Assembly (NCBI GenBank): GCA_026004195.1
Contig: BPIQ01000003.1
Location: 62,001 to 126,000, forward strand
DNA from: Candidatus Binatia bacterium
GTDB taxonomy: Bacteria; Desulfobacterota; Binatia; HRBIN30; BPIQ01
DNA: 64,000 nt
Direction of reading: 5' to 3'
The notes under the pieces are model-generated. The model was not told the DNA's origin. It was given only the letters and a program-made list of their open reading frames with translations, and searched no databases. Below are positions 1-64,000 of this stretch, piece after piece. Each line of letters opens with the position of its first letter. Position 1 is the stretch's first letter. Both the position numbers and the translations under genes were made by a program.

Positions 1-369
1 GTCCTTCGCGAACACGGCCACGACAGAGCGTGGCCCTCCGATAGCCGACCTTCGGAACGCCGCGCCCATGCGTGGAGGCACGGGCCCCGTCGCGTTCGCC
101 CGGAGGGATGCGCTCCGTCGCGTCCGGGGGGGGCGCGTGGGATCCGCCGGCCGGACGTCCTGGATGATCGCCGGTACCATCCGCGAACACGGCCACGACA
201 GAGCGTGGCCCTCCGATTGGGGATTTCGAATGCGGTGTCGGGATGCACCGGTTCGCGCGGCCTTCGATCCGGAGGGACGCGCTCTGTCGCATCCCGGGGG
301 TTCGTGGCCGACGCGAACACCGCCACCCGGAGGGACGCGCTCCGTCGCGTCCGGGGGTGGGCATCGTGG
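1..369. repeat. REP/BIME-like hairpin repeat array
   Basis: Five hairpin cores are visible at 16-35, 106-125, 191-210, 275-294 and 333-352. Each is a 7-base stem, a 6-base loop (ACRGAG or its complement) and a 7-base stem, with GGAG next to the stem. The first four are 84-90 bp apart and alternate in orientation. Stem types are GGCCACG/CGTGGCC and GGACGCG/CGCGTCC. The stretch 139-215 is almost repeated at 42666-42750, so the copied unit is longer than the hairpin. No gene is supported here; long open frames exist only because the repeat lacks stop codons. Confidence 0.85.
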
Positions 370-669
370 TGAACGCGAGCACTGTACCACCTCCACGCCC
401 GCGCCGATGACCGAACGAGCGCCGTACTTCTCGCGGAAGTAAGGCACTCCGCTCAGGTGATCCGCATGGACGTGGGTCTCGACGACGTAGCGAAGGTCGA
501 GACGGTTTTTGTCGATGTACCGCGAAACCTCCTCGGCGCTCTCCCACGACGTCCGTGCGCTACGCGCGTCGTAGTCGCGCACGGGATCGAGAACGAGAGC
601 CGACTTCCCGTCGTGGACGACGTACGTGAGAGTGGAAGTGGGGGCGTGGAAAAAATGCTGGATCGTCAT
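370..669 (-). pseudogene. MBL-fold metallo-hydrolase (ETHE1/glyoxalase II-like), 3' end replaced by repeat array
   Basis: An ATG at 669 has a strong GGAGGG site 5-10 bases upstream. The first ~95 codons match the start of persulfide dioxygenase/glyoxalase II-like proteins. They include a substrate-strand DPVRDYD segment near residue 32 and the metal motif HVHADH (H-x-H-x-D-H) near residue 72. After a GAGVEVVQ stretch the frame passes into the hairpin array and stays open to the window edge, where it reads repeat peptides such as DATERVPPG. The family is usually 230-350 residues, so the second half of the fold and its later metal ligands are missing here. The gene could resume beyond the window edge, but that cannot be seen. 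It lies 47 bp downstream of the glycosyltransferase on the same strand. Confidence 0.75.
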
Positions 670-716
670 GGCGGCCCTCCTTGTCGGCTGGGTGCGCGAG
701 AGAAAACCGGCGCACT

Positions 717-2441
717 TTACCACGGAGCACGCCCACGGGACGAGGCCTCTCCACCGTCTCGCCTCCCGCACCGAAGGGGACCGAGCCGCAGCCCCTTCTC
801 CCCGACCTCCGCCGACACGAACAAAAGACGCCCGTCCTCCGCCTCGTGCCGGCGGAATCGGGCCGACGGATAGCACTCACGAACCTTCCGCGTCCACATC
901 TCGTGCTCCGCCATGATGAAAAAAACACCCGTGCGGGGTCTTCCATCCGCTCGTGGTTCCGGCGGGAAGGAGCCCCGACTCACCGGCTCGTAGTCGGAGC
1001 AGAAAAGCTCCATGAAATTTTTCGGCCATGCCTGCGACTCCGGAAGCCCGTAATACATCCGGCTCCCGTCACAGGACCGCGACGCGAGGCGTGCTGCCTC
1101 TCCCATGGGAAACGGAGATCCGTTTCCGCGCGCGTACCGGACGAAGAGGACGTCGACATTTTCGAGAGCAACGAAGGTCAGGACGCCGCCCACCACCAGG
1201 GTCCGCACGAGCTGTCGGTACCACGTTCGCCCAGACGCCGTGGAACGAAGAAGCGTGTCGAGAGCGTACGCGGCAAGGAGACACACGGCCGGCAGGGCAG
1301 GAGCGAGCCGGTAGGAAGCCCGAGGAAAGTTTCCGAGAACGACGCCGAAAAACCACGTGGAGCCGAACCACAAAAGGAGAAAAAGCGGGGCGGCGGAGAG
1401 ACCGGTGGCCGCCAGAAAAACGCCCGCGGCGAAGAGGACGAGCGTGGCCCAGTCGAGAAGACCCGCCGGCGAGGGATTGTGCACGGCAAGGTCCGCCCAC
1501 CCGTAGAGCATCGCGAGGGACTCGCGAGCATTTCTCAGGAGGACGCCCGAAACCCCTGCGACTCCGTAGCGTTCCGCCAGATACTCGGTCGTGGCCGGCC
1601 GGAAAAGCGTCACCTCGTAAGAATGAGCAAGAAGCTTCTCGGGTCCCACGGCCAGAACGAGCGGGAACACCACGAGCAGAGAGCCCAGCGAGAAGGCAAC
1701 GAAGTCCCGAAGCCTGCGGAGGGGTCCGACGCGGTGAAGGAAAACGAAGGCGAGGGGGACGAGAACGAGGACAATCCTCGCCGGAAAATACAGCTCGAGA
1801 GCAAAGCCCGAGGCGACGCCCGCCCCGGCGACGCCGCGGGGACTCCGCGTCCGAAAAGCCCGGACCAGAAGCCAGAGAACGACGGCTGCCGCCAGGGCCG
1901 GCTGCGCGTAGGTGAACCCCGTACGACTTTCGTGCACGTGCCAGTAGCTCGTGGCGAGGAAAAACCCCGCGAAAAGAGCGGCCCTCGGACCCAGAAGCTC
2001 GCGGCCGAGAAAGGTCGTGGCTGCGACCGTGAGGATCCCCTCGACGGCCGAAGCGAGCCGCAGGCTTTCGAAAGGCGGCAGGGAAAGAAGCTTCATGAAA
2101 ACCGCCGCGGGAGTAAAGGCGAAGTTCGGTGTGGAGAACCACCCCAGGGAGACGAAGACGCCCGGGTACCCACCGCGTGCGATCCGGAGCGATTCGAGGC
2201 CGGAGAGGATTTCGTCCACGCCGATGTTGGCGGGGATTTCGTAAGTTCGGACGAAGCGCAAAACAGAAGCCCACCCGAGGAGCAGGGCCAGAGCCCAGCG
2301 GAACCACGGCGGTCCGGCAGAGCCGTTCTTCACGCCCGGTAAAGCGAAAACGTATCCGAAAAGGCCTGCAAGCCAGAAGGAAAAAGACCAGCCACGAGCC
2401 CGGCCCCAGGCGAGGTAGGCGCCCGCGGTCAGGGCGACCAC
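717..2441 (-). CDS. Membrane glycosyltransferase, GT39/PMT-like (GT-C fold)
   Basis: This is a 574-residue integral membrane protein with about ten hydrophobic segments and a soluble C-terminal domain of ~150 residues. The acidic GVDE motif at residues 74-77, in the first extracytoplasmic loop, is the position of the catalytic/metal acidic pair in GT-C mannosyl- and arabinosyltransferases of the GT39/PMT_2 type. Such enzymes transfer a sugar from a polyprenyl-phosphate donor on the outer face of the inner membrane. The acceptor cannot be predicted. The frame is open upstream of 2441, so the start may be slightly earlier. It follows the acyl-CoA dehydrogenase gene by 122 bp on the same strand and may or may not be in that operon. 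Confidence 0.75.
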   Translation of the reverse strand: MVALTAGAYLAWGRARGWSFSFWLAGLFGYVFALPGVKNGSAGPPWFRWALALLLGWASVLRFVRTYEIPANIGVDEILSGLESLRIARGGYPGVFVSLGWFSTPNFAFTPAAVFMKLLSLPPFESLRLASAVEGILTVAATTFLGRELLGPRAALFAGFFLATSYWHVHESRTGFTYAQPALAAAVVLWLLVRAFRTRSPRGVAGAGVASGFALELYFPARIVLVLVPLAFVFLHRVGPLRRLRDFVAFSLGSLLVVFPLVLAVGPEKLLAHSYEVTLFRPATTEYLAERYGVAGVSGVLLRNARESLAMLYGWADLAVHNPSPAGLLDWATLVLFAAGVFLAATGLSAAPLFLLLWFGSTWFFGVVLGNFPRASYRLAPALPAVCLLAAYALDTLLRSTASGRTWYRQLVRTLVVGGVLTFVALENVDVLFVRYARGNGSPFPMGEAARLASRSCDGSRMYYGLPESQAWPKNFMELFCSDYEPVSRGSFPPEPRADGRPRTGVFFIMAEHEMWTRKVRECYPSARFRRHEAEDGRLLFVSAEVGEKGLRLGPLRCGRRDGGEASSRGRAPW

Positions 2442-2563
2442 CGCACTCCCTGCCGAGAAAAGAAACCGCGCCTTGCTTGCCGAGACCGTGGCTCCCCCCG
2501 GACTACGACCGGGCGCTTTCTAGCCTACGAGGCTCGCCGAAGTCACGGGGCGCGGGACGGACC

Positions 2564-3757
2564 TCAATCCCCGCGCGGGAGACCCAGCACCCGTTGCGCC
2601 ACGATGTTCCGCTGGACTTCCGAGGTCCCGGCGTAAATCGTCGAGGAGCGGGACCAGAGGAGTTCGTGCGACCAGAAGCCACCCTCCGGCGCCCTGGGAT
2701 CTTCTCGCAAAAGAAGCCCCCGAGGGCCGAGAAGCTCGATGGCCGTATCTTTCATCCTCTGCTCGAGCTCGCTCCAGAAAATCTTGAGGATCGACCCCTC
2801 GGGGCCCGGCATGCCCGTGCGCTGGATGACCGTCACGTTCCGGTAGGCCGTGTAGCGCAGGCAGGCCACCTCGATCGCGTACTGCGCGAGCTTCTGGCGC
2901 ACGACAGGGTCCTCGGAAGCCGGCCGCCCGTTGCGCAGAACCTGCCGGGCGAGCCGGAAGAGGAGTCTTTGTTCGCCCTGGAGCCGGATGTGCGGCGTCG
3001 ATCCGCTCCGTTCGTGGGCGAGCGTCGTCATGGCGACACGCCAGCCCCCACCCAGTTCCCCCACCACGTGGGAGCGCGGGACCCGCACGCCGTCGAAGAA
3101 AACCTCGTTGAACCACGCCTCGCCCGTCATCTCGCGCAGCGGGCGAATCGTGATGCCCGGGCTTTTCATCGGGACGAGGAGAAACGTAAGGCCCTTGTGC
3201 CGGGGCAGGGTCGGATCGGTACGGACGAGCATCATGCACCAGTCCGCATACTGCGCGACGCTCGTCCAGATCTTCTGGCCCGTCACCACGATCTCGTCGC
3301 CCTGCACGTCGCCACGGGTGCGCACCGAAGCGAGGTCCGAGCCCGCATTGGGTTCGGAGAAGCCCTGACACCAGATTTCCTCCCCCGTCAGGATCTTCGG
3401 CAAAAAGCGCTCTTTCTGCCACTCCGAGCCGCAGGCGATGAGCGTCGGGCCCACGAGACTGAGCCCGATCCTCAGGTTGAGGATGTCCGGTGCCCGGACG
3501 CGAGCGTACTCCTCGTTGTAGATGAGCTGCTCGATAATGCTCGCGCCGCGCCCTCCGTACTCCCTGGGCCAGGTGAGACCCGCCCAGCCGCCGTCGTAGA
3601 GCTTGCGCTGCCACCACCGGGCGAAGGCCACGGCTTCCTCGGCCGTCGCGGGTGGCCTGTACGCGGGCGTGCCCCAACCGGGCGGCAGGTTCGCTTCGAG
3701 CCAGGCGCGAATCTCGGCGCGAAAACGCTCTTCTTCGGGAGTCGGCGTGAGGTTCAT
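2564..3757 (-). CDS. Acyl-CoA dehydrogenase (second of a pair)
   Basis: This 397-residue flavoprotein has the complete acyl-CoA dehydrogenase fold: an N-terminal helical domain with YGGRGAS near residue 65, the FSEPNAGSDLAS motif that contacts flavin and substrate, a QKIWTS strand, and a C-terminal helical domain ending in AQRVLGLPRG. It would oxidise an acyl-CoA to the 2,3-enoyl-CoA and pass electrons to ETF. At the site of the MCAD catalytic glutamate (x-E-G-T) the sequence reads IYAGTSE, as in many actinobacterial and steroid-type members. The start overlaps the upstream gene's stop (ATGA), which indicates translational coupling. With the 4671-5873 gene it resembles heteromeric two-subunit acyl-CoA dehydrogenases of steroid side-chain degradation; that pairing is inference. 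Confidence 0.92.
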   Translation of the reverse strand: MNLTPTPEEERFRAEIRAWLEANLPPGWGTPAYRPPATAEEAVAFARWWQRKLYDGGWAGLTWPREYGGRGASIIEQLIYNEEYARVRAPDILNLRIGLSLVGPTLIACGSEWQKERFLPKILTGEEIWCQGFSEPNAGSDLASVRTRGDVQGDEIVVTGQKIWTSVAQYADWCMMLVRTDPTLPRHKGLTFLLVPMKSPGITIRPLREMTGEAWFNEVFFDGVRVPRSHVVGELGGGWRVAMTTLAHERSGSTPHIRLQGEQRLLFRLARQVLRNGRPASEDPVVRQKLAQYAIEVACLRYTAYRNVTVIQRTGMPGPEGSILKIFWSELEQRMKDTAIELLGPRGLLLREDPRAPEGGFWSHELLWSRSSTIYAGTSEVQRNIVAQRVLGLPRGD

Positions 3758-4656
3758 CGGAAAGAAGCCCCTCCGGTCCCGCAGCCACAGTCGAGGGAAA
3801 GCGTCGCGCGCACGCCCGTGCCGTAGCGGAAGACGGGTGTGTCGAGCCCGAACGGCGTGAGCAGAAGCTCGCCCTGCCCCTCGCGACTCGCCCGCCCGCC
3901 GTCCCACACTTCCACCAGAATCTCTTCGTCCACGTGAAAGCCTCCCTCGGCACACGAGAGGGCAACGAAACTCGCCACCTCGGGAACTCCCCACCACTTT
4001 CGCTCCCAGCCGTCGAACCCGAGCCCGGGCGGAATGTCGGGAAGAGAAGTCTCCGGCCGCTCCACGAGCCAGAGGATTCCGCGGAGCCAGCGCCGCTCGC
4101 GCGGCGGGGCGGAGGCGAGAAAGCGCGGCCCGGTGTCGGCCCGGAGCACAAGAAGCGCCGGCTCGACGAGATCGAAGACCTCCCAGGCCCGGGACACCTC
4201 CGCCTCGCTCTCGCCCGCCCCCAGCGGCACGTCGAGTGCGCCGAGCTCCTCGACCACGTCCCCCCAGAGAAGCGAGCCCGGGGTCGCGAGCGCCCCCGGG
4301 AGGGCGTTGGCCACGCGCGCGCCGGGGTCGATCCCGAGCTTCCGGAGAAAACGAACGCCAGCGGCCTTCTCTCTTTCGAGGTCCGCCTGGGTGAAAGCCA
4401 GGGCAAGAAGCGTTTCTGCCCGACCGCTTTTGCCGACGCGCACCGGAAAGGAGGCATCGGCGAACGCCCTGGTCCCGAAGGGTAGGCTCTCGAGCTGGTC
4501 GCGCAAAATCTCCTCGCGGCGCGTGGGCCCGGTTCGAAGAAGAACCTCCTCGAGGGGCGAAGTCGGAGAAAGCCCCGCAGCCAGAAAACGCGACCGGTAG
4601 AACGGCGACGGCGCTTCCCAGATGCGATGCACGAGTCTTCGGAGCCGCTCCTCCAC
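3754..4656 (-). CDS. Short phenylacetate-CoA ligase-like protein, motif-poor
   Basis: The 300-residue protein starts like PaaK-type adenylate-forming ligases (helix with SPFYRSRF, then SLPFGTRAF). It ends at a CGCG Cys cluster where PaaK enzymes (about 430 residues) continue into the mobile C-terminal domain. The usual Ser/Thr/Gly-rich P-loop (SSGTTG-like) is replaced by VGKSGRAET. Loss of both elements suggests an inactive or binding-only homologue, perhaps a structural partner of the flanking dehydrogenases. The GTG start at 4656 is chosen because it begins just after the upstream stop with GGGGAG in front. The stop overlaps the next start as ATGA. Alternative: a highly diverged ligase with a partner subunit elsewhere. 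Confidence 0.7.
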   Translation of the reverse strand: MEERLRRLVHRIWEAPSPFYRSRFLAAGLSPTSPLEEVLLRTGPTRREEILRDQLESLPFGTRAFADASFPVRVGKSGRAETLLALAFTQADLEREKAAGVRFLRKLGIDPGARVANALPGALATPGSLLWGDVVEELGALDVPLGAGESEAEVSRAWEVFDLVEPALLVLRADTGPRFLASAPPRERRWLRGILWLVERPETSLPDIPPGLGFDGWERKWWGVPEVASFVALSCAEGGFHVDEEILVEVWDGGRASREGQGELLLTPFGLDTPVFRYGTGVRATLSLDCGCGTGGASFR

Positions 4657-4670
4657 GACGCTTCTCCCCG

Positions 4671-5873
4671 TCAGTTCCGCGGCAGCCCGAGGGCGCGCTG
4701 TGCGAGGAGGTTCCGGAGCACTTCGGACGTTCCCGAGGAAATCGTCGTCGAGCGGGAGTAGAGGTACTGCTCCTGCCACTCGCCACCGTCGATGGCCCAC
4801 CGGCGGTCCCGGAAGAGCTGCGCGTACGTGCCCTCGAGCGCCATGGCGAGCTCGCAGGCGCGCTGCTGGATCTCGCTACCGAAAAGCTTCTGGAGTGCGG
4901 CCTCGGGGGGAGCTTCGGCGGCGGCGTGAAGCCGCGGCAGGATGCGGAGCGTGTGGGCCCCGAAGACCTCGGCCTCGATGTAGGCCTGAGCCACGGCCTG
5001 ACGGAGAAGTCGCGCTTCCGCGCCGCGACCGAGACCTTCCCCGACACACCGCCGGTAGAGGTCGGCAAGCGCGAGCGCCCCGTTCTGGAGCCGGACCTTG
5101 AAGTCGAACGCCCAGAGCGTTCCCCGCTCGTGGGCGAGAGCGGCCCGGATGACCGGCCATCCGCCGTTCGGCGGCCCGAGCAAGTTCTCCGCCGGAACAC
5201 GCACCTGGTCGAGGAACACTTCGTTGAACTCCCGGAGCCCCGAGATCTGCACGAGCGGCCGCCAGCTCACCCCCGGGCTCCGCATGTCCACGATGAAACA
5301 GGAAAGACCCTTGTGCTTCGGCACATCGGGATCCGTGCGCGCGAGAAGGAGCATCCAGCGCGCGAAGTGCGCCTTGCTCGACCAGACCTTCTGGCCGCTC
5401 ACCACCCAGAAGTCCCCGTCGCGCTCGGCCCGCGTGCGGAGCGAAGCCAGGTCGGAGCCCGCGTTGGGCTCCGAAAAGCCGAGGCACCACACCTCGTCGC
5501 CGGGGAGAATGGGGGGCAGGTAGCGCCGCTTCTGCTCCTCGGTCCCGTACTGGATGAGGACCGGTCCCACGATGTTGACGGCCACGGGGTCGAGGATCCC
5601 GGGGGCGCGCACGCGCGCCATCTCCTCGGTGTAGATCATCTGTTCGCGCAGCGTGGCACCCCGGCCGCCGTACTCCCTGGGCCACTGCACGCCGACCCAG
5701 CGGCCCGCGGCAAGCCGTCGCTGCCAGCTACGCTGGAACTCTCGCCGATCGGCTTCGTCCTCGGGGAGCTTACGCTTTCCCTCGAGCCAGCCGGGAGGGA
5801 GGTTCTCCTCGAGCCAGGTCCGGAGTTCCTTCCGGAAGGCCTTTTCCTCCTCGCTCTCCCTCAGGTGGAACAT
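4671..5873 (-). CDS. Acyl-CoA dehydrogenase (first of a pair)
   Basis: This 400-residue acyl-CoA dehydrogenase begins FHLRESEEEKAFRKELRTWL. It carries EYGGRGAT, LGFSEPNAGSDLASLRTR and QKVWSSKAHFARW, and ends in AQRALGLPRN. The site of the MCAD-type catalytic Glu reads ISSGTSE, so the base must come from elsewhere or the subunit is the non-catalytic half of a heteromer. It is 25 bp downstream of the thiolase-fold gene and 14 bp upstream of the PaaK-like gene. All five genes from 7487 to 2564 run in one direction with tiny gaps, which supports one transcript from the operator-promoter at 7529-7548. The acyl substrate is unknown; branched or ring-bearing acyl-CoA is a reasonable guess from the Ltp/DUF35 partners. 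Confidence 0.92.
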   Translation of the reverse strand: MFHLRESEEEKAFRKELRTWLEENLPPGWLEGKRKLPEDEADRREFQRSWQRRLAAGRWVGVQWPREYGGRGATLREQMIYTEEMARVRAPGILDPVAVNIVGPVLIQYGTEEQKRRYLPPILPGDEVWCLGFSEPNAGSDLASLRTRAERDGDFWVVSGQKVWSSKAHFARWMLLLARTDPDVPKHKGLSCFIVDMRSPGVSWRPLVQISGLREFNEVFLDQVRVPAENLLGPPNGGWPVIRAALAHERGTLWAFDFKVRLQNGALALADLYRRCVGEGLGRGAEARLLRQAVAQAYIEAEVFGAHTLRILPRLHAAAEAPPEAALQKLFGSEIQQRACELAMALEGTYAQLFRDRRWAIDGGEWQEQYLYSRSTTISSGTSEVLRNLLAQRALGLPRN

Positions 5874-5898
5874 CGTCCCGCGGAGCCGGATTCTTCCG

Positions 5899-7044
5899 TC
5901 AATCCCGAACCAGGATGTGGCAGACGCAGACGCTTCCCCCTCCCATCATGTGGCAGAGACCCACACGGGCGTTCTCGATCTGGCGCTTTCCCGCCTCCCC
6001 TCGAAGCTGCAGCGTCGTCTCCCAGATCTGCGCGAGCCCCGTCGGGCCGCCCGGGTGCCCGCGCGCGATGAGCCCTCCGTCCGTCGAGACCGGAATCCGT
6101 CCCCCGAGTTCGAAGTCACCGCGGTCGATGCACGCCTCCGCCTCGCCTTCTTTGCAGAGGCCCAGGAGTTCGTAGTACTCGAGCTCTTCGATGGCGAAGG
6201 CATCGTGGACCTGGACCAGGTCGAGGTCCTCGGGCCCGAGTCCGGCTTCTTCGTAGACCTGCTTCGAGGTGTCCCGCGTCATCTGGAAGGGGCCCACGAC
6301 GGGTCCCTGGAAGAGATGGCCGCGCGCGTACTTCTCGCTCTGAAGAGCCGAGGCGGCGACCCGGACGACCGGACGTCCCGGCTGGAGCTTTTTCGCCATC
6401 TCGACGGTGCCGACGACCGCGGCCGCCGCTCCGTCGCCCACAGGGCAGGACATGCGGGTGGTGAGAGGCCAGGCGACCATGCGGGAGTTCAGCACCTGCT
6501 CGACCGTCACGGGCGAGGTGGGCTGTCTCTGGCTCATGGGGTTGAGGGCACCGTTGTTGAAGTTCTTGGCCGCGATCTTGGCGAGGTGTTCGGGCTTCAT
6601 GCCGCGCTCGTACATCCTGCGTGTGGCCCAGAGCGCGAAAAAGGCGGCCGGAAGGATCGCGTCTTCCATGCTTTCCGGAGCCGTGCCGCCCGCGCTCCGC
6701 TGGATCATGGCCGTCATCTTGTCGAAGCCGAGAACGAGAACCAGGTCGTAGTGCCCGCCTTCCACGGCGAGACACGCCTCGCGGAAAGCGGCCGAGCCCG
6801 TCGCCGAGGCGTTTTCCACGTGCTGGACGGGAATGCCCGTGAGCCCGAACTCCTTCATGACGCGCACGGCGCTCATGACGGGGGCGAAGATGTGCCCGAC
6901 GTACGCGGCCTGGATGTCGCGGAAGTGCACCCCCGCGTCCCGGAGCGCCGCGAGACCCGCGTCGAGCGCCATGTCCGCGTTGGACTTGTCCGGCCAGAGG
7001 CCGAAGCGGTGCATGCCCACGCCGAGGACGGCCACGTTCTTCAT
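5899..7044 (-). CDS. Thiolase-fold lipid-transfer protein (Ltp-type)
   Basis: The 381-residue protein has the two-lobed thiolase fold of SCP-x/Ltp proteins. The usual N-terminal nucleophilic cysteine (C-A-S-G) is replaced by serine in NASATGSAAF near residue 85. The GHPGGPTG histidine motif near residue 345 and the C-terminal CHMMGGG loop are kept. In characterised steroid degraders, Ltp2-type proteins without the nucleophile act as retro-aldolases on 3-hydroxyacyl-CoAs together with a DUF35 protein. Here a DUF35 gene sits immediately upstream with an ATGA overlap, so the two probably form a complex. Claisen thiolysis is unlikely but not excluded. Confidence 0.88.
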   Translation of the reverse strand: MKNVAVLGVGMHRFGLWPDKSNADMALDAGLAALRDAGVHFRDIQAAYVGHIFAPVMSAVRVMKEFGLTGIPVQHVENASATGSAAFREACLAVEGGHYDLVLVLGFDKMTAMIQRSAGGTAPESMEDAILPAAFFALWATRRMYERGMKPEHLAKIAAKNFNNGALNPMSQRQPTSPVTVEQVLNSRMVAWPLTTRMSCPVGDGAAAAVVGTVEMAKKLQPGRPVVRVAASALQSEKYARGHLFQGPVVGPFQMTRDTSKQVYEEAGLGPEDLDLVQVHDAFAIEELEYYELLGLCKEGEAEACIDRGDFELGGRIPVSTDGGLIARGHPGGPTGLAQIWETTLQLRGEAGKRQIENARVGLCHMMGGGSVCVCHILVRD

Positions 7045-7487
7045 GCTGCTTTCTCCACCGGACGGAAACGCACGATCATGATTTGCTTGTCCTCTTTCTC
7101 CCGCAGGACGTCGAGCTCGGCCCGGACCTCCTGGCCGATGCGAAAATCCTCGCGCTTTCCGGCGAGCGGCGCCTGGATGCGGGGCCCTTCGGGCAGGTCG
7201 ATCTGCCCCACTCCGTAGCCCTCGGCGTGTTCGACGTTCGTCGAGCCGAAAAGGGGAATGTGGACGAAGGTATAGCTGAACAGCGTGCCGCGTCCCTCGA
7301 GCTCGACGTTCGTCATCCGGTCGGACATGCACTGGGCGCAGATGCGGCGCCGGGGGTAGAAGTACTCGCCGCAGTCCTCGCACCGGGAACACAGGAACTT
7401 CGGCGTCTCGTTCGGGTCGTCGGGAATCGTGAAAAACCCGGGCTTGATCGGGACCCGCACCTTCGGCTTTTCGGCTGCTTCCGACAT
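7041..7487 (-). CDS. DUF35 zinc-ribbon/OB-fold protein (ChsH2-like)
   Basis: This 148-residue protein has an N-terminal rubredoxin-like zinc ribbon formed by two CxxC pairs (CSRCEDC and CAQC, residues ~33-55) followed by an OB-fold. This is the standard architecture of DUF35 proteins that bind thiolase-fold partners and help hold acyl-CoA. The internal ATG at 7487 is preferred over the in-frame 7520 because AGAGAGG lies nine bases before it; starting at 7520 would put the start inside the promoter. It is the first gene of the operon. The stop overlaps the start of the Ltp gene, a spacing typical of proteins made in equal amounts. Confidence 0.9.
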   Translation of the reverse strand: MSEAAEKPKVRVPIKPGFFTIPDDPNETPKFLCSRCEDCGEYFYPRRRICAQCMSDRMTNVELEGRGTLFSYTFVHIPLFGSTNVEHAEGYGVGQIDLPEGPRIQAPLAGKREDFRIGQEVRAELDVLREKEDKQIMIVRFRPVEKAA

Positions 7488-7528
7488 GAAGGCGAACCTC
7501 TCTTTCGGAAATCGCGGCACGCTACTCT

Positions 7529-7548
7529 AACGAACGTTCGTTCGTCAA
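7529..7548 (-). promoter_or_regulatory. TetR-type operator inside a promoter spacer
   Basis: On the minus strand TTGAC (7548-7544) is followed by one base and the perfect 14-base palindrome AACGAACGTTCGTT (7542-7529). A -35 at TTGACG would place the palindrome in the 17-base spacer before a weak -10 (GTAGCG). The same layout recurs at 35767-35786 and 50173-50154, always facing an acyl-CoA gene. Palindromes of this size and position are typical of TetR-family repressors; no such regulator gene is in the window. Confidence 0.75.
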
Positions 7549-7597
7549 CCAAGCGGACGGGGCGGACGGGCTCGACCGAGGACCCGGCACTTTCGCC

Positions 7598-7927
7598 CTG
7601 GCATGGTCGGAGGGACCCGCTCTGTCGTGGCCGCGTCCATCGACCCCACGAATGGTCCTCGCCGTGCGCGACGGCACGGCCTCGTCCCACCCCGCGGACG
7701 CGACGGAGCGCGTCCCTCCGGGTCGAATGCCGCATCGCGAGACCGCACCTCGAAATCCCCGATCGGAGGGCCACGCTCTGTCGTGGCCGTGTTCATCGAC
7801 CCCACGAATGTTCCTTGCCTGCGCGACGGCACGGCCCTCCACCCCGCGGACGCGACGGAGCGCGTCCCTCCGGGTCGAATGCCGCATCGCGACACCGCAC
7901 CTCGAAATCCCCGATCGGAGGGCCACG
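7598..7927. repeat. REP/BIME-like hairpin repeat array (left of IS copy 1)
   Basis: Cores lie at 7613-7632, 7696-7715, 7769-7788 and 7848-7867, with a split core at 7921-7927. Orientation alternates and spacing is 73-83 bp. Here the GGCCACG type points right and the GGACGCG type points left, the reverse of the array at 42.3 kb. The first core pairs a GGACCCG arm with a CGTGGCC arm and looks like a hybrid of two stem types. The IS element begins directly after the left arm of the last hairpin. Confidence 0.85.
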
Positions 7928-9572
7928 GGTTTGTGAACAAATTCGGGTCTTGGCGAAAGGCCAGCGAAGCAGGAGCTCGCCGGGGTCGGTCGGAGGAAAA
8001 AAGAGAAGGCTGGCGGCCTCCGGGGTTCCCACCGAGCCCCGGCTTGCCACCTCCTTCCGGTCTTTTCGTCTTCGGTTTCGGCCCTCTCTCTCGCCTACGA
8101 CGCCTTAGCTTCCGCCCGCGGCCGCAAGAAGGGCGAACCACCGCAGCAGGTTGTAGGTGATCACGTTCAGCAACACGATGCACCGCACCTTCGTTCTCCC
8201 CCGTAAGACGATCTTCCCGAGCGTCCTCCAGCGCTTGAGGTCCGCGTGCACCCGCTCGCTCACCCGAGCCCGCACGCCGTAGATCGCCCGCCCCTCCGGT
8301 GTCCTCATCCTCTCTTTGAGCTGCCGCACCGCTTCGCTGTCCCGGGGCCGCACCTCGTAGGGATCGGGCTTCCCCTTCCTTTTCGGTAAAGCCCCGTAAA
8401 GCTCCACACCCCGCGCACTGAGCTCCTCCACGTTCTCCACGCTCGTGTAGCCCGTGTCCACCACATACTGCTCCGGAAGCCTCCCGAACCTCCGCTCAAG
8501 CTGCTCCAGCATCGGCACCGCCTCGGCAAAATCCGTCCTCCCCTGACTCACCTCCACCCCCACCACCACCTCGCTCTCCGCGTCCGTCGCCAGCTGGACA
8601 TTGTAGCCCGGAAGATACGCCCCGCCCGTCTGCCGCATCACGCGCGCCTCGGGGTCCGTCGTCGAGCTGCGTGGCTCCCCCGAGGGCTCCTTCGCCCCCT
8701 TCTTGTAACCCCCGCGCTCCCTCTCCAAAGCCGCGAGCTCCTCGAGCGCCCTCGTAAGCCTCCTCTCCCTCTCCTCGAGCGCTCGCCTCTGCGCAGCCTG
8801 CTTCCTCCTCGAGAGGCTCCGCCGTGCCGGTGCCTCGAGCTCCCCACGCAGCGCCTCGATCTGTCTGCGTACCTCCGCCCGCAGCTCCTCCACCTTCTTT
8901 CTCCTCCGAAACGACCGGTCCCCGGCCGAAGCTCGCACCCGCGTCCCGTCCTGCGCCACCCGCCGAAGCCGCACCAGCCCCTCGGCCATCATCACCGCCA
9001 ACACCTGCGTGAAAAGCTCCTCGAGCGCCTCCGCGTTCTCGCTCCGAAACGTGCTCAGCGTGTGGTAATTCACCGGTACCCCCGCCCCGAAGCCACCGGT
9101 AGGCCACGTGCTGCTCCGTCAACCTCTCGAGCTCCCTCGCACTGCCTACCCCCTCCGCCGTCGCATAGAGCCACAGCGCCAAAAGCACCTGCGGATCCGT
9201 CGCATCCCGCCCCGCCCAGCTCCCCCGCGCCTTGATCCTCTCGTAAAAGGCCGAAAGGTTCAGCTTCTTCACGACCGCCAACACACTGCGGGCCCGGTGC
9301 GTCTGAGGCAGCTCGCCGTCCAGATCCACCACCTCCCACCGAAGCTGGCTCCGCTCCGCTCTCACCACCCGCGGTGCCGCCTTCGCTGCCTCCGCCCGCC
9401 GCCGCTCCCGCGCCTCCGCGAGCCTCCGCTTCCTCTCCTCCGCACTCTCCCCGCCCAGAAGCTCCACCTGCTCCATCCCTTCACCTCCCCACCGTAGCTT
9501 CCCCTCCCTACCACACTCCGCCCCCAGAGCCGAATCCCTCCAGGGTAAATTTCCGAATTTTTTCACATCCTC
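7928..9572 (-). mobile_element. IS1182-like insertion sequence, copy 1 (transposase frame broken)
   Basis: The element is 1645 bp and nearly identical to the copy at 15079-16722. Imperfect terminal inverted repeats share TGTGAA-x-AAATTCGG. It splits a hairpin repeat and is flanked by CACG on both sides (7924-7927 and 9573-9576), which reads as a 4-bp target duplication at the stem/loop boundary. About 180 bp of non-coding DNA lies downstream of the transposase. The IS1182-like assignment rests on the transposase sequence; no database was searched. Confidence 0.85.
8105..9476 (-). pseudogene. IS1182-like DDE transposase, frameshifted
   Basis: Compared with the intact copy 2 (456 residues), this copy has one extra C in a C-run near 9078 (five instead of four). 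This splits the N-terminal helical part from the catalytic domain that resumes at NYHTLSTFRSENAEALEELF. The same ATG with GGGGAGGTGAAGG before it is present at 9476. The catalytic domain otherwise keeps the QDGTRVRA, DTGYTS and late ERVHADLKRW segments expected of an RNase H-fold DDE enzyme. I see no slippery heptamer with a downstream structure that would argue for programmed frameshifting. The intact copy in the same window suggests either a recent mutation or a consensus error. Confidence 0.85.
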
Positions 9573-9918
9573 CACGCTCTGTCGTGGCCGTGTTCATCGA
9601 CCCCACGAATGTTCCTTGCCTGCGCGACGGCACGGCCCTCCACCCCGCGGACGCGACGGAGCGCGTCCCTCCGGGTCGAATGCCGCATCGCGACACCGCA
9701 CCTCGAAATCCCCATCGGAGGGCCACGCTCTGTCGTGGCCGTGTTCATCGACCCCACGAATGTTCCTCGCCTGCGCGACGGCACGGCCCTCCACCCCGCG
9801 GACGCGACGGAGCGCGTCCCTCCGGCACCACCCGCCGACCCCGGACGCGACGGAGCGCGTCCCTCCGGCCGGGTGCGACACCCCCGACGACCGGGACGCG
9901 GCGGCCACGTCCCCGCGT
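9573..9918. repeat. REP/BIME-like hairpin repeat array (right of IS copy 1)
   Basis: The right part of the hairpin split by IS copy 1 is at 9573-9589, followed by cores at 9649-9668, 9721-9740, 9800-9819 and 9843-9862. Segment 9577-9735 repeats 7771-7920 almost base for base, so the array was amplified as a ~150-bp double-hairpin unit. The array ends at the stop codon of the SDR gene at 9919. Confidence 0.85.
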
Positions 9919-10719
9919 CTAGTTCGCCCGCGAGCGGGCGTTCACCTCGTGAAGGCTCAGAGCCGGCGGCTGGGCGAGCTGGAAGAGGGCCACACGTGCC
10001 ACATCCTCGGGGGAAAGAAGCGGCGTCCCGGGATTGAGAAGGCCGAGCGCCTGCCACCGGGAAAGGGCGCGCGGAAGAACCTCCGGGTCGAGATTCACGG
10101 CGAACTCCGTCTCGCCCACGTTGTGGACCTCGAGTGTCATCACACGGATTCCGCGGTCGGCGACCTCGAGGCGTAGCGTCCTGGAGAGGCTCAGCACGGC
10201 GGCCTTCGACGCGCCGTACACCGCGAAGTAGGGCCACGCCTCCCGGGCCGTGGCGGAGGTCACGTTCAGGATGTCACCGGAGCCCCGGGGAAGCATGAAA
10301 CGCAGGGCGGCCCGGCAAGCGAAAAGAACGCCGAGCACGTTCGTCTCGAGTGTCGTCCGCCACTCCTCCGTGCGCCCTTCCTCGACGAGCCGGGCGCTCC
10401 CGTAGCCCGCGTTGTTCACGAGAATGTCGAGTCTCCCGTGCCGTTCGGCCGCTGCGCCGACGAGCCGCTCGACGTCTTCCTCGCACCGCATATCGGCCCG
10501 AACGAAATCGGCAGCACCCCCTCGGCCGCGAATTTCTTCGCAGAGCGCGCGCAAGCGGTCCTCGCGCCTCGCGCCCACCACGACCTTGACGCCGGCCCCG
10601 GCAAGGAGTCGAGCCACCGAAGCCCCGATGCCCGAGGACGCACCGGTCACGACAGCGACCCGATCCCTCAGCGACGCGAACGGATCGCCCGAACCTGCAA
10701 CGGCCATACTCGGAGCCAT
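9919..10719 (-). CDS. Short-chain dehydrogenase/reductase (classical SDR)
   Basis: This 266-residue classical SDR has the Rossmann glycine motif TGASSGIG near residue 25, the NNAG strand near 106 and the catalytic YGASK (Y-x-x-x-K) preceded by an S in NVTSAT. The ARRE segment after the second strand, with an arginine, suggests NADP(H) preference. The start at 10719 has GAGGTG five bases upstream. It is 46 bp downstream of mgtE on the same strand and ends against a repeat array. The substrate is unknown; oxidation or reduction of a hydroxyl/keto group on a lipid would fit the genome context. Confidence 0.9.
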   Translation of the reverse strand: MAPSMAVAGSGDPFASLRDRVAVVTGASSGIGASVARLLAGAGVKVVVGARREDRLRALCEEIRGRGGAADFVRADMRCEEDVERLVGAAAERHGRLDILVNNAGYGSARLVEEGRTEEWRTTLETNVLGVLFACRAALRFMLPRGSGDILNVTSATAREAWPYFAVYGASKAAVLSLSRTLRLEVADRGIRVMTLEVHNVGETEFAVNLDPEVLPRALSRWQALGLLNPGTPLLSPEDVARVALFQLAQPPALSLHEVNARSRAN

Positions 10720-10765
10720 CTAGCACCTCGTTGTCCGACTTTCACGTACCCGAGCGCCTTGCTCG

Positions 10766-12141
10766 TCAAAGCAGCGTACCCCGCAGGATGACGCCGGCCG
10801 TGCCGAAGTAGATGACGAGGCCTGTCACGTCGACGATCGTCGCCACCAGAGGTGCCGAGGCGCTGGCCGGGTCGAATCCCAGGCGTCGGAGGAGAAAAGG
10901 CAGCATGGATCCGACGAGGGTGCCCCAGGTCACCACGCCCACGAGGCTCGCCCCCACCGTGAGCGCGACGTGGCCCCAGTGGTTCCCGTAAATTCCGAAA
11001 GCCCACTGCCATACCGTGATGCGCAGGATACCGATCGAGGCCAGGACCGCCCCCAGCACGAGCCCCGAAGCCGACTCGCGCAGCATCACCCGGAACCAGT
11101 CCCGCATGCGGACTTCCCCGAGTGCCATGGCCCGGATCACGAGCGTGGAAGCCTGCGATCCCGAGTTGCCGCCGCTGCTGATGATGAGGGGAACGAAAAG
11201 GGCGAGCACGACCGCTCTCGCGATCTCTTCCTCGAAATAGGCCATGGCCGTCGCCGTGAACATCTCGCCGAGGAATAAACCCGAGAGCCAGAGCCCGCGC
11301 TTGCGCACCATCGCCAGAAAGCCCGTCTGCCAGTACGGTGCGTCGAGAGCCTCGACGCCGCCGATCTTGTGGATGTCCTCGGTGGCTTCCTCTTGCAGGA
11401 CGTCGACGATGTCGTCGATCGTCACCACGCCCTTCATCCGGCCCTCCCGATCCACGACCGGCAAGGCCAAGAAACGATGCTGCTGGAACAGTCGGCCGAC
11501 CGCTTCCTGGTCCTGATCTTCGCGGATCGCCACGACCTGCGTGCGCATGCAATCGGCGACGCGCTGGTCGGGTCGCTGCGGCGAAAAGTTCGCGCAGCGA
11601 AAGGACCCCGAGAAGTCGCTGAGCGTCGTCGAGAACGTACGCGTAGTACGTCGCGTCCCGATGCTCGGCCGCGTACTTTCGAAGGTATGCGATGGCCTCG
11701 GTGACCGACCACTCGGGACGAAGCCGGACGTAATGCGGGTTCATGAGCCCTCCCGCGGCATCCTCCGCATAGGCGAGGAGACCTCGCACCTGCATGCGAG
11801 TGGGCTCGTCGAGCAACGAGAGCAGATGCTCGCGCTCTTCCTGGGGCACGTGCTGCACGAGATCGGCCGCGTCGTCCGGCGGGAGCAGTCGGATCCAGGA
11901 TCGCCTCTCTTGCGCGCGGCAGGGAAAGAAGGAGATCGGCCTGGTCGCGCGTCGGGATCGCGAGGAAGAGCTCTTCGGCCTCGGGCCGCGCGAGCATCGC
12001 GAAAGCGCGCCTGCGATCCTCCGGCAAGAGCACCGGCCAGGCCGCTAGAAGCCCCTTGGCATCGAGCTCCGCTCCGGTGGTCAGGCCGAGCGCAGCGGCC
12101 TCCCCGGCGAGTTCTTCCGGCTCCGAAAGTCGATGGGTCAT
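10766..12141 (-). pseudogene. mgtE: Magnesium transporter MgtE, two apparent +1 frameshifts
   Basis: Three frames together encode a full MgtE: an N-terminal cytosolic helical domain (12141 to ~11893), the first CBS domain (~11893 to ~11578, with AAGGLMNPHY), then the second CBS domain and five membrane helices (to 10766). The signature PLIISSGGNSGSQ, the MgtE channel motif, is intact. Each junction is repaired by removing one base, and the joined protein would be about 457 residues, normal for MgtE homodimeric Mg2+ channels gated by the CBS domains. ATG 12141 has GGAGG seven bases before it; an in-frame GTG at 12147 is also possible. A TTGACA (12291-12286) with a poor -10 is the only promoter seen. 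The breaks are probably not biological (see findings). Confidence 0.85.
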
Positions 12142-12148
12142 GGTCACA

Positions 12149-12176
12149 CCTCCCGCCCGCCTTGCGCGGGCGGAGG
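12149..12176 (-). promoter_or_regulatory. Leader hairpin that buries the mgtE ribosome-binding site
   Basis: In the mgtE mRNA an 11-bp, almost all-G:C stem forms between 12176-12166 and 12160-12149, with a five-base loop and one bulged base. The GGAGG Shine-Dalgarno of mgtE (12153-12149) is the end of the 3' arm, eight bases from the ATG. This would limit translation unless melted or remodelled. It does not resemble the long M-box Mg2+ riboswitch. Confidence 0.5.
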
Positions 12177-12436
12177 TGCGACCGACGCAAGACGGGACCT
12201 ACGACCGACCCGATGTCGATCGGAAAGGACTCGGTCCGTCCGAAGTCATGACGCCCAGAGGTAGCTACGTCTTCTCCCGCAGCCGTGTCAACTCGTGCGC
12301 CGGCCCATGCCCCGTCGCGACGGCGGCGGAGACCCGACGAAGACGGCCCTTGCCGGCCGCGGGCACGGCGGGCCGGGACCTCGCGAATGCCCCGCCCCGG
12401 AGCCTCGCACCCCGGGGACTCGGCAGAGGCCCGACC

Positions 12437-12466
12437 TTGCCGGGATCCGAGGGCTCCGAGTACAAT
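12437..12466 (+). promoter_or_regulatory. Sigma-70-like promoter for a probably leaderless transcript
   Basis: TTGCCG (12437-12442), an 18-base spacer and TACAAT (12461-12466) stand directly before the ATG at 12473. Transcription starting 6-7 bases after the -10 would begin at or next to the start codon. No Shine-Dalgarno is present, which fits a leaderless mRNA. Confidence 0.6.
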
Positions 12467-12472
12467 CGCTCC

Positions 12473-13508
12473 ATGGCCGGTGTCGGTCACGCCATGGGCT
12501 TCCTGGCCGCCGTTTTTCTCACGTTTTTCGCCGCGACTCTGGCCTTCGACACCGCCCACGCGCTGCTCCACCGGGCATACCGGTCGAAGAGGGCCTGGCT
12601 TCGCGCCGTGGGCGGTCTCCACGAAGTCCACCACCGGTTTCTCGACCGCGACCTCCGCATCCACCCGGAGCTCGTGCGCGCGAACCTGACGCACCACGTG
12701 ATCCCCGAGTACCTCACGCAGGTGACGGCGACCGCTCTCCTTGCAACCTTCCTCCCCCTCGGCGTCGTCCTGGGTACGCTGGCCCTGGAAACGGTCGTCT
12801 TTCTTCTGATCCTCCGCACTCGAGGTATCGACATCAATCACAGGTCGTACGAGTCGCTGCCCGCGTACCGGCCGCAGGCGCTCTTTTGCGTGCCGCACTA
12901 CCACGCTCTGCACCACGTCTTCCCCGACGCCTACTACGGCTCGTGGCTCAAGGGGCTCGACCAGCTCCTCGGGACGGCCGCCTGGCTGCGCGGCCGGAAA
13001 GTACTTCTCACCGGCGCACGGAGGCCGCTCGCGCAAGAACTCGAAAAAGAACTCCGGCGTGCCGGGGCGCAAGTGGTGGGAGCGTCCGGAGAGCCGGATC
13101 CCGAAGTGGCCGGCACGCACGACATCCTGATCCTCCATCACGCCCGGACAGGAAACGAAGCCGCTCTGGTCTCTTTCGTCGAACGGGTTTTGCAGGTAGC
13201 CCGCGACGCGCAAGATTCCGCCCGAGGTCTGGGTCGTCGTACCCGAAGACGGCGCGGACCCGGAATTCGTCCGGCACTCGCGCGGCTACTACTTCGATGC
13301 GCGCGTGAACTGGCGGCATGTCGCCGTAAGTCGCGCCGGGCTCGAGCAGGATGCAGCCAAAGCCGCGCGTCGCGTCCTTTTCTGGGTCCGCCGGGGCTGC
13401 CACTACGTCCCGGCCGGCTCGGTGCCGGCAGCGCTCGCCGGGTTCTTCCGTTTCCGCTTCGGCATCGAGCCCGTCTTCCTCGGGCCCCCGGCGCACGTGC
13501 TTCCCTGA
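12473..13508 (+). pseudogene. Sterol desaturase/fatty-acid hydroxylase fused to an SDR-like domain, one +1 frameshift
   Basis: The N-terminal ~170 residues are a membrane di-iron oxygenase of the fatty-acid hydroxylase superfamily, with histidine boxes HALLH, HEVHH and HYHALHHV and three to four hydrophobic segments. After residue ~180 the sequence reads KVLLTGARRPLAQELEKELRR, a nucleotide-binding-like strand-turn-helix. This architecture is known from proteins annotated as bifunctional sterol desaturase/short-chain dehydrogenase. The frame breaks near 13205. The next frame continues with IPPEVWVVVPEDGADPEF and GYYFDARVNW and ends at 13508, giving ~345 residues. It probably introduces oxygen into, or desaturates, a sterol/carotenoid/acyl lipid in the inner membrane. 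It is divergent from mgtE, and an IS110 lies just downstream. Confidence 0.8.
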
Positions 13509-13509
13509 A

Positions 13510-13591
13510 GCTTCCCGCGCGTGGCCCTCCGATCGGGGGGTGGAGAAAACGCGCGCCGTACGTAATTCCCGCGAACACGGGCCCGCCGGAG
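13510..13591. repeat. REP-like repeat remnant left of the IS110 element
   Basis: A half-hairpin (CGTGGCCCTCCGATCGG, from 13521) is followed by a spacer containing GCGAACACGGGCCCGCCGG, which matches spacers of other arrays (for example 15055-15070). The array continues at 14974 on the other side of the IS110 element, so the two halves were one repeat. Confidence 0.7.
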
Positions 13592-13639
13592 ATACTCTCT
13601 TGGGGGTCAAACCTCCTCGGAAGGGTTTTTGGGGAGTTT

Positions 13640-14641
13640 TTAGGCAGCAGCCAGGGTGGTCATACGGAAGAACTTCTCGCCGATGAAGTCCGTGTCGGTG
13701 CGCAGCATGCCGTAGATGGCGTGCAGGAGCTTTCGCATGACGGCCACGACGACCACCATGGGCTTTTTGCCTCTGGAGCGGAGGTGTTCGGCAAAGGCAC
13801 GCACGTGGGGGTCGTGCCGCATGGCGACCAGCGCCGGCAAAAAGAGCGCTCTGCGCAGGTGCACGTTGCCCATGCGCGAGATGTGCACCGGGCGGTCCAC
13901 CGAGCTTCCGGACTGGACCGGACGGGGGTCCAGCCCCGCGTGGGCAACCCACTGCCGCACCCCGAGCCCCTCGGGCAGCACCAGAAGCTCGCCGAGCAGC
14001 TTGAGCGCCGTCAGCGAGGCGATCCCGCGCACCGAGCAGAGATGGTGGTAGGCCCGCTTGAGGATGGGGTCTTGCTCGACCAGCTTGAGGGCCTGCCTTC
14101 TCAGGGCACGGATCCGCCCCTGGAGGTGGTGGACGTGACGCCGGAGGTCCTCACAGACCACGCGGGAGTGCTCGCGGCTTGCAAGCTCGGCGTGCAGGCG
14201 GTTTTTCTCCTGCGTGGCCATCTCGGTCAGAGCCTCCACCCGACGCATCAGCTCGCGCAGCTCCAGGGCGCGCCTCGAGGGCGGATTCCACGGCACGAAG
14301 GGCATCCGCACGGCGTACTCCGCCAGGATCTCGGCCGAGGTGCGATCGGTGCGGGCACGCTGGAAGAACGCCCCGCGGAACTCCTTCACACGGTGGGGAT
14401 TGGCCACCATGACCTCCACCTCGGGAGCCTTCCAGAGCGCGAGCACCAGATCCGTGCTGTAGCGGCCCGTGGACTCCACCACGACCCGGGCCTTGCGGCC
14501 CCGGAGCCAGCGCACGAGCTCGAGGTGGCCCTGGGCCGTGTTCGCAAAGCGGCAGGTCTCGGGCTTCTCGCCGGAGTCGCTGCGGCAGACGTCGAGCCAC
14601 TTCTGGCTCACGTCGATTCCTACCGACCAACTCTTGTCCAT
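13640..14641 (-). CDS. IS110-family DEDD transposase/recombinase
   Basis: This 333-residue protein begins with the RuvC-like DEDD domain: GIDVSQKWLDV (first Asp), VVVESTGRYS (Glu) and a later RTDRTSAEILAEY. It ends with the Tnp serine domain, seen as IASLTALKLLGEL, GLDPRPVQSG and SRMGNVHLRRALFLPAL. IS110 enzymes use a bridge RNA to pair donor and target DNA. The start at 14641 has GGGGAGG five to eleven bases upstream. The frame is open much further upstream, but that part is the non-coding end of the IS. No frameshift is seen, so the element may be active. Confidence 0.93.
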   Translation of the reverse strand: MDKSWSVGIDVSQKWLDVCRSDSGEKPETCRFANTAQGHLELVRWLRGRKARVVVESTGRYSTDLVLALWKAPEVEVMVANPHRVKEFRGAFFQRARTDRTSAEILAEYAVRMPFVPWNPPSRRALELRELMRRVEALTEMATQEKNRLHAELASREHSRVVCEDLRRHVHHLQGRIRALRRQALKLVEQDPILKRAYHHLCSVRGIASLTALKLLGELLVLPEGLGVRQWVAHAGLDPRPVQSGSSVDRPVHISRMGNVHLRRALFLPALVAMRHDPHVRAFAEHLRSRGKKPMVVVVAVMRKLLHAIYGMLRTDTDFIGEKFFRMTTLAAA

Positions 14642-14971
14642 AGGCACCTCCCCGTAGTATCTAGCCCTTCCGGTCCCCCGACCCTGCATTTTCGCCTGCC
14701 GACCTTGTGTATGCGGGCTCCCAAAGGGCCCCAGATACTCTACGGTCTCGGGCGAAAAGGGCGGGGGGCCGATCTCCGACCCAAGCTCGTTGGCTTCAAG
14801 GACGCGCGGCCTTCCCGGAAGGGCATCTTCGCTTTTCGTTTCCGACCTCTTGCCCACGGCAGTCAAGACCCGAACTCTCGCAACCCAAAACCAGCCCATC
14901 ACCGAAACCCCAGGCTTCACCACAAGCCCACGCTCCCAGACCTACAACCAAGTCCCTGGGATCAAGATACA
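14642..14971 (-). ncRNA. Candidate IS110 bridge-RNA region
   Basis: IS110-group elements encode their bridge RNA in the non-coding end upstream of the transposase. Here that end is 330 bp, ample for the ~170-200-nt RNA. On the minus strand it contains a GC-rich hairpin (CTTCCGGGAAGG around 14817). Nearby, GCGCGTCC and CCTTCCGGG resemble the two halves of the REP target (GCGTCC-CT-CCGG) and could be target guides. No fold was computed; location and guides are inference. Confidence 0.4.
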
Positions 14972-14973
14972 AG

Positions 14974-15078
14974 GGACGCGCTCCGTCGCGTCCGGGGCGG
15001 CGAGGGGTGCACGCAGCCGTGAGCGTCGGACGATCTAGGTCCGTGCCATCGATGAACACGGCCCGCCGGAGGGACGCG
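14974..15078. repeat. REP-like repeats between the IS110 and IS1182-like elements
   Basis: The right part of the hairpin interrupted by IS110 lies at 14974-14993. A second hairpin arm (GGACGCG, 15072-15078) is interrupted by IS copy 2. The 15012-15070 spacer is repeated at 17860-17910 with few changes. Two IS elements in adjacent hairpins of one array show how strongly these repeats are used as landing sites. Confidence 0.8.
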
Positions 15079-16722
15079 GGTTTGTGAACAAATTCGGGTC
15101 TTGGCGAAAGGCCAGCGAAGCAGGAGCTTGCCGGGGTCGGTCGGAGGAAAAAAGAGAAGGGTGGCGGCCTCCGGGGTTCCCACCGAGCCCCGGCTTGCCA
15201 CCTCCTTCCGGTCTTTTCGTCTTCGGTTTCGGCCCTCTCTCTCGCCTACGACGCCTTAGCTTCCGCCCGCGGCCGCAAGAAGGGCGAACCACCGCAGCAG
15301 GTTGTAGGTGATCACGTTCAGCAACACGATGCACCGCACCTTCGTTCTCCCCCGTAAGACGATCTTCCCGAGCGTCCTCCAGCGCTTGAGGTCCGCGTGC
15401 ACCCGCTCGCTCACCCGAGCCCGCACGCCGTAGATCGCCCGCCCCTCCGGTGTCCTCATCCTCTCTTTGAGCTGCCGCACCGCTTCGCTGTCCCGGGGCC
15501 GCACCTCGTAGGGATCGGGCTTCCCCTTCCTTTTCGGTAAAGCCCCGTAAAGCTCCACACCCCGCGCACTGAGCTCCTCCACGTTCTCCACGCTCGTGTA
15601 GCCCGTGTCCACCACATACTGCTCCGGAAGCCTCTCGAACCTCCGCTCAAGCTGCTCCAGCATCGGCACCGCCTCGGCAAAATCCGTCCTCCCCTGACTC
15701 ACCTCCACCCCCACCACCACCTCGCTCTCCGCGTCCGTCGCCAGCTGGACATTGTAGCCCGGAAGATACGCCCCGCCCGTCTGCCGCATCACGCGCGCCT
15801 CGGGGTCCGTCGTCGAGCTGCGTGGCTCCCCCGAGGGCTCCTTCGCCCCCTTCTTGTAACCCTCGCGCTCCCTCTCCAAAGCCCCGAGCTCCTCGAGCGC
15901 CCTCGTAAGCCTCCTCTCCCTCTCCTCGAGCGCTCGCCTCTGCGCAGCCTGCTTCCTCCTCGAGAGGCTCCGCCGTGCCGGTGCCTCGAGCTCCCCACGC
16001 AGCGCCTCGATCTGTCTGCGTACCTCCGCCCGCAGCTCCTCCACCTTCTTTCTCCTCCGAAACGACCGGTCCCCGGCCGAAGCTCGCACCCGCGTCCCGT
16101 CCTGCGCCACCCGCCGAAGCCGCACCAGCCCCTCGGCCATCATCACCGCCAACACCTGCGTGAAAAGCTCCTCGAGCGCCTCCGCGTTCTCGCTCCGAAA
16201 CGTGCTCAGCGTGTGGTAATTCACCGGTACCCCGCCCCGAAGCCACCGGTAGGCCACGTGCTGCTCCGTCAACCTCTCGAGCTCCCTCGCACTGCCTACC
16301 CCCTCCGCCGTCGCATAGAGCCACAGCGCCAAAAGCACCTGCGGATCCGTCGCATCCCGCCCCGCCCAGCTCCCCCGCGCCTTGATCCTCTCGTAAAAGG
16401 CCGAAAGGTTCAGCTTCTTCACGACCGCCAACACGCTGCGGGCCCGGTGCGTCTGAGGCAGCTCGCCGTCCAGATCCACCACCTCCCACCGAAGCTGGCT
16501 CCGCTCCGCTCTCACCACCCGCGGTGCCGCCTTCGCTGCCTCCGCCCGCCGCCGCTCCCGCGCCTCCGCGAGCCTCCGCTTCCTCTCCTCCGCACTCTCC
16601 CCGCCCAGAAGCTCCACCTGCTCCATCCCTTCACCTCCCCACCGTAGCTTCCCCTCCCTACCACACTCCGCCCCCAGAGCCGAATCCCTCCAGGGTAAAT
16701 TTCCGAATTTTTTCACATCCTC
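15079..16722 (-). mobile_element. IS1182-like insertion sequence, copy 2 (intact)
   Basis: The element is 1644 bp, differing from copy 1 by about half a dozen substitutions and one base of length. It is flanked by CGCG on both sides (15075-15078 and 16723-16726). It sits at the same place in the hairpin as copy 1: after the left stem arm and before the CTCCGT loop. The ends carry the same imperfect inverted repeats. Confidence 0.88.
15256..16626 (-). CDS. IS1182-like DDE transposase, intact
   Basis: The 456-residue transposase starts at the ATG at 16626, preceded by GGGGAGGTGAAGG. The N-terminus (DGELPQTHRARSVLAVVKKL, LLALWLYATAEGVGSARELE) is the helical DNA-binding part of DUF772/IS1182 transposases. 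The RNase H-like core has first Asp in AQDGTRVRA, a long Arg/Glu-rich coiled insertion, Asp in VVDTGYTSVENV, and Glu in SERVHADLKRWRTLGK. The open frame continues upstream to 17253 through the array, but this is repeat sequence and not part of the gene. It could mobilise both copies. Confidence 0.93.
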   Translation of the reverse strand: MEQVELLGGESAEERKRRLAEARERRRAEAAKAAPRVVRAERSQLRWEVVDLDGELPQTHRARSVLAVVKKLNLSAFYERIKARGSWAGRDATDPQVLLALWLYATAEGVGSARELERLTEQHVAYRWLRGGVPVNYHTLSTFRSENAEALEELFTQVLAVMMAEGLVRLRRVAQDGTRVRASAGDRSFRRRKKVEELRAEVRRQIEALRGELEAPARRSLSRRKQAAQRRALEERERRLTRALEELGALEREREGYKKGAKEPSGEPRSSTTDPEARVMRQTGGAYLPGYNVQLATDAESEVVVGVEVSQGRTDFAEAVPMLEQLERRFERLPEQYVVDTGYTSVENVEELSARGVELYGALPKRKGKPDPYEVRPRDSEAVRQLKERMRTPEGRAIYGVRARVSERVHADLKRWRTLGKIVLRGRTKVRCIVLLNVITYNLLRWFALLAAAGGS

Positions 16723-17000
16723 CGCGCTCCGTCGCGTCCGGGGGGGTATGAACGTGTCGGTCGCGTTTGCAATGGGGTGCGGCGTCCGATCCGCGGAGAC
16801 GCCCCCGCCGGAGGGACGCGCTCCGTCGCGTCCGGGGGGATGGGGACAAGGTGGTTCGTGTTCGGCCACGGAGGGCGGTACCAAACACGACCACGGCCAC
16901 GACAGAGTGGCCCTCCGATTGCGGATTCGAAACGTGGCGTTGGGATGCGCGCCATCGCGGGACGTTCGCTCCGGAGGGACGCGCTCCGTCGCGTCCGACT
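16723..17000. repeat. REP/BIME-like hairpin repeat array (right of IS copy 2)
   Basis: The split core is completed at 16723-16740. Further cores lie at 16814-16833 (GGACGCG type), about 16895-16912 (GGCCACG type, opposite orientation, two bases short) and 16977-16996 (GGACGCG type). The array abuts the stop codon of the CBS gene at 17001, as other arrays abut gene 3' ends. Confidence 0.85.
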
Positions 17001-17468
17001 CTAGAGGCCGTAGCTTCCGCCGAGGTGGTCGTAGATGTCGACTCCCTCGGCGAGGGCTTCCCGGTACTTGGCTTCGTCGATGAACCGTTCGAGGCCGTCG
17101 ACGAGATAGGCAAGGAAGTCGCGGGTCGAGAGGATACCCACGGGCTTCGACCCGTCGAGAACCGGAAGATGCCGGAACCTTTTCTGCCGGAAAATTTCGA
17201 GGACCTGCCGGAATGGCTGCTGGACATCGATGGTCACGACCGTACCGGTACACACGGAGCCGACCTTCGTTTTCGCCGGGTCACGCCGCTCGGCGACGAC
17301 GCGCGTCATCAAGTCGCGCTCCGAAAAGAGACCGAGAAGCTCGTCGTTTTCCACCACGAGCACCGCTCCTACGCGGTTTCGGCACATCTTTTCGACTGCC
17401 TGGAGCACGGTCGCTTGCGGCTCGACCGTGACGAGCTCCGTCACCATCAGGTCCCGCACCGTTGCCAT
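17001..17468 (-). CDS. Tandem CBS-domain protein
   Basis: The 155-residue protein is made of two CBS domains (residues ~5-62 and ~72-128) with typical SERDLMTRVV and STRDFLAYLV helix motifs and a short C-terminal tail. Stand-alone CBS pairs bind adenine nucleotides and act as energy or ionic-strength sensors on partner proteins. The start at 17468 (MATVRDLM) has GGAG ten bases upstream. The longer frame from 17600 has no ribosome-binding site and an atypical Arg-rich leader. It has no operon partner: an array follows it and ~300 bp of non-coding DNA precedes it. The binding partner is unknown. Confidence 0.88.
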   Translation of the reverse strand: MATVRDLMVTELVTVEPQATVLQAVEKMCRNRVGAVLVVENDELLGLFSERDLMTRVVAERRDPAKTKVGSVCTGTVVTIDVQQPFRQVLEIFRQKRFRHLPVLDGSKPVGILSTRDFLAYLVDGLERFIDEAKYREALAEGVDIYDHLGGSYGL

Positions 17469-18048
17469 CGCTTTTTCTCCTTGCCCGTGTGCGCTACTCA
17501 GGAACGGGGAAAACGCCCGAAGGCTTCGCCAGCACAACGGGCATCGCCTCCTTTTCAAGTGGAGCAACCTCTCTGCCAAAATGCGTCGCCCCTGAGGCAC
17601 GGGCCTTTTCGCTTTTTTTCACACGGGACTCTTCGCACGTTCCGGAAGATGTTTCGCGGGAATGCGAACAGGGGACGGGTAGAAGGGAGCCGTTCGGATC
17701 CGTCGGGAGAAATGTGACGGGGGGCCCGGAGCGCATTGGATTTTTTTGTGCGAAATTCGGCCAAGTGGGGATTTTCTCACGATCCCCGCGCTCCGTCGCA
17801 TCCCGGGCGGCCGGAGGGACGCGCCCCGTCGCGTCCGGGGGGGCGGGGGGCGCGCGGCCGTGAGCGTCGGACGATCGAGGTCCGTGCCATCGATGAACAC
17901 GGCCCACCGGAAAGACGCGCTCCGTCGCATCCCGGGCGGCCGGAGGGACGCGCTCCGTCTCGTCCGGGGGGATGGGCGAGCCCTCGCTTTCTTTACTCCC
18001 GGGCGGACTCTGGTCTAGGCGTGGGTTTTCGACAACACCGGAGGGGAA
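17469..18048. repeat. Non-coding stretch with REP-like repeats (17786-17975)
   Basis: Region 17469-17785 shows no convincing gene. From 17786 there are degenerate or intact cores at about 17786-17804, 17817-17836, 17908-17930 and 17946-17965. The 17860-17910 spacer is shared with 15012-15070. The GCTTTCTTTACTCCCGGGCGG at 17985-18005 resembles the border repeat of the 24-25.5 kb island. The EthD-like gene follows with GGAGGGGAA as its ribosome-binding site. Confidence 0.75.
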
Positions 18049-18680
18049 ATGGAAGATCGCATCACGCTGGGCCTCTACCTCGAAATGACGGATCGGCCGG
18101 CGGAGGACTACGCCTCGACGCGCGTGGACGAGGTGCTCGCGCTTCCGGGTGTGCTCCGGGCCACCTGGTGGGAGAACTGCGTACCGAACCGGACCGAATA
18201 CCCGAGGAGAATTCCCGAGTTTCTGCGTCTTGCCGTCTACGAGGTCGACGAGCGTTTTACCGCGCCGCCCGCACCTCCGGACATACGCGGGATGCACTTC
18301 CGCCTCACCCCGCGCCCCGGGCAGGGAACCCTGAGCCCGAGGCCCACCCTCGGCCTGGAACTCGTCCTCATCAGCCCGAAGAGCCAGGAGGAGGCGCAAG
18401 CGCTCCGCGACTGGGGCGACTTCGTCCACATCCGCGACATCGCCGCGGCCTCGCCGCCGCACTTCAAGATGATCACACCCTACGAGAACGTGACGGGTGG
18501 AGAGCCCCGGTGGCTCCACTTCTACGAGATCGACACCGAAGACGCGGAAGAAGCCTTCCGCGGCATGACACCCGCCACCCGAAAAAGAATCGGCGAGTAC
18601 GGAACGCACCCGTTTCGGGAGTGGGCCATGCATCCGGCGCTCGTCATCGACTACGTGAACACGTTCCGTCGCCTCGGTGA
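18049..18680 (+). CDS. EthD/dimeric-barrel-like hypothetical protein; 3' end uncertain
   Basis: The first ~210 codons read as two repeats of a small alpha/beta ferredoxin-like domain: LGLYLEMTDRP...LALPGVLRATW, then LELVLISPKSQEE...RWLHFYEIDTEDAEEAF. This resembles EthD/Dabb-type proteins of aromatic and polyketide catabolism. GGAGGGGAA precedes the ATG. The frame has no stop until 19329 and would overlap the whole nitroreductase gene, which cannot be real. GTGA at 18677-18680 (start GTG overlapping stop TGA) is a typical coupled junction, so the true end is likely 18680 with an indel just before it. A single extra base would instead fuse it to the nitroreductase. Confidence 0.6.
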
Positions 18681-19318
18681 AAGGGAAAGCCCGCGACGCC
18701 CCGCAAACCGTCCCGGGGAAGCTCGCCGCGCGAGGATTTTTCGACGTGGCCCTTTCCCAGCGGGCTCAGAGAGAGCTCCTCCCCGACCCCGTTCCCGAGG
18801 AGACGATCGAGCGCATCCTGGAAGCGGCCATCCACGCGCCGAGCGCGGAGAACCGGCAGCCCTGGGTCTTCGTCGTCGTCCGGGAAGAAGAAGCGAGGCG
18901 GAGGATCGCCGAGCTCACGGCGCGAATCTGGGGGCAGGTGCGCGAGGCCGAGCGCGAGCGGATCGGACCCGGACTTTTCCGCAGCGTCGACCGCTGGGCG
19001 ACCGACGGTCTCGCCCGGGCCCCGGTCCTCGTCGTCGTTTGCGGCGACACGTCGCTCGCGGAAGGCGCGAGCCTCGCGGCCTCCGTCTATCCCGCGACGC
19101 AGAACCTCTGCCTCGCCGCCACGGCACTCGGCCTGGGCTCCGTCTTCTCGACCCTTCCGACGGCAAGCCCCGAACTCGGAGAAGTCCTGGGACTCCCCCC
19201 GCACATCCGGCCCATGGCCCTGGTTCCGCTCGGGTTTCCCGCGAGAGCCCTTCGCCCGCCGCGCCGGATTCCGGTCCGAGAGAAAGCCCACCGCGAGCGC
19301 TACGGCCGGAAGTGGTAG
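18677..19318 (+). CDS. Nitroreductase-family flavoprotein
   Basis: This 213-residue FMN protein of the nitroreductase superfamily has the phosphate-binding R-A-Q-R-E start (LSQRAQRELLPDPVP), the APSAENRQPW motif near residue 53, an LAATALGLGSVFST segment and a C-terminal LVPLGFPARA. Dimers reduce nitro groups, quinones or enones with NAD(P)H; some members dehalogenate or help build cofactors. The GTG start at 18677 overlaps the predicted stop of the EthD-like gene, so the two are probably co-translated. The C-terminus (PPRRIPVREKAH) is basic. The exact substrate is unknown. Confidence 0.88.
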   Translation: MKGKARDAPQTVPGKLAARGFFDVALSQRAQRELLPDPVPEETIERILEAAIHAPSAENRQPWVFVVVREEEARRRIAELTARIWGQVREAERERIGPGLFRSVDRWATDGLARAPVLVVVCGDTSLAEGASLAASVYPATQNLCLAATALGLGSVFSTLPTASPELGEVLGLPPHIRPMALVPLGFPARALRPPRRIPVREKAHRERYGRKW

Positions 19319-19363
19319 GCGGCTCTTGACGAGAACGTCCTCGGCCGCCTAATGGCAGGCGCC

Positions 19364-19714
19364 ATGGAGACGCTCACGATCTACCACAACCCCCGTTGCA
19401 GCAAGAGCCGCGCGGCCCTGGCTCTCCTCCAGGAAAAGAAGGTCCCGCTCCGCGTGGTCGAGTATCTCAAGGAACCGCTGTCGTTCGAGGAACTGAAAAA
19501 ACTCCAGCGCCTTCTCGGCCTCTCCCCACGCGAGTGGGTGCGCAAGGGCGAGGAGGAGTACAAGAAAGCGAAGCTCGGCCCCGAAAGCTCCGACGACGAC
19601 ATCCTGCGAGCGATGGCCAAGTACCCGATCCTGATGGAGCGGCCCATCGTCGTCCGCGGAAAACGCGCCGTCGTGGGGCGCCCGCCGGAGAAAGTCCTCG
19701 AACTCCTGGGTTGA
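19364..19714 (+). CDS. ArsC/Spx-family thioredoxin-fold protein (arsenate reductase-like)
   Basis: This 116-residue thioredoxin-fold protein has the ArsC signature NPRCSKSRAAL. The single active cysteine at position 9 is followed by S-K-S, and a late LMERPIVVRGKRAVVGRPPEKV carries the cis-Pro region and an arginine. This is the glutaredoxin-dependent ArsC/YffB type, about 115 residues. The ATG at 19364 places the motif at the usual distance; ATG 19352 would add four residues. No arsenic-resistance genes are nearby, so it may be a general thiol oxidoreductase. Confidence 0.85.
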   Translation: METLTIYHNPRCSKSRAALALLQEKKVPLRVVEYLKEPLSFEELKKLQRLLGLSPREWVRKGEEEYKKAKLGPESSDDDILRAMAKYPILMERPIVVRGKRAVVGRPPEKVLELLG

Positions 19715-19770
19715 CGCGAGCCTACCGCTCCGGTTGGGAAGGCCGGCGCTGCTGTGCTACGACGTGGGGC

Positions 19771-20280
19771 ATGGAGAAGCGCGGGCGCCCGGTACCGGAC
19801 GTGCTGCGAGAGCTCGCCCGGCGGTACGCGAAGCTACTCGAATCGACTCTCGGCGACCGCCTCGTGTCCGTGGTTCTCTTCGGCTCGGTCGCGCGTGGTG
19901 ATGCCCGCGAGAACTCCGACATCGACCTTCTGATCGTCGCGAGGGACCTCCCGCGCGGCCAGTTCGCGCGCAAGCGGGCGCTCGCCGGAGCGGATGCCGC
20001 TTTCGAGAGCGCACTCAGGGAAGCCGAAGCTGCGGGAATCGACACGAGGCTTGCACGCATCGTCCGAACGCCCGAAGAAGCGGCGCGGGTCATTCCCCTG
20101 TATCTGGACATGACCGAAGACGCCGTCCTCCTCTACGACCGGGACGGTTTTTTCGCCTCGGTTCTCGAACGCGTCCGAGCGTCTCTTCGCAAGCTCGGCG
20201 CTCGTCGCGTGCGTCTCGGGAAAACCTGGTACTGGGATCTCAAACCCGACTTCCGGCCGGGGGACCGGATCGAGATATGA
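19771..20280 (+). CDS. MNT-type nucleotidyltransferase (antitoxin-like partner of HEPN)
   Basis: The 169-residue protein has the minimal nucleotidyltransferase core with FGSVARGDARENSDIDLLIV (residues ~36-55): the G-S motif and the two metal-binding aspartates D-x-D. The stop overlaps the start of the HEPN gene (ATGA), the standard order in MNT-HEPN toxin-antitoxin modules, where the MNT enzyme AMPylates and silences the HEPN RNase. It is longer than minimal MNT proteins (~100 residues) by a helical C-terminal extension ending KTWYWDLKPDFRPGDR. The start at ATG 19771 is chosen because the motif falls near residue 36; no strong ribosome-binding site is visible. Confidence 0.88.
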   Translation: MEKRGRPVPDVLRELARRYAKLLESTLGDRLVSVVLFGSVARGDARENSDIDLLIVARDLPRGQFARKRALAGADAAFESALREAEAAGIDTRLARIVRTPEEAARVIPLYLDMTEDAVLLYDRDGFFASVLERVRASLRKLGARRVRLGKTWYWDLKPDFRPGDRIEI

Positions 20281-20690
20281 CCGCCGACGAAATGGCGAAG
20301 AGCTTTTTGCGCCGCGCCACGGTCGTGCTCGGCGAGGCCGAGCGCCACCATGCGGACGGGCTCTGGAATCTCGTCGTGCGCCGTTGCCAGGAGGCCGTGG
20401 AACTCGCGCTCAAAGGGGCGCTGCGCGCGGTGGGAAGCGAAGTTCCGAAAGTCCACGACGTGAGCGGCGCACTCCGACGGTCGGCCGCGAGACTCCCCGC
20501 GGAGATGCGAGCCAACCTGGATTTCCTGGTCTCCGCTTCGAGACGCCTTCGGGAAGAGCGAGAGCTGGCGTTTTACGGGGACGAAGAAACGGACACGGAA
20601 GCCGAAGCTCTTTTTTGCCGAGAAGACGCCGACGACGCGCTCGCGACCGCACGGAAAGTGGTCGCCCTGTGCGAGCGGGCGGTCGGTTAA
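20277..20690 (+). CDS. HEPN-domain protein paired with MNT
   Basis: This 137-residue all-helical protein has the HEPN pattern: an N-terminal helix AKSFLRRATVVLGEAERHHADG, then NLVVRRCQEAVELALKGALRAVG, then VPKVHDVSGAL. The second helix is the classic QxAxE-KALK-type dimer helix. I cannot find an R-x4-6-H RNase motif, so this HEPN is either non-catalytic or uses other residues. That makes a toxin role less certain than for the Swt1-like HEPN at 23737. Translation is coupled to the MNT gene. Such pairs are common in archaea, cyanobacteria and deep-branching bacteria. Confidence 0.85.
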   Translation: MTADEMAKSFLRRATVVLGEAERHHADGLWNLVVRRCQEAVELALKGALRAVGSEVPKVHDVSGALRRSAARLPAEMRANLDFLVSASRRLREERELAFYGDEETDTEAEALFCREDADDALATARKVVALCERAVG

Positions 20691-20914
20691 GGCTTCCGTA
20701 GCGTCCGCCGAGCACGTTTGTCGTCGGCCGGTCGGATGGCAGGAAAAGGTTCGGAAGCCCGACTGTGTTTCGGCGGCACCGCTTCCGAACAAAGTTTCCC
20801 CGCGCGGTGAAACAGACCGGGCGCGTCCCGTCGCAGTCCGGCACGACGGAGAAGGTCCCGGGCTCTAGCTCTTGCGGTTGTCGTAGAGCCGGGAACGAGG
20901 CAGATTCCACTGCG

Positions 20915-22486
20915 GTGCTCACGGCTCCGACACTGGGCGAGCTTCTGCGGAAGGCAGCCGCGGAGGCACCGGACGCCGAAGCGTTCCGGTATCGCGACGA
21001 GGTATTGCTGTACCGCGACTGGGACCGGCTTGCCGATTCCATGGCCGGATTCTTCGCGGCGTCGGGCGTCGGCCGGGGCGACGTCGTGGCGCTGCTTCTT
21101 CCCACGACCCCGCTCTACCTCGTCGCCTACCTGGGTGCCGCGCGGCTCGGTGCCGTGACGACGGGGATCAACGTCCGGTACCGCCGGACGGAAATCGGCC
21201 ACATCCTCCGCCGATCGGGTGCGCGGCTTCTTCTCGCCGTCGAGAACTGGCACGGCACGAATTTCCGCGAAGAGGTCGCGTCGGTACGGACGGAGCTTCC
21301 CGAGCTCCACGAGATCGCCTGGATCGACCCGGAAGAGATCCGGCGGAGCACGGCCGGAGTCGTCGAACGACTCGCGAGCGGCACGAAGCCCGCCGAAGGC
21401 CGGGTCTCACCCGAAGACCCCGTCGCCATCGTGTTCACGAGCGGCACGACCGGAGCGCCCAAGGGTGCCTGGTACGCGCACGCGAACCTCATGGCGCTCG
21501 CCGAGATCGACACGCGGAGATACCCCGACGGGGTGCCGCCCTTCCAGCGTCATCTCGCAGCGGGCCTCTCGTTCGCCCACGTGGGCACGATGACCCGCAT
21601 CGCGCTCCAGATCGGGCACCTGGGCTCCTCCGTCGTCCACGACACCTTCGACCCGGCCGCCGTCCTCGAAGCCATCGAGCGGCACCGGCTCCCGCACCTG
21701 GGCGGCATTCCCACCCAGCTCGTCATGCTGCTCGACCACCCCGACCGCCCGAGGCGCGATCTTTCCTCGTTGCGCTCGATCCTCATAGGCGGCGCACCCG
21801 CCGAGCCCGCGCTCGTCCGCCGCATCCAGGAAACCTTCCGGGCGCAGGTGAGCGTGCGCTACTCCTCGACCGAGGTGGGGATCGCCACGGCGTCCCTTCC
21901 CGACGACCCTCCGGAGATCCTCGCGACCACGGTCGGAAAACCCACACCCGGCGTAGAGCTCCGCATCGTGGACGCGGAGAACAGGCCGCTTCCCGCGGGT
22001 GAGACGGGAGAGGTCGTCGTCCGTTCTCCGGCGACGATGCGCGGCTACTGGCGAGACCCGGAAGCGACGGCCAGGACGATCGACCGCGAGGGCTGGGTCC
22101 ACACCGGCGACATGGGATTCCTGGACGCGGCAGGCTACCTCCACCTCCTCGGGCGCCAGAGCGAGATGTTCATCCGGGGCGGCTTCAACGTGTACCCCGC
22201 CGAAATCGAAGACCTCCTCTCCAAGCATCCCAAGGTCGCACAGGCCGCCGTCGTCGGCGTGCCCGACAAAAAATTCGGCGAGATCGGCTGGGCCTTCGTC
22301 GTACCGCGCGATCCCAGGAACCCGCCCACGCTCCAAGAGCTCCGGGAGTACGTCGGCCGCGAGCTCGCGAGCTTCAAGCGCCCCGACGGCCTCACCGTGC
22401 TTTCCGAGCTCCCCTTGACCGCCATGTACAAGGTGGACAAGCGCGCGCTGCGAGAGCTTTACGTTTCCGGCGGGGAAGGCCGGTAG
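20915..22486 (+). CDS. Acyl-CoA ligase (AMP-dependent synthetase)
   Basis: The protein has ~523 residues from the GTG at 20915 and a complete ANL-superfamily layout. It has the P-loop FTSGTTGAPKGA near residue 175, YSSTEVG (A5-like), HTGDMGFLDAAGYL near 395, GRQSEMFIRGGFNVYP (hinge) and a C-terminal PLTAMYKVDKRAL with the catalytic lysine. It activates a carboxylic acid to acyl-AMP and then acyl-CoA. The substrate is probably a fatty or cyclic acid. The frame is open to 20765, but that part is Arg-rich with no homology to the family, so 20915 is preferred. It is monocistronic. A broken remnant of a close paralogue lies at 24263-24390. Confidence 0.9.
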   Translation: MLTAPTLGELLRKAAAEAPDAEAFRYRDEVLLYRDWDRLADSMAGFFAASGVGRGDVVALLLPTTPLYLVAYLGAARLGAVTTGINVRYRRTEIGHILRRSGARLLLAVENWHGTNFREEVASVRTELPELHEIAWIDPEEIRRSTAGVVERLASGTKPAEGRVSPEDPVAIVFTSGTTGAPKGAWYAHANLMALAEIDTRRYPDGVPPFQRHLAAGLSFAHVGTMTRIALQIGHLGSSVVHDTFDPAAVLEAIERHRLPHLGGIPTQLVMLLDHPDRPRRDLSSLRSILIGGAPAEPALVRRIQETFRAQVSVRYSSTEVGIATASLPDDPPEILATTVGKPTPGVELRIVDAENRPLPAGETGEVVVRSPATMRGYWRDPEATARTIDREGWVHTGDMGFLDAAGYLHLLGRQSEMFIRGGFNVYPAEIEDLLSKHPKVAQAAVVGVPDKKFGEIGWAFVVPRDPRNPPTLQELREYVGRELASFKRPDGLTVLSELPLTAMYKVDKRALRELYVSGGEGR

Positions 22487-22758
22487 GATCCCCGAGGGCG
22501 TTGCGTTGGCTCAGTTCGCCTGCATGATTCAGGAGGGCCAAAAGCCGGATCGCAAGCGGGAGGCCCTTGCCGGCCGTTTACGGGATCTGGTTCCCCGTAC
22601 GTCCCGCGAAGACGTCGACGTGGTTGAGATTCGTTGGCTGCGGATCCTTAATGGGAATACAAAACCACAATTGCTAGCATAGCGCGTTCCTTGGCAGAAT
22701 TGGCCACGCCGAAGCAGGACGCCTCTTAGCAGTCACATGCACTTAGCTTGCGATTCCA

Positions 22759-23640
22759 TCAAGGCAGCAAGAACCGTCTATCTCCAGATTCAAATGCGGA
22801 GACGACTCTGTACTTGGAACGAAACGTTCTGCATCTCTCCTCGATCACATCGACGGAGGCGAAATCTTGCCTGCCCACCAGCGCGTCTTTGAGCCTTAGG
22901 AACAACTCGAGAACGACGATATCTTCAAGCAGCTCAGATATTGGAATCGGGAAGCGGTGGCTTCGCATCCCCGTCTGTGCTACCAGACCGCGTCTCGGAA
23001 CCGTAAGAATGTAGGCGATCGCTCTGTAGTTGTTGGCTGAATCCATCCCCACGGCACTCGAGGGCGCGTAGTCGTGGCACTTCCCAGCTAGGTGCAGCTT
23101 CCCAATCTCCACGCGAGCGTCGAGTGAAAGCCACAGGGGAAATGGTTCTTTTCTTCCCGGAAGAGTCATGATCGAGCCTGGCGTAAACGGTTCGTCCCAA
23201 GAGACTTCGCCCTTCTGCTGAGCCTCCGCAAATGCCGCTTTCAGGAACCATACCTCAACGAACCAAGTGAGAAGGTCCATCTGGCGGTGCTTCTCAAGTA
23301 AGTACTCGCAGTTGATCCTGAGCAGTGGGAAGCTGAAACGGTCGCACAGCTTATTCTTGCGATCGTCCCTGGCACGCTGCTCTCTCGTGAGGTGAGGTGG
23401 CCCGTCGAATTCAACCGCAAATAGCGGACTGTGATCTGAGTCTGTGACGAGGAAATCGAAGTGGGACTTTAAAGCAAATTCGTATTGATCACGCGTAATC
23501 CCACTGCCCTCAATCGGCAGAACATCCGCCACGCGGACCTTTAGGTGGACGGATGCCCCCCACGGTTCACATGCCTTGCGAAGCCGTAGGTGCGTAGCTT
23601 GTTCGTGGAGGTTTAGGATTTTCTTAAATCTGGCCGTCAT
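22759..23640 (-). CDS. DUF2726-like nuclease-fold protein
   Basis: The 293-residue protein has a middle domain matching DUF2726: HFDFLVTDSDHSPLFAVEFDG near residue 62, then QRARDDRKNKLCDRFSFPLLRIN. The D...(x)EFDG pattern with the downstream D-R-K-N resembles PD-(D/E)xK restriction-like nucleases. The base composition is clearly less GC-rich than the neighbours, which points to transfer. It starts 14 bases after an attC-like site and looks like the body of a gene cassette. The 22487-22758 stretch downstream holds no gene or second attC that I can recognise. A defence or DNA-processing role is likely but unproven. Confidence 0.75.
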   Translation of the reverse strand: MTARFKKILNLHEQATHLRLRKACEPWGASVHLKVRVADVLPIEGSGITRDQYEFALKSHFDFLVTDSDHSPLFAVEFDGPPHLTREQRARDDRKNKLCDRFSFPLLRINCEYLLEKHRQMDLLTWFVEVWFLKAAFAEAQQKGEVSWDEPFTPGSIMTLPGRKEPFPLWLSLDARVEIGKLHLAGKCHDYAPSSAVGMDSANNYRAIAYILTVPRRGLVAQTGMRSHRFPIPISELLEDIVVLELFLRLKDALVGRQDFASVDVIEERCRTFRSKYRVVSAFESGDRRFLLP

Positions 23641-23653
23641 CTTCTCGCAGCAA

Positions 23654-23715
23654 GCTAACGTTCCGGTTCAGCGGCGGGCTGCGCAGCGGACCGTCCGCTG
23701 CAACCGGTTGTTAGC
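23654..23715 (-). other. Integron attC-like recombination site
   Basis: The 62-bp imperfect palindrome lies between two minus-strand genes. Outer boxes are GCTAAC and GTTAGC. Inner arms CCGGTTGCAGCGG and CCGCTGAACCGG pair with one extra unpaired G, the kind of extrahelical base that attC sites carry. A ~20-base variable tip follows. Short distances to both genes fit a cassette junction. Only one such site is seen and there is no integrase. Confidence 0.6.
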
Positions 23716-23736
23716 GGGCTTGTCACCGTTGGCACC

Positions 23737-24063
23737 TCACGGAACCTGACGAAGCCGGTCCTCAAGGTACTGCTCAATGCGCTCAATTTCGGGTTCCGGT
23801 AACAGGTTCGCGTGTGCGATGACGTTGCGCGAGCGCTCTAGCTCGTCTAAACGCTGCTTCACCCACGGCTGACTGGGGAACAGGTCATCGAACTCGGCCC
23901 ACTCCTTCACGATGATTGAGGCAAGGTCCCCGAACAACGTAAGGTCGATGTTGCTTTGGTAGACCGCTTGGTGCCACTTGTTCTTCTCGGTATCCGCACG
24001 CTTCTGCTCCACGCGCTTTCGAACATTCTCCGGGACGCACGCGTTCCACCAATCGGCCCGCAA
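23737..24063 (-). pseudogene. Swt1-like HEPN RNase-domain protein, probably 5'-truncated
   Basis: The 108 codons encode a HEPN domain with the catalytic-type motif ERSRNVIAHANLL (R-N-x3-H, so R-x4-H) near residue 82, preceded by a conserved acidic helix EWAEFDDLFPS. This matches the Swt1-type HEPN, an RNA-cleaving domain. The only start is a weak TTG at 24063, ten bases from a 25-bp direct repeat, so the N-terminal part of the family (usually ~140-150 residues) seems to have been lost there. It is AT-richer than its surroundings. It is followed by the attC-like site and was probably once a gene cassette. Confidence 0.65.
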
Positions 24064-24072
24064 CGCTTACCA

Positions 24073-24097
24073 ACGAGCCCGGGACCCCGTCAAGCAC
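24073..24097. repeat. 25-bp border repeat (left copy)
   Basis: ACGAGCCCGGGACCCC followed by GTCAAGCAC is identical at 25475-25499. In the right copy it runs directly into CTTTCTTCACGCGGGCCCGCC. In the left copy that second half lies 120 bp away (24217-24240). The pair bounds the ligase remnant and the FitAB/VapBC module. Confidence 0.8.
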
Positions 24098-24566
24098 GTC
24101 GCCGCATGTTCTTTGCATGCGGTGATGATCCCACCCTTTATAGCCCTCGAGCGCACCCCACCATCCCGGACCTCGCCTTCTGCCACGCAGGGAAACGAGG
24201 CCGATTGCCCGCGAGGGCTTTCTTCACGCCGGCCCGCCGTGGCGGGAAGTATCCCGAAGCCCTGGTTTCACCCGAGGATCCCGTGGCCATCGTGTTCACG
24301 AGCGGCACGACCGGAGCGCCGAAGAATGCCTGGTAAGTCCACGCGAACCTCATGGCGGTCGCGGAGATCGACGCGGGTCGTGACGGTGCCCGAGCCCTCC
24401 GATCCTCCTTAGGTTCGTCCACTTCGGTCCAACGACGCCGACTCACCCGCGGCGCCCAGTTCGGGTGCTTCCAACGACCGAGTCGGTACGCTGGGCGCCG
24501 TCGGGTGCAACCCTCGTTGCACAGCCTCTCCCGCGCCAGCATTATGCCAGCAGGGAAGAGGAAGTC
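24098..24566 (+). pseudogene. Remnant of an acyl-CoA ligase gene (24263-24390) in non-coding DNA
   Basis: Positions 24263-24390 are ~85% identical to 21404-21512 of the intact ligase gene. They keep SPEDPVAIVFTSGTTGAPK, but then carry a stop (TGGTAA in place of TGGTAC) and drift after NLMAVAEIDA. Only about 40 codons of a ~525-codon gene are left. The rest of 24098-24566 has a small inverted repeat (CCGCATG/CATGCGG at 24102-24122), the second half of the border repeat (24217-24240) and no other gene. Confidence 0.8.
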
Positions 24567-24794
24567 ATGGCGACCCTCACCATCAGAAACGTGCCACCCA
24601 AGGTGGTCAAGTCCCTCAAGGCATTGGCCCGCAAAAGCGGCCGATCCATGGAGCAGGAGGTCCGAACCCTGCTCGCGGAATACGTGGGTGAGCGCCTTGC
24701 CCTACTCGAGGAGATCGAATCGGCCTGGGCCCGCCAGACCCGCCGCCCCGCGGCCCAGGAAATCGACGCCTGGGTCGATGCCGGTCGCCGATGA
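24567..24794 (+). CDS. FitA/VapB-type antitoxin (ribbon-helix-helix)
   Basis: The 75-residue protein begins MATLTIRNVPPKVVKSLKALA, the beta-strand and first helix of a ribbon-helix-helix domain of the FitA/Arc type. GRSMEQEVRTLLAEYV forms the second helix. The C-terminal tail (AWARQTRRPAAQEIDAW) would wrap the toxin. AGAGGAAG is a good ribosome-binding site. The stop overlaps the PIN toxin start by four bases (ATGA). Such antitoxins repress their own operon by binding a palindrome near the start. Confidence 0.9.
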   Translation: MATLTIRNVPPKVVKSLKALARKSGRSMEQEVRTLLAEYVGERLALLEEIESAWARQTRRPAAQEIDAWVDAGRR

Positions 24795-25219
24795 ACGCCG
24801 TCGTCGACACGAACGTCATCGCGTACTACCTGCTCGGCACCGAGCCCTTCGTCGACGAAGCTCGTCGATTCTGGCGAACGGTCGGGCAGCCCCAGGCACC
24901 GGCGGTTTGGGCCGCAGAGCTCGCCAACGTCGTGTGGATGGCAGTTCGCACTGGCGTCCTGTCCGCCGATGAAGGCCACCGTCGCCTCGATTTTGCGGCG
25001 CGTCTTCATGTCCGGTCGGTCTCGGCCCGTATCTTGTGGCAAGGGGCGCTTGCCCGAGCCATCGGCGCCGACGTACCCGTCTACGACACCCTTTTCGTGA
25101 AATTGGCAGTCCGTGAGCGGCTTCCTCTCGTTACGTTCGACACGAAACTCCTCGACGCGTTTCCGGGCATGGGTACCGCCCCAGGGGTCTTGTGCGCCGT
25201 TGAATCAGCCGTCCGATAA
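24791..25219 (+). CDS. VapC/FitB-type PIN-domain toxin
   Basis: This 142-residue PIN-domain ribonuclease has acidic residues at the expected places: VVDTNVIAYYL (D6), WAAELANV (E43), PVYDTLFVKLA (D near 98) and TFDTKLLDAF (D near 118). These four bind Mg2+ for RNA cleavage, usually of tRNA in VapC toxins. It is translationally coupled to the antitoxin. The module sits between two copies of a 25-bp repeat in an island with other toxin- or defence-type genes, consistent with acquisition by transfer. Confidence 0.92.
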   Translation: MNAVVDTNVIAYYLLGTEPFVDEARRFWRTVGQPQAPAVWAAELANVVWMAVRTGVLSADEGHRRLDFAARLHVRSVSARILWQGALARAIGADVPVYDTLFVKLAVRERLPLVTFDTKLLDAFPGMGTAPGVLCAVESAVR

Positions 25220-25546
25220 AAGCCAGGCGGAAGCGCGAGGGCCCGAGGCGACGGACCGCGACCCCCGCTGGTGGGCAACCAGCGGGCGTGGCGGGAACTG
25301 CATCCACGTCTTTTTGGTCCCGCCGGAGTGGACGGAATGCGGCGTCGTGACGGTCCGCCCCCGTCGCCCGGGCGCCGCCCCCTCTGTTTCAACTCAATAT
25401 GAAGTACGAGGGTTCTGCTGTATCGGACACTGCGTGCAGAGCGGGTGACGTCGCCGGCCCCGCACATCCGTGCTACGAGCCCGGGACCCCGTCAAGCACT
25501 TGCTTTCTTCACGCGGGCCCGCCGTGCCGGAAACGATCCGCAGTAT
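25220..25546. other. Non-coding stretch with border repeat (right copy)
   Basis: No gene is supported. The right border repeat is at 25475-25499, followed directly by CTTTCTTCACGCGGGCCCGCC (25503-25523), and the lysoplasmalogenase stop follows at 25547. The stretch 25226-25300 shows no hairpin repeats. Confidence 0.6.
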
Positions 25547-26172
25547 TCAGCGCAGCGCCACCACGAGCCCGAGCTGCGCCAGGTGGTAGGTCGTCATGAC
25601 GAGAAGCCGGGCGAAAGGGAACGCGCGGACGAAGCGGTTCCAGGCGAGAACGCCGTCGGAGACAAGGAAAAGAACGCCGCCCGCGGCTGCGGCGGCATGG
25701 CCGGAAGCCAGGGCCGATCCCGACATGGCGGCGAGGGCGGCCGATGTAGACCAGGACGGGAGAACGCAGGGAAGAGGGCACGGCCCGCAAGAGGCGCACG
25801 AGAAGCGGCGAGGTGACGAGAAGGAGCTCCGGCAGCCGCCTACGAGGCGGAAGATGGCGGGGCGTATCGAAGGCGAAGAGGTAGGCGACGTGGGCGAGAA
25901 GAAACGACGCCAGATCCGGGTAAAAACCAGCGGTCGGGAAAGAGAAGAAAAACGTCGCCGCCGAGCGAGAAAAAAAGCGCGAGAGAAAGCCAGGCGGACG
26001 CGCGAGGGCCGGAGGCAGCGTAGGCGAGAAGGACGAGAAGGACGGCCGGCTTGAGGAAGCACTCGAGGGTCTTTTTCTCCCTCGCAACCGCGTACCAGTC
26101 GGCCAGTGCGAGGATCCCGAAAGCGAGAAGCAGAAGCGCGAATCGAGCATGGCCCCACGTAGCAAGGCGGTC
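25547..26172 (-). pseudogene. Lysoplasmalogenase (YhhN family), two apparent +1 frameshifts
   Basis: Three frames join into one YhhN/TMEM86-type membrane protein. The N-terminal helices are FALLLLAFGILALADW and KPAVLLVLLAYAA. LFFSLGGDVFLLFPDRWF follows, then YPDLASFLLAHVAYLFAF after the first break (~25925, an extra T in a T5 run). AALAAMSGSALASG and VLFLVSDGVLAWNRF follow the second break (~25747). The last segment is the diagnostic C-terminal motif ending YHLAQLGLVVAL. About eight helices are expected. The enzyme family hydrolyses the vinyl-ether bond of lysoplasmalogens. The start codon is uncertain. Both breaks are cured by deleting one base. Confidence 0.75.
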
Positions 26173-26503
26173 CCTCGATGAAAAGGCCGAGAAGGACCGC
26201 CGCTCGAGAGCAGACGGGAAGTGCGGAGCCCACCGCGCGACGCCGAGAGGACGTCCGTCTTCGCGACCCCGGCCGAATGATGGGCGTCCGGACTTCGTGG
26301 AAAAATTCTCCCAGACCGAATGCCGCGCCGGAAAAACCAACGGAGCTCAACGCGCCCATTACGCGCGGCGGAATTCTTGGCTGGATCATCTACGTGCCCC
26401 CCGCTCCCGCATTTCCACGAAAAGTCGGAAAGCCTCGTCCTGCGAAAGGCTCCGGGCTATCCCCTCCCTTGCCCGGGTTCCGCCAGCTACCGTAGAAACT
26501 CCC

Positions 26504-27638
26504 ATGCCCCGAAAAAACTGGAAGGAGGAGTTCGCGCTTCCCGCCGGCACGGTTCCCCTGAACCACGCGGGGCAGGCTCCCCTGCCCAGGCGCGTCGTCG
26601 AGCGCGTGCTGCGCTTTCTCGCCGAGGCGCAAACGCTCGAGACGGATTCCGAAGAGACATGGAACGCACGCAGCGAAGCCACGAGGAGGCTTCTCGCCAG
26701 GCTCGTCGGAGCCCGCCGCGAAGAAATCGCCTTCGTCCGGAACACGGCGGAAGGCCTCTCGCTCGTGGCCGCGGGCCTTCCGCTGGCGCGAGGGAGACAA
26801 CGTGGTCGTCCTCCGGGGAGAGTTCCCCTCGAACGTCTACCCCTGGCTCGCACTCGAGTCGCGCGGCGTCGAGATCCGCTGGGCGCGACTCGACCGGGGA
26901 TTTCTCGCTCCCGAGGAGCTGCGAGAGCGCATCGATTCGAGAACGCGGCTCGTCGCGGCCACGTTCGTCGACTGGCAATTCGGCACCCGGAACGACCTCG
27001 GGAGGCTCGCTTCCGTCTGCCGCGAGCGCGACGTCCTTTTCTGCGTCGACGGGATCCAGGGCGTCGGGGCGCTCCGGATCGACGTCGAGAACGCGGGCGT
27101 CGACGCTCTTTCGTGCGGTGGGCACAAGTGGCTTCTCGCACCCGAAGGCTGCGGCTTTCTTTACGTGAGCCGGCGTGTGCTCGAGAGGATCCGGCCCGTC
27201 CTCCTCGGGTGGAAAAGCGTCCGTGACGCGGACACCTACCTTCCCTACCATTTCGAGCTTCGCGACGACGCCGCGAAGTTCGAGCCGGGAAGCCCGCCGC
27301 ACCTCGGAATCCACGCCCTCGGCGGCGGGGTCGAGCTTCTCCTCGAAGCGGGAGCAGATTTCGTCGAGACAAGAATCCTCGAGCTCACGGACCTGCTGGT
27401 CGAGGGACTCCGCCAGCGCGGCCTTCGGGTCCTGAGCCCTCGCGGTCCCTCCCTCTCTTCGGGCATCGTGACCTTCGAGCCCGGCGACGACCCGGTCCGC
27501 CTCTGCGAGGAACTCGAGCGGCGGGGCTACATCGTACGCCCGAGGGCGGGCGGCGTGCGCGTCTCGCCCCACTTCTACAACGACGAGGACGACATCGGGG
27601 GCTTTCTCGCAGCGCTCGACGAAGTGCGCCGGCGTTAG
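26504..27638 (+). pseudogene. Class V aminotransferase-like PLP enzyme, one +1 frameshift
   Basis: ATG 26504 opens a frame that reads LNHAGQAPLPRRVVERVLRF and IAFVRNTAEGLSLVA, the start of class V aminotransferases (isopenicillin-N epimerase/cysteine desulfurase-like). At about 26790 an extra C (CCGCTGG where CCGTGG is expected) breaks the frame. The rest continues from 26802 with VFCVDGIQGVGALRID-type strands and GGHKWLLAPEGCGFLY, where the lysine binds PLP, and ends YNDEDDIGGFLAALDE. The joined protein would be ~377 residues, normal for the family. The substrate is unknown; kynureninase, desulfurase or epimerase activities are all possible. No operon partner. Confidence 0.8.
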
Positions 27639-27709
27639 CTTGACTCTCGGCTTTTCGTTCCGATAAGGGTTCGAACCCGAAACCTTTCCCTTCCGGGAGG
27701 AACGACTCG

Positions 27710-28171
27710 ATGGACGATGCAGCGCTTCTCGAAAAAGTGAAAGCCATGACGTTCTGGTCCGGCCACCGTGAAATGACGGTGGAGGATCTCGTCGCCATCC
27801 AGCCGGGTCTCGGCCGCATCATGCCCGAGATCGGCGCGCGCACGTGGAAGCTCTACTACGCGGCCAAGGCGCAGAACTGGCCCATGGCTCGATTCCAGTG
27901 GAAGGAAGTACGCGGGCTCATGGAGCTCGGTGCCTTCACGCGTCCCAAGCACGAAGAGGCCCTCAACAAGTTTCTCGAAGAGGATTGGAAACCCGTCGGA
28001 GAAGCGATCGAAAAGCAGGACTTCGAAGCCTTCGAGAAGGCCTTCCACAAGGCCATCGAGGCAGCGAACGCCTACCACGAGCTCAAGGACAAGCCCTACA
28101 TCGTCTGGAAGCTTCCCGACCACCCGCCGCCCGACCTGGACCTCCGGCCCCGGGGCAGCGGGAAAAAGTAA
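27710..28171 (+). CDS. Small helical hypothetical protein
   Basis: The 153-residue protein is predicted mostly helical and acidic/lysine-rich, with no signal peptide or membrane segment. Tryptophan- and tyrosine-rich helices (TWKLYYAAKAQNWPMARFQW) and a His/Tyr/Glu-containing AFHKAIEAANAYHELK helix suggest a four-helix bundle. I recall similar proteins as conserved hypotheticals in proteobacteria; no function is claimed. GGGAGGAA stands seven bases before ATG 27710. It stands alone between the aminotransferase (72 bp upstream) and a non-coding stretch. A palindrome GGGTTCGAACCC at 27667-27678 lies in its promoter region. Confidence 0.7.
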   Translation: MDDAALLEKVKAMTFWSGHREMTVEDLVAIQPGLGRIMPEIGARTWKLYYAAKAQNWPMARFQWKEVRGLMELGAFTRPKHEEALNKFLEEDWKPVGEAIEKQDFEAFEKAFHKAIEAANAYHELKDKPYIVWKLPDHPPPDLDLRPRGSGKK

Positions 28172-28603
28172 GCGGCAGCTCGGGCACCCGGGCACCGCGG
28201 CGTGCGGGGTTGCCTCGGCTCCCAGACTTCGAGGGCGCGCCCTGCCGCAGAGACCAGGGAGGGTCGGTCTGCCGGGGTCGCGTACAGGAGCCGCTCGCCG
28301 CTCGGACGACGTCGCCGGCTGCGGCCGAAAGAACCCCGCGCACGCCGCCCCTGCGGCCGTGGCGGAGGCCAACGCGACGTGGCGGTCTGGCTATGGTCGA
28401 GTGCAAGAAGCACCGTCGACTACTGGGCAAGAACGGGGGAACGACTCGGAACATAAGGTCCCGAGACTCGGGATCGGACTTCGAAGGGGCTCTCGGACCT
28501 CCGGACCTCCAAGGACTCCCCGGCCTCGAAAGGGACGCGGTCGGTCCAGCGCTAGGAGCCGCGCGATCGCCGCCCGGCGAGCGACGGGCAGGAACAGCGC
28601 TCT
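28172..28603. other. 432-bp intergenic stretch, nothing recognised
   Basis: It lies between converging genes (hypothetical protein and EtfBA). Open frames here are short and do not resemble proteins. No hairpin repeat, terminator with a T-tract or RNA gene was recognised. Confidence 0.5.
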
Positions 28604-30442
28604 CTAGCGCGCGGAAGCTCGCGCCGCGCGGAGCTTTTCCACGAGCAGCGGCACGGCCTCGGCCCAGTCGGCCACGATGCCGTAGTCCACGCTCTTGAAA
28701 AGCGGAGCCTTCGGGTTTTTGTTGATGCCGACGACGATCCGCGCGCGCCGCACGCCGACCATGTGCTCCATGGCGCCACGGATGGCGACCGCCAGGTAGA
28801 GCTTCGGGGCGATCGCGCGTCCGGTGAGGCCCACCTGATACTGCCGGGGAAGCCATCCCGCGTCGGTGACATCCCTCGTCGTGCAGAGCGCCGCGCCGAG
28901 GACTTCGCACAGAGGCTCGATCCGGGAAAGCGCCGCAGGCTCTCCGATCCCTTTGCCGACCCCGACGACGACCTCCGCGTCGTCGAGCGCCGTGGCGGCC
29001 TCGGCCTCGCGCCTTCTCTCGAGAAGACGCACTTTCGCCGGAGCCAGCTCCGGCACGTCGAGCGGCAAGCTCTCGCAGGTGCCGCGCTCTCCCGGGCTCG
29101 GGCGCTCGAGAAACCCGGGCCGCACCGTGGCCATCTCGGGGATTGTGCGCGAGAGGATGGGTGCCACGACGTTCCCGCCGAAAGCAGGCTTGTACTGCAC
29201 GAGTCGGCCTTCCGCGTCGAGGTCCAGGTCGATGCAGTCACCGGTGAGTCCCAGGCCGAAGCGCGCGGCGAGCCTCGGCGCGAGGTCCCGGCCGAGCGTC
29301 GTCGAAGGAAAAAGGACGATTCCGGGCCGGAACTTCTCGAGCGCCGGAGCGAGGACGCCGGCGTAAGTCTCGGCCGAGGGCCAGCCGAGACGCTCGTCGT
29401 CGGCAAGAAGCACGCGATCGGCCCCGGCCGCGGCAAGCTCCTCGACTCGGCTCCGAACTCCGTGCCCGAGAAGCACCGCTTGCACGCTCGACCCGAGCCG
29501 GTCGGCCATCTCGCGTGCCTTCCCGAGGAGTTCGAACGTGACCCTGCGGACGGAACCGTTCTCCGTCTCGGCGAAAACCCAGATGTCTTTCGGCCCCGGG
29601 CGCTCGACAGCCCCCGTGGCTCGCGGTCGCGCGGGACCCTCGGGGAGGGAAGACCAGCCTCGGAAAAGACCGTGGGCGAGAAGTCGCTCGACGAGCTTCT
29701 CCACTACTGCCTCGACCGTGGGACCTTCGAGCATCTCGAGCTTCCGCTCCGTCACGACGGTCTCGAGATCCCGCACTTCGGTGGGCGAGCCCGGAAGCCC
29801 CACGTCCTCGCGGGCAAGCCCGAGGTCGCTCCGCCCGACGAGCGCGATCGGTTTCGACTTGGCCGCCTCCCGCTCGGCTCTGGTCGAAAAGCGCTCCGGG
29901 GCGAGGTCTTCTCCGGCGGAAACGACGCAGGGAAGGTCGACCTCCAGAACCTCCGTGCCCGAGTCGGTTTCCCGCTCGACGCGGATCTTCCCCGAATCCA
30001 CCTCGAGCCGCCGCGCACCGCTCGCGAACGGAAGGCCGAGAAGCTCCGCCACCTCGGGCCCCACCTGCCCCGTCTCCGCGTCCACGCTGTGTTTTCCGCA
30101 GAGAACCAGGTCGAAGGATTCCCGGCGGAGAGCCGCAGCGAGCACCCGCGCCGTGGCGAGTGTGTCCGAGCCCGCAAAGTCGGGATCGCAGAGGTGGACG
30201 GCCCGGTGCGCTCCCAGCGCGAGACACTCGAGGAGCGCCTCCGAGGCCTGCGGCGGTCCCATGGTGAACACGACGACCTCGCCGCCCTGCTCGGCGGAAA
30301 GTTCCACGGCCTTCACGAGGGCCCGGACGTCGAAAGCGCTGACTTCGTTCGGAACACCTTCCCGCCGGAGCCGCCTGGACGCGGGATCGAACTCCATCTT
30401 GGAGAGGACAGGGACCTGTTTCACGAGAACGGCGATGCGCAT
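28604..30442 (-). CDS. Electron-transfer flavoprotein, beta-alpha fusion
   Basis: The 612-residue protein fuses EtfB (residues ~1-260, starting MRIAVLVKQVP, with the AMP/FAD-binding VLCGKHSVDAETGQVGPEVAELL) to EtfA (residues ~283-612). The EtfA part has the FAD-binding C-terminus GLTGRAIAPKLYLAVAIRGAMEHMVG...INKNPKAPLFKSVDYGIVADW. ETF accepts electrons from acyl-CoA dehydrogenases and passes them to ETF:quinone oxidoreductase. In most bacteria the two subunits are separate genes. An arginine stands where most EtfA have a serine in GISGAIQH (here AIRGAMEH), next to the flavin. It follows the APH-SCP2 gene by six bases, so the two are one transcript and can serve the dehydrogenases of this window. 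Confidence 0.92.
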   Translation of the reverse strand: MRIAVLVKQVPVLSKMEFDPASRRLRREGVPNEVSAFDVRALVKAVELSAEQGGEVVVFTMGPPQASEALLECLALGAHRAVHLCDPDFAGSDTLATARVLAAALRRESFDLVLCGKHSVDAETGQVGPEVAELLGLPFASGARRLEVDSGKIRVERETDSGTEVLEVDLPCVVSAGEDLAPERFSTRAEREAAKSKPIALVGRSDLGLAREDVGLPGSPTEVRDLETVVTERKLEMLEGPTVEAVVEKLVERLLAHGLFRGWSSLPEGPARPRATGAVERPGPKDIWVFAETENGSVRRVTFELLGKAREMADRLGSSVQAVLLGHGVRSRVEELAAAGADRVLLADDERLGWPSAETYAGVLAPALEKFRPGIVLFPSTTLGRDLAPRLAARFGLGLTGDCIDLDLDAEGRLVQYKPAFGGNVVAPILSRTIPEMATVRPGFLERPSPGERGTCESLPLDVPELAPAKVRLLERRREAEAATALDDAEVVVGVGKGIGEPAALSRIEPLCEVLGAALCTTRDVTDAGWLPRQYQVGLTGRAIAPKLYLAVAIRGAMEHMVGVRRARIVVGINKNPKAPLFKSVDYGIVADWAEAVPLLVEKLRAARASAR

Positions 30443-30448
30443 CGGTCT

Positions 30449-31834
30449 TCACCCTCGCGGCTTTTCTGTCGCCTCCCTCTCGAGCCTCTCGATGGCTTCC
30501 TCGAACTGCATGAAGAGCGAGAGGTCGCCTTCGACCCTGATCCGGCCGGAAAGAAAAGCTTGCGTGCGGTCGAGCTCCCCCCGCCGGATCGCCTCCCAGT
30601 CCTCGACGCTGGCCCGCAAGGTGGCGTCCGGGCTCTCGCACGTCCCTTCGCGGCGCTCCACCTGCCCTGCTCGAGCCACGAGGTACCACGAGCGGCCCGA
30701 TTCGCCTTCGAGATGGAACTGGATCCGGGCGGTCCCCCTTCCCGGGTCGAACCGCGCGCGCGCCTCGCCCGGCGGTGGCAAGCCGAGAAGCCGAGCCAGG
30801 TGTTGCGTGCACGGGTTGTTCGTCTCGAAATCGGGCGAAGGGGTAGGCACCCCGAGTTCCTTCATCCGGCGGGCAATCCGCGCCATGATCGCCCCGAAGC
30901 GCAGCGCCGCGAAGACCTCGTAGTATTCGGCGTGACGGACCTTCCGGCCCGTGCGCTCTTCGTAGCCGCGAATCGTTTCGTCCTTTCCGGGAAATCCCGC
31001 AAGACGCGGAAAGCCGTAGCCTTCGCTGTTGAGCTCGTCGAGGACGATCCACCAGAGAAGGTCGGCCTCGGGGTCGCCGAGAAAGGCCATCTCCCAGTCG
31101 AGCACGGCGACGACCCGGTCCTCGCGGAAGACGAGGTTGGGAAGTCTCGCATCCCCCCAGCAAAGCGCGATGCACTCGGGCGAGAACGCGTTTTCCTCGA
31201 GCCAGTCGAGAGCTCGCTCGAGGACGGGCTGCGGAGTTCCGCCACGGGCCCACTCGAGGTAACGCCGGTAGCGGTGTACCTCACGGAGCAGCGCATCCCG
31301 CCCGGGCGGCGGCACGTCGAGAAAATCGAGTCCTGACCGCCGCCAGTCGAGCGTGTGGATGTGCGCCATGGCGTCGATGCCGGCCCACCAGAGACGAGCT
31401 CGCCTGTCGGGAGAGGCTTCGACGCAGAACCCGGCCGTGTGGTAGGGAGGCACTTCCGAGGGGATCTCCCCCTCGACCCGCTCCATGACGTAAAAGGGCG
31501 AGCCCACGACGGAGGGGTCCGGCTCGAACCAGAGCGCACGGGGAACGGGAACGTCGGTGCCCTCGAGGCAGCGCAGGATGCGAAACTGCCGGCCGAGATC
31601 GTACTCCGGGAAGACGCCGAACTCCGCGGGCTCGAGCCGGAGAACGAGAGCACGCGGCTCGGCCTTGCCTTTTTTTTCGACCTCCACGTCGAGCAGCAGG
31701 GTTTCGTTCGAGAGCCCCGCACCGGGTCGGCGGAGCGAAACGACCCGGAGCTCGGACACTTCGGGCATCTTACGGCGAAGCCACTCTTCGAGAGCGGGAC
31801 GCAGGCTTTCCGGGTCGCGTGCACGTGCGAGCAT
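30449..31834 (-). CDS. APH-type phosphotransferase fused to an SCP2 lipid-binding domain
   Basis: In this 461-residue protein, residues ~20-340 are an aminoglycoside-phosphotransferase/choline-kinase fold. The catalytic loop is CWGDARLPNLVF (the HGD Asp and Asn) and the Mg-binding Asp is in VLDWEMAFLGDPEADLLWW. Residues ~350-455 form an SCP2-like sterol-carrier domain (RIQFHLEGESGRSWYLV...FLSGRIRVEGDLSLFMQF). In animals ACAD10/11 carry an APH domain that phosphorylates 4-hydroxyacyl-CoA, and bacterial LvaA does this for 4-hydroxyvaleryl-CoA. By analogy this enzyme may phosphorylate a hydroxylated acyl-CoA held by the SCP2 domain. Six bases separate it from EtfBA. Confidence 0.85.
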   Translation of the reverse strand: MLARARDPESLRPALEEWLRRKMPEVSELRVVSLRRPGAGLSNETLLLDVEVEKKGKAEPRALVLRLEPAEFGVFPEYDLGRQFRILRCLEGTDVPVPRALWFEPDPSVVGSPFYVMERVEGEIPSEVPPYHTAGFCVEASPDRRARLWWAGIDAMAHIHTLDWRRSGLDFLDVPPPGRDALLREVHRYRRYLEWARGGTPQPVLERALDWLEENAFSPECIALCWGDARLPNLVFREDRVVAVLDWEMAFLGDPEADLLWWIVLDELNSEGYGFPRLAGFPGKDETIRGYEERTGRKVRHAEYYEVFAALRFGAIMARIARRMKELGVPTPSPDFETNNPCTQHLARLLGLPPPGEARARFDPGRGTARIQFHLEGESGRSWYLVARAGQVERREGTCESPDATLRASVEDWEAIRRGELDRTQAFLSGRIRVEGDLSLFMQFEEAIERLEREATEKPRG

Positions 31835-32112
31835 GAGGCCCGGTTTTATTCGCCGAGAGAGAGCCGCGAATCAAGTCGATTCGGCGTGGCAGGACTGGTT
31901 TCTGGCTTTTCGCGGCGACGTCCCGCCGAGCCGCTGCGCGACGAACCCCTCGGCCACCGAAGAAAGCGACACCGCGAAAAGCAAGAGCCAGGCAGTTCCC
32001 CGGCCCGCCTAGGACCTTCGGGGTCCGCGGTCTGCTTCCCGACCCACCACGAATCGGGCGAACGACCAGGGCAGTCGTCGTCTGGTCGCCGACACCTCTC
32101 GAGGCTTCCGAC

Positions 32113-33003
32113 CTAGCTGCTCTTCCGCCCGCCCGGCTCGGGGAAATTCGTCCGCAAAAACGCGTCCCACATCCGGTCGCCGAGCATTCGCCGGAGCCCG
32201 AGGAGAACGGTCGCCGACGCCGTCACCGTGTAACGGGCCTTGGGCCTTCGTGCCGTGATGGCCTTTTCGACCTTCGCCGCGACATCCTCCGGCGTCCCCC
32301 CGAGTCTCGCGAGGGGACCCTTCTCGTAGGCTTCCACCGTCGCGCGCGCCACGGCCGCGTGGAAGTCCGCGTAAGGACCCGCGCCCGCTCGAGCGGCCTC
32401 GAGCGCCCGCTCGGCCGCGCGCGCGAACCCGCTCCGCACGAGGCCCGGTTCCATCAGGATCACGTCGATGCCGAAGGCGCGCACCTCGAAGCGAAGGGCG
32501 TCGCTCAACGCTTCGAGCGCGTGCTTCGTGGCGTGGTAGACCCCGCCCCCGGGAAAGACGAGCTTGCCTCCCATGGAGCTCATGTTCACGATCTTTCCCC
32601 AACCCTGCCTCCGCATTCCGGGGAGCACGAGCTGGCACATCCGGAGTGCCCCGAACACGTTCGTCTCGAACTGCTTGCGGACGAGGTCGAGCGGGACGGC
32701 TTCGACGGCACCCGACTGACTGTAGCCAGCGTTGTTGACCAGCACGCCGACGGCACCCTCGCGCTCCTCGACGAACGCGACGGCGGAGCGGCACGACTCC
32801 TCGTCGTCGACGTCGAGCACCAGGGTTCGGCACCCGGCCTCCTCGAGTTCCCCGAGGGAGTCCCTTTTCCGGGCGGTCGCGTAGACGGGCCAGCCTCGTC
32901 GCGCGAGGCGGAGCGCCGTCGCGCGTCCGATCCCGCTCGAGCAACCCGTGACGAGCACGGCGCGCGAAGTTCCCGCGGTCGCCGGAAAACCTGCGTGACT
33001 CAT
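32113..33003 (-). CDS. Short-chain dehydrogenase/reductase
   Basis: This 296-residue classical SDR has VTGCSSGIG near residue 17, NNAGYSQSGAVE, the serine in VNMSSMGGK and the YHATK active site. The C-terminal extension (ARYTVTASATVLLGLRRML) has the hydrophobic character of retinol/17-beta-hydroxysteroid-type SDRs that associate with membranes. ATG 33003 is chosen because AGGAGGGGGAG precedes it; the longer frame from 33075 has no such signal. It is single on its strand: 110 bp of AT-poor spacer follow, and the flavin oxidase gene upstream is 525 bp away. The substrate is likely a hydroxylated lipid or retinoid-like alcohol. Confidence 0.88.
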   Translation of the reverse strand: MSHAGFPATAGTSRAVLVTGCSSGIGRATALRLARRGWPVYATARKRDSLGELEEAGCRTLVLDVDDEESCRSAVAFVEEREGAVGVLVNNAGYSQSGAVEAVPLDLVRKQFETNVFGALRMCQLVLPGMRRQGWGKIVNMSSMGGKLVFPGGGVYHATKHALEALSDALRFEVRAFGIDVILMEPGLVRSGFARAAERALEAARAGAGPYADFHAAVARATVEAYEKGPLARLGGTPEDVAAKVEKAITARRPKARYTVTASATVLLGLRRMLGDRMWDAFLRTNFPEPGGRKSS

Positions 33004-33528
33004 AGCTCTCCCCCTCCTCGAACTCGAACCCCGTGGACCTGCCCCCGGTTCCGCCTTTTCCCTTTTGCTTTCCATCCAACCCGGGCACGAGCCGGGTAGC
33101 CGCCGATTTTCCTTGGGTCCGTATCTCCTTCCCGTGCCTCGAAAGGGGGCGGGGCGCTACGCCCCGCGCTCGCTCGGAGAGGCACGGCCTCCGACGGACG
33201 ACGGGGCGCCGCAGGAATCGGCCGGCGCTCGACTACACCCCGCCTGCCCGCCGCGTCAACCGGGCGGTCACTTCCCTTCGACGACGCCACCCGGGCGGTC
33301 GTTTTCCCGCGTCGACGAACCGGGTCCCCCTCGACCGATTTCTCTATCCTCGATCGCCGAGTCGCGCTTTTTCGAAAACGCGTGCCGCACGCCGCACGAG
33401 AGGAAGATCCCGCGCTTCCTCGGCCCGACGGGTCCGTCCGCGGACTGTCGGGCGCGAGCGAACACCTCGAGGACGCCAGCGCGGAGAGGCCGAAAGAGGA
33501 AGCGGAGTGTCCCGCCCCGGGGCCGCCA
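33004..33528. other. 525-bp intergenic stretch with one strong hairpin
   Basis: No gene is supported. A perfect 8-bp stem with a 3-base loop (GCGGGGCG-CTA-CGCCCCGC, 33149-33167) lies between the 3' end of the flavin oxidase and the start of the SDR. It has no T-tract, so it is at best a Rho-independent-like or attenuating structure. No REP-type core is present. Confidence 0.5.
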
Positions 33529-34914
33529 CTACGACGGCGGGATGTTCTGGTTCATGCGGAAAAAGTTCTCGGGGTCGTACTTTTTCTTGACGCCCACGAG
33601 CCGACTCCAGACCTCCGGCGTGTACGCCGCGCGAACGCGATCCTGCCCCTCGTCCCCCAGGAAATTCACGTAGACCCCCCTCGCGAAAGGCTCCGTCGCC
33701 GAGTGGAAGTCCCGGGCCCAGGCGGTGCAGCGTTCGTCGTCCCGAGCTTCCCGCCACCGCGTGTGGATGTTGAGGACGAAAGGCGCCCGGCGATGCGCGT
33801 ACGCCGTAGCTTCCGGCTCGACGCGGCTCGGTGCTCCTTCCATGTGAGGAACGAAGATCTCGCACTCGTCCGTCGGCATGGACGCCGCGAACTCCACGAC
33901 CCTTTCGATCGCGCGGTCGGTGAGATCTCCGAGGTGATGGGACTTCCAGTAATTGCGAGCTCCGTGGGACGAAAGCCCGTCGAAGCTCGACTGCCAGTCG
34001 CACCAGCCATTCGCACCCACGGCCTCGCCGTGGGAAGGCGTCGCGTCGCGCAAAGGCCGGATACGGCGCTCCCCTTGGCCGGGATCGCCGAGCCAGACGA
34101 AGGCGACGATCACGACCAATTTCCCGTGGACGTCCGCCGAGAGAAACGGCAGGGGCGGCGCACAGCGAACGATGACCCACACCGTCATTTCGTCCGGAAG
34201 CCCCCGGACGTAGTCGCGATAGAAGGCGAGGAATCGTCCCGCGTCTTCGAACCGCTTCACGAGGAGCCCCGAGTAGACGTGCTTTCCGATCTCCGCGCAG
34301 CGGAACGTGAAGGAAGTCACGACGCCGAAGTTTCCGCCCCCTCCCCGGAGAGCCCAGAAAAGGTCCTCGTTCGTCTTCTCGTCGGCCTCGAGCCGCTCTC
34401 CGTCCGCCGTCACCAGTTCCACCCGCAGGAGATTGTCCACCGAGAGGCCGTGCTTCCGACTGATCCAGCCGAAGCCGCCTCCCAGGGTGAGACCGCCGAC
34501 TCCCGTATGGGAAACCACTCCCGCCGGGACGGCGAGTCCGTGGAGCTGCGTTTCCGCATCCAGGTCCCCGAGGAGCGCCCCGCCGTCCGCCCGCGCCGTA
34601 CGGGTTCCCGGGTCGACGGTGACCCTCCGCATGAGCGAAAGGTCGAGCATCATGCCGCCGTCGCAGACTGCGGTCCCTGCCGAGTTGTGGCCGCCACCGC
34701 GGACCGAAAGAAGAAGCCCGTGCTCCCGGGCGAACGAAATCGCCCGGCTGACGTCGCGCGTCCCGAGGCAGCGCGCGATGACGGCGGGCCTCCGGTCGAA
34801 CATCGCATTCCAGACGCGCCTCGCGGCGTCGTACTCCTCGTCGTGGGGCAAAAGGACGGTTCCCCGAAAGCCACTTCTCAGCACTTCGGCGGCCTTCTTG
34901 TCGATCTGCTTCAT
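33529..34914 (-). CDS. Berberine-bridge-enzyme-like FAD oxidoreductase
   Basis: The 461-residue protein has a PCMH-type FAD domain with VRGGGHNSAGTAVCDGG near residue 70, where the histidine is the 8-alpha-FAD attachment site in this family. GVGGLTLGGGFGWISRKHGLSVDN follows near 140. The BBE-type C-terminus is FFRMNQNIPP. The second attachment cysteine of bicovalent members appears absent (AGVVSHTGVGG), so the flavin is probably linked once. Such enzymes oxidise alcohols, sugars or alkaloid-like amines with O2. It has no signal peptide. It is divergent from the HxlR-SCP2 regulator with a shared palindromic operator, so it is probably its repressed target. Confidence 0.9.
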   Translation of the reverse strand: MKQIDKKAAEVLRSGFRGTVLLPHDEEYDAARRVWNAMFDRRPAVIARCLGTRDVSRAISFAREHGLLLSVRGGGHNSAGTAVCDGGMMLDLSLMRRVTVDPGTRTARADGGALLGDLDAETQLHGLAVPAGVVSHTGVGGLTLGGGFGWISRKHGLSVDNLLRVELVTADGERLEADEKTNEDLFWALRGGGGNFGVVTSFTFRCAEIGKHVYSGLLVKRFEDAGRFLAFYRDYVRGLPDEMTVWVIVRCAPPLPFLSADVHGKLVVIVAFVWLGDPGQGERRIRPLRDATPSHGEAVGANGWCDWQSSFDGLSSHGARNYWKSHHLGDLTDRAIERVVEFAASMPTDECEIFVPHMEGAPSRVEPEATAYAHRRAPFVLNIHTRWREARDDERCTAWARDFHSATEPFARGVYVNFLGDEGQDRVRAAYTPEVWSRLVGVKKKYDPENFFRMNQNIPPS

Positions 34915-34966
34915 GTCTCCGACCTCCTCTACCTGAAATGTTTCGCCCCCCGGAGGGGACGGCTGG

Positions 34967-35002
34967 ATTCTAGCCGCCGGGTCAAGTCCAGAATCTGGAC
35001 TT
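34967..35002. promoter_or_regulatory. Palindromic operator and minus-strand -10 between oxidase and HxlR gene
   Basis: AAGTCCAGA (34984-34992), one base, TCTGGACTT (34994-35002) is a perfect 9+9 inverted repeat. On the minus strand TAGAAT (34972-34967) is a good -10 whose -35 would fall inside the palindrome. Binding there would block transcription of the oxidase and could also affect the divergent regulator gene. Confidence 0.7.
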
Positions 35003-35030
35003 GTGTGCAGAGACCCTGTAGGGGCCTCTC

Positions 35031-35735
35031 ATGGCAGACTACGCCCAGTACTGTACGGTGGCGCGAGGCGCCGAGATCCTGGCGGAACGCTGGACGCCAC
35101 TCGTCGTCCGCGAGCTTCTCTGCGGAAGCCGGCGTTTCAACGACATCCGTCGTGGCGTTCCCCGCATGTCGCCGACGCTCCTCGCCCAGAGGCTCAAGAA
35201 ACTCGAAAAGAGCGGGATCGTCGAGCGGGTCCGGACCGGAAAAGGTTACGAGTACCGGCTCACGGAAGCCGGGGAGGAACTGCGTCCCATCGTCGTGGCG
35301 CTCGGGCACTGGGGCGCTCGATGGATCGGAAGCCGGCTGCGCCGAGACCAGCTCGACGCCGGATTCCTCATGTGGGACATCCGGCGCTTCGCGCGCGCCG
35401 AGGAGTTCCCCCGGGGACGCCGGACCGTGATTCACTTCCGGTTCCGCGACGCCCGAGAGGGAGAACGGGAGTGGTGGCTCGTCGTCGAGAACGGGGAGGT
35501 CGACCTCTGCCGCGACGATCCCGGACACGAGCTGACCCTGATCGTGGACTCGACGGTCCGGGCACTGACCGAGGTGTGGACCGGCGACACGGACGCGGCG
35601 TCGGAAATCGAGAAGGGGCACATCGAAGTCCTGGGGCACCCAAGCGACGTCCGTTCGCTCTGGCGCTGGCTCGGCCGGAGCATGTTCGCCCCGACGCGGG
35701 AAGCGGCCCTGCGCAGCCGTCGCGAGAAAACTTGA
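35031..35735 (+). CDS. HxlR-family regulator with C-terminal SCP2-like domain
   Basis: Residues ~1-100 of this 234-residue protein are an HxlR winged helix: CTVARGAEILAERWTPLVVREL, then FNDIRRGVPRMSPTLLAQRLKKLEKSGIV and the wing YRLTEAG. Residues ~125-225 resemble an SCP2 sterol-carrier fold (TVIHFRFRD...EWWLVVENGEVDLC...IEKGHIEVLGHPSDVRSLWRWL). A lipid-binding domain on a DNA-binding protein suggests that a hydrophobic ligand controls it. It is divergent from the flavin oxidase, with a perfect 19-bp palindrome 29 bases before its start, so autoregulation is likely. No strong ribosome-binding site is seen before ATG 35031. Confidence 0.88.
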   Translation: MADYAQYCTVARGAEILAERWTPLVVRELLCGSRRFNDIRRGVPRMSPTLLAQRLKKLEKSGIVERVRTGKGYEYRLTEAGEELRPIVVALGHWGARWIGSRLRRDQLDAGFLMWDIRRFARAEEFPRGRRTVIHFRFRDAREGEREWWLVVENGEVDLCRDDPGHELTLIVDSTVRALTEVWTGDTDAASEIEKGHIEVLGHPSDVRSLWRWLGRSMFAPTREAALRSRREKT

Positions 35736-35766
35736 GGACCCCGTCCTCCGGGCGGTCCCGACCTGC

Positions 35767-35786
35767 TTGACAAACGAACGTTCGTT
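35767..35786 (+). promoter_or_regulatory. TetR-type operator inside a promoter spacer
   Basis: TTGAC (35767-35771), one base, then the perfect palindrome AACGAACGTTCGTT (35773-35786). The layout is the same as at 7548-7529 and 50173-50154, here pointing at the acyl-CoA dehydrogenase at 35841. The palindrome fills the 17-base spacer after TTGACA. Confidence 0.75.
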
Positions 35787-35840
35787 CGGCCGAATGAGCG
35801 CGCTCCAGGAACTTCCGGCGTCTCCCTTTTCTTCGCACCG

Positions 35841-37035
35841 ATGGATTTTTCTTTCTCCGAAAAAGAGCTCGCTTTCGCGCGGGAAGCGCGCGAGTGGCTC
35901 GAGCGAAACCTGCCTCGGGAGTGGCGGCGGGACCGGCTGTGGACCCGAGCGGACGACCCGCAGTGGCTCGAGATCGCGCGCCCGTGGCAGCGGAAGCTCT
36001 ACGAAGGCGGCTGGGCCGCGATCGCCTGGCCTCCCGAATACGGCGGGCGCGGCGCCACCGTCGTCGAACGCTGGCTTTTCGAGGAGGAGCTCGATCGGAT
36101 CGGCGCGCCGCGGCCGGTTTCCTCTTCGGCCGTGGACCTCATCGGGCCCGCGATCCTCCACCACGGGACGCCGTCGCAGCGCGAGCGTTTTTTACGCCCG
36201 CTCCTCTGCGGCGAGGAGCTCTGGTGCCAGGGGTTCTCGGAGCCCGGAGCCGGGTCGGATCTGGCTTCGCTGAGAACTCGCGCCGACCGCGACGGAGATT
36301 TTTTCGTCGTCAATGGCCAGAAGGTGTGGACGAGCCACGCCGACATCGCGGACTGGTGCTTTCTTTTGTGCCGCACGGAACCCGAAGCTCCGCGGCACAG
36401 GGGCCTGAGCCTTCTCCTCGTGCCGATGCGATCTTCCGGCGTGAGCGTGCGGCCGCTCCGGCAGATGACGGGAGAAGCGGAGTTCTGCGAGGTCTTTTTC
36501 GACAACGTCCGCGTGCCGGCGGAAAACCTCGTGGGTCAACCCGGCACGGGCTGGAACATCGCGATGGGGATCCTCGCGCACGAAAGGGGCCCGATCTGGA
36601 CGTTCACGTTCCAGAGGCGAATCCGAAGAAGCTTGCGCGAACTCCTCGGCACGCTCCGCGACCGGCCGTTTCTGCGTGGGCTGCTCTCCGATCCCGTCGT
36701 GCGACAGCGTCTCGCGCAAGCGCATATCGAGGTGGAGATCCTGAAGCTCGTCGGTTACCGGAGCCTCACGTTGCTTTTGCGCCGCGGCCATCCGGGCAAC
36801 GAAAGTTCGGTGGAGAAAATTCTTGGAAGCGAGACGGACCAACGGCTCCAGGAACTCGCCGCTTCCCTCCTGGGGCCTTTCGGAATCCTCGAGCGCGACC
36901 CCAGGTCTCCGGACGGCGGGGAAAACGGCTCACGCCTACCTCTACTCCCGTTCCGAGACCATCATGGGCGGCACCTCGGAAATCCAGCGCAACGTGATCG
37001 CGCAGAGGATCCTGGGGTTGCCCCGCGGAACGTGA
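35841..37035 (+). pseudogene. Acyl-CoA dehydrogenase, one +1 frameshift near the 3' end
   Basis: The first ~360 codons give a normal acyl-CoA dehydrogenase: FSFSEKELAFAREAREWLE, EYGGRGATVV, QGFSEPGAGSDLASLRTR, QKVWTSHADIADW. In PDGGENGS the frame slips at an extra A (GAAAAC, ~36923-36926). The other frame continues AHAYLYSRSETIMGGTSEIQRNVIAQRILGLPRGT to the stop at 37035, the expected end, for ~397 residues. The MCAD catalytic-Glu site reads IMGGTSE. The operator at 35767 lies 55 bp upstream of the start. It is closely similar to the pair at 2564-5873. The break looks like a homopolymer insertion, so the gene is likely functional in the cell. Confidence 0.88.
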
Positions 37036-37604
37036 CCTACCGCCCGGTGCGTGCGGCGGCGTGCACGAGGCAGGGGCACCGCCGCCCACTCCGGTCGACT
37101 CTCCGGCTCCAAGGACCGCGGACGGCTGGTGGGCGGGCATAAGCGGGAGTGGATTCCATCGTGTGAAAGGTGGCACCCCGATTCTGCCGGGCGCGTGTGG
37201 TCACCCCCGAAGAGATCCGCCGAGTGTCCGGGGCCGAGAACCCGGACGACCGCAGGTCCGGCGGCGAGACGCACGTATCCAGATCGAACCGCCACCGCTC
37301 CCGGTGAGGGTAGTCGGTCGCGGGAAGCTCCTCGTGGCAGTGCCGCAGCGGAAGCCACCGCGGCTCGAGGCGGCAGCCGTGGGACGAAGAAGGCGCGCCG
37401 TCCGGGCGAGCACGGACGGGGATCCTAAAGCCGCGCGCAACTTCCGCTCGTTCGGCGAGCGGGGGTCTCGAGATCGTCGTCCGCGCACGCCGTGGGCGCC
37501 GAGGTGTTCTCCGGGCCGCGCCCGCCAGGTTCGACCGGGGACGAATCCCGGCCACGGCAGGGAAGATACCGAACCGTCCGGAAATCCGGGTCGTGCTGGG
37601 GGCC
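37036..37604. other. 569-bp intergenic stretch without a supported gene
   Basis: It lies between the acyl-CoA dehydrogenase and the isomerase gene, which converge on it. A minus-strand frame reads LEPRWLPLRHCHEELPATDY in places, faintly protein-like, but it has no start, ribosome-binding site or recognisable family. No repeat core of the REP family occurs here. Confidence 0.4.
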
Positions 37605-38195
37605 TTACCCCCGAAGCTCTTCCAGGAGAAAGTCGATTCGGTCGTTCCCCCAGAAGCGCTTGCCGTCGACGACGAAGAGGGGAACTCCGAACACCCGATC
37701 CTGCGCCGCGAGCTCGAAGGCCTTGGGAACTTCCTCGTGGTAACGACCGGTTCCGAGCGCTTCGAGAAACTCCTTCGCGTCGAGTCCCGCCTTCTCCGCA
37801 CACCGGGTGAGCACTTCGCGGTCCGAAATGTCCCGGCCCTCGCTCCAGCGAGCCACGAAGACGGCCCTCCGGTAAGGTCTTTCCTTCCCCTTCTCCCGCG
37901 CGAAGTACCACCCGGCGGTGGCGTCCGTCGTGTCCACTCGCGCCGCCTGGGGTGGCTTCCATGCGAGGCCCAGCTTCCGGGCCCAGCGTTCCGTGTCTTC
38001 GTACATGTACTGGAACTTCCATTCCTGGAGCTGCGCTGCGATCCCCGTGGGTGTCGAGGTCGTGGGCGGTGGAACCAGCGGAATCGGGACGAGCACGGCT
38101 CCCGCTTCCGCGACCAGGTCGTCGATCCGGGAATCCGCGAGTGCCGCGAACGGGGACGCGAACGCGAAGTAGTAGCGAACTTCTTTGCGAGCCAT
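37605..38195 (-). CDS. DsbA-like 2-hydroxychromene-2-carboxylate isomerase family protein
   Basis: The 196-residue thioredoxin-fold protein of the kappa-GST/HCCA isomerase group starts RYYFAFASPFAAL, where the serine takes the place of DsbA cysteines. It ends in FGVPLFVVDGKRFWGNDRIDFL, the cis-Pro and glutathione-site signature. HCCA isomerases act in naphthalene catabolism with glutathione; many homologues are general isomerases of aromatic or lipid intermediates. Length is typical (195-210). AGGAGGGC stands seven bases before the start. It is followed by non-coding DNA and preceded by a repeat array that begins ~90 bp upstream. Confidence 0.88.
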   Translation of the reverse strand: MARKEVRYYFAFASPFAALADSRIDDLVAEAGAVLVPIPLVPPPTTSTPTGIAAQLQEWKFQYMYEDTERWARKLGLAWKPPQAARVDTTDATAGWYFAREKGKERPYRRAVFVARWSEGRDISDREVLTRCAEKAGLDAKEFLEALGTGRYHEEVPKAFELAAQDRVFGVPLFVVDGKRFWGNDRIDFLLEELRG

Positions 38196-38285
38196 TCCAG
38201 CCCTCCTTTTCCGTCGAGGACGCTAGCAGGGGGCCAGGTCCTTGTCACCCGGGGAACGGTTCCCGCCATGTTCGAGCACGGAGGC

Positions 38286-38712
38286 CGGAGAGATGCGCTC
38301 CGTCGCGTCGGGGGTGGGGCGAGGCGAATGCGCGCAGGCGCTGCATCCAAGGATCGCCGCCGGCATCTTCGACCACGGCCACGACAGAGCGTGGCCCTCC
38401 GATTGCGGGAGGCGGAACGAACACGCACGGTCGGCGGACACAACGAACATCAATTCGATACGGAGGGACGCGCTCCGTCGCGTCCAGGGGCGGGGGCGTG
38501 AACGTGCCCGTCGCCTTCGCAATGCCGCGCGGCGTCCGGTGGCCCGACCCGCACCCGCCGGAGGGACGCGCTCCGTCGCGTCCGCAATGACGCGACCCTG
38601 CCATCGGCGAGCACGGACCCGACAGAGCGGGTCCCTCCGAACGCACGTCCGAGCCATCACGTCCGCCATAAAAGGCCATCGGCCTCCGAGACGGACGCAC
38701 TCTGTCGCGTCC
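38286..38712. repeat. REP/BIME-like hairpin repeat array
   Basis: Cores lie at ~38291, 38377-38396 (GGCCACG, inverted), 38466-38485, 38564-38583 (GGACGCG), 38615-38634 (GGACCCG/CGGGTCC, inverted) and 38693-38712. The block 38316-38466 is nearly the same as 42488-42640, including non-hairpin spacer such as GAACACGCACGGTCGGCGG. The array stops seven bases before the MauG gene's stop codon. Confidence 0.88.
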
Positions 38713-38718
38713 CCCCGT

Positions 38719-41700
38719 CTACGGGTGCCCCTCGACGATGACCGTGCCCTCGAGAACGAATGCCGTGGCAAGAGGTGGCGAAAGCGGGCTCGGCGGCCCC
38801 ACGAACACCTCCGTAAGAAGCACGTCACCCGTTTCCTCGTCGAGAGGCCTTCCCGTGACGGTGAACACCGAGCCGTCTTCGAGCTCGACGGTCGAGGTCC
38901 CGGTCCGCAGGTCGAACAGGTAACAGAGCTCCACCTGCGAAGGATCGCCGGGGAGAAACACCAGGGTGAAGCCCACGTCGCGAAGATGGATTGCCCCCGT
39001 TTCGTGATCGAAGGAACCCTCGAACAGCCGGTCGTCGAAGTCGATCGTGCCGTTCCCAGCCGGCGTCCGGAACTCGAGTTTCGGGAACGACGCCCCGTCG
39101 AGCTGGATGATTCCCGCGTCCTCGTCGAGAAAACCCGTGGCGACCACACCGTCGGCGAAGACGGGGATCGTGAATCCCACGCTCAGGAGATCGAGGACCA
39201 TTCGACGAACCTGCAATGTGAAAGGTTCGCCCACGCGCGTCGGGACTTCGTCGGGAACGGGACACGCGCTCGGACCCGGAAGCTCCGGCGGTTCGACGGC
39301 GGGCAACGTTTCCGCAGGCGGCGCCGGCGGAAGATCCGCGACGGGTCCGTGCGGTGCGCGGAGAAACGCGACCAGGTCCGCGAGCTGCTCCTCGCTCAGG
39401 TGCGAAGTCTTCCCGTGGCGGTCGTCGACGTTCCGACAGGTGTTCTTGCCGGTGCAGTCCTCCTCGACAGGATTGCAGCACTCTTCACGTGAACTGTCGC
39501 ACGGGCAAACGACGTCGAGCAGTGTCCGCGCACTGCCGTCGTGCAAGTAAGGAGCCGTGTGCCACACGTCCACGAGTGTCGGCGTCAGGTAAGCGCGCAG
39601 AGGGGCTCGGCTCGGCGGCAGAACGAGGTCGTTCGGGTCGTTCGGGTTCGGCCGGTTGTGGAACACGTCGTCCGCCACCGCCACCGCCAGCGGATCCGTT
39701 TCGTCGTAGACGTTCGCCGTGCCGACGTCGTGCCGCAGGAACGGGTTGTTCCGCGCATCGGCGGGCTGGGCGGGATCGAAAAGCGGGTTTTTCCGGCCCT
39801 TGTCGGTGAACAGCTGGTTCTCGTGGGAAGGGCCGTTGTGGCAGGAAGCGCAACCCACTTCCGGGTCGTTGAAAAGGACCCGGCCTCGTTCGGCCGCCTC
39901 GTCGCGCGGCTTTCCGTCGGGCCGGAGGTTCGGATTCCGGACGAAGCGGCGGACCGAGTAGACGTAGTCGGCCAGATGGTTGAGCCTCGGACCGAGTCCC
40001 CGATTGGGCTCGCCGAGCTCGGGGTTCACGTCGACGGGCTCCGCCGTGCTCGTCCGGAGAATGAGCGCGCCGTAGCACTTCGCCGGAATGTCTTCCACGC
40101 CCTCGCAGTCTCCCGCACCCATGAGCGAGCGGAACGTGTGCTCGAAGTCCTCCACTTCGTCCCGGTCGCCGTTCCAGTGGATCGTCCCCATCGGGTTGAA
40201 AAAGCGCTCGCGATGCGCCGCGACCGCCGGGTTGTTGTCCGGAACGAAACGCGGGTCGGCCAGGCAGGTTCCGAGAGGCACGCCGCTTCCACAGTCCGCG
40301 TCGGTCACGCATTCCCCCGCTCCGTTGGCACACGTGCCCGGGGCGAAGGAAGAGCGACCGATCAAGCTCATCGTGTTGCGGAGACTCGTTCCGAACTGCG
40401 AGAAGTCCCAGGTTCGGCCGTCGAAGCCCGCCTCCGGGTGGCAGGAAGCACAGGCCACGTACGTCGCGTCGTGGGAGACGTTGACGACGGCTCCCGGGGG
40501 CTCGAGAACGTCGAGCAGGTCGAGGTTCTCGGGGGGAACCGGGCGCCGGAGCCCGAAGTCGTTCGCCACGCTCCCGTCACGGGCCGCCGTGTTGAAGAGG
40601 ATCTTGCCGTCCAGGATCTCGGGCGGCAGCGGGTCGCGGGTCGTCGTCGGGACGACGGCTTCGATCACGACCTGGCATTTCCCGCTCGGGCAATCGCGGT
40701 CCTCGTCGCACGACCTCTCCGGTTCGCCGAGGCACGCGAAGCGGTCTCCCAGGACCACGGTCACGTTACGCGAAAGAAAGTTCGCGACGTAAACGCGCTG
40801 CCCGTCGGGGGAGACCGCAAGGCCGATCGGCGTCGTACCCACGCCGTCCGGGATGGCCCGCCCGAGAAAAGGATCCCAGCCCGTGGCCACCGGAGATCCG
40901 CTCTCGTCCACCGGCATGTCGCCGGGTTCCAGCTCGACCGACGGAGGGAGGTAGTGATCGAAAGCGGTTTCGTCGCGAGCGTCGTTGAAGACGCCGTTGC
41001 ACTGCCCCGGAGGCTGCGTCGAGTCGGAACCCAGGATCGTAATGGTCGGTCTCTCTCCTGCGGGGTCGCGGCGAAGGGGGTTGAAAACTCCGAAGAGGTT
41101 GAAGCGCTCGTCGACGAGGTAGGCGGTCGTGCCGTCGGGAGAAAAGCCGATCCCCGAAACGAGCCCTCCGTCGTCGACGTCGATGTAGTCGACCTCGCCC
41201 GTCTCGAGGTTCACGCGCGCCATGATGGAACGGATGATGTCGTGGAAGGAGGCTTTGAAGATGTTGCGAGAGCGACCGACGAAGTTGTCGGCGGGAAAGG
41301 GACGACCGCCCATCGTGGGACTGCGGAGGAAAAGGCCCTTGGCCACGTTGTTCGAGCGCTGGCAACCCACCCAGAGCGTTCCCGCGAGGCCGTCGGGCGC
41401 GCCCTCGGGCGGAAGAACGACCGTCGAGCACAGGTTCGTGATTCCCGGACCCGATGCGTCCGTCTCGCACGTGACGAAATCGGGCGGAAGCTCGTAGGTT
41501 CGCGCGAGCGCCCGCGCGTCGAGGTCGATGACGGAAATCCGCGAGCTGTGGGATGGCTCGAACGTGACGAAATGGCTCACGTACGCGTAGCGGCCGGCGG
41601 CGTCGATGGCAATTCCGCGCGGAGTACGGGCCACCGGAATACGGGCCACAACGCGCAAGGAATCCGGCTCGACGAGGGCCACCTCGTCGGTCCGCTCGAG

Positions 41701-42126
41701 CGTCACGACGACGAGATCCCCCTGCGGCCGCACGGCCACACCGTAAGGCGCCGAGCCGAAGGGGAGCTCGAGTGTACGGACCCTGTCGCCGTCGAATTCG
41801 AGTCGCGAGAGCGTGTCCGAGTCCTGGTTCGCGACGAAGACGTGCCGGAGCCCGCGCAGGGCGAGCGTCCTGGGGTTGTCGTCCACGGAAATCTCGACCG
41901 CGAGCGTGTTCGTCGCCGCGTCGATGCGCGCCACGGTGTCGGAGTCGGGGTTGACGACCCACACACTCCGCCCGTCCGAACTCACGGCAATGGGGCTGCT
42001 CTGCGTCGGTCCCTTCTGCTCGACGGGAGCTTCGCTCGTGCCTCCGCCCTCACCGTCTCCGTCGCAACCGCCGAGAAGCAAAAGGGCCCAGGCGGCGCAA
42101 AGGAAAAGCGCGGCCGTTCTCCGCAT
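38719..42126 (-). CDS. Lipoprotein with beta-propeller and MauG-like di-haem cytochrome c peroxidase domains
   Basis: This is a 1135-residue protein. A lipoprotein signal (LLLLGGC, Cys near residue 20) is followed by a seven-bladed YVTN-type propeller (~45-450, repeats such as SSDGRSVWVVNPDSDTVARID). Two c-type haem motifs CASCH near residues 558 and 758 lie in a MauG/cytochrome c peroxidase-like domain. A cysteine-rich insert (CPCDSSREECC...CTGKNTC) and a beta-rich C-terminal domain follow. Short D-x-D-C-x-S-G-x-C repeats interrupt the haem domain. The protein should sit on the outer face of a membrane and may use H2O2 or receive electrons. ATG 42126 has GGAAAGGGGGG before it. The open frame reaches 43710 through the array, but that part is not gene. 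Confidence 0.88.
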   Translation of the reverse strand: MRRTAALFLCAAWALLLLGGCDGDGEGGGTSEAPVEQKGPTQSSPIAVSSDGRSVWVVNPDSDTVARIDAATNTLAVEISVDDNPRTLALRGLRHVFVANQDSDTLSRLEFDGDRVRTLELPFGSAPYGVAVRPQGDLVVVTLERTDEVALVEPDSLRVVARIPVARTPRGIAIDAAGRYAYVSHFVTFEPSHSSRISVIDLDARALARTYELPPDFVTCETDASGPGITNLCSTVVLPPEGAPDGLAGTLWVGCQRSNNVAKGLFLRSPTMGGRPFPADNFVGRSRNIFKASFHDIIRSIMARVNLETGEVDYIDVDDGGLVSGIGFSPDGTTAYLVDERFNLFGVFNPLRRDPAGERPTITILGSDSTQPPGQCNGVFNDARDETAFDHYLPPSVELEPGDMPVDESGSPVATGWDPFLGRAIPDGVGTTPIGLAVSPDGQRVYVANFLSRNVTVVLGDRFACLGEPERSCDEDRDCPSGKCQVVIEAVVPTTTRDPLPPEILDGKILFNTAARDGSVANDFGLRRPVPPENLDLLDVLEPPGAVVNVSHDATYVACASCHPEAGFDGRTWDFSQFGTSLRNTMSLIGRSSFAPGTCANGAGECVTDADCGSGVPLGTCLADPRFVPDNNPAVAAHRERFFNPMGTIHWNGDRDEVEDFEHTFRSLMGAGDCEGVEDIPAKCYGALILRTSTAEPVDVNPELGEPNRGLGPRLNHLADYVYSVRRFVRNPNLRPDGKPRDEAAERGRVLFNDPEVGCASCHNGPSHENQLFTDKGRKNPLFDPAQPADARNNPFLRHDVGTANVYDETDPLAVAVADDVFHNRPNPNDPNDLVLPPSRAPLRAYLTPTLVDVWHTAPYLHDGSARTLLDVVCPCDSSREECCNPVEEDCTGKNTCRNVDDRHGKTSHLSEEQLADLVAFLRAPHGPVADLPPAPPAETLPAVEPPELPGPSACPVPDEVPTRVGEPFTLQVRRMVLDLLSVGFTIPVFADGVVATGFLDEDAGIIQLDGASFPKLEFRTPAGNGTIDFDDRLFEGSFDHETGAIHLRDVGFTLVFLPGDPSQVELCYLFDLRTGTSTVELEDGSVFTVTGRPLDEETGDVLLTEVFVGPPSPLSPPLATAFVLEGTVIVEGHP

Positions 42127-42315
42127 GACGATCCCCCCCTTTCCAAGTCTACGCGGGGCGCGCGTAGCACCCTCGGGCTGGGAAGACAAGAGACGTCTTT
42201 TGTGTCTTGTCCGTACGAGCGCGCCGGGGCAGCCGCGGGTCGGCGCGAATGGATGTGCGTGCGCGTCCCGGGCGGGAATTCGCATGTTCGGCACCGCCGT
42301 CCTACGGGAGACGAA

Positions 42316-42835
42316 TCGCCCGTGAGGAAGCGCGGTCCGTCGCGTCCGGGGGCGGCGGTTCATGGCGAACGCGAACACGGACCCGACAGAGCGGGTCCCT
42401 CCGATTGCCGGAGGCGAGGCGAACGCGCGCGGTCCGTGGAAACCATGAACATCAACCCACCTGGAGGGACGCGCTCCGTCGCGTCGGGGGGTGGGGCGAG
42501 GCGAATGCGCGCACGCGCTGCATCCAAGGATCGCCGCCGGCATCTTCGACCACGGCCACGACAGAGCGTGGCCCTCCGATTGCGGGAGGCGGAACGAACA
42601 CGCACGGTCGGCGGACACAACGAACATCAACCCGATACGGAGGACGCGCTCCGTCGCGTCCGGGGGCGGTGGGATCCGCCGGCCGGACGTCCTGGATGAT
42701 CGCCGGTACCATTCGCGCACGCGGCCACGACAGAGCGTGGCCCTCCGATACCACCTTCGGAACGCCCCGCCCATGGTGGAGGCACGTACCCCGTCGCGTC
42801 CGCCCGGAGGGACGCGCTCCGTCGCGTCCGGGGGA
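42316..42835. repeat. REP/BIME-like hairpin repeat array, most regular copy
   Basis: Cores lie at ~42326, 42378-42397 (GGACCCG/CGGGTCC, inverted), 42467-42486, 42554-42573 (GGCCACG, inverted), 42642-42661, 42723-42742 (GGCCACG, inverted) and 42810-42829. From the second on, steps are 89, 87, 88, 81 and 87 bp, with strict alternation of orientation and stem type. The flanking 42127-42315 stretch upstream of the MauG gene has no gene. No cas genes, equal-length spacers or direct repeat order, so this is not a CRISPR. Confidence 0.9.
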
Positions 42836-42903
42836 GGGGGCGCAGCCCGGGTATCGTTGCCGGGATTGCACTTCGTCGGTCGGGACCTTACAGGGGCCAC
42901 GCC

Positions 42904-43503
42904 ATGTCCGTGCTTTCCGCCGCCGTGCTTCTTTTTCTCGTCATCGATCCCATCGGGAACATTCCGATGTTTCTCGTCGCGCTCCGGGAGGTGGAGCCGG
43001 GGCGGCAAAGGCGCGTCATCGTGCGAGAGCTCCTCGTCGCCCTGGCCGTACTTCTTCTTTTCCTTTTTGCCGGCCCCTTCGTTCTCGAGATCTTCCACAT
43101 CTCCGAGCCTTCGCTCAGCATCGCCGGCGGCGTGATCCTCTTCCTCATCGCCCTCAGGATGATCTTTCGCGGCGAAGAAGGGGTGTTCATCGAGCCACCG
43201 GAAAAGGAGCCGTTCATCGTCCCGCTGGCCGTCCCGTACCTCGCCGGCCCCTCGGCGGTCGCGACGGTCATGCTGCTCGTCACCAGGGAGCCCGAACGGT
43301 GGCCGGAGTGGCTCCTGGCGGTCGTCGCCGCCTGGTTGGTCTCCGCCGTGATTCTCTACACGGCGGCTGACCTGAGCCGCGTCGTAGGCCGGCGTGGCCT
43401 CACGGCGCTGGAGAGACTCATGGGCATGATCCTCACGGCCGTCGCCGTCCAGATGGCGCTCCACGGGGTCGCCGAGTTCGTGGCGAACCTCGGGGCGTCG
43501 TGA
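42904..43503 (+). CDS. MarC-family integral membrane protein
   Basis: The 199-residue protein has six hydrophobic segments and the MarC/UPF0056 signatures: FLVIDPIGNIPMFL in the first helix, AGGVILFLIALRMI, and PLAVPYLAGPSAVATVML in the fourth. The family occurs widely. It was once linked to multiple antibiotic resistance, but that role was withdrawn, and the transported substrate is unknown. Length is normal (195-220). It has no operon partners: a repeat array lies ~70 bp upstream and another begins ~25 bp downstream. Confidence 0.92.
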   Translation: MSVLSAAVLLFLVIDPIGNIPMFLVALREVEPGRQRRVIVRELLVALAVLLLFLFAGPFVLEIFHISEPSLSIAGGVILFLIALRMIFRGEEGVFIEPPEKEPFIVPLAVPYLAGPSAVATVMLLVTREPERWPEWLLAVVAAWLVSAVILYTAADLSRVVGRRGLTALERLMGMILTAVAVQMALHGVAEFVANLGAS

Positions 43504-43529
43504 TGCCCGCGGGCGTCCCCCCCGCCCTC

Positions 43530-43665
43530 GGACGCGACGGAGCGCGTCCCTCCGGGCCGGCCATGGTCGCGGGCGCCGCAACGTCCATCCCTGGATGCGA
43601 TGGGTCCTCGTTCTTCGCGTTCCCCTCGGACGCGACGGAGCGCGTCCCTCCGGGCCGGGTACGCG
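43530..43665. repeat. Two REP-like hairpins between converging genes
   Basis: Cores of the GGACGCG/CGCGTCC type with ACGGAG loops lie at 43530-43549 and 43628-43647, same orientation, 98 bp apart. They fill the space between the 3' ends of marC and the nitronate monooxygenase gene. Placement between convergent genes is typical of REP elements. Confidence 0.85.
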
Positions 43666-43669
43666 TTCG

Positions 43670-44836
43670 TCAATCGGCCGATCCGCGTGCTTCCGCCTCC
43701 GCCGCGGCACCGAGCGTCTGCCGGAGCCGCTCGACGGTATCGAGGAACTCCTCCACCATCTCGTAGATCACGTCGCGGGCCGGCCGGATCGAGTTCATGC
43801 GACCCACGATCTGCCCCACGGGCGTACCGACGAGTTCCTTGGCGCCCGAGTCCTCGAGGTGCGCGTACTTGTGCATCCGGTGCTGCGCCTCGGCGGTCAG
43901 CATGAACTGGAGGGGCATCGGTAGCGGGCCGGGCGAATCCGGCGAATCCCACGCCTCCGTCCAGGCCGTGCGCAGAAGCCTCGCGGGCTTCCCCGTCCAG
44001 GATCTCGAACGAACCGTGTCCCGCGGGCCCGCACGCAGGAGCTTTTCCTTGACGACGGGAATCGTGTCGCTTTCGGTCACCGTGAGCCAGATCGAGCCGG
44101 TCCATACGCCGTCCGCCCCGAGCGCCAGGGCTGCCGCGACCTGCCGGCCGCAACCGATTCCGCCCGCGGCGAGAACGGGCGTCGGATGGACGGCGTCGAC
44201 CACGTCCGGTACGAGGACGAACGTCGAAATCTCCCCGGTGTGCCCTCCGGCTTCCGTGCCCTGCGCCACGATCACGTCGACACCCTGCGCCACCTGCTTG
44301 CGGGCCTGCTCCGCCGTCCCGACGAGCGCCGCCACCGGTACGCCGTGCTCGTGGGCGAGGTCGACGATTTCCCTGGGAGGCGGTCCCAGGGCGTTGACGA
44401 GGAGCCTCACGGGATGGGCGAGGGCCACCTCCACGTGGGACTTCGCGCCCGTGTTCGTCCAGCCCAGGAGCCCCCGCACCGTCTCCCCTTCGGGGAGCTT
44501 GGGAACACGGTACCGCTCGAGGACGTCCTCGACGAATTTCCGGTGCTTTTCCGGGATCATTTTTTCGAGCGTCTTTTCCATCTCCTCGGGAGGGATTTCC
44601 CCGAGCTGGGCGGCCACGGAAGAGGCCGGCATGACGATGTCGACGCCGTAGGGCTTGCCCTGGACGTGTTCGTCGATCCAGCGGAGCTCGACCTCGAGCT
44701 CCTCGGGCGAAAAAGCCACGGCACCGAGAACCCCGAAGCCTCCGGCCCGGCTTACCGCCGCCACGACGTCGCGGCAGTGGCTGAAGGCGAAGATCGGGAA
44801 CTCGATGCCGAACATGTCGCAAATTCGCGTCCGCAT
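43670..44836 (-). CDS. Nitronate monooxygenase-family FMN enzyme
   Basis: The 388-residue TIM-barrel FMN protein is of the nitronate monooxygenase/2-nitropropane dioxygenase family. ISFAFSHCR-like substrate residues stand at the N-terminus, GVDIVMPAS in strand 3, AQGTEAGGHTG with the catalytic histidine near residue 200, and VLAAGGIGCGRQVAAALALGADGVWTGS for the FMN phosphate. In lipid operons such homologues often act as enoyl- or dienoyl-CoA-linked oxidoreductases rather than true nitronate oxidases. It is the last gene of the seven-gene operon, 46 bp after the acyl-CoA dehydrogenase. Confidence 0.9.
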   Translation of the reverse strand: MRTRICDMFGIEFPIFAFSHCRDVVAAVSRAGGFGVLGAVAFSPEELEVELRWIDEHVQGKPYGVDIVMPASSVAAQLGEIPPEEMEKTLEKMIPEKHRKFVEDVLERYRVPKLPEGETVRGLLGWTNTGAKSHVEVALAHPVRLLVNALGPPPREIVDLAHEHGVPVAALVGTAEQARKQVAQGVDVIVAQGTEAGGHTGEISTFVLVPDVVDAVHPTPVLAAGGIGCGRQVAAALALGADGVWTGSIWLTVTESDTIPVVKEKLLRAGPRDTVRSRSWTGKPARLLRTAWTEAWDSPDSPGPLPMPLQFMLTAEAQHRMHKYAHLEDSGAKELVGTPVGQIVGRMNSIRPARDVIYEMVEEFLDTVERLRQTLGAAAEAEARGSAD

Positions 44837-44882
44837 GGTGACCTCCACGACCGGCCGCCCGGGGGCCGCCGTCGCTTTCCTT

Positions 44883-46049
44883 TCAGGCGAGGATGTGCCT
44901 TGCGATCGTGAGCTCCTGGATTTCGGTCGTCCCCCCTCCGAGCTCCATGAGTTTCGCGTCGCGGGCGAGACGCTCGACCTCGTACTCTTCCATGTAGCCG
45001 TTGCCGCCCAGGATGTGGATGGCGTCCATCGTGATCTGCGTCGCGGCCTCGCAACAGAAGAGCTTGCCGGCGCAGATGTCGGCCATGTCCGTGCGTACCC
45101 TGCGGCCCGCGAGAAAATCCAGGAAAACGAAACTCCGCATGTTGCAGAGAAGCCCGTACATCCGGGCGAGCCGGCGCTGGACGAGCTGGAAGTTGGCGAT
45201 CGGCTGGCCGAACTGCTCGCGCTCTTTCGCGTAACGCAGCGCGATCTCGAAGGCGCGGTCGGCAAGGCCCAGGGAGAGGGTCGGCATGCCGGCCCGCTCG
45301 TCGGCGAGCCGGGCGCGGACGTGGTCGCGCTGACGGACACCGCCCCCGAGGAGGTTCTTTTTCGGGATGCGCACCTGGTCGAGGTACACCGCGCCCGTGG
45401 GAGCCGAGTGCATGCCCATCTTGCGGAAAGGCTTCGAGGTCTCGAGTCCCGGGGTACCGCGCTCGACGAGAAACGGCTGGATCGTGCGGTTCCCGTTCTC
45501 CTCGAGCTTCGCGTAGACCACGAAGACGTCCGCGTAGGGGGCGTTCGTGATGAAGGTCTTCTGGCCGTTGAGCACGTAGAAGTCCCCGTCCGGGCGGGCC
45601 GTCGTGCGCATGGAACCGAAGGCGTCCGATCCGGCGCCGGGCTCCGTGAGGCACCAGCTTCCGACGATCTCGCCGTTCTCGAGGCCCGGCACGTATCTGG
45701 CCTTCTGTTCCTCCGTGCCGTACTTCCGGATCGTGCCCCCGACCTGACCGAAGCTCACCCCCCAGGACATCAGCACACCGCCGCACACCCGCGCGATCTC
45801 GATGGCGACCGCCGCCTCGAGAAAGAACTCGAGCTTGTCCTCGGGCGCGGCGCTTTTCATCGCTTCGGTGAGCTCGCCCTCGCCGCCGAGGCCGAGCGCC
45901 CTCACGATCTTCCGGATGTAGGGGTACGGCAGTTCCTCTTCGCGCTCGAGCTTCGGGACGTGCGGCTTGAGCTCGCGTTCGACGACCTTGCGGATCGTGT
46001 CGCGGACGAGCGTCTGCGTCTCGTTGAGCGGGGGGTAGCAGTCCGGCAT
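44883..46049 (-). CDS. Acyl-CoA dehydrogenase (operon 2)
   Basis: This 388-residue acyl-CoA dehydrogenase has SWCLTEPGAGSDAFGSMRTTA, QKTFITNAPYADVFVV, ERAGMPTLSLGLADRAFEIALRYAKEREQFGQPI and a C-terminal DAIHILGGNGYMEEYEVERL. The C-terminal loop reads GGGTTEIQ rather than the x-E-G-T of MCAD. It differs in subfamily from the other three in the window and is closer to short-chain/2-methylacyl types. In this operon it would perform the first oxidation. ATG 46058 overlaps the upstream stop (ATGA), while ATG 46049 has GGGGAG at nine bases; the latter is used. Confidence 0.92.
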   Translation of the reverse strand: MPDCYPPLNETQTLVRDTIRKVVERELKPHVPKLEREEELPYPYIRKIVRALGLGGEGELTEAMKSAAPEDKLEFFLEAAVAIEIARVCGGVLMSWGVSFGQVGGTIRKYGTEEQKARYVPGLENGEIVGSWCLTEPGAGSDAFGSMRTTARPDGDFYVLNGQKTFITNAPYADVFVVYAKLEENGNRTIQPFLVERGTPGLETSKPFRKMGMHSAPTGAVYLDQVRIPKKNLLGGGVRQRDHVRARLADERAGMPTLSLGLADRAFEIALRYAKEREQFGQPIANFQLVQRRLARMYGLLCNMRSFVFLDFLAGRRVRTDMADICAGKLFCCEAATQITMDAIHILGGNGYMEEYEVERLARDAKLMELGGGTTEIQELTIARHILA

Positions 46050-46054
46050 GGCCT

Positions 46055-46867
46055 TCATCTCCCCTGGAAAACGGGCTTCCTCTTTTCCTTGAAAGCGCGG
46101 GTTCCCTCCTTGGCGTCCTGCGAGAGGGCCACCTGTGCCCCGATCTCGAACTCCTTGGCCAGGGCTTCGCGGATCGGCCGACCCGAGCCTTCGAGCACCG
46201 AACGCTTGACGGCCTGGACGGCGAGAGGGCCGTTCTCGGCGAGGATCTCGGCGAAACGCCGTGCCTCGGGAAGGACGCGGTCGCGCGGGACCACGCGGTT
46301 CACGAGCCCGATCCGGTACGCCTCGGCCGCGCTCATCCGTTCGCCCGTGAGAAGAATTTCCATCGCCATGCAGTACGGAATCTGTCGCGGGAGGCGAACC
46401 GTCGAGCCGGCCATCGGGAAGAGACTCCACTTCACTTCCGCGAGCCCGAACTGCGCGTCTTCGGACGCCACGCGGATGTCCGTGCACTGCAGGAGTTCCA
46501 CCCCGCCGGCCACGCAGAACCCCTTCACGGCCGCCACGATGGGCTTGTAGACGTCGAACTCGCGCAAAAGTCCCTTCCAGATCAACGAATAGTCCTTCTG
46601 GATCCGTTCGTCGAACTCGTCCTCGGGCGGCCGGAGCCCCTGCATCATGCGCACGAGCCGGTCGAGGTCCGCCCCCGCGCAGAACGCTTCCTCCCCCGCG
46701 CCGGTGAGGATAGCCACGCGGATTTCGGGGTCGTCCACGATCGCCTGCCACGCGTCGGCCAGACGGCAGAGCATCTCGGCGTTGATCGCGTTCCGAACCT
46801 CGGGTCGGTTGAGCGTCACGGTCGCGATGTGTCCCTCTTTTTCGAAGCGTACGGCCGGTTCCGCCAT
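46055..46867 (-). CDS. Enoyl-CoA hydratase/isomerase family protein
   Basis: The 270-residue crotonase has TLNRPEVRNAINAEM, the first oxyanion-loop motif AFCAGADLDRLVRMM, and FCVAGGVELLQCTDIRVASEDAQFGLAEV. The last holds the second oxyanion-hole glycine and the catalytic-region glutamates. FPMAGSTVRLPR is typical of hydratases of ring or branched substrates. It would hydrate the enoyl-CoA made by the neighbouring dehydrogenase. It lies 10 bp after the thiolase-fold gene and is coupled to the next gene. Confidence 0.92.
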   Translation of the reverse strand: MAEPAVRFEKEGHIATVTLNRPEVRNAINAEMLCRLADAWQAIVDDPEIRVAILTGAGEEAFCAGADLDRLVRMMQGLRPPEDEFDERIQKDYSLIWKGLLREFDVYKPIVAAVKGFCVAGGVELLQCTDIRVASEDAQFGLAEVKWSLFPMAGSTVRLPRQIPYCMAMEILLTGERMSAAEAYRIGLVNRVVPRDRVLPEARRFAEILAENGPLAVQAVKRSVLEGSGRPIREALAKEFEIGAQVALSQDAKEGTRAFKEKRKPVFQGR

Positions 46868-46877
46868 GATTCCCTCC

Positions 46878-48029
46878 TCAAAGCTCGCTCGACACGACCC
46901 ACATGGCGAAGTACTGCGCCCCGCCGCCGTAAGCGTGCCCGACCGCGACCTTCGCGCCCTCCACCTGCCTCTCGCCCGCTCGACCCATGACCTGGAGCGC
47001 CGCTTCGCCGAGACGCAGCATGCCCGAAGCCCCGATCGGGTTCGTGCAGAGCACGCCGCCCGACGGGTTGATGGGCAGCCGGGCGCCGAACTTCTGCTCT
47101 CCGCGGTCGATCATCTTCCAGCCTTCGCCGACTTCGCAGAAACCCAGGTTCTCGAGCCACATGGCCTCGAACCACGAAAAAGGCACGTAAATTTCGGCCG
47201 TGTCGATTTCTTTCGCGGGCTCGCGAATCCCCGCCCTCTCGTAGACGGCCTTCGCGCAGGCCCTGCCGGCGGCGGGATCCACCTGATCGCGCCCGGGGAC
47301 CCACATGGCTTCGGCGAACGACGCTCCGGATTTCACCCAAGCGGGCTTCCGGGGAGCCTTTTTGGCCGCCTCTTCGCTCGCCACCACGAGCGCGCAAGCC
47401 CCGTCCGAAGAAGGACAGGTCTCGAGGTAGCGGATCGGGTCCCAGAGCATCGGCGACGCGAGGACGTCTTCCATCGTGATGGGCTCGCGGAGGTGGGCGT
47501 AGGGGTTGCGCCCGGCGTTCTCGCGGGCGTTGACGGCGATGAGCGGTCCGATGTGCGGCGGCGCTTTCGTCCTCGCGATGTAGGCACGGATGTACGGCGT
47601 GAAGTATCCGCCCGCGCCCGCGACGAGCGGCGGCGTGAAAGGCAGGTTCGGGGAAAGCGCCCACATGGCGTTGCCTTCGGACTGTTTTTCGAAGGCCACG
47701 GCGAGCACGCGCTCGAAAAGACCCGAAGCCACGTGGGTCACGGCAGCGAGCGCCGTCGAAGCCCCGACCGAACCCGCCGTGTGGACCCGCAGCATCGGCT
47801 TTCCGTGGGCTCCCACGGCTCCCACGAGAAACTGCTCGGGCTGCATCACGCCCTCGAGAAAATCGGGTGCTTTGCCGAGCACGACGGCGTCGATGTCGCG
47901 GTGCTCGAGACCCGCGTCCTCGAGGGCCCGGTCGATAGCCTCGCGGACGAGCCCCGCCAGGCTCACGTCCGAGCGGCGGGCCTTGTGGTGGGTCTGGCCC
48001 ACGCCCAGGACGGCGACGGGCCGCTTCAT
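46878..48029 (-). CDS. Thiolase-fold lipid-transfer protein without nucleophilic Cys
   Basis: This 383-residue thiolase-superfamily protein starts PVAVLGVGQTHHKARRSDVSL. All three catalytic positions of true thiolases are changed: the Cys-Ala-Ser-Gly loop reads TAGSVGAST, the Gly-His-Pro motif reads CTNPIGASG, and the last Cys loop reads GHAYGGGAQ. Such Ltp-type proteins act as retro-aldolases with DUF35 partners. The start overlaps the stop of the upstream thiolase-like gene by four bases. With the next protein it likely forms a heterodimer. Thiolysis can practically be ruled out from the missing residues. Confidence 0.9.
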   Translation of the reverse strand: MKRPVAVLGVGQTHHKARRSDVSLAGLVREAIDRALEDAGLEHRDIDAVVLGKAPDFLEGVMQPEQFLVGAVGAHGKPMLRVHTAGSVGASTALAAVTHVASGLFERVLAVAFEKQSEGNAMWALSPNLPFTPPLVAGAGGYFTPYIRAYIARTKAPPHIGPLIAVNARENAGRNPYAHLREPITMEDVLASPMLWDPIRYLETCPSSDGACALVVASEEAAKKAPRKPAWVKSGASFAEAMWVPGRDQVDPAAGRACAKAVYERAGIREPAKEIDTAEIYVPFSWFEAMWLENLGFCEVGEGWKMIDRGEQKFGARLPINPSGGVLCTNPIGASGMLRLGEAALQVMGRAGERQVEGAKVAVGHAYGGGAQYFAMWVVSSEL

Positions 48030-49147
48030 GTCCACCTCCGCTCGGTGCCGAGCACCCAGACGAGGTTGTGCTGGAGGCAGTGACCCTGCGTCGCGTGTGC
48101 AATCCCGCGCTCGGCTCCGACGACGGCGTGCGTCCTGTTGCGCCCGCTCAACTGAAGGAAGATTTCCCCCAGCCGCAAAAGCCCGCTCATCATGAGGGGG
48201 TGCCCGACGAGAGGCCCGCCGGAAGGGTTCACGACGGGTTGCCGTCCGTCCCCTTCGATCTCGAGCGCGTCGCAGAGGATCATCTCCTCGACGGGGTTCG
48301 CGGCGCAAAGCTCGACGACGTCGACTTCCCGGGCGCTCGGAAGCCCCGCCATACCGAGAGCGTCACGGGCCGCCGTGGCCGCACTCTCGCTCCGGGTGAG
48401 GTCGCGCGAGCCCAGGGTCTGGAGTTCGACGCGCTGTCCCACGCCGTGGATCCAGACGGGTTTTTCGCACATGCGCTCGGCTTTTCCTTCGGCCGCGAGC
48501 ACGAGACAGACGGCGGACTCTCCCACCGGCGGCACGTACCCTTCCCGCAAGGGCTCGACGAGCCAGGGCGTGGCGAGAAGTTCCTCGGGCGTGGCCCCCA
48601 CGCGCACCTGCGCGAACGGATTCCTGGCACCGTCCGTCCTGCGGCGGGAGGCCCGTTCGGCCAGGTCCCGGTCCGTGCGGCCCGTCCGTGCCATGTAGGC
48701 ACTCGCCTGGAGCGCCGCCGTCGCCGTGGGTCCGAGTCCGAGCGGGGCCTGGTAGTAGGGGTCGAGCTGGAGGTTGAGGACCCGCTCGGGCTCGCCCTCG
48801 GAAGTCTTGCCGTAGCCCACCACCAGCGCCGTGTCGCAGTCCCCGCTCTGCATGCGCAGCCAGGCGTAGTAGGCGGCGAACGCGGCGTCCATCTCGAGGT
48901 GCAGATCTTCTCTCGGAGGCCACGAGCCGATGTAGTCGAGTGCCTGCACGAAGCCGAAGGGACGCCCGTCGATGTAGTCGGCCGAACCCGCGACCTGGTA
49001 ATCGATGTCGTCCCGCCGGACGCCGCACTGCTCGAGCGCGCTCGCGACCTGGGGATAGAGCATCTCGTGGGCCGTACGGTGCTCGTCGCACGCGACCACG
49101 GGCGCCTGCGAAAAGGCCACGACCGCGACGTTCCGAAGCCGGTCCAT
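48026..49147 (-). CDS. Second thiolase-fold protein (Ltp-like)
   Basis: The 373-residue protein begins MDRLRNVAVVAFSQAPVVACDE. A thiolase-fold core is seen, with DIDYQVAGSADYIDGRPFGF, LGPTATAALQASAYMAR at the usual nucleophile region (no cysteine) and a NPSGGPLVGHPLMMSGLLRLGE histidine motif that is kept. It ends in a glycine-poor AERGIAHATQGHC loop. Two different thiolase-fold genes next to two DUF35 genes suggest a heteromeric complex, as for Ltp/ChsH2-type aldolases. ATG 49147 is chosen over GTG 49153. It lies 10 bp after the DUF35 stop. Confidence 0.88.
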   Translation of the reverse strand: MDRLRNVAVVAFSQAPVVACDEHRTAHEMLYPQVASALEQCGVRRDDIDYQVAGSADYIDGRPFGFVQALDYIGSWPPREDLHLEMDAAFAAYYAWLRMQSGDCDTALVVGYGKTSEGEPERVLNLQLDPYYQAPLGLGPTATAALQASAYMARTGRTDRDLAERASRRRTDGARNPFAQVRVGATPEELLATPWLVEPLREGYVPPVGESAVCLVLAAEGKAERMCEKPVWIHGVGQRVELQTLGSRDLTRSESAATAARDALGMAGLPSAREVDVVELCAANPVEEMILCDALEIEGDGRQPVVNPSGGPLVGHPLMMSGLLRLGEIFLQLSGRNRTHAVVGAERGIAHATQGHCLQHNLVWVLGTERRWT

Positions 49148-49157
49148 TACCACGCTT

Positions 49158-49658
49158 TCAGAGGCGGTGGAGAAAAGTTTCCGGGGGCGCGTCGGGCTCG
49201 CCGGTGGGCCGGAAGTACTGGATGTCGGTGTAGTCCCCGCGCCGCTCTCCGTCGGGCTTCCAGACCGCTTCGACCCTCATCCCCATGCGCACCTCTTCGG
49301 GCTCGACCTCGCGCACGAGAGCGAAAATCGAGAGGTCGGCTCCGTCGAGCGCCACCGAAGCGGCGACGTACGGAATCTCGATGTCCCGCCCGTAGACGGG
49401 GATGTTCACGATGCAGAAGGTGGTGACGACGCCGCGGTCCGCGACTTCGACGAACTCGTCCGCCGGTTCGAAGACGTCCGGTGCGACGACGACGGGCGGC
49501 ACGAAGACTTTGCCCGTTTTCCTGCACCGGCTCCCCAGGATGCGCTTGTCCGCGAGCGCGCGCAGGTACCGCGCCCGGTAGTCCCCGGCGACGTAGTGGT
49601 ACGGGAGTGCCAGGTCGGCCTCGACGTAGCGGACGGGTTCGCGCGGCGGCTCGCTCAC
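49158..49658 (-). CDS. DUF35 OB-fold protein (second copy in operon 2)
   Basis: This 166-residue DUF35 protein starts with an N-terminal helix (YRARYLRALADKRILGSRC) and a reduced zinc-ribbon region. Only C-R-K-T-G-K remains, so the usual four cysteines are lost. The OB-fold follows, ending in a GERRGDYTDIQYFRPTG tail. The GTG start at 49658 overlaps the stop of the first DUF35 gene (GTGA). It would bind one of the two thiolase-fold partners downstream. Loss of zinc ligands while keeping the OB-fold is known in some DUF35 branches. Confidence 0.85.
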   Translation of the reverse strand: MSEPPREPVRYVEADLALPYHYVAGDYRARYLRALADKRILGSRCRKTGKVFVPPVVVAPDVFEPADEFVEVADRGVVTTFCIVNIPVYGRDIEIPYVAASVALDGADLSIFALVREVEPEEVRMGMRVEAVWKPDGERRGDYTDIQYFRPTGEPDAPPETFLHRL

Positions 49659-50131
49659 GACTCCAGAACCTCGAAGCACACGATGTCGCGGATCGTGCCC
49701 TTGCGCTCGCCGTCGGGCGCCCACACCGCGCGGACCCGCGCGCCCACGCGGAGCCGTTGGAGCCCGTCGCGAACGACGTGCGCGAGTGCGGTGTCCGCCC
49801 CGTCGAGGCGCACGAGCACGTAGGCGAAGGGGTGCGGAAAGGGATGGAGCCCCTCGATCGGGCGGTGCACGACGGCACAGGCCGTCACGGTCCCCGTGTC
49901 CGCCACCTCGACCCACTCGCGCGCAGGGCTCGCGTCCACCTCCGAGTAGTCGACCGGCGGCACGACGACCCCGAGTCCGGAGACGCGCCGGCCCCAGATC
50001 TTCTTCTGCTCCTTGAGACCCGCGAGAAAGCGCCCGATCGTCTCGCCCGTCGAGTGCTTGTAGGGGAAGGCGAGAACGAGGTCCTGACGAAGTGGCTCGA
50101 CCCGATCGGCGGTCCTGTTCCGCTCCCCCAT
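49655..50131 (-). CDS. DUF35 OB-fold protein (first gene of operon 2)
   Basis: This 158-residue DUF35 protein has HSTGETIGRFLAGLKEQKKIWGRR in the first helix and no clear zinc-binding cysteine pairs. The OB-fold VEVADTGTVTACAVVHRP follows, then GLQRLRVGARVRAVWAPDGERKGTIRDIVCFE. It is the first gene behind the operator at 50154-50173. The downstream gene is of the same family but only moderately similar, so each may serve a different thiolase-fold partner. GTG/ATG choice: ATG 50131 has GGGGGAGCGGAACAGG upstream and is used. Confidence 0.88.
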   Translation of the reverse strand: MGERNRTADRVEPLRQDLVLAFPYKHSTGETIGRFLAGLKEQKKIWGRRVSGLGVVVPPVDYSEVDASPAREWVEVADTGTVTACAVVHRPIEGLHPFPHPFAYVLVRLDGADTALAHVVRDGLQRLRVGARVRAVWAPDGERKGTIRDIVCFEVLES

Positions 50132-50153
50132 GGCGCTCGGTTTCGTCTACATG

Positions 50154-50173
50154 AATGAACGTTTGTTAGTCAA
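50154..50173 (-). promoter_or_regulatory. TetR-type operator between operon 2 and DUF1329 gene
   Basis: Minus strand: TTGAC (50173-50169), one base, then AACAAACGTTCATT (50167-50154), a palindrome with one mismatched pair. This is the same arrangement as at 7529 and 35767 and faces the DUF35-thiolase operon. The DUF1329 gene starts 53 bp away on the other strand and may be co-controlled. Confidence 0.7.
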
Positions 50174-50225
50174 GCCGAGCCGTGCTAAGGAACTCGGCTC
50201 GACGATCGAACGCCGGGGGGGACGC

Positions 50226-51587
50226 ATGACGACGACGCGACGCAACGTTCTGCTTTTCGCCGCAGCCTTCGCCTGGACGGTCGGCACCGCCACTGCCGAC
50301 ACCGCACCGGCGAACGGAAAGCGGGAAGAGGTCGCGCCCGGTCTTTTCGTGGGCGACGTGCTAGACAGCTCGAACTGGAAGCTCGCCGAGGGGCTTCTTC
50401 CGCCCGAGATTCTCGATCACTACCGGCACGGCCACTACCGGAACCCGATCGTGTCGTATCCCACGGGCCGGGCACGCTGGGAGCAGTCGTTCCTCGAAGC
50501 CACCGAACGCAACGCGACACGTCTCGACGTCGACGAGCGCGGAGGGATCGTCGACAGAGAAACCGGGAAGCAACCCGACTACTACTACGGCATCCCGTTC
50601 CCCCACGTCGACCCGGACGACCCGAAAGCCGGCGTGAAGATCGTCTGGAACCAGTTCCTCGCCTACTGGTACGGCGGAAGCAGCTTCAACCAGACGCTCG
50701 TCTCGATGGTGCGGCCGAACGGGCTCGACCGGGAAGTCGTCGCCGACGGCTGGTTCAAGTTCTACGACGGGCAGACTCCGAAATACCGCGAAGACAATCC
50801 CCTCGCCCTCCAGAGCCAGTTCCTGGGTGTTTCGACCAGGCCCGCCGACCTGCAAGGAACGGCCTCGCTCACCTGGCGTTACCGCGACCCCGGAAAGCGC
50901 GACTCGGTGTGGGCGTACGTTCCGGCCATTCGACGGGTCCGTGCGGTGAGCCCCGCCAACCGTTCGGACGGCTACCTCGGGTCGGACATCAGCGGCGACG
51001 ACGGCTTCTTTTTCGACGGAAAGCCCGAGGACTTCGAGTGGAAGCTCGTGGGAAAGCGCGACGCGCTCCGGATCGTGGACCCGGAATCCGTCTCGAAACC
51101 CGTCGAGATCCGTCCCGCGCCGAAGGGCGGCTGGATCGTGCTGACGGACCGCGACCCGCCGACGGTGGGCTACCGCCTACCCGGCTGGAAGGGTGTGGCG
51201 TGGGCGCCGACCGACGCGGGCCTCGCCAAAAGGCCCATGTGGATCGTCGAAGGCAAGCCACGGGACCCCTACTACCTTTACGGCCGCATCGAGCTCTGGA
51301 TCGACGCGGAGACCTGGGACGGCGCCTGGAACCGGAAGTTCAGCTGGTCCGGGGAGCTCGTGAACACCTACCAGCTCATGGCGCGCGTCAACCACGCGGC
51401 CGGGCCTCCCGAAGAGCGAGAGTGGCTTCCCGCGAGCACGCAGGTGTGGGCGTGCGCCGAGAACTTCAAGATGAACCGCGCCACCCTGGGAGGCATGCGG
51501 GCGTGGCCGGGTGCGGCCTTTTACCGACGCATCCACGCTCCGCCGGAGCTCTTCGATCCGAACACGCTGAGCCAGTTGGGGAAGTGA
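50226..51587 (+). CDS. DUF1329 outer-membrane-associated protein
   Basis: The 453-residue protein has an N-terminal signal peptide (RRNVLLFAAAFAWTVGTATADTA, cleavage after ~25). The DUF1329 domain follows, with WNQFLAYWYGGSS, SLTWRYRDPGKRDSVWAYVPAIRRVR and SGDDGFFFDGKPEDFEWKLV. It is rich in Trp and Tyr like LolA-type barrels that hold a hydrophobic ligand. DUF1329 proteins often accompany hydrocarbon or steroid catabolism genes and RND exporters, and are thought to carry lipids across the periplasm. It is divergent from operon 2, which suggests uptake of the operon's substrate. Its last ~35 codons are copied at 52182-52284. Confidence 0.88.
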   Translation: MTTTRRNVLLFAAAFAWTVGTATADTAPANGKREEVAPGLFVGDVLDSSNWKLAEGLLPPEILDHYRHGHYRNPIVSYPTGRARWEQSFLEATERNATRLDVDERGGIVDRETGKQPDYYYGIPFPHVDPDDPKAGVKIVWNQFLAYWYGGSSFNQTLVSMVRPNGLDREVVADGWFKFYDGQTPKYREDNPLALQSQFLGVSTRPADLQGTASLTWRYRDPGKRDSVWAYVPAIRRVRAVSPANRSDGYLGSDISGDDGFFFDGKPEDFEWKLVGKRDALRIVDPESVSKPVEIRPAPKGGWIVLTDRDPPTVGYRLPGWKGVAWAPTDAGLAKRPMWIVEGKPRDPYYLYGRIELWIDAETWDGAWNRKFSWSGELVNTYQLMARVNHAAGPPEEREWLPASTQVWACAENFKMNRATLGGMRAWPGAAFYRRIHAPPELFDPNTLSQLGK

Positions 51588-51659
51588 GTCACCCTCGGGC
51601 AGCCTCGTAAAGCCGCCACCTCTCCGGCACCCCGGAGCTCGGCCGTTTCGCGTTCGGTG
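51484..51659. repeat. 176-bp direct repeat, left copy (with 52182-52360)
   Basis: This segment holds the real 3' end of the DUF1329 gene, its stop, and a copy of the last ~60 bp of the cyclase gene. The right copy (52182-52360, 179 bp, ~90% identical) has the real cyclase 3' end and a dead copy of the DUF1329 end. The DUF2283/DUF4258 pair lies exactly between them. Confidence 0.9.
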
Positions 51660-51676
51660 CCGAGCGTTCCTCCGAG

Positions 51677-51895
51677 CTATCGTCGGTCTCCGCCCCCGAC
51701 CGTCTCGAACAAGAGAGGCTCGACATCCAGATCGGGCACCCGCTTGGACAGGTACAGCATCTCGATGCCCACCACCCGGTCCTGATCGTCGTAATCCACG
51801 ACGATCCCGGGCGAAACCTCGTCCGACCTCGCCGCAGGCGCGTCGCTGAGAGTCAAATACAGTGCGTCCGCTTCCCGGTCGAGCTTCAGTTTCAT
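51677..51895 (-). CDS. DUF2283 protein (probable antitoxin)
   Basis: This 72-residue DUF2283 protein begins MKLKLDREADALYLTLSDAPA, and SPGIVVDYDDQDRVVGIEML is the family core (a short beta-meander that often pairs with DUF4258 genes). The start overlaps the stop of the DUF4258 gene by four bases, so the order is toxin then antitoxin. The pair is bracketed by direct repeats, as expected for a mobile toxin-antitoxin unit. The antitoxin role is inference from gene pairing. Confidence 0.85.
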   Translation of the reverse strand: MKLKLDREADALYLTLSDAPAARSDEVSPGIVVDYDDQDRVVGIEMLYLSKRVPDLDVEPLLFETVGGGDRR

Positions 51896-52167
51896 GGCAG
51901 AGATCTCCTGCGGTCGAAGAACGCGGTGACGACACGATGGGGCGTTCTTTTCACGTCGACGATGACTCGCAAGACACGGTTGTCGCATTCGCGAATTCGG
52001 GCCAGTCGATGTTCCAAATCCCGGTCGACGGGACCGGACTCGATTGCTTCCGGCGTGCGGAGGGTTCTCTCCAACCAACCGATCCGAATCTTGCGCTTGG
52101 CCAAAGCATCGCGCGCGTGTCGGGTGAGAACGTAGTCCAGCAAACCGACGCTACCCGAGGCCAGCAA
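51892..52167 (-). CDS. DUF4258 protein (probable toxin, RelE/BrnT-like fold)
   Basis: The 91-residue protein has the DUF4258 pattern: YVLTRHARDALAKRKI (first helix with H-A-R), then IGWLERTLRTPEAIE and a C-terminal VLRVIVDVKRTPHRVVTAFFDRR beta-hairpin. The family is related in fold to RelE/HigB-type RNases. The only starts are TTG codons (52167 or 52146); the N-terminal LASGSVG may not be native. It lies 15 bp from the right copy of the 176-bp repeat. It is coupled to DUF2283. Confidence 0.8.
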   Translation of the reverse strand: MLASGSVGLLDYVLTRHARDALAKRKIRIGWLERTLRTPEAIESGPVDRDLEHRLARIRECDNRVLRVIVDVKRTPHRVVTAFFDRRRSLP

Positions 52168-52181
52168 CGAGCGTCAAGCTT

Positions 52182-52360
52182 CCCTGGGAGGCATGCGAGC
52201 CAGGCCAGGCCTCGGCCTTGTACCGACGCATCCACGCTCCGCCGGAGCTCTTCGATCCGAACACGCCGAGCCAGTCGGGGAAGTGAGTCACCCTCAGGCA
52301 GCCTCGTAAAGCCGCCACCTCTCCGGCACCCCCCGGAGCTCGGCCGTTTCGCGTTCGGTG
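52182..52360. repeat. 179-bp direct repeat, right copy
   Basis: Its first part (to ~52284) is a copy of the DUF1329 gene's last codons and stop. Its second part (from 52294) is the functional 3' end of the hydrolase-cyclase gene. It differs from the left copy by roughly 18 substitutions and small indels, so the duplication is not new. Confidence 0.9.
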
Positions 52361-53622
52361 AAAGAAAGCCCCGAGCCGGCGACCAGGTCGCGCACGGTGT
52401 GCGTGACCAGCACTTGCCCCGGCCCGGCCCGGTCGACGACCCGTGCCGCGATGTGCACGGCCAGACCGCCCACGTCGTCCTCGGCAAGCTCGCACTCCCC
52501 GGCGTGAACCCCGGCGCGTACCTCGAGACCCAGGACCCGCGCCGCGGGAACGGCAGCAAGTGCGGAACGGACCGCGCGTGCGGGGCCGTCGAAAACGGCG
52601 AGAAGCCCGTCGCCCGTGGTTTTGACCACACGACCCCGGTGCCGCTCGACCTCGCGCCGCGCGGCGTCGTAGAAAGCGTCGCGCACGGCCGCCCAGCGCA
52701 CGTCCCCGAGCTCGGCCGCGCGCTCGGTCGAGCCCACGAGATCCAAGAACACGATCGTCGCGAGAACCCGGTCCCTTTCGACCTCGACGCGCCCTCCCGC
52801 GACGAACTCCTCGACCGCGGCGAGAAAGGGCTCGAGCGACTCCGACCACGGAACGGCGTCTCGTCCGGGTAGCTCGAGGTAGCGGGCGTTCGGAATCTGC
52901 TTCGCAGCCCAGCGGCTGGCCTCGGCCTCGAGAATCCGCTGGTCGCGCGTGTGCGCGACGAGGGTCGGGACGCGGATGGCAGGAAGGACGTGCCGGACGT
53001 CGATGTCCATGTTCATCCGCCACAGCGCGAGCGCCGCGCCGGGGCTCGCACCCAGGCGTTCGAGTCGTGCGATCCAGCGCCTCAGGCGGGGGTCGCCCGC
53101 GCAACTCGGATTGGGAACCGCCATGAACCTCCCCTCCCCCCAGTGCTCGGCGATGGCCTCGAGGGCCTGCGCGTGGCCTTCGTCGTCGAGGCCCCACGGA
53201 TAATCCTCCGACCGCCGGAACCTGAGCGGAGCGTTCACGAGGACGAGTCCGTCCACTCGTTCCGGGTACGTGGCGGCGAAAAGCGCCGCCATGGGACCCC
53301 CCTCCCAGAATCCCACGAGGGTCGCGCGCCTGGATCCCACGGCGTCCATGACGGCACGGAGATCGTCCATCCGTTCTTCGAGCGTCGGAAGCCGATCGTT
53401 CGGAAGACGGTCCGAGAGACCCGTGCCTCGCTTGTCGAAGAGAACGACCCGCGCGACGGCAGAAAGGCGCCGGCACAACGCAACGAAACGAGGCTCCTCC
53501 CAGAAATGCTCGAGATGGGAGACGAAGCCCATCACCAGAACCAGGTCCCGAGGAATGCTCCCCAACGTCGCGTACGCGACGTAGAGATCACCGCTTTTCG
53601 CGTAGCGAATTTCCGGTTCCAC
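52294..53622 (-). CDS. Alpha/beta-hydrolase fused to a class III adenylyl/guanylyl cyclase
   Basis: In this 442-residue protein, residues ~1-270 are an alpha/beta-hydrolase (LVLVMGFVSHLEHFWEE, VVLFDKRGTGLSDR). The nucleophile elbow reads GFWEGG: tryptophan replaces the catalytic serine. Residues ~285-442 are a class III cyclase with metal aspartates in TIVFLDLVGST and TTGDGLLAVF, and VRAGVHAGECE. In the VNxAARL motif the asparagine is changed (VHIAARV). The architecture matches mycobacterial Rv1900c/LipJ-type proteins. The dead hydrolase may act as a small-molecule sensor for cAMP synthesis. It is on its own transcript, convergent with DUF1329. Confidence 0.9.
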   Translation of the reverse strand: MEPEIRYAKSGDLYVAYATLGSIPRDLVLVMGFVSHLEHFWEEPRFVALCRRLSAVARVVLFDKRGTGLSDRLPNDRLPTLEERMDDLRAVMDAVGSRRATLVGFWEGGPMAALFAATYPERVDGLVLVNAPLRFRRSEDYPWGLDDEGHAQALEAIAEHWGEGRFMAVPNPSCAGDPRLRRWIARLERLGASPGAALALWRMNMDIDVRHVLPAIRVPTLVAHTRDQRILEAEASRWAAKQIPNARYLELPGRDAVPWSESLEPFLAAVEEFVAGGRVEVERDRVLATIVFLDLVGSTERAAELGDVRWAAVRDAFYDAARREVERHRGRVVKTTGDGLLAVFDGPARAVRSALAAVPAARVLGLEVRAGVHAGECELAEDDVGGLAVHIAARVVDRAGPGQVLVTHTVRDLVAGSGLSFTERETAELRGVPERWRLYEAA

Positions 53623-53933
53623 GTGTGCTACCGGGCCGGCTCGAGCAGGAATGGCCGGCGGTGCCGGGCCCGACCGACGCGACTAGCACGAAGCACCGCC
53701 GGACGCACGTGGCGCGGAAAAGGCGCGGCCTCGGGCAGACCCTATTTCCCGTCGAGCGGGACGAAGCCTTCGGGCTTTCCCCTCCTCGCTCCCTCCGGGC
53801 GAGAGGGCCGCCGGCCAGGCGGGGCAATGGGGAAAGGTTTCGTCCCGCGAAGACGGCCGCCCAAGCGACGCTTCCGACCGACGCTTGCGGTTTCCTTTGC
53901 AAGCGAGGGGAAGAACGATAGAAAAGCCGACCC
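53623..53933. other. Divergent intergenic region, nothing recognised
   Basis: It lies between the start of the cyclase gene (minus) and the start of the LLM oxidoreductase (plus). No repeat core, palindromic operator or clear ribosome-binding site was seen. Confidence 0.4.
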
Positions 53934-54920
53934 ATGGATCTCGGCAAGGTCGCGATGAGCATGCCCATTGCCGCGAGCGTTCCGGAGTGCCTCGAGTGGA
54001 CGCGGCGGGCGGAAGAAATGGGCTACGAGAGCGTCTGGATCGCGGAGACGGGCGGCCCCGATCCCTTCGTGCTCGCGGGGCGAATCGCGGAGCACACGAG
54101 CCGGGCGCGGATCGGCACGGCCGTCTCGCCCGTCTATTTCCGCACGCCGGCCACGATCGCCGCGGCCGCGGGTACGGTCGCCCAGCTCGCCCCGGGGCGC
54201 TTCGTCCTGGGGCTCGGTTCCTCGAGTCACGCCATGGTCGAGAACTGGCACGGGCTTCCGTTCGAAAAACCCGTAACCCGCGTGCGAGAGACCGTCGAGG
54301 TCGTGCGCCGGATGCTGGCCGGCGAAAAAGTCGAGTTCGAGGGAAAGACGATCCGCACGCGCGGCTTCCGCCTGATGGTGCCCCCGCCTTCGCCCGTGCC
54401 GATTTACGTGGGGGCCTTGCGGCCGCCCATGCTCGAGCTCGCGGGCGAGATCGCGGACGGCGTGGTCGTGAACCTCTTTCCGGTGGAAGCGCTCCCGCGG
54501 ATGCTCGAGTCCGTGGCGGCGGGAGCACGCCGGGCGGGACGCGACGCCTCGACCCTCGAGGTCGTCTGCCGCCATCAGGTCCTCGTCACCGACGACAAGG
54601 ACGCCGCGCGCGAGATGTTCCGGGCCGCCCTGGCCGGCTACTTCGCCACACCCGTCTACAACCGCTTTGCCGCCTGGTACGGCTTCGAGGAAGAAGCCGC
54701 GCTCGTGGCCGAGGGCTTTCGCAAGCGCGACCGCGCTCTTACCCGCCGCGGCATGTCCGACCGGTTCGTCGACAGCATCGGCATCTTCGGCACGGCCGAC
54801 GAGTGCCGCGCCCGCGTGGCGGAATACGCCGCGGCGGGCGTGACGACGGCCGTCATCAGTCCGCTCGCCGTGGATCCCGCGGCCATCGGACGCACCTTCG
54901 AGGCGTTCGCTCGCCTGTGA
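53934..54920 (+). CDS. LLM-class (F420/FMN) flavin-dependent oxidoreductase
   Basis: This 328-residue TIM-barrel luciferase-like monooxygenase has EEMGYESVWIAETGGPDPF, RIGTAVSPVYFRTPATIAAAAGTVAQLAPGRFVLGLGSS and the GRDASTLEVV-type C-terminal barrel. F420-dependent members oxidise alcohols or reduce methylene-tetrahydromethanopterin; the VLGLGSSSHAM insertion and a P-G-R-F-V-L-G-L-G loop favour F420 or FMN over FAD. The organism group suggested here makes F420, but no F420 genes are in the window. No partner gene. Confidence 0.9.
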   Translation: MDLGKVAMSMPIAASVPECLEWTRRAEEMGYESVWIAETGGPDPFVLAGRIAEHTSRARIGTAVSPVYFRTPATIAAAAGTVAQLAPGRFVLGLGSSSHAMVENWHGLPFEKPVTRVRETVEVVRRMLAGEKVEFEGKTIRTRGFRLMVPPPSPVPIYVGALRPPMLELAGEIADGVVVNLFPVEALPRMLESVAAGARRAGRDASTLEVVCRHQVLVTDDKDAAREMFRAALAGYFATPVYNRFAAWYGFEEEAALVAEGFRKRDRALTRRGMSDRFVDSIGIFGTADECRARVAEYAAAGVTTAVISPLAVDPAAIGRTFEAFARL

Positions 54921-55125
54921 GTCACCCTTTTGAACCGGGAAGGAACACCCGGGCCGCGGCAGATTTTCCGCGCCAGGCCGTCCGCTATTTCGGTGTGCCG
55001 CGGGATTGCCTCGACGGCTCCCGTTCGAGGATTCGACCACAAAAAGTGAGCACCCCCTCCCGCCTCGACACGCACCCACGTCCCGGCAAGAGAGGAAGGA
55101 GCCCGCCCTTCCTCTCGCTCGCCCC

Positions 55126-55578
55126 TCACCGGTGGCCCGTTCGTCCGCGCAACGCACGGCCGAGGCCCAGGAGCACGAGAAGCGTCCCGACGAGCGATCC
55201 GAGAACCCCGGCGTAGAGCAGGGCGGAAAAGACCGCCTCGGCCCAGAGCGGGCCCACGAAGCCGGCACCCGCGATGGGCGTCGCCCGCCCCGTGCCCAGG
55301 GCCGCCCCGAAGACGAACGCAATCCAGAGGGCATAGAGACCCGCGAGATTCGAAACGTAGGCCGCCCGGATGGCGCGCTCGCCGAGCTCGAGCCGCGACC
55401 AGAGAAGGCCGAAGACGGCCAGGACGAGCGCTGCCTCGATCCCCGTGACGTGGGCGGCGAGGCCCATCCTCGGGTTCGTGAAGTGCGGGATGACAGCGCC
55501 GGTAAGAAGTGCGAGCCCGAGAAGCAACACCCCGCCGAAGACGAGCCTTTGGCCTTCCCGTTCGGCTCCCATGGGCAT
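55126..55578 (-). CDS. Hydroxylaminobenzene mutase-like membrane protein
   Basis: The 150-residue protein has four membrane helices and the arrangement TGAVIPHFTNPRMGLAAHVTG, then GRATPIAGAGFVGPLWAEAVFSALL. I recognise this as similar to HabA/HabB hydroxylaminobenzene mutase, which rearranges hydroxylaminobenzene to 2-aminophenol. Homologues are also found where nitroarene degradation is absent, so the substrate is open. A strong GGAGGAAAT site precedes ATG 55578. It lies 57 bp after ilvD on the same strand. Confidence 0.8.
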   Translation of the reverse strand: MPMGAEREGQRLVFGGVLLLGLALLTGAVIPHFTNPRMGLAAHVTGIEAALVLAVFGLLWSRLELGERAIRAAYVSNLAGLYALWIAFVFGAALGTGRATPIAGAGFVGPLWAEAVFSALLYAGVLGSLVGTLLVLLGLGRALRGRTGHR

Positions 55579-55635
55579 TTCCTCCTTCGGAAGGGTCCAT
55601 GGCAGCCGCAGGAGCCGGATGCAAGGAGGCGGAGT

Positions 55636-57312
55636 CTACGGCGAAGTGACGGCCCCGCGCGACGCAGAAGACACCGTGCGCGCGTATTTGGCGAAAACGC
55701 CGTGCGTGTAACGCGGCGGAGGAGGCCGCCACTCGCGGAGCCTTCGATCGAGCTCCTCGGCACCGATTTCGACGTCGAGCCGCCTCGACGGGATGTCGAA
55801 TCGGATCGTGTCCCCTTCGCGCACCGCGGCGATCGGCCCCCCGCAAGCGGCTTCCGGGGCCACGTGACCCGCCATGAGTCCGTGCGTCGCCCCGGAAAAA
55901 CGACCGTCGGTGAGAAGCGCCACCGACTCGCCGAGCCCTTCTCCCACGAGAGCGGCCGTGACACCGAGCATCTCGCGCATCCCGGGTCCGCCCCGAGGAC
56001 CTTCGTACCGGATGACGACGACGTCACCGGGACGAATCCGACCCTCCTTGACGGCCGCGAAGGCGTCTTCCTCGCAGTCGAACACGCGAGCCGGGCCGCG
56101 GTGCTCGAGCCGTTCGTGTCCGGCCACCTTCACGACGCAACCCTCGGGGGCGAGGTTCCCCCTGAGAATGACGAGTCCGCCGGTGGGCTTGAGAGGATCG
56201 GAAAGGGGACGGACGACCTCCTGCCCCGGAGTTTCCTGCGCCTCGCGCGCTTCCTCGCCGATCGTGCGGCCGGTCACCGTGAGTTCGTCGGGATGGAGGT
56301 AGCCACCGTCGAGAAGCCGTTTCGCCACGAGACGCACTCCCCCTGCCCGGTAGAGATCGAAGGCCACGAAGCGGCCACCGGGCTTGAGGTCCGCGAGCAG
56401 CGGCGTTTTCGAGCTCACGCGATCGAAGTCGTCGATCGAAAGCTCGACCCCCGCCTCGTGCGCCACGGCAAGAAGGTGCAAGACGGCGTTCGTCGAACCG
56501 CCGGACGCCACGACGCCGGCAATCGCGTTCTCGAGCGACCGGCGCGTGATGACTCGTCGTGCCGTGAGCCCACGCTGGAGAAGCTCCATGACGAGTTGCC
56601 CGCACCGAAAGGCCACGCGGTCCTTGAGGGAATCCATCGCGGGCACGCTCGCGCTTCCCATGGGCGAAATGCCGAGAAGCTCGAAGGCCATGGCCATCGT
56701 GTTCGCCGTGAACTGTCCGCCGCAAGCTCCGGGGCCGGGGCAGGCGTGGTTCTCGATCGCCCGGAGCTCTTCCGCCGTGATTTTCCCGGCACGGTAGGCG
56801 CCCACGGCTTCGAACACGTCCTGGATCGTGAGGTCGCGATCGCCGAGCCGTCCGGGCAGAATCGTGCCGCCGTAAAGCATGAGGGAAGGGAGGTCGAGCC
56901 GGGCGAGAGCCATGACCGTACCCGGGATCGTCTTGTCGCAACCCGAGAGCGCCACGACGGCGTCGAAGAGATGCCCTCGCACGCAAAGCTCGATCGAATC
57001 GGCGATGATCTCGCGGCTCACCAGCGAGGCTTTCATCCCCGGGGTGCCCATCGAAATGCCGTCCGAGACGGCGATCGTGTTGAACTCGACGGGCGTGCCG
57101 CCGGCCGCCCGGATGCCTTCTTTCACCTTCTCGGCCAGTCGGCGAAGGTGGAAGTTGCAGGGCATGACTTCGATCCACGTGTTCGCGACGCCGACGAGGG
57201 GCTTCGAGAGGTCCTCGTCCGTGAAGCCCACGGCCTTGAGCATGGCCCGGGCAGGAGCCCGGTCGGGACCATCGGTGACGAGACGGCTCTGCGATCGCGG
57301 ATCCCGTGCCAT
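55636..57312 (-). CDS. ilvD: Dihydroxy-acid dehydratase
   Basis: The 558-residue enzyme dehydrates 2,3-dihydroxyisovalerate (and the methylvalerate) in valine, isoleucine and pantothenate synthesis. Fe-S ligands appear as [19 protein letters not shown] and [36 protein letters not shown] near residue 480 is the conserved C-terminal motif. Length equals the bacterial norm. ATG 57312 with AAGGA eight bases upstream is chosen over an upstream in-frame ATG. It is followed 57 bp later by the HabB-like gene. It is oriented away from the CPBP gene with ~190 bp between starts. Confidence 0.95.
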
Positions 57313-57503
57313 CGCTGCGATCCTTAGCACTTCGCGACCCCACATGCGACACCAGCCACGCAGGGGTTCCGGTCCGGGGGACTCGTTCCTATCCGGCCGA
57401 CGGAAGCGCCGGACTCCCGCGGCTCTCCCGTGCTTCGGTACGGCAGCGCTCGCCGAGTCGCGGGAAAAGGGGCAGGACCGTCGGACGTAGCCGGGGCTTT
57501 TTC

Positions 57504-58283
57504 GTGTCCTTTCGCGCGAACCTGGGGAAGCCGGCCATTTCCGCCGCGACTCCCTCCGTCCTCTCGCTTCTCTCGACGCTGCTTTTCTGCCTGGCGGCCG
57601 GGGCACGCGGAGAAACGCTCGGCTGGGCTTATCTCGGTCTCGTGCTTTGCTCCGCCGCAGCCGCGGCGCTCCGGGCCCGGGCTTCGCTTCTCCTCGCCCT
57701 TTTCTCCCTCCTTTTCTCCACGCTCCCCGCGCCCGGCGCGTCGGGCTTGGGTGCTCCCCGACTCTTCGTCGCTCTCTCGGCCACGTTTCTCCTCTCGCTG
57801 CCCTTCGCGCAAGCCAGACCGTTGCTCCGGCGAACGCTGCGCGCGGGCCGAATCGACGCGAAGCTCCTCGCGATTTCCGCCGCCCTCGGGTGCGTCTTCT
57901 CCGTCGCGACGGCCGCCTGGCTGCGTCTCTCCGGCCCGGAGTTCCTCCCGAAGCTCCCCGTTGCCGGGACGGGGGAACCTTTCTCGTCGGGTCTTCTCGC
58001 GGCCGCGAACGCCGCGATCGAGGAAATCACGTTCCGGGGGTTTTTCCTCGCCTGTCTCCGGGCGTCGGGAGTAGGCAGCGCGACGAGCGTTCTGGCCCAG
58101 GCGATCGCGTTCGGCGCTTCGCACGTGGAAGGAATCCCCTCGGGGCCCCTCGGGGTCTCACTGGCTTTCCTCTTCGGCCTCGCTACGGGTGCGCTGCGAG
58201 AGCGTTCGGGCGGTATCCTCTCCCCGTGGTTCGCGCACTTTCTCGTGGACCTTTTCGCCTTCCTCTTTCTCCTGCGAGACTGA
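57504..58283 (+). CDS. CPBP-family intramembrane metalloprotease
   Basis: The ~259-residue membrane protein has about eight helices and the three Abi/CPBP motifs: EEITFRGFF (EExxxR), [10 protein letters not shown] (FxxxH) and [11 protein letters not shown] (HxxxD). These form the zinc site of CAAX-type proteases. The role is unknown; bacterial homologues process prenylated or bacteriocin-related peptides. GTG 57504 ([10 protein letters not shown]) is a likely start; the frame is open further upstream without membrane segments. Its last 126 bases overlap the 3' end of the alpha/beta hydrolase on the other strand. Confidence 0.85.
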
Positions 58284-59117
58284 AGGGCAGGCAAAGCGAT
58301 CCGCGAGAAAAGCGAGGACGGCCTGCTCGAAGGCCGCGGGATTCTCGAGAAGGACGTGATGACCCGCGTCCGGGATTTCCACGACGGCGAGACGCCGGAT
58401 CCGCCGCCCGAGATCGGCCACCGCACGCCGGGAGACGACGGGGCTCCGCGCTCCGCGCACGAACAGCACGGGGCACGCAATGCGCGGGAGATCCTCGGTC
58501 ACGTCGGCGCGGGCCACGGCCGCGAGAGCTTCGCGGTCGAATTTGGGTACGTACCGTCCCGGGCCGGCGGCGCGGATCCCGTGCAGCACGACGTGGCGCC
58601 GGATCTCGGGGCGAACGTGCTCGGCTTCGGGCAGAAAGCGAAAGCGGGCGATCGCCTCCTCGGGGCTCGAGTAGACGGGGTGGGGAAGTCCCGCGAGCTT
58701 CTCCAGAAAGCGCTCGCCTTTTTTCCACCCGCGGACGCCCGCGTCCACGAGCACGAGACCCGCGAGCGGTACGGGCGGCTCGGCCGCGACACGGGTCGCG
58801 ACGAGACCCCCCAGGGAGTGACCGACGAGAGCCGCACTTTGCGGCGCGAGGCTCCGGAGCACTTCGCTCACGTCGGCCGCATAGTCCTCGATCGCGTAAC
58901 GGCCGGGCGTGTGGTGACTCTCGCCGTGACCCCGCAGGTCGAGAGCGACTACGCGAACGTTCTCGTCGAACCTCGAAGCGAAGAAATCCCACCAGCGCGC
59001 GTGTGCCGAGCCCCCGTGGAGGAGAAGGACGAGTCGAGGCCCCCCACCTCCCCACTCCAGGGCGCGAAGGCGGACGCCGCCATCGACGAGAAAAAAGCGC
59101 TCCCCGGGCTCGCGCAC
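58158..59117 (-). CDS. Alpha/beta-hydrolase (haloperoxidase-like esterase)
   Basis: This 319-residue serine hydrolase has LLLHGGSAHARWWDFFA (oxyanion), VVALDLRGHGESHH, the nucleophile elbow ALVGHSLGGLVA (Ser near 100) and a late IPDAGHHVLLENP with the catalytic His. The Asp is probably in VRGARSPVVS or nearby. The last ~40 residues are polar and charged ([17 protein letters not shown]) and antisense to the CPBP gene; they may not be native. The two genes converge and share their 3' ends. The substrate is unknown. Confidence 0.88.
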   Translation of the reverse strand: MREPGERFFLVDGGVRLRALEWGGGGPRLVLLLHGGSAHARWWDFFASRFDENVRVVALDLRGHGESHHTPGRYAIEDYAADVSEVLRSLAPQSAALVGHSLGGLVATRVAAEPPVPLAGLVLVDAGVRGWKKGERFLEKLAGLPHPVYSSPEEAIARFRFLPEAEHVRPEIRRHVVLHGIRAAGPGRYVPKFDREALAAVARADVTEDLPRIACPVLFVRGARSPVVSRRAVADLGRRIRRLAVVEIPDAGHHVLLENPAAFEQAVLAFLADRFACPSVSQEKEEGEKVHEKVREPRGEDTARTLSQRTRSEAEEESQ

Positions 59118-59197
59118 GCCGCTTTCCTATCGCAGCTCCCGACCCCACGAAACCCTCCGCTTGTGTGGCCCCCTCGGGCCCCCTAGCATGCCGTCCC

Positions 59198-60280
59198 GTG
59201 CCCGAAGAGATCGTGACGGATTTCGTGGTCGAGGCCGACGTCACCCCGGCGTGGAGTCTCGCCGCCGACTTCCACCTCCTGCGTTCCCTCGAGCGCGGTC
59301 CCGGGCGCCGTGCGGCACTCCGCGTCTGGAGCTTCGGGGGAGACGTCGTCTCCCTGGGTCGTTACCATCTCGCTCCGCGGGGTGCCGGGACTTCGGCTCG
59401 CGGGCCCCTCCTTCACCGGCGGGCGACCGGAGGGCGTGCCGTCCCGTCCGGCGAGGGCTTCGTCGGATTCTCGTTTCTCTTGCCTCACCGGTCGGCGCTC
59501 TTTTCCGACGACCCCCTTTTCCTCTCCCCGGAGCAGATTCCGAACCGCTACGTGCGCGGCCTCCTCGGCGGGCTGGAAACTCTCGGCCTCCGAGGCTTCT
59601 ATCCCGGACGGGATTTCGTGACGCTCGAGGGCAAACCCCTGGCCATGGTGACCTTCGAGGAAACGGAGACCGGCGGCCTTCTCTTCGAGTGCGTGCTCGC
59701 GGTGGGCCGGAACTTCGCCGTTCTGCCGCGGTTTCTCGACACGGTCGATCCCGAGGGAGAAGTCAAAATCGCACTTCTCGAAGCCGACTCCGTCACGAGC
59801 CTTTCCGAAGTACTCGGGCGAGCACCCTCGTTCGAGGAGGTAGCCGAGGCCCTCTGCGTCGGGTACGAAGGGCGCTTCGGGATCCGCTGCGTCCGCCGGA
59901 CATGGAGTACGCTCGAGCGAGAGGCTCTCGCGGCTCGCGCTCGCGAGTACTCGGAGTCGCGCTGGCTTCTCGGACGCGTGCGGCGCCCCGACCTGCCCGG
60001 GCACGCAATCCGGTGGGCGCAGCTCGGGGCCTTCGAGGTCTACTTCCGGCTCTCCGGCCCCCGAATTCTCGGCGAGGCCGAATTCGCGGGCGATTTCATC
60101 GCGAACTCGGAGGGGCTTTTCTCGTTCGAGCGTGCCTTGCGCGGTGCGGCACTCGAGCGTTCGGCGCTCGAAAACATCGTCCGCACGTTCTACGGGGGAA
60201 AGAAAAACTACATCCTCGGGATCGGAAGGCCGGAGGTCCTCGTCGATTTCCTTCTCGAGGCGACCGGGACGGGGATCTGA
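59198..60280 (+). CDS. Lipoate-protein ligase A family protein (BPL/LplA domain)
   Basis: The 360-residue protein has the N-terminal LplA motif RRATGGRAVPSGEGFVGFSFLLP, a G-K-P-L-A segment with the probable catalytic lysine (TLEGKPLAMVTF), and a C-terminal accessory domain (LGEAEFAGDFIANSEGLFSFERAL). It would attach lipoate or octanoate to E2 or GcvH proteins. GTG 59198 is used because it is at the end of a short gap after the hydrolase gene's start region; the open frame extends upstream but is not homologous. TGATG links it to the HEAT-repeat gene. Confidence 0.85.
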   Translation: MPEEIVTDFVVEADVTPAWSLAADFHLLRSLERGPGRRAALRVWSFGGDVVSLGRYHLAPRGAGTSARGPLLHRRATGGRAVPSGEGFVGFSFLLPHRSALFSDDPLFLSPEQIPNRYVRGLLGGLETLGLRGFYPGRDFVTLEGKPLAMVTFEETETGGLLFECVLAVGRNFAVLPRFLDTVDPEGEVKIALLEADSVTSLSEVLGRAPSFEEVAEALCVGYEGRFGIRCVRRTWSTLEREALAARAREYSESRWLLGRVRRPDLPGHAIRWAQLGAFEVYFRLSGPRILGEAEFAGDFIANSEGLFSFERALRGAALERSALENIVRTFYGGKKNYILGIGRPEVLVDFLLEATGTGI

Positions 60281-61035
60281 TGCGAAGCACCGAAGAACTT
60301 TTCGAGGAGCTCGAGCGGATCGGAAAAGAAGGGCGAGCGAGCCCCGAGGAAATCGACCGCATCGTTCGCCTGCTCGGCGACCCGCGAAAAGCGGTGCAGC
60401 GGCGGGCCGCCGAAACCCTGCGGGAACTCGCGGACAGGGGGGTGGAAGTCCGCCCCTTTCTCGAGAGCGCCCTCGGGAACGAGCCGCAGCGCTGGGCGGC
60501 CGCCTACGGACTCGCACTTCTCGGCGACGCGCGGGCCGTCCCCGTGCTGCTCGAAACCCTCGGAAGCTCCGACGTGGACCTCCGATGGGCCGCCTCGGCG
60601 CTTCTGACCGAACTCGGCCGGAATTTTTCGTTCGTGACCGAAGAGCTCGTGAAGGTCCTCGACTCGGGATCTCCGGGCGCTCGGAAGATGGCGCTCTACT
60701 GCCTGAGGGACCTCGGCTCCTCGAGCCCCGAGATCCTCTCGCGCGCCGTCGCGGCGCTGCGCGACCGGGACGAGAACGTTGCGCTCGCCGCCATTTCGAG
60801 CCTCGGACGCCTGGGGAGGGACCGGCCGGAAGCCGTAGCGGCGCTGCTCGAGGTGGTGCGCGCAGGTCGGCCCCGTCTCCGCCGTGCCGCGGCGTCGGCA
60901 CTCGGCCGGACGCACGCTCTCGATGCGGAAACGCGGGTCGCGCTCGAGGAGGCGGCCGGCGCCGAAGACCCCGACCTGCGGCGAGCGGCCGAGCGGGCTC
61001 TCCGGCAGCGAGGTCCGAAGGGGGACCGGGTTTGA
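60280..61035 (+). CDS. HEAT-repeat (PBS-lyase-like) protein
   Basis: This 251-residue all-helical protein is built from HEAT-like pairs with the PBS-lyase pattern: RRAAETLRELADRG, RWAAAYGLALLGDARAVPVLLETL, RWAASALLTELG, and ALAAISSLGRLGRDRPEAVAALLEVV. It is a protein-interaction scaffold; a partner is not evident. It starts directly on the stop of the lipoate ligase gene (TGATG), so the two are translationally coupled and may act together, for example as a carrier for the ligase's substrate proteins. No catalytic residues are visible. Confidence 0.85.
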   Translation: MRSTEELFEELERIGKEGRASPEEIDRIVRLLGDPRKAVQRRAAETLRELADRGVEVRPFLESALGNEPQRWAAAYGLALLGDARAVPVLLETLGSSDVDLRWAASALLTELGRNFSFVTEELVKVLDSGSPGARKMALYCLRDLGSSSPEILSRAVAALRDRDENVALAAISSLGRLGRDRPEAVAALLEVVRAGRPRLRRAAASALGRTHALDAETRVALEEAAGAEDPDLRRAAERALRQRGPKGDRV

Positions 61036-61220
61036 GTTCGCGGGGACGAGGACCGTGGCGCCGCCGCGAATCTCCCGACCGCCCTCTTGCAGGGTGGGCG
61101 AGGATGCTCGGCGGCTCCGGACGGTCGTGCTCGGCCGGCCCGGGCGAGACGACGCTGGGCCCGCGGGGCAGCGACGGGTCACCCCGTGCCCTCGGGCCGA
61201 AGAACACGAACGGAACGAGA

Positions 61221-61409
61221 TCAGGCCGAGGGGGGTTCTCCCTCCTCGGGGGGGCGCGCTTTTTCGTCTCGCTTGCGGACCGCCTGCACGAGGACGCGCT
61301 TTCGGATTCCGGCGTCGTTCTCGATGGTGAGGACTTTCCCGTTGACCTCGACGACGCGAAACACACCGGGAAAACTCATCACGACGACCTCGTCCCCGAC
61401 CCGAATCAT
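61221..61409 (-). CDS. Small beta-rich hypothetical protein (KOW-like)
   Basis: The 62-residue protein reads MIRVGDEVVVMSFPGVFRVVEVNGKVLTIE, a small SH3/KOW-like beta-barrel, with a basic-then-acidic tail (RKRDEKARPPEEGEPP). Its ATG shares the CATG at 61407-61410 with the start of tadA on the other strand. No ribosome-binding site is clear. It may bind RNA or a ribosomal partner by fold analogy only. The space to the HEAT gene on the plus strand (61036-61220) shows no gene. Confidence 0.6.
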   Translation of the reverse strand: MIRVGDEVVVMSFPGVFRVVEVNGKVLTIENDAGIRKRVLVQAVRKRDEKARPPEEGEPPSA

Positions 61410-61956
61410 GGCTCGCCCGAAATCGACGCTTAAAACACAGCGCCCGCGTACGGGCAACTCCTCGGAGGACGACCGGTGGATGGCGCGCGCCCTCGCGCTG
61501 GCACGCCGAGCCGCCCGCGCCGGGGAGGTTCCCGTGGGAGCGGTTCTCGTCTCGGGCGACGAGCTCGTGGCCTCGGGCCGCAATCGCACGATCGCGGACC
61601 GCGACCCGACGGCCCACGCGGAAATCGTGGCCTTGCGGCGAGCGGCGAGAAAACTCGGGAACCCGAGGCTCACCGGAACCACGCTTTACGTCACGGTCGA
61701 ACCGTGCATCCTCTGCGTCGGCGCGCTCGTGCAGGCCCGAGTGGCCCGAGTCGTCTTCGGCTGTCACGAACCCAAAGCCGGAGCCCTGGGGTCGGTGTAT
61801 CCCGCGGAGGCGCACGCGCGGCTCAACCACCGCTTCCGGATCCGAGCCGGAGTTCGCGCCGAGGAGTGCAGGCAGCTCCTCCGTGAATTCTTCCGCCAGC
61901 GCCGGGAAGAAAAAAAGAAAGCCAAGGGCCGGACCGCCGGAGACGCGGGGACCTGA
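61408..61956 (+). CDS. tadA: tRNA-specific adenosine deaminase
   Basis: The 182-residue protein has the deaminase fold with zinc site HAEIVALRRAA (His and catalytic Glu) and PCILCVGALVQARV (PCxxC). EVPVGAVLV and NPRLTGTTLYVTVEPC are the diagnostic TadA segments. It converts A34 of tRNA-Arg(ACG) to inosine. ATG 61408 gives an N-terminus of ~25 residues before the conserved WMARALALA; ATG 61480 with GGAGG eleven bases before it is an alternative. The C-terminal REEKKKAKGRTA tail is basic. No operon partner. Confidence 0.9.
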   Translation: MARPKSTLKTQRPRTGNSSEDDRWMARALALARRAARAGEVPVGAVLVSGDELVASGRNRTIADRDPTAHAEIVALRRAARKLGNPRLTGTTLYVTVEPCILCVGALVQARVARVVFGCHEPKAGALGSVYPAEAHARLNHRFRIRAGVRAEECRQLLREFFRQRREEKKKAKGRTAGDAGT

Positions 61957-62167
61957 GCGCTCCGGTGCCCCGCCCGCCGGACGGCGCGAGCACGAGCGCA
62001 GCGCGGTGCCCGTTCCCGGCTCTATCGGCGCTCATCCCGAACCGAGACGTGTGCCCGGACCCGTGGAGCTCCCCGGCCAAGGCGTGGAGGGAGGAGCGCG
62101 CAAGCGGGGAAACAGCTCCACCCCCGAGGGCTAGCGGAGGTGCGCGGCCCCGGGCGGGGCCCGCCTC

Positions 62168-62482
62168 TCAGTGGACCACCTTGGGGAGGTCCGTCGCTTC
62201 CTGGATCGGTCCGAACGTTTCCTCGTAGCGGCGGATGTTTTCCTCCATGGCCTTGAGAATCCGCTTCATGTGCTCGGGGGACGTGATGACACGCGCCCGC
62301 AGGTTCGCGATCGATTGCCCGTCCGGAGAACGCTGGGGCTGCACGAAGAGGAAGTCCAGGATGAACTCCTCCTTGCGGTGGCTGATCATCATGAGGTTCG
62401 AGTACACACCCACGGCGCTTTGCGGGTCCATCTGGATCGAAATGTGACGGACAGGGTTCGGGGTCTTTTCGTCCTTTGCCAT
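62168..62482 (-). CDS. DUF3467 family protein
   Basis: The 104-residue protein matches DUF3467: HISIQMDPQSAVGVYSNLMMISHRKEEFILDFLFVQPQ, ARVITSPEHMKRILKAMEENIRRYEETFGPI. Such proteins are thought to be small dimeric structural or regulatory proteins; no function is established. It is 12 bp from the alpha/beta hydrolase stop on the same strand, so both may be one operon. GAGGAG stands nine bases before ATG 62482. The intergenic stretch 61957-62167 shows no gene. Confidence 0.88.
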   Translation of the reverse strand: MAKDEKTPNPVRHISIQMDPQSAVGVYSNLMMISHRKEEFILDFLFVQPQRSPDGQSIANLRARVITSPEHMKRILKAMEENIRRYEETFGPIQEATDLPKVVH

Positions 62483-62494
62483 CTCGGTTTCTCC

Positions 62495-63223
62495 TCACCT
62501 TGCTCGAGTCCCGGAATCACCGCCGGCTCGGCAGCCGAATTCTCCTCGGCGTAGCACCTGCTCGAGAAACTCCGCCGTTTTCTCCGCGATTTCCGCGAGA
62601 ACCTCCTCCGTGGTGCGCCCGGAGCGTTTGGGCACCGAAAAGGAGTGGTCCCCGCCTTCGACGACATGGAGCGTGGTCGGCGCGCGGAGCTGGGCGAGCG
62701 TCCTCCGTAGCAGCTCGAGGTCGCAAAGAGAATCCCGCGTGCCGGCGAAAAAGAGCATGGGAACCTCGATGCGGAAAAGGTGGGCCGTGCGGAGGCGGTC
62801 GGTCTTGCGCGGCGGGTGGAGCGGGTAGCCGAGAAAGACGAGAGCCCGGCACGGAAAGCCCTCCGCCGCGAGCAGCGAGGCCATCCGCCCGCCGAGCGAT
62901 TTGCCCCCCAGGACGACGGCTTCGGGCCGGTAGCGTTCGGAGACGAAACCGGCGACGCTACGGTAAGCGTCGCGGAGAACTTCTTCCGGATCGGGCCGCG
63001 TCCCGCCCCGCTCCTTGTAGGGAAAGTTGAATTTGACCGAGAGGTAGCCCCGCCTGGCGAGAACCTCGTGCGGGACGCTCACGACCGGGTTCGCCATGTC
63101 GTTCCCCGCCCCGTGGGCGAGAAAGACGGCAGCACGCGGAGCGACCGCTTCTGGCACTCCCACGACCGCGGAGACGTCTCCGGCCGACGTCCCTACCCGG
63201 TGTCGTTCGAACCTCGCGCTCAC
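62495..63223 (-). CDS. Alpha/beta-hydrolase (KANL3/TEX30-like)
   Basis: This 242-residue hydrolase has VFLAHGAGNDMANPV at the oxyanion loop, LSVKFNFPYKERG, the nucleophile VLGGKSLGGRMASLLA (Ser near 103), the Asp in FFAGTRDSLCDLELL and the His in VEGGDHSF. The K-S-L-G-G elbow belongs to the KANL3/TEX30 hydrolase group. GTG 63223 (VSARFERHR) is taken as start; the upstream open frame is Arg-rich and not homologous. It sits upstream of the DUF3467 gene. It is probably an esterase of small acyl substrates. Confidence 0.85.
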   Translation of the reverse strand: MSARFERHRVGTSAGDVSAVVGVPEAVAPRAAVFLAHGAGNDMANPVVSVPHEVLARRGYLSVKFNFPYKERGGTRPDPEEVLRDAYRSVAGFVSERYRPEAVVLGGKSLGGRMASLLAAEGFPCRALVFLGYPLHPPRKTDRLRTAHLFRIEVPMLFFAGTRDSLCDLELLRRTLAQLRAPTTLHVVEGGDHSFSVPKRSGRTTEEVLAEIAEKTAEFLEQVLRRGEFGCRAGGDSGTRAR

Positions 63224-63316
63224 GCGTTCCCGAGAATACTCCGAGAGCGCCTTCGGTGCGAATCCGCGCTTTGCGAAAGTTTCGGAGGCGTGCAGGATGG
63301 ACGCGTGTCTCCCGGA

Positions 63317-64000
63317 ATGTCGGCCGTCCTGCGAGCGCTGCTGGGGCTCCTCTTTTTTCCGGCCTGGGCTCGGGCCGTCTGCGAGATTTCCGTCGCGACG
63401 GCCGACGACGTGATCGCCGCGATGTTCGCCCCCGAGAGCGGATGCGACATCGACGCCGACGGAAGAACGACGGCCGCGGACCTCGTCGCCCTTCTCCGCC
63501 TTCGATTCCCACCGCCCACCGCCACTTCCACCCCGAGCCATAGCCCGTCTCCTACGGCGACGCCTCACTTCTCGCCGGCACCCACCGGAACGGCCACCGC
63601 GACCCCCACTCCGGGGCCGACCGTCTGCTCCGAGACAGGAGGGAGCCTCGCCCTGGACGTGGAGAACCACACGGCGCGGGACCGCGTCGTCGTGCGGCTC
63701 CGGGGCCGCCGCCTCGAAGAGGTGTGCGAAGCCGGAGGGCTTGCCTCGAGTTACGACGTCGAGGTCGGTTGCGACGGAGCCGTGGCCGAGCCGTGCGCCA
63801 TCGTGGGGGGGCTTGCCCCGGGGCCCTGGCTTCACACGTTCGAGGTCACGGACCCTCCGACCGGGCAGCGACAGCACCGGACTTCCCTCGTCCTCGCGGG
63901 CGAGGTTTTTCCTGACCGACTCCGCTTCCGCGTCTTTCCGAGCGTGTTTTTCGTGACTTCGGCGGAGGACGGAGGGCCCGGCTCCCTCCGCGAGGTTCTG
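63317..64000 (+). CDS. Secreted protein with dockerin-like segment and Pro/Thr linker (partial)
   Basis: The 228 codons run off the window. ATG 63317 opens a signal peptide (VLRALLGLLFFPAWA), then CDIDADGRTTAADLVALL, a dockerin-like calcium loop (D-x-D-x-D). A ~35-residue linker of P, T, A, S and G follows, then VCSETGGSLALDVENH and a domain with VTSAEDGGPGSLREVL. That final pattern often begins a right-handed parallel beta-helix (surface or secreted enzymes). Many proteins of this design occur in Binatota-like genomes by my recollection. The gene lies ~90 bp from the divergent hydrolase. Confidence 0.7.
   Translation, partial: MSAVLRALLGLLFFPAWARAVCEISVATADDVIAAMFAPESGCDIDADGRTTAADLVALLRLRFPPPTATSTPSHSPSPTATPHFSPAPTGTATATPTPGPTVCSETGGSLALDVENHTARDRVVVRLRGRRLEEVCEAGGLASSYDVEVGCDGAVAEPCAIVGGLAPGPWLHTFEVTDPPTGQRQHRTSLVLAGEVFPDRLRFRVFPSVFFVTSAEDGGPGSLREVL

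Follow-up and report, generated by a model that had tools for sequence, protein, structure and literature searches.

GGAG-tagged REP-like hairpins in a Binatia genome and RAYT transposases beside related hairpins in other phyla

Hairpin arrays in the window

Positions 42,316 to 42,835 of the window, as we call the whole 64,000-nucleotide stretch of Candidatus Binatia DNA analysed here, hold an array of short tagged hairpins. In the orientation in which the loop reads CTCCGT, the element consists of a 5'-GGAG, a 7-bp stem arm, a 6-nt loop and the second 7-bp arm, 24 nt in total; this is the 7-6-7 architecture with GGAG immediately 5' of the stem that an earlier examination of the letters alone (the sequence-only reading) had described. 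Five of its copies are strict; of the other three, one is damaged in its tag and two are degenerate (Table 1). The loop, held in that reading to be constant, is CTCCGT in type 1 hairpins but CTCTGT in types 2 and 3. Searches of the window matched no Rfam family and found no tRNA or tmRNA.

The window carries 28 strict copies in eight arrays, or about 33 copies when weaker ones and those broken by insertion sequences are included, in keeping with the initial estimate of about 35 copies in nine arrays. Two of the arrays are interrupted by insertion sequences of the IS1182 family.

Table 1. Hairpin copies, arrays and insertion sequences in the window
Position	Strand	Feature	Details
16..352		Array, 5 copies	Type 2 (-) and type 1 (+)
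7609..7871		Array, 4 copies	Type 2 (+) and type 1 (-) alternating; first copy (7609-7632) with half-changed stem GGACCCG/CGTGGCC
7916..9584	-	IS1182-family insertion sequence	Frame broken; inside type 2 hairpin
9572..9866		Array, 4 strict copies + 1 broken copy	Broken by IS1182 insertion
15067..16734	-	IS1182-family insertion sequence	Inside type 1 hairpin; NF033551, 336 bits
16723..16996		Array, 1 broken + 2 intact type 1 copies	Type 1 copy broken by second IS1182 copy
17909..17965	+	2 degenerate copies
38287..38712		Array, 4 strict + 2 weaker copies	Type 1 (+), types 2/3 (-)
about 42325-42348		Degenerate copy
42379..42402	-	Type 3 copy, strict	GGAG-GGACCCG-CTCTGT-CGGGTCC
42463..42486	+	Type 1 copy, strict	GGAG-GGACGCG-CTCCGT-CGCGTCG; single unpaired foot base
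42554..42577	-	Type 2 copy, strict	GGAG-GGCCACG-CTCTGT-CGTGGCC
42642..42661	+	Type 1 hairpin	GGACGCG-CTCCGT-CGCGTCC; tag minus one G (CGGA abutting GGACGCG)
42723..42746	-	Type 2 copy, strict	GGAG-GGCCACG-CTCTGT-CGTGGCC
about 42778-42801		Degenerate copy
42806..42829	+	Type 1 copy, strict	GGAG-GGACGCG-CTCCGT-CGCGTCC
43530..43651	-	2 type 1 copies

Copy number, strand phasing and stem pairing

Across the 3.63-Mb host genome (6 contigs, 98.9% complete) the exact pattern GGNNNCGACRGAGCGNNNCCCTCC yields 281+281 matches and the looser pattern GGAGGGNNNNNCTCYGTNNNNNCC 291+285, or 576; the reversed control patterns give 0 matches in both cases, and the copy number is therefore far above chance. A 24-nt hairpin in 576 copies falls within the REP definition of a 20-40 bp palindrome in very high copy. 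Placement of the copies is uneven: among the matches listed, there is no exact-pattern copy over some 545 kb of contig C1 of the host genome (G000:C1, about 55,400 to 600,800), and copies on this contig are dense at 3.5-55 kb, near 930-1000 kb and at 1,665-1,690 kb. Among viral contigs, matches were confined to three, with a single match each.

Genome-wide distribution was taken from these pattern counts, while types, tags and phasing were sampled in 448 kb of host sequence made up of the window and selected stretches. The 274 sampled elements include 154 of type 1 (GGACGCG, loop CTCCGT), 85 of type 2 (GGCCACG, CTCTGT) and 27 of type 3 (GGACCCG, CTCTGT); the tag is exactly GGAG in 250 and GTAG in two. 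Only 32 of the 274 lie inside called genes, compared with about 63% of the sequence called coding, so that by these crude GC-frame calls the elements are mainly extragenic, as is characteristic of REPs. Types 2 and 3 have common flanks (ATC 5' of the tag and GTGTTCG 3' of the hairpin), and type 3 is therefore best read as type 2 with two of the stem's base pairs altered, each in both arms; type 1 differs in having CCC on the 5' side and a run of G on the 3' side.

The types are phased by strand. Among neighbouring elements of the sample no more than 200 bp apart, type 1 beside type 2 or 3 lies on opposite strands in 155 cases and on the same strand in one, and like lies beside like (types 2 and 3 pooled) on the same strand in 51 cases and on opposite strands in one. 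Because of these counts, each array can be said to show one stem type per strand, and the inverted pairs and alternating arrays that define BIMEs are present at a ratio of 155:1.

A search by tag and loop alone, which avoids selection for pairing, recovered 256 elements in the 448 kb, with GGACGCG (119), GGCCACG (71) and GGACCCG (16) as the dominant stems. All seven pairs are formed in 207 of the 256; the sequence-only reading of perfectly paired arms thus applies to most copies but not to all, an exception being 7609-7632, whose stem is half-changed. The three host stem versions are inherited subfamilies with only a few independent compensatory events within the genome, and the compensatory changes first noted there are mostly the two ends (types 1 and 2) of one composite unit on opposite strands. 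Within-host covariation was accordingly dropped as evidence, the three stem types having been inherited by descent from few founders.

Between genomes the covariation is strong. For 62 distinct stems from other genomes, likewise picked out by tag and loop without regard to pairing, the mean is 5.24 of 7 Watson-Crick pairs, compared with 3.34 when partners are permuted (maximum of 10,000 permutations: 3.90). In a set of 41 distinct 24-mers sharing the CTCCGT loop, pairing is seen in 87.5% of cells against 57.7% after shuffling, and the covariation score is 0.669 against 0.164, a value reached by 0 of 500 shuffles; sliding the partner by one base lowers the score to 0.08-0.09. At five of the seven stem pairs both partners vary in many of the sequences. 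The proposal of a stem kept by compensatory change, which was to stand or fall with the alignment of more copies, is hence borne out strongly once many genomes are compared. Stems would diverge between families by paired changes since it is the folded hairpin that is recognised, with tag and loop diverging less.

A further suggestion, that the CTCC of the loop pairs with the GGAG, is weakened. The two are complementary in sequence, but CTCCGT or CTCTGT is still the loop of GTAG-C tagged REPs at three loci (L183, L196 and L168), other GGAG families (including those of L113, L117 and L173) have the loops GCC, GCT or TGCCAC, and the predicted single-strand DNA fold is a stable hairpin with the tag unpaired. 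As a general feature, pairing of tag and loop lacks support, and pairing with GGAG is probably not what the loop CTCC serves for.

RAYT transposases and the mobility of the family

Profile searches with PF01797, a RAYT-clade profile (E up to 10) and NF047646 detected no Y1 transposase in the host genome, nor any fragment of one; the initial remark that no RAYT gene is present holds for the window and extends to the whole assembled genome. With the RAYT missing from the host, the mobiliser has to be deduced from relatives. The host is the sole member of its family among the genomes compared and shares its order with G001, G002 and G007. NF047646 scores in 14 of 15 same-order genomes, in seven of them over the cut-off. 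In G007 a RAYT is flanked by three GGAG-GGCCGCG-CTCCCG hairpins. The homologues nearest to this RAYT, those of G001 and G002, likewise lie with GGAG hairpins, whose stems contain tandem G-A mismatches.

A scan of 84,980 species added 80 further RAYT loci, mostly from Verrucomicrobiota, Kiritimatiellota, Lentisphaerota and Planctomycetota; at many of these loci the gene lies between GGAG hairpins in which the loop is CTCCGT and the stems are of many kinds, and GGAG-flanked RAYTs also occur on Thermodesulfobacteriota and Acidobacteriota contigs. The stem pair of the window recurs around the RAYT cleanly at L124 (Kiritimatiellae; five GGACGCG and five GGCCACG hairpins) and L138 (Desulfobacterales), and mostly at L118 (Planctomycetota). 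A cognate RAYT flanked by the same hairpin, the mark of a REPtron, is thus seen with this stem pair at L124 and L138 but is absent from the host genome. At both L124 and L138 the RAYT-sense strand carries GGCCACG and the opposite strand GGACGCG, the phasing rule is obeyed by six of the eight copies at L118, and, counted over all RAYT loci, 200 of 207 copies of stems that occur repeatedly are found on the majority strand of their stem. The RAYTs of L124 and L138 are sisters on the tree (95% SH-aLRT). Hairpins of the window and of the RAYT loci share the 24-base core only; their flanks differ. At three other loci (L090, L093 and L099) RAYTs are flanked by GGGAGC-GCGGGCN-TCY hairpins, in which a GGAG-like tag stands one base off the stem.

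The proteins of L124, L138, G007, G001 and G002 are RAYTs by Y1 HUH fold, motifs and family profile. The NF047646 cut-off is passed by those of L124, L138, G007 and G001 and by one G002 copy, the other G002 copy scoring 75.9 of 80; HUH and Y..NP motifs are present in the alignment; and the predicted L124 fold (pLDDT 93) has 4ER8, the E. coli TnpA-REP structure, as its closest match (E 2.9e-8). The sequence-only proposal, in which a RAYT moves a REP-like family that has GGAG as its guide, is supported by these GGAG-flanked RAYTs in other phyla, two of them with the stem pair of the window.

The hairpins might instead act chiefly as RNA, as terminators, mRNA stabilisers or protein-binding hairpins 3' of genes, and have their stems kept for that role. 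Their mostly intergenic location and their stability are in line with this, and published REPs can have RNA roles (PMC3733652). An RNA role, however, does not predict the strand phasing of the tag and the two stem types, RAYT genes of other phyla have these very 24 bases at their sides, and the orientations of flanking genes show no clear excess between convergent genes by crude gene calls; we regard it as very unlikely.

An even more improbable origin is that of a MITE or other DDE-element derivative spread by the IS1182 transposase. All ten full IS1182-family copies of the host genome (two in the window; L199-L208) do lie inside GGAG hairpins, and the insertion point is fixed, at the same place in the 5' arm of type 1, 2 and 3 stems. 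The IS1182 ends (about TGTGAAMAAATTCGG), however, are unrelated to the hairpin; since the element has its own ends and interrupts the hairpin at one fixed spot, the hairpins are its target. Elsewhere, moreover, they flank RAYT genes. IS1182 was on these grounds rejected as the mobiliser.

Several observations attach to these insertions. At L206 the left flank is of type 2 and the right flank of type 1, as if two copies had recombined. Seven separate pieces of about 35 bp (L210-L216) match the right end of the IS1182 element, and that of L215 adjoins a type 2 hairpin. A further copy, at 17770-17803 of the window, is interrupted at much the same point, but the interrupting sequence is another one (TTTTCTCACGATCC) and may belong to a second insertion sequence that targets REPs.

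The repeats very probably constitute a REP/BIME family, that is, non-autonomous hairpins, mobile as single strands, of a RAYT (TnpA-REP, Y1 HUH) system, belonging to a GGAG-tagged branch, with about 580 copies in a genome whose RAYT has been lost or lies in an assembly gap. By analogy with TnpA-REP, the RAYT would recognise GGAG and the hairpin on one DNA strand, its catalytic tyrosine would cut the strand near the hairpin, and this cutting would let it copy or move inverted hairpin pairs. Under the published guide model, in which A3G4 selects CT and T2G4 selects CA (PMC8266576), GGAG would be expected to go with cleavage at CT and CC. The mobile unit would be an inverted pair with unlike ends: GGACGCG (type 1) at one end and GGCCACG (type 2), or the GGACCCG variant of it, at the other. 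Arrays would be repeats of this unit. The family would have expanded to about 580 copies in the host, the RAYT having since been lost or lying in one of the few assembly gaps; the host copies are therefore probably now immobile, and serve also as landing sites for the IS1182 element.

It is also conceivable, albeit unlikely, that the RAYT is not lost but sits in an unassembled gap, with the family active to this day. One end of contig C6 falls within an array of hairpins, the end of C4 and the start of C5 are near arrays, the assembly is 98.9% complete in 6 contigs, and perfect stems are kept in most sampled copies (207/256). Most contig ends, however, have no hairpins within 3 kb, and the three profile searches recovered not even a RAYT fragment.

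The GGAG tag and known REP systems

The tag separates RAYTs as well as hairpins. In a tree of 78 rows, from which four long or odd rows had been excluded, 41 are labelled GGAG, 16 GTAG and 21 have no assignable tag; some tags, in rows with few hairpins, were set by inspection, and GTAG-C was counted as GTAG. One change separates the GGAG from the GTAG rows (branch support 100/99). Unlabelled rows lie inside the GTAG clade, for which reason an AU test confined to the 16 GTAG rows was set aside as uninformative. W94, Q95, E100, H101 and R104 of E. coli TnpA-REP have been tied to the GTAG contact (PMC6006769). When the L124 RAYT is aligned to 4ER8, WQKSFWDTQLR falls over WQPRFWEHAIR, with T109 and Q110 of L124 opposite H101 and A102. 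The H101 column holds H in 22 of 23 GTAG-clade RAYTs, and T (41) or R (13) in 54 of 55 on the GGAG side; the column after it changes from L/V/I in the GTAG clade to Q or R, and the W, Q and R of the motif are retained. Other columns, for example 103, 126 and 89, differ as strongly between the clades, and the link between tag and residues in these alignments is a correlation from one tree split, a single evolutionary event. A preference for GGAG would accompany the change at the tag-reading residues (H101 and position 102 of E. coli to T/R and Q/R).

We favour, with some reserve, the view that GGAG REPs form a third superfamily, found in PVC phyla, some Thermodesulfobacteriota, Acidobacteriota and the host lineage, with a distinct RAYT branch whose contact residues changed once and two strand-phased stems per family, the host being a natural RAYT knock-out with about 580 copies. 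The findings bear on the way RAYTs select hairpins and on what sustains REP populations. A natural tag switch from GTAG to GGAG on one RAYT branch, together with contact-residue changes, makes specificity testable by a two-residue swap, and the host genome, where REPs number in the hundreds and a RAYT is not detected, puts the dependence of REP populations on the transposase to the test.

The GGAG-tagged branch is previously unlisted among REP elements. Reviews name the tags GTAG, GTGG and CGTC along with 'atypical' structures (PMC3733652, PMC6006769), and GGAG is absent from the REP papers searched, so that an earlier description may exist. REP surveys confined to GT[AG]G tags, the RNAMotif search of PMC6006769 among them, would fail to pick up the branch.

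Among the closest known counterparts is the GTAG superfamily of REPs and BIMEs with their RAYTs (Nunvar 2010 PMC2817692; Di Nocera 2013 PMC3733652), with which the present family shares a short tagged hairpin in hundreds of copies, inverted alternating intergenic arrays and, here in relatives, a RAYT flanked by the same hairpins. That superfamily has GTAG or GTGG 5' of the hairpin, whereas the tag here is GGAG (250/274) rather than GT[AG]G, the host lacks a RAYT and the tag-reading RAYT positions differ. E. coli BIME-2, with Y and Z2 units flanking yafM (PMC2817692), likewise alternates two REP types in opposite orientation, but its tag and RAYT branch are different, and the family described here has a plain 7-bp stem without a bulge and shows its phasing in more than one phylum, at several loci. 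REPINs (PMC3116915, PMC8049555) also have an inverted pair as the likely mobile unit; here its ends have different stems. CGTC-tagged REPs (PMC3733652) resemble the host repeats as tagged palindromes reported without a dedicated transposase; they differ in tag and stem (CGTC and an 8-9 bp stem starting with A/T pairs, in contrast to GGAG and a 7-bp stem starting with GG), and for the GGAG family a RAYT partner is identifiable elsewhere. Finally, REP-targeting insertion sequences such as ISPpu9 (PMC8450116) also insert at one position in REP hairpins, whereas the one found here is a DDE element of the IS1182 family with all ten full copies in GGAG hairpins.
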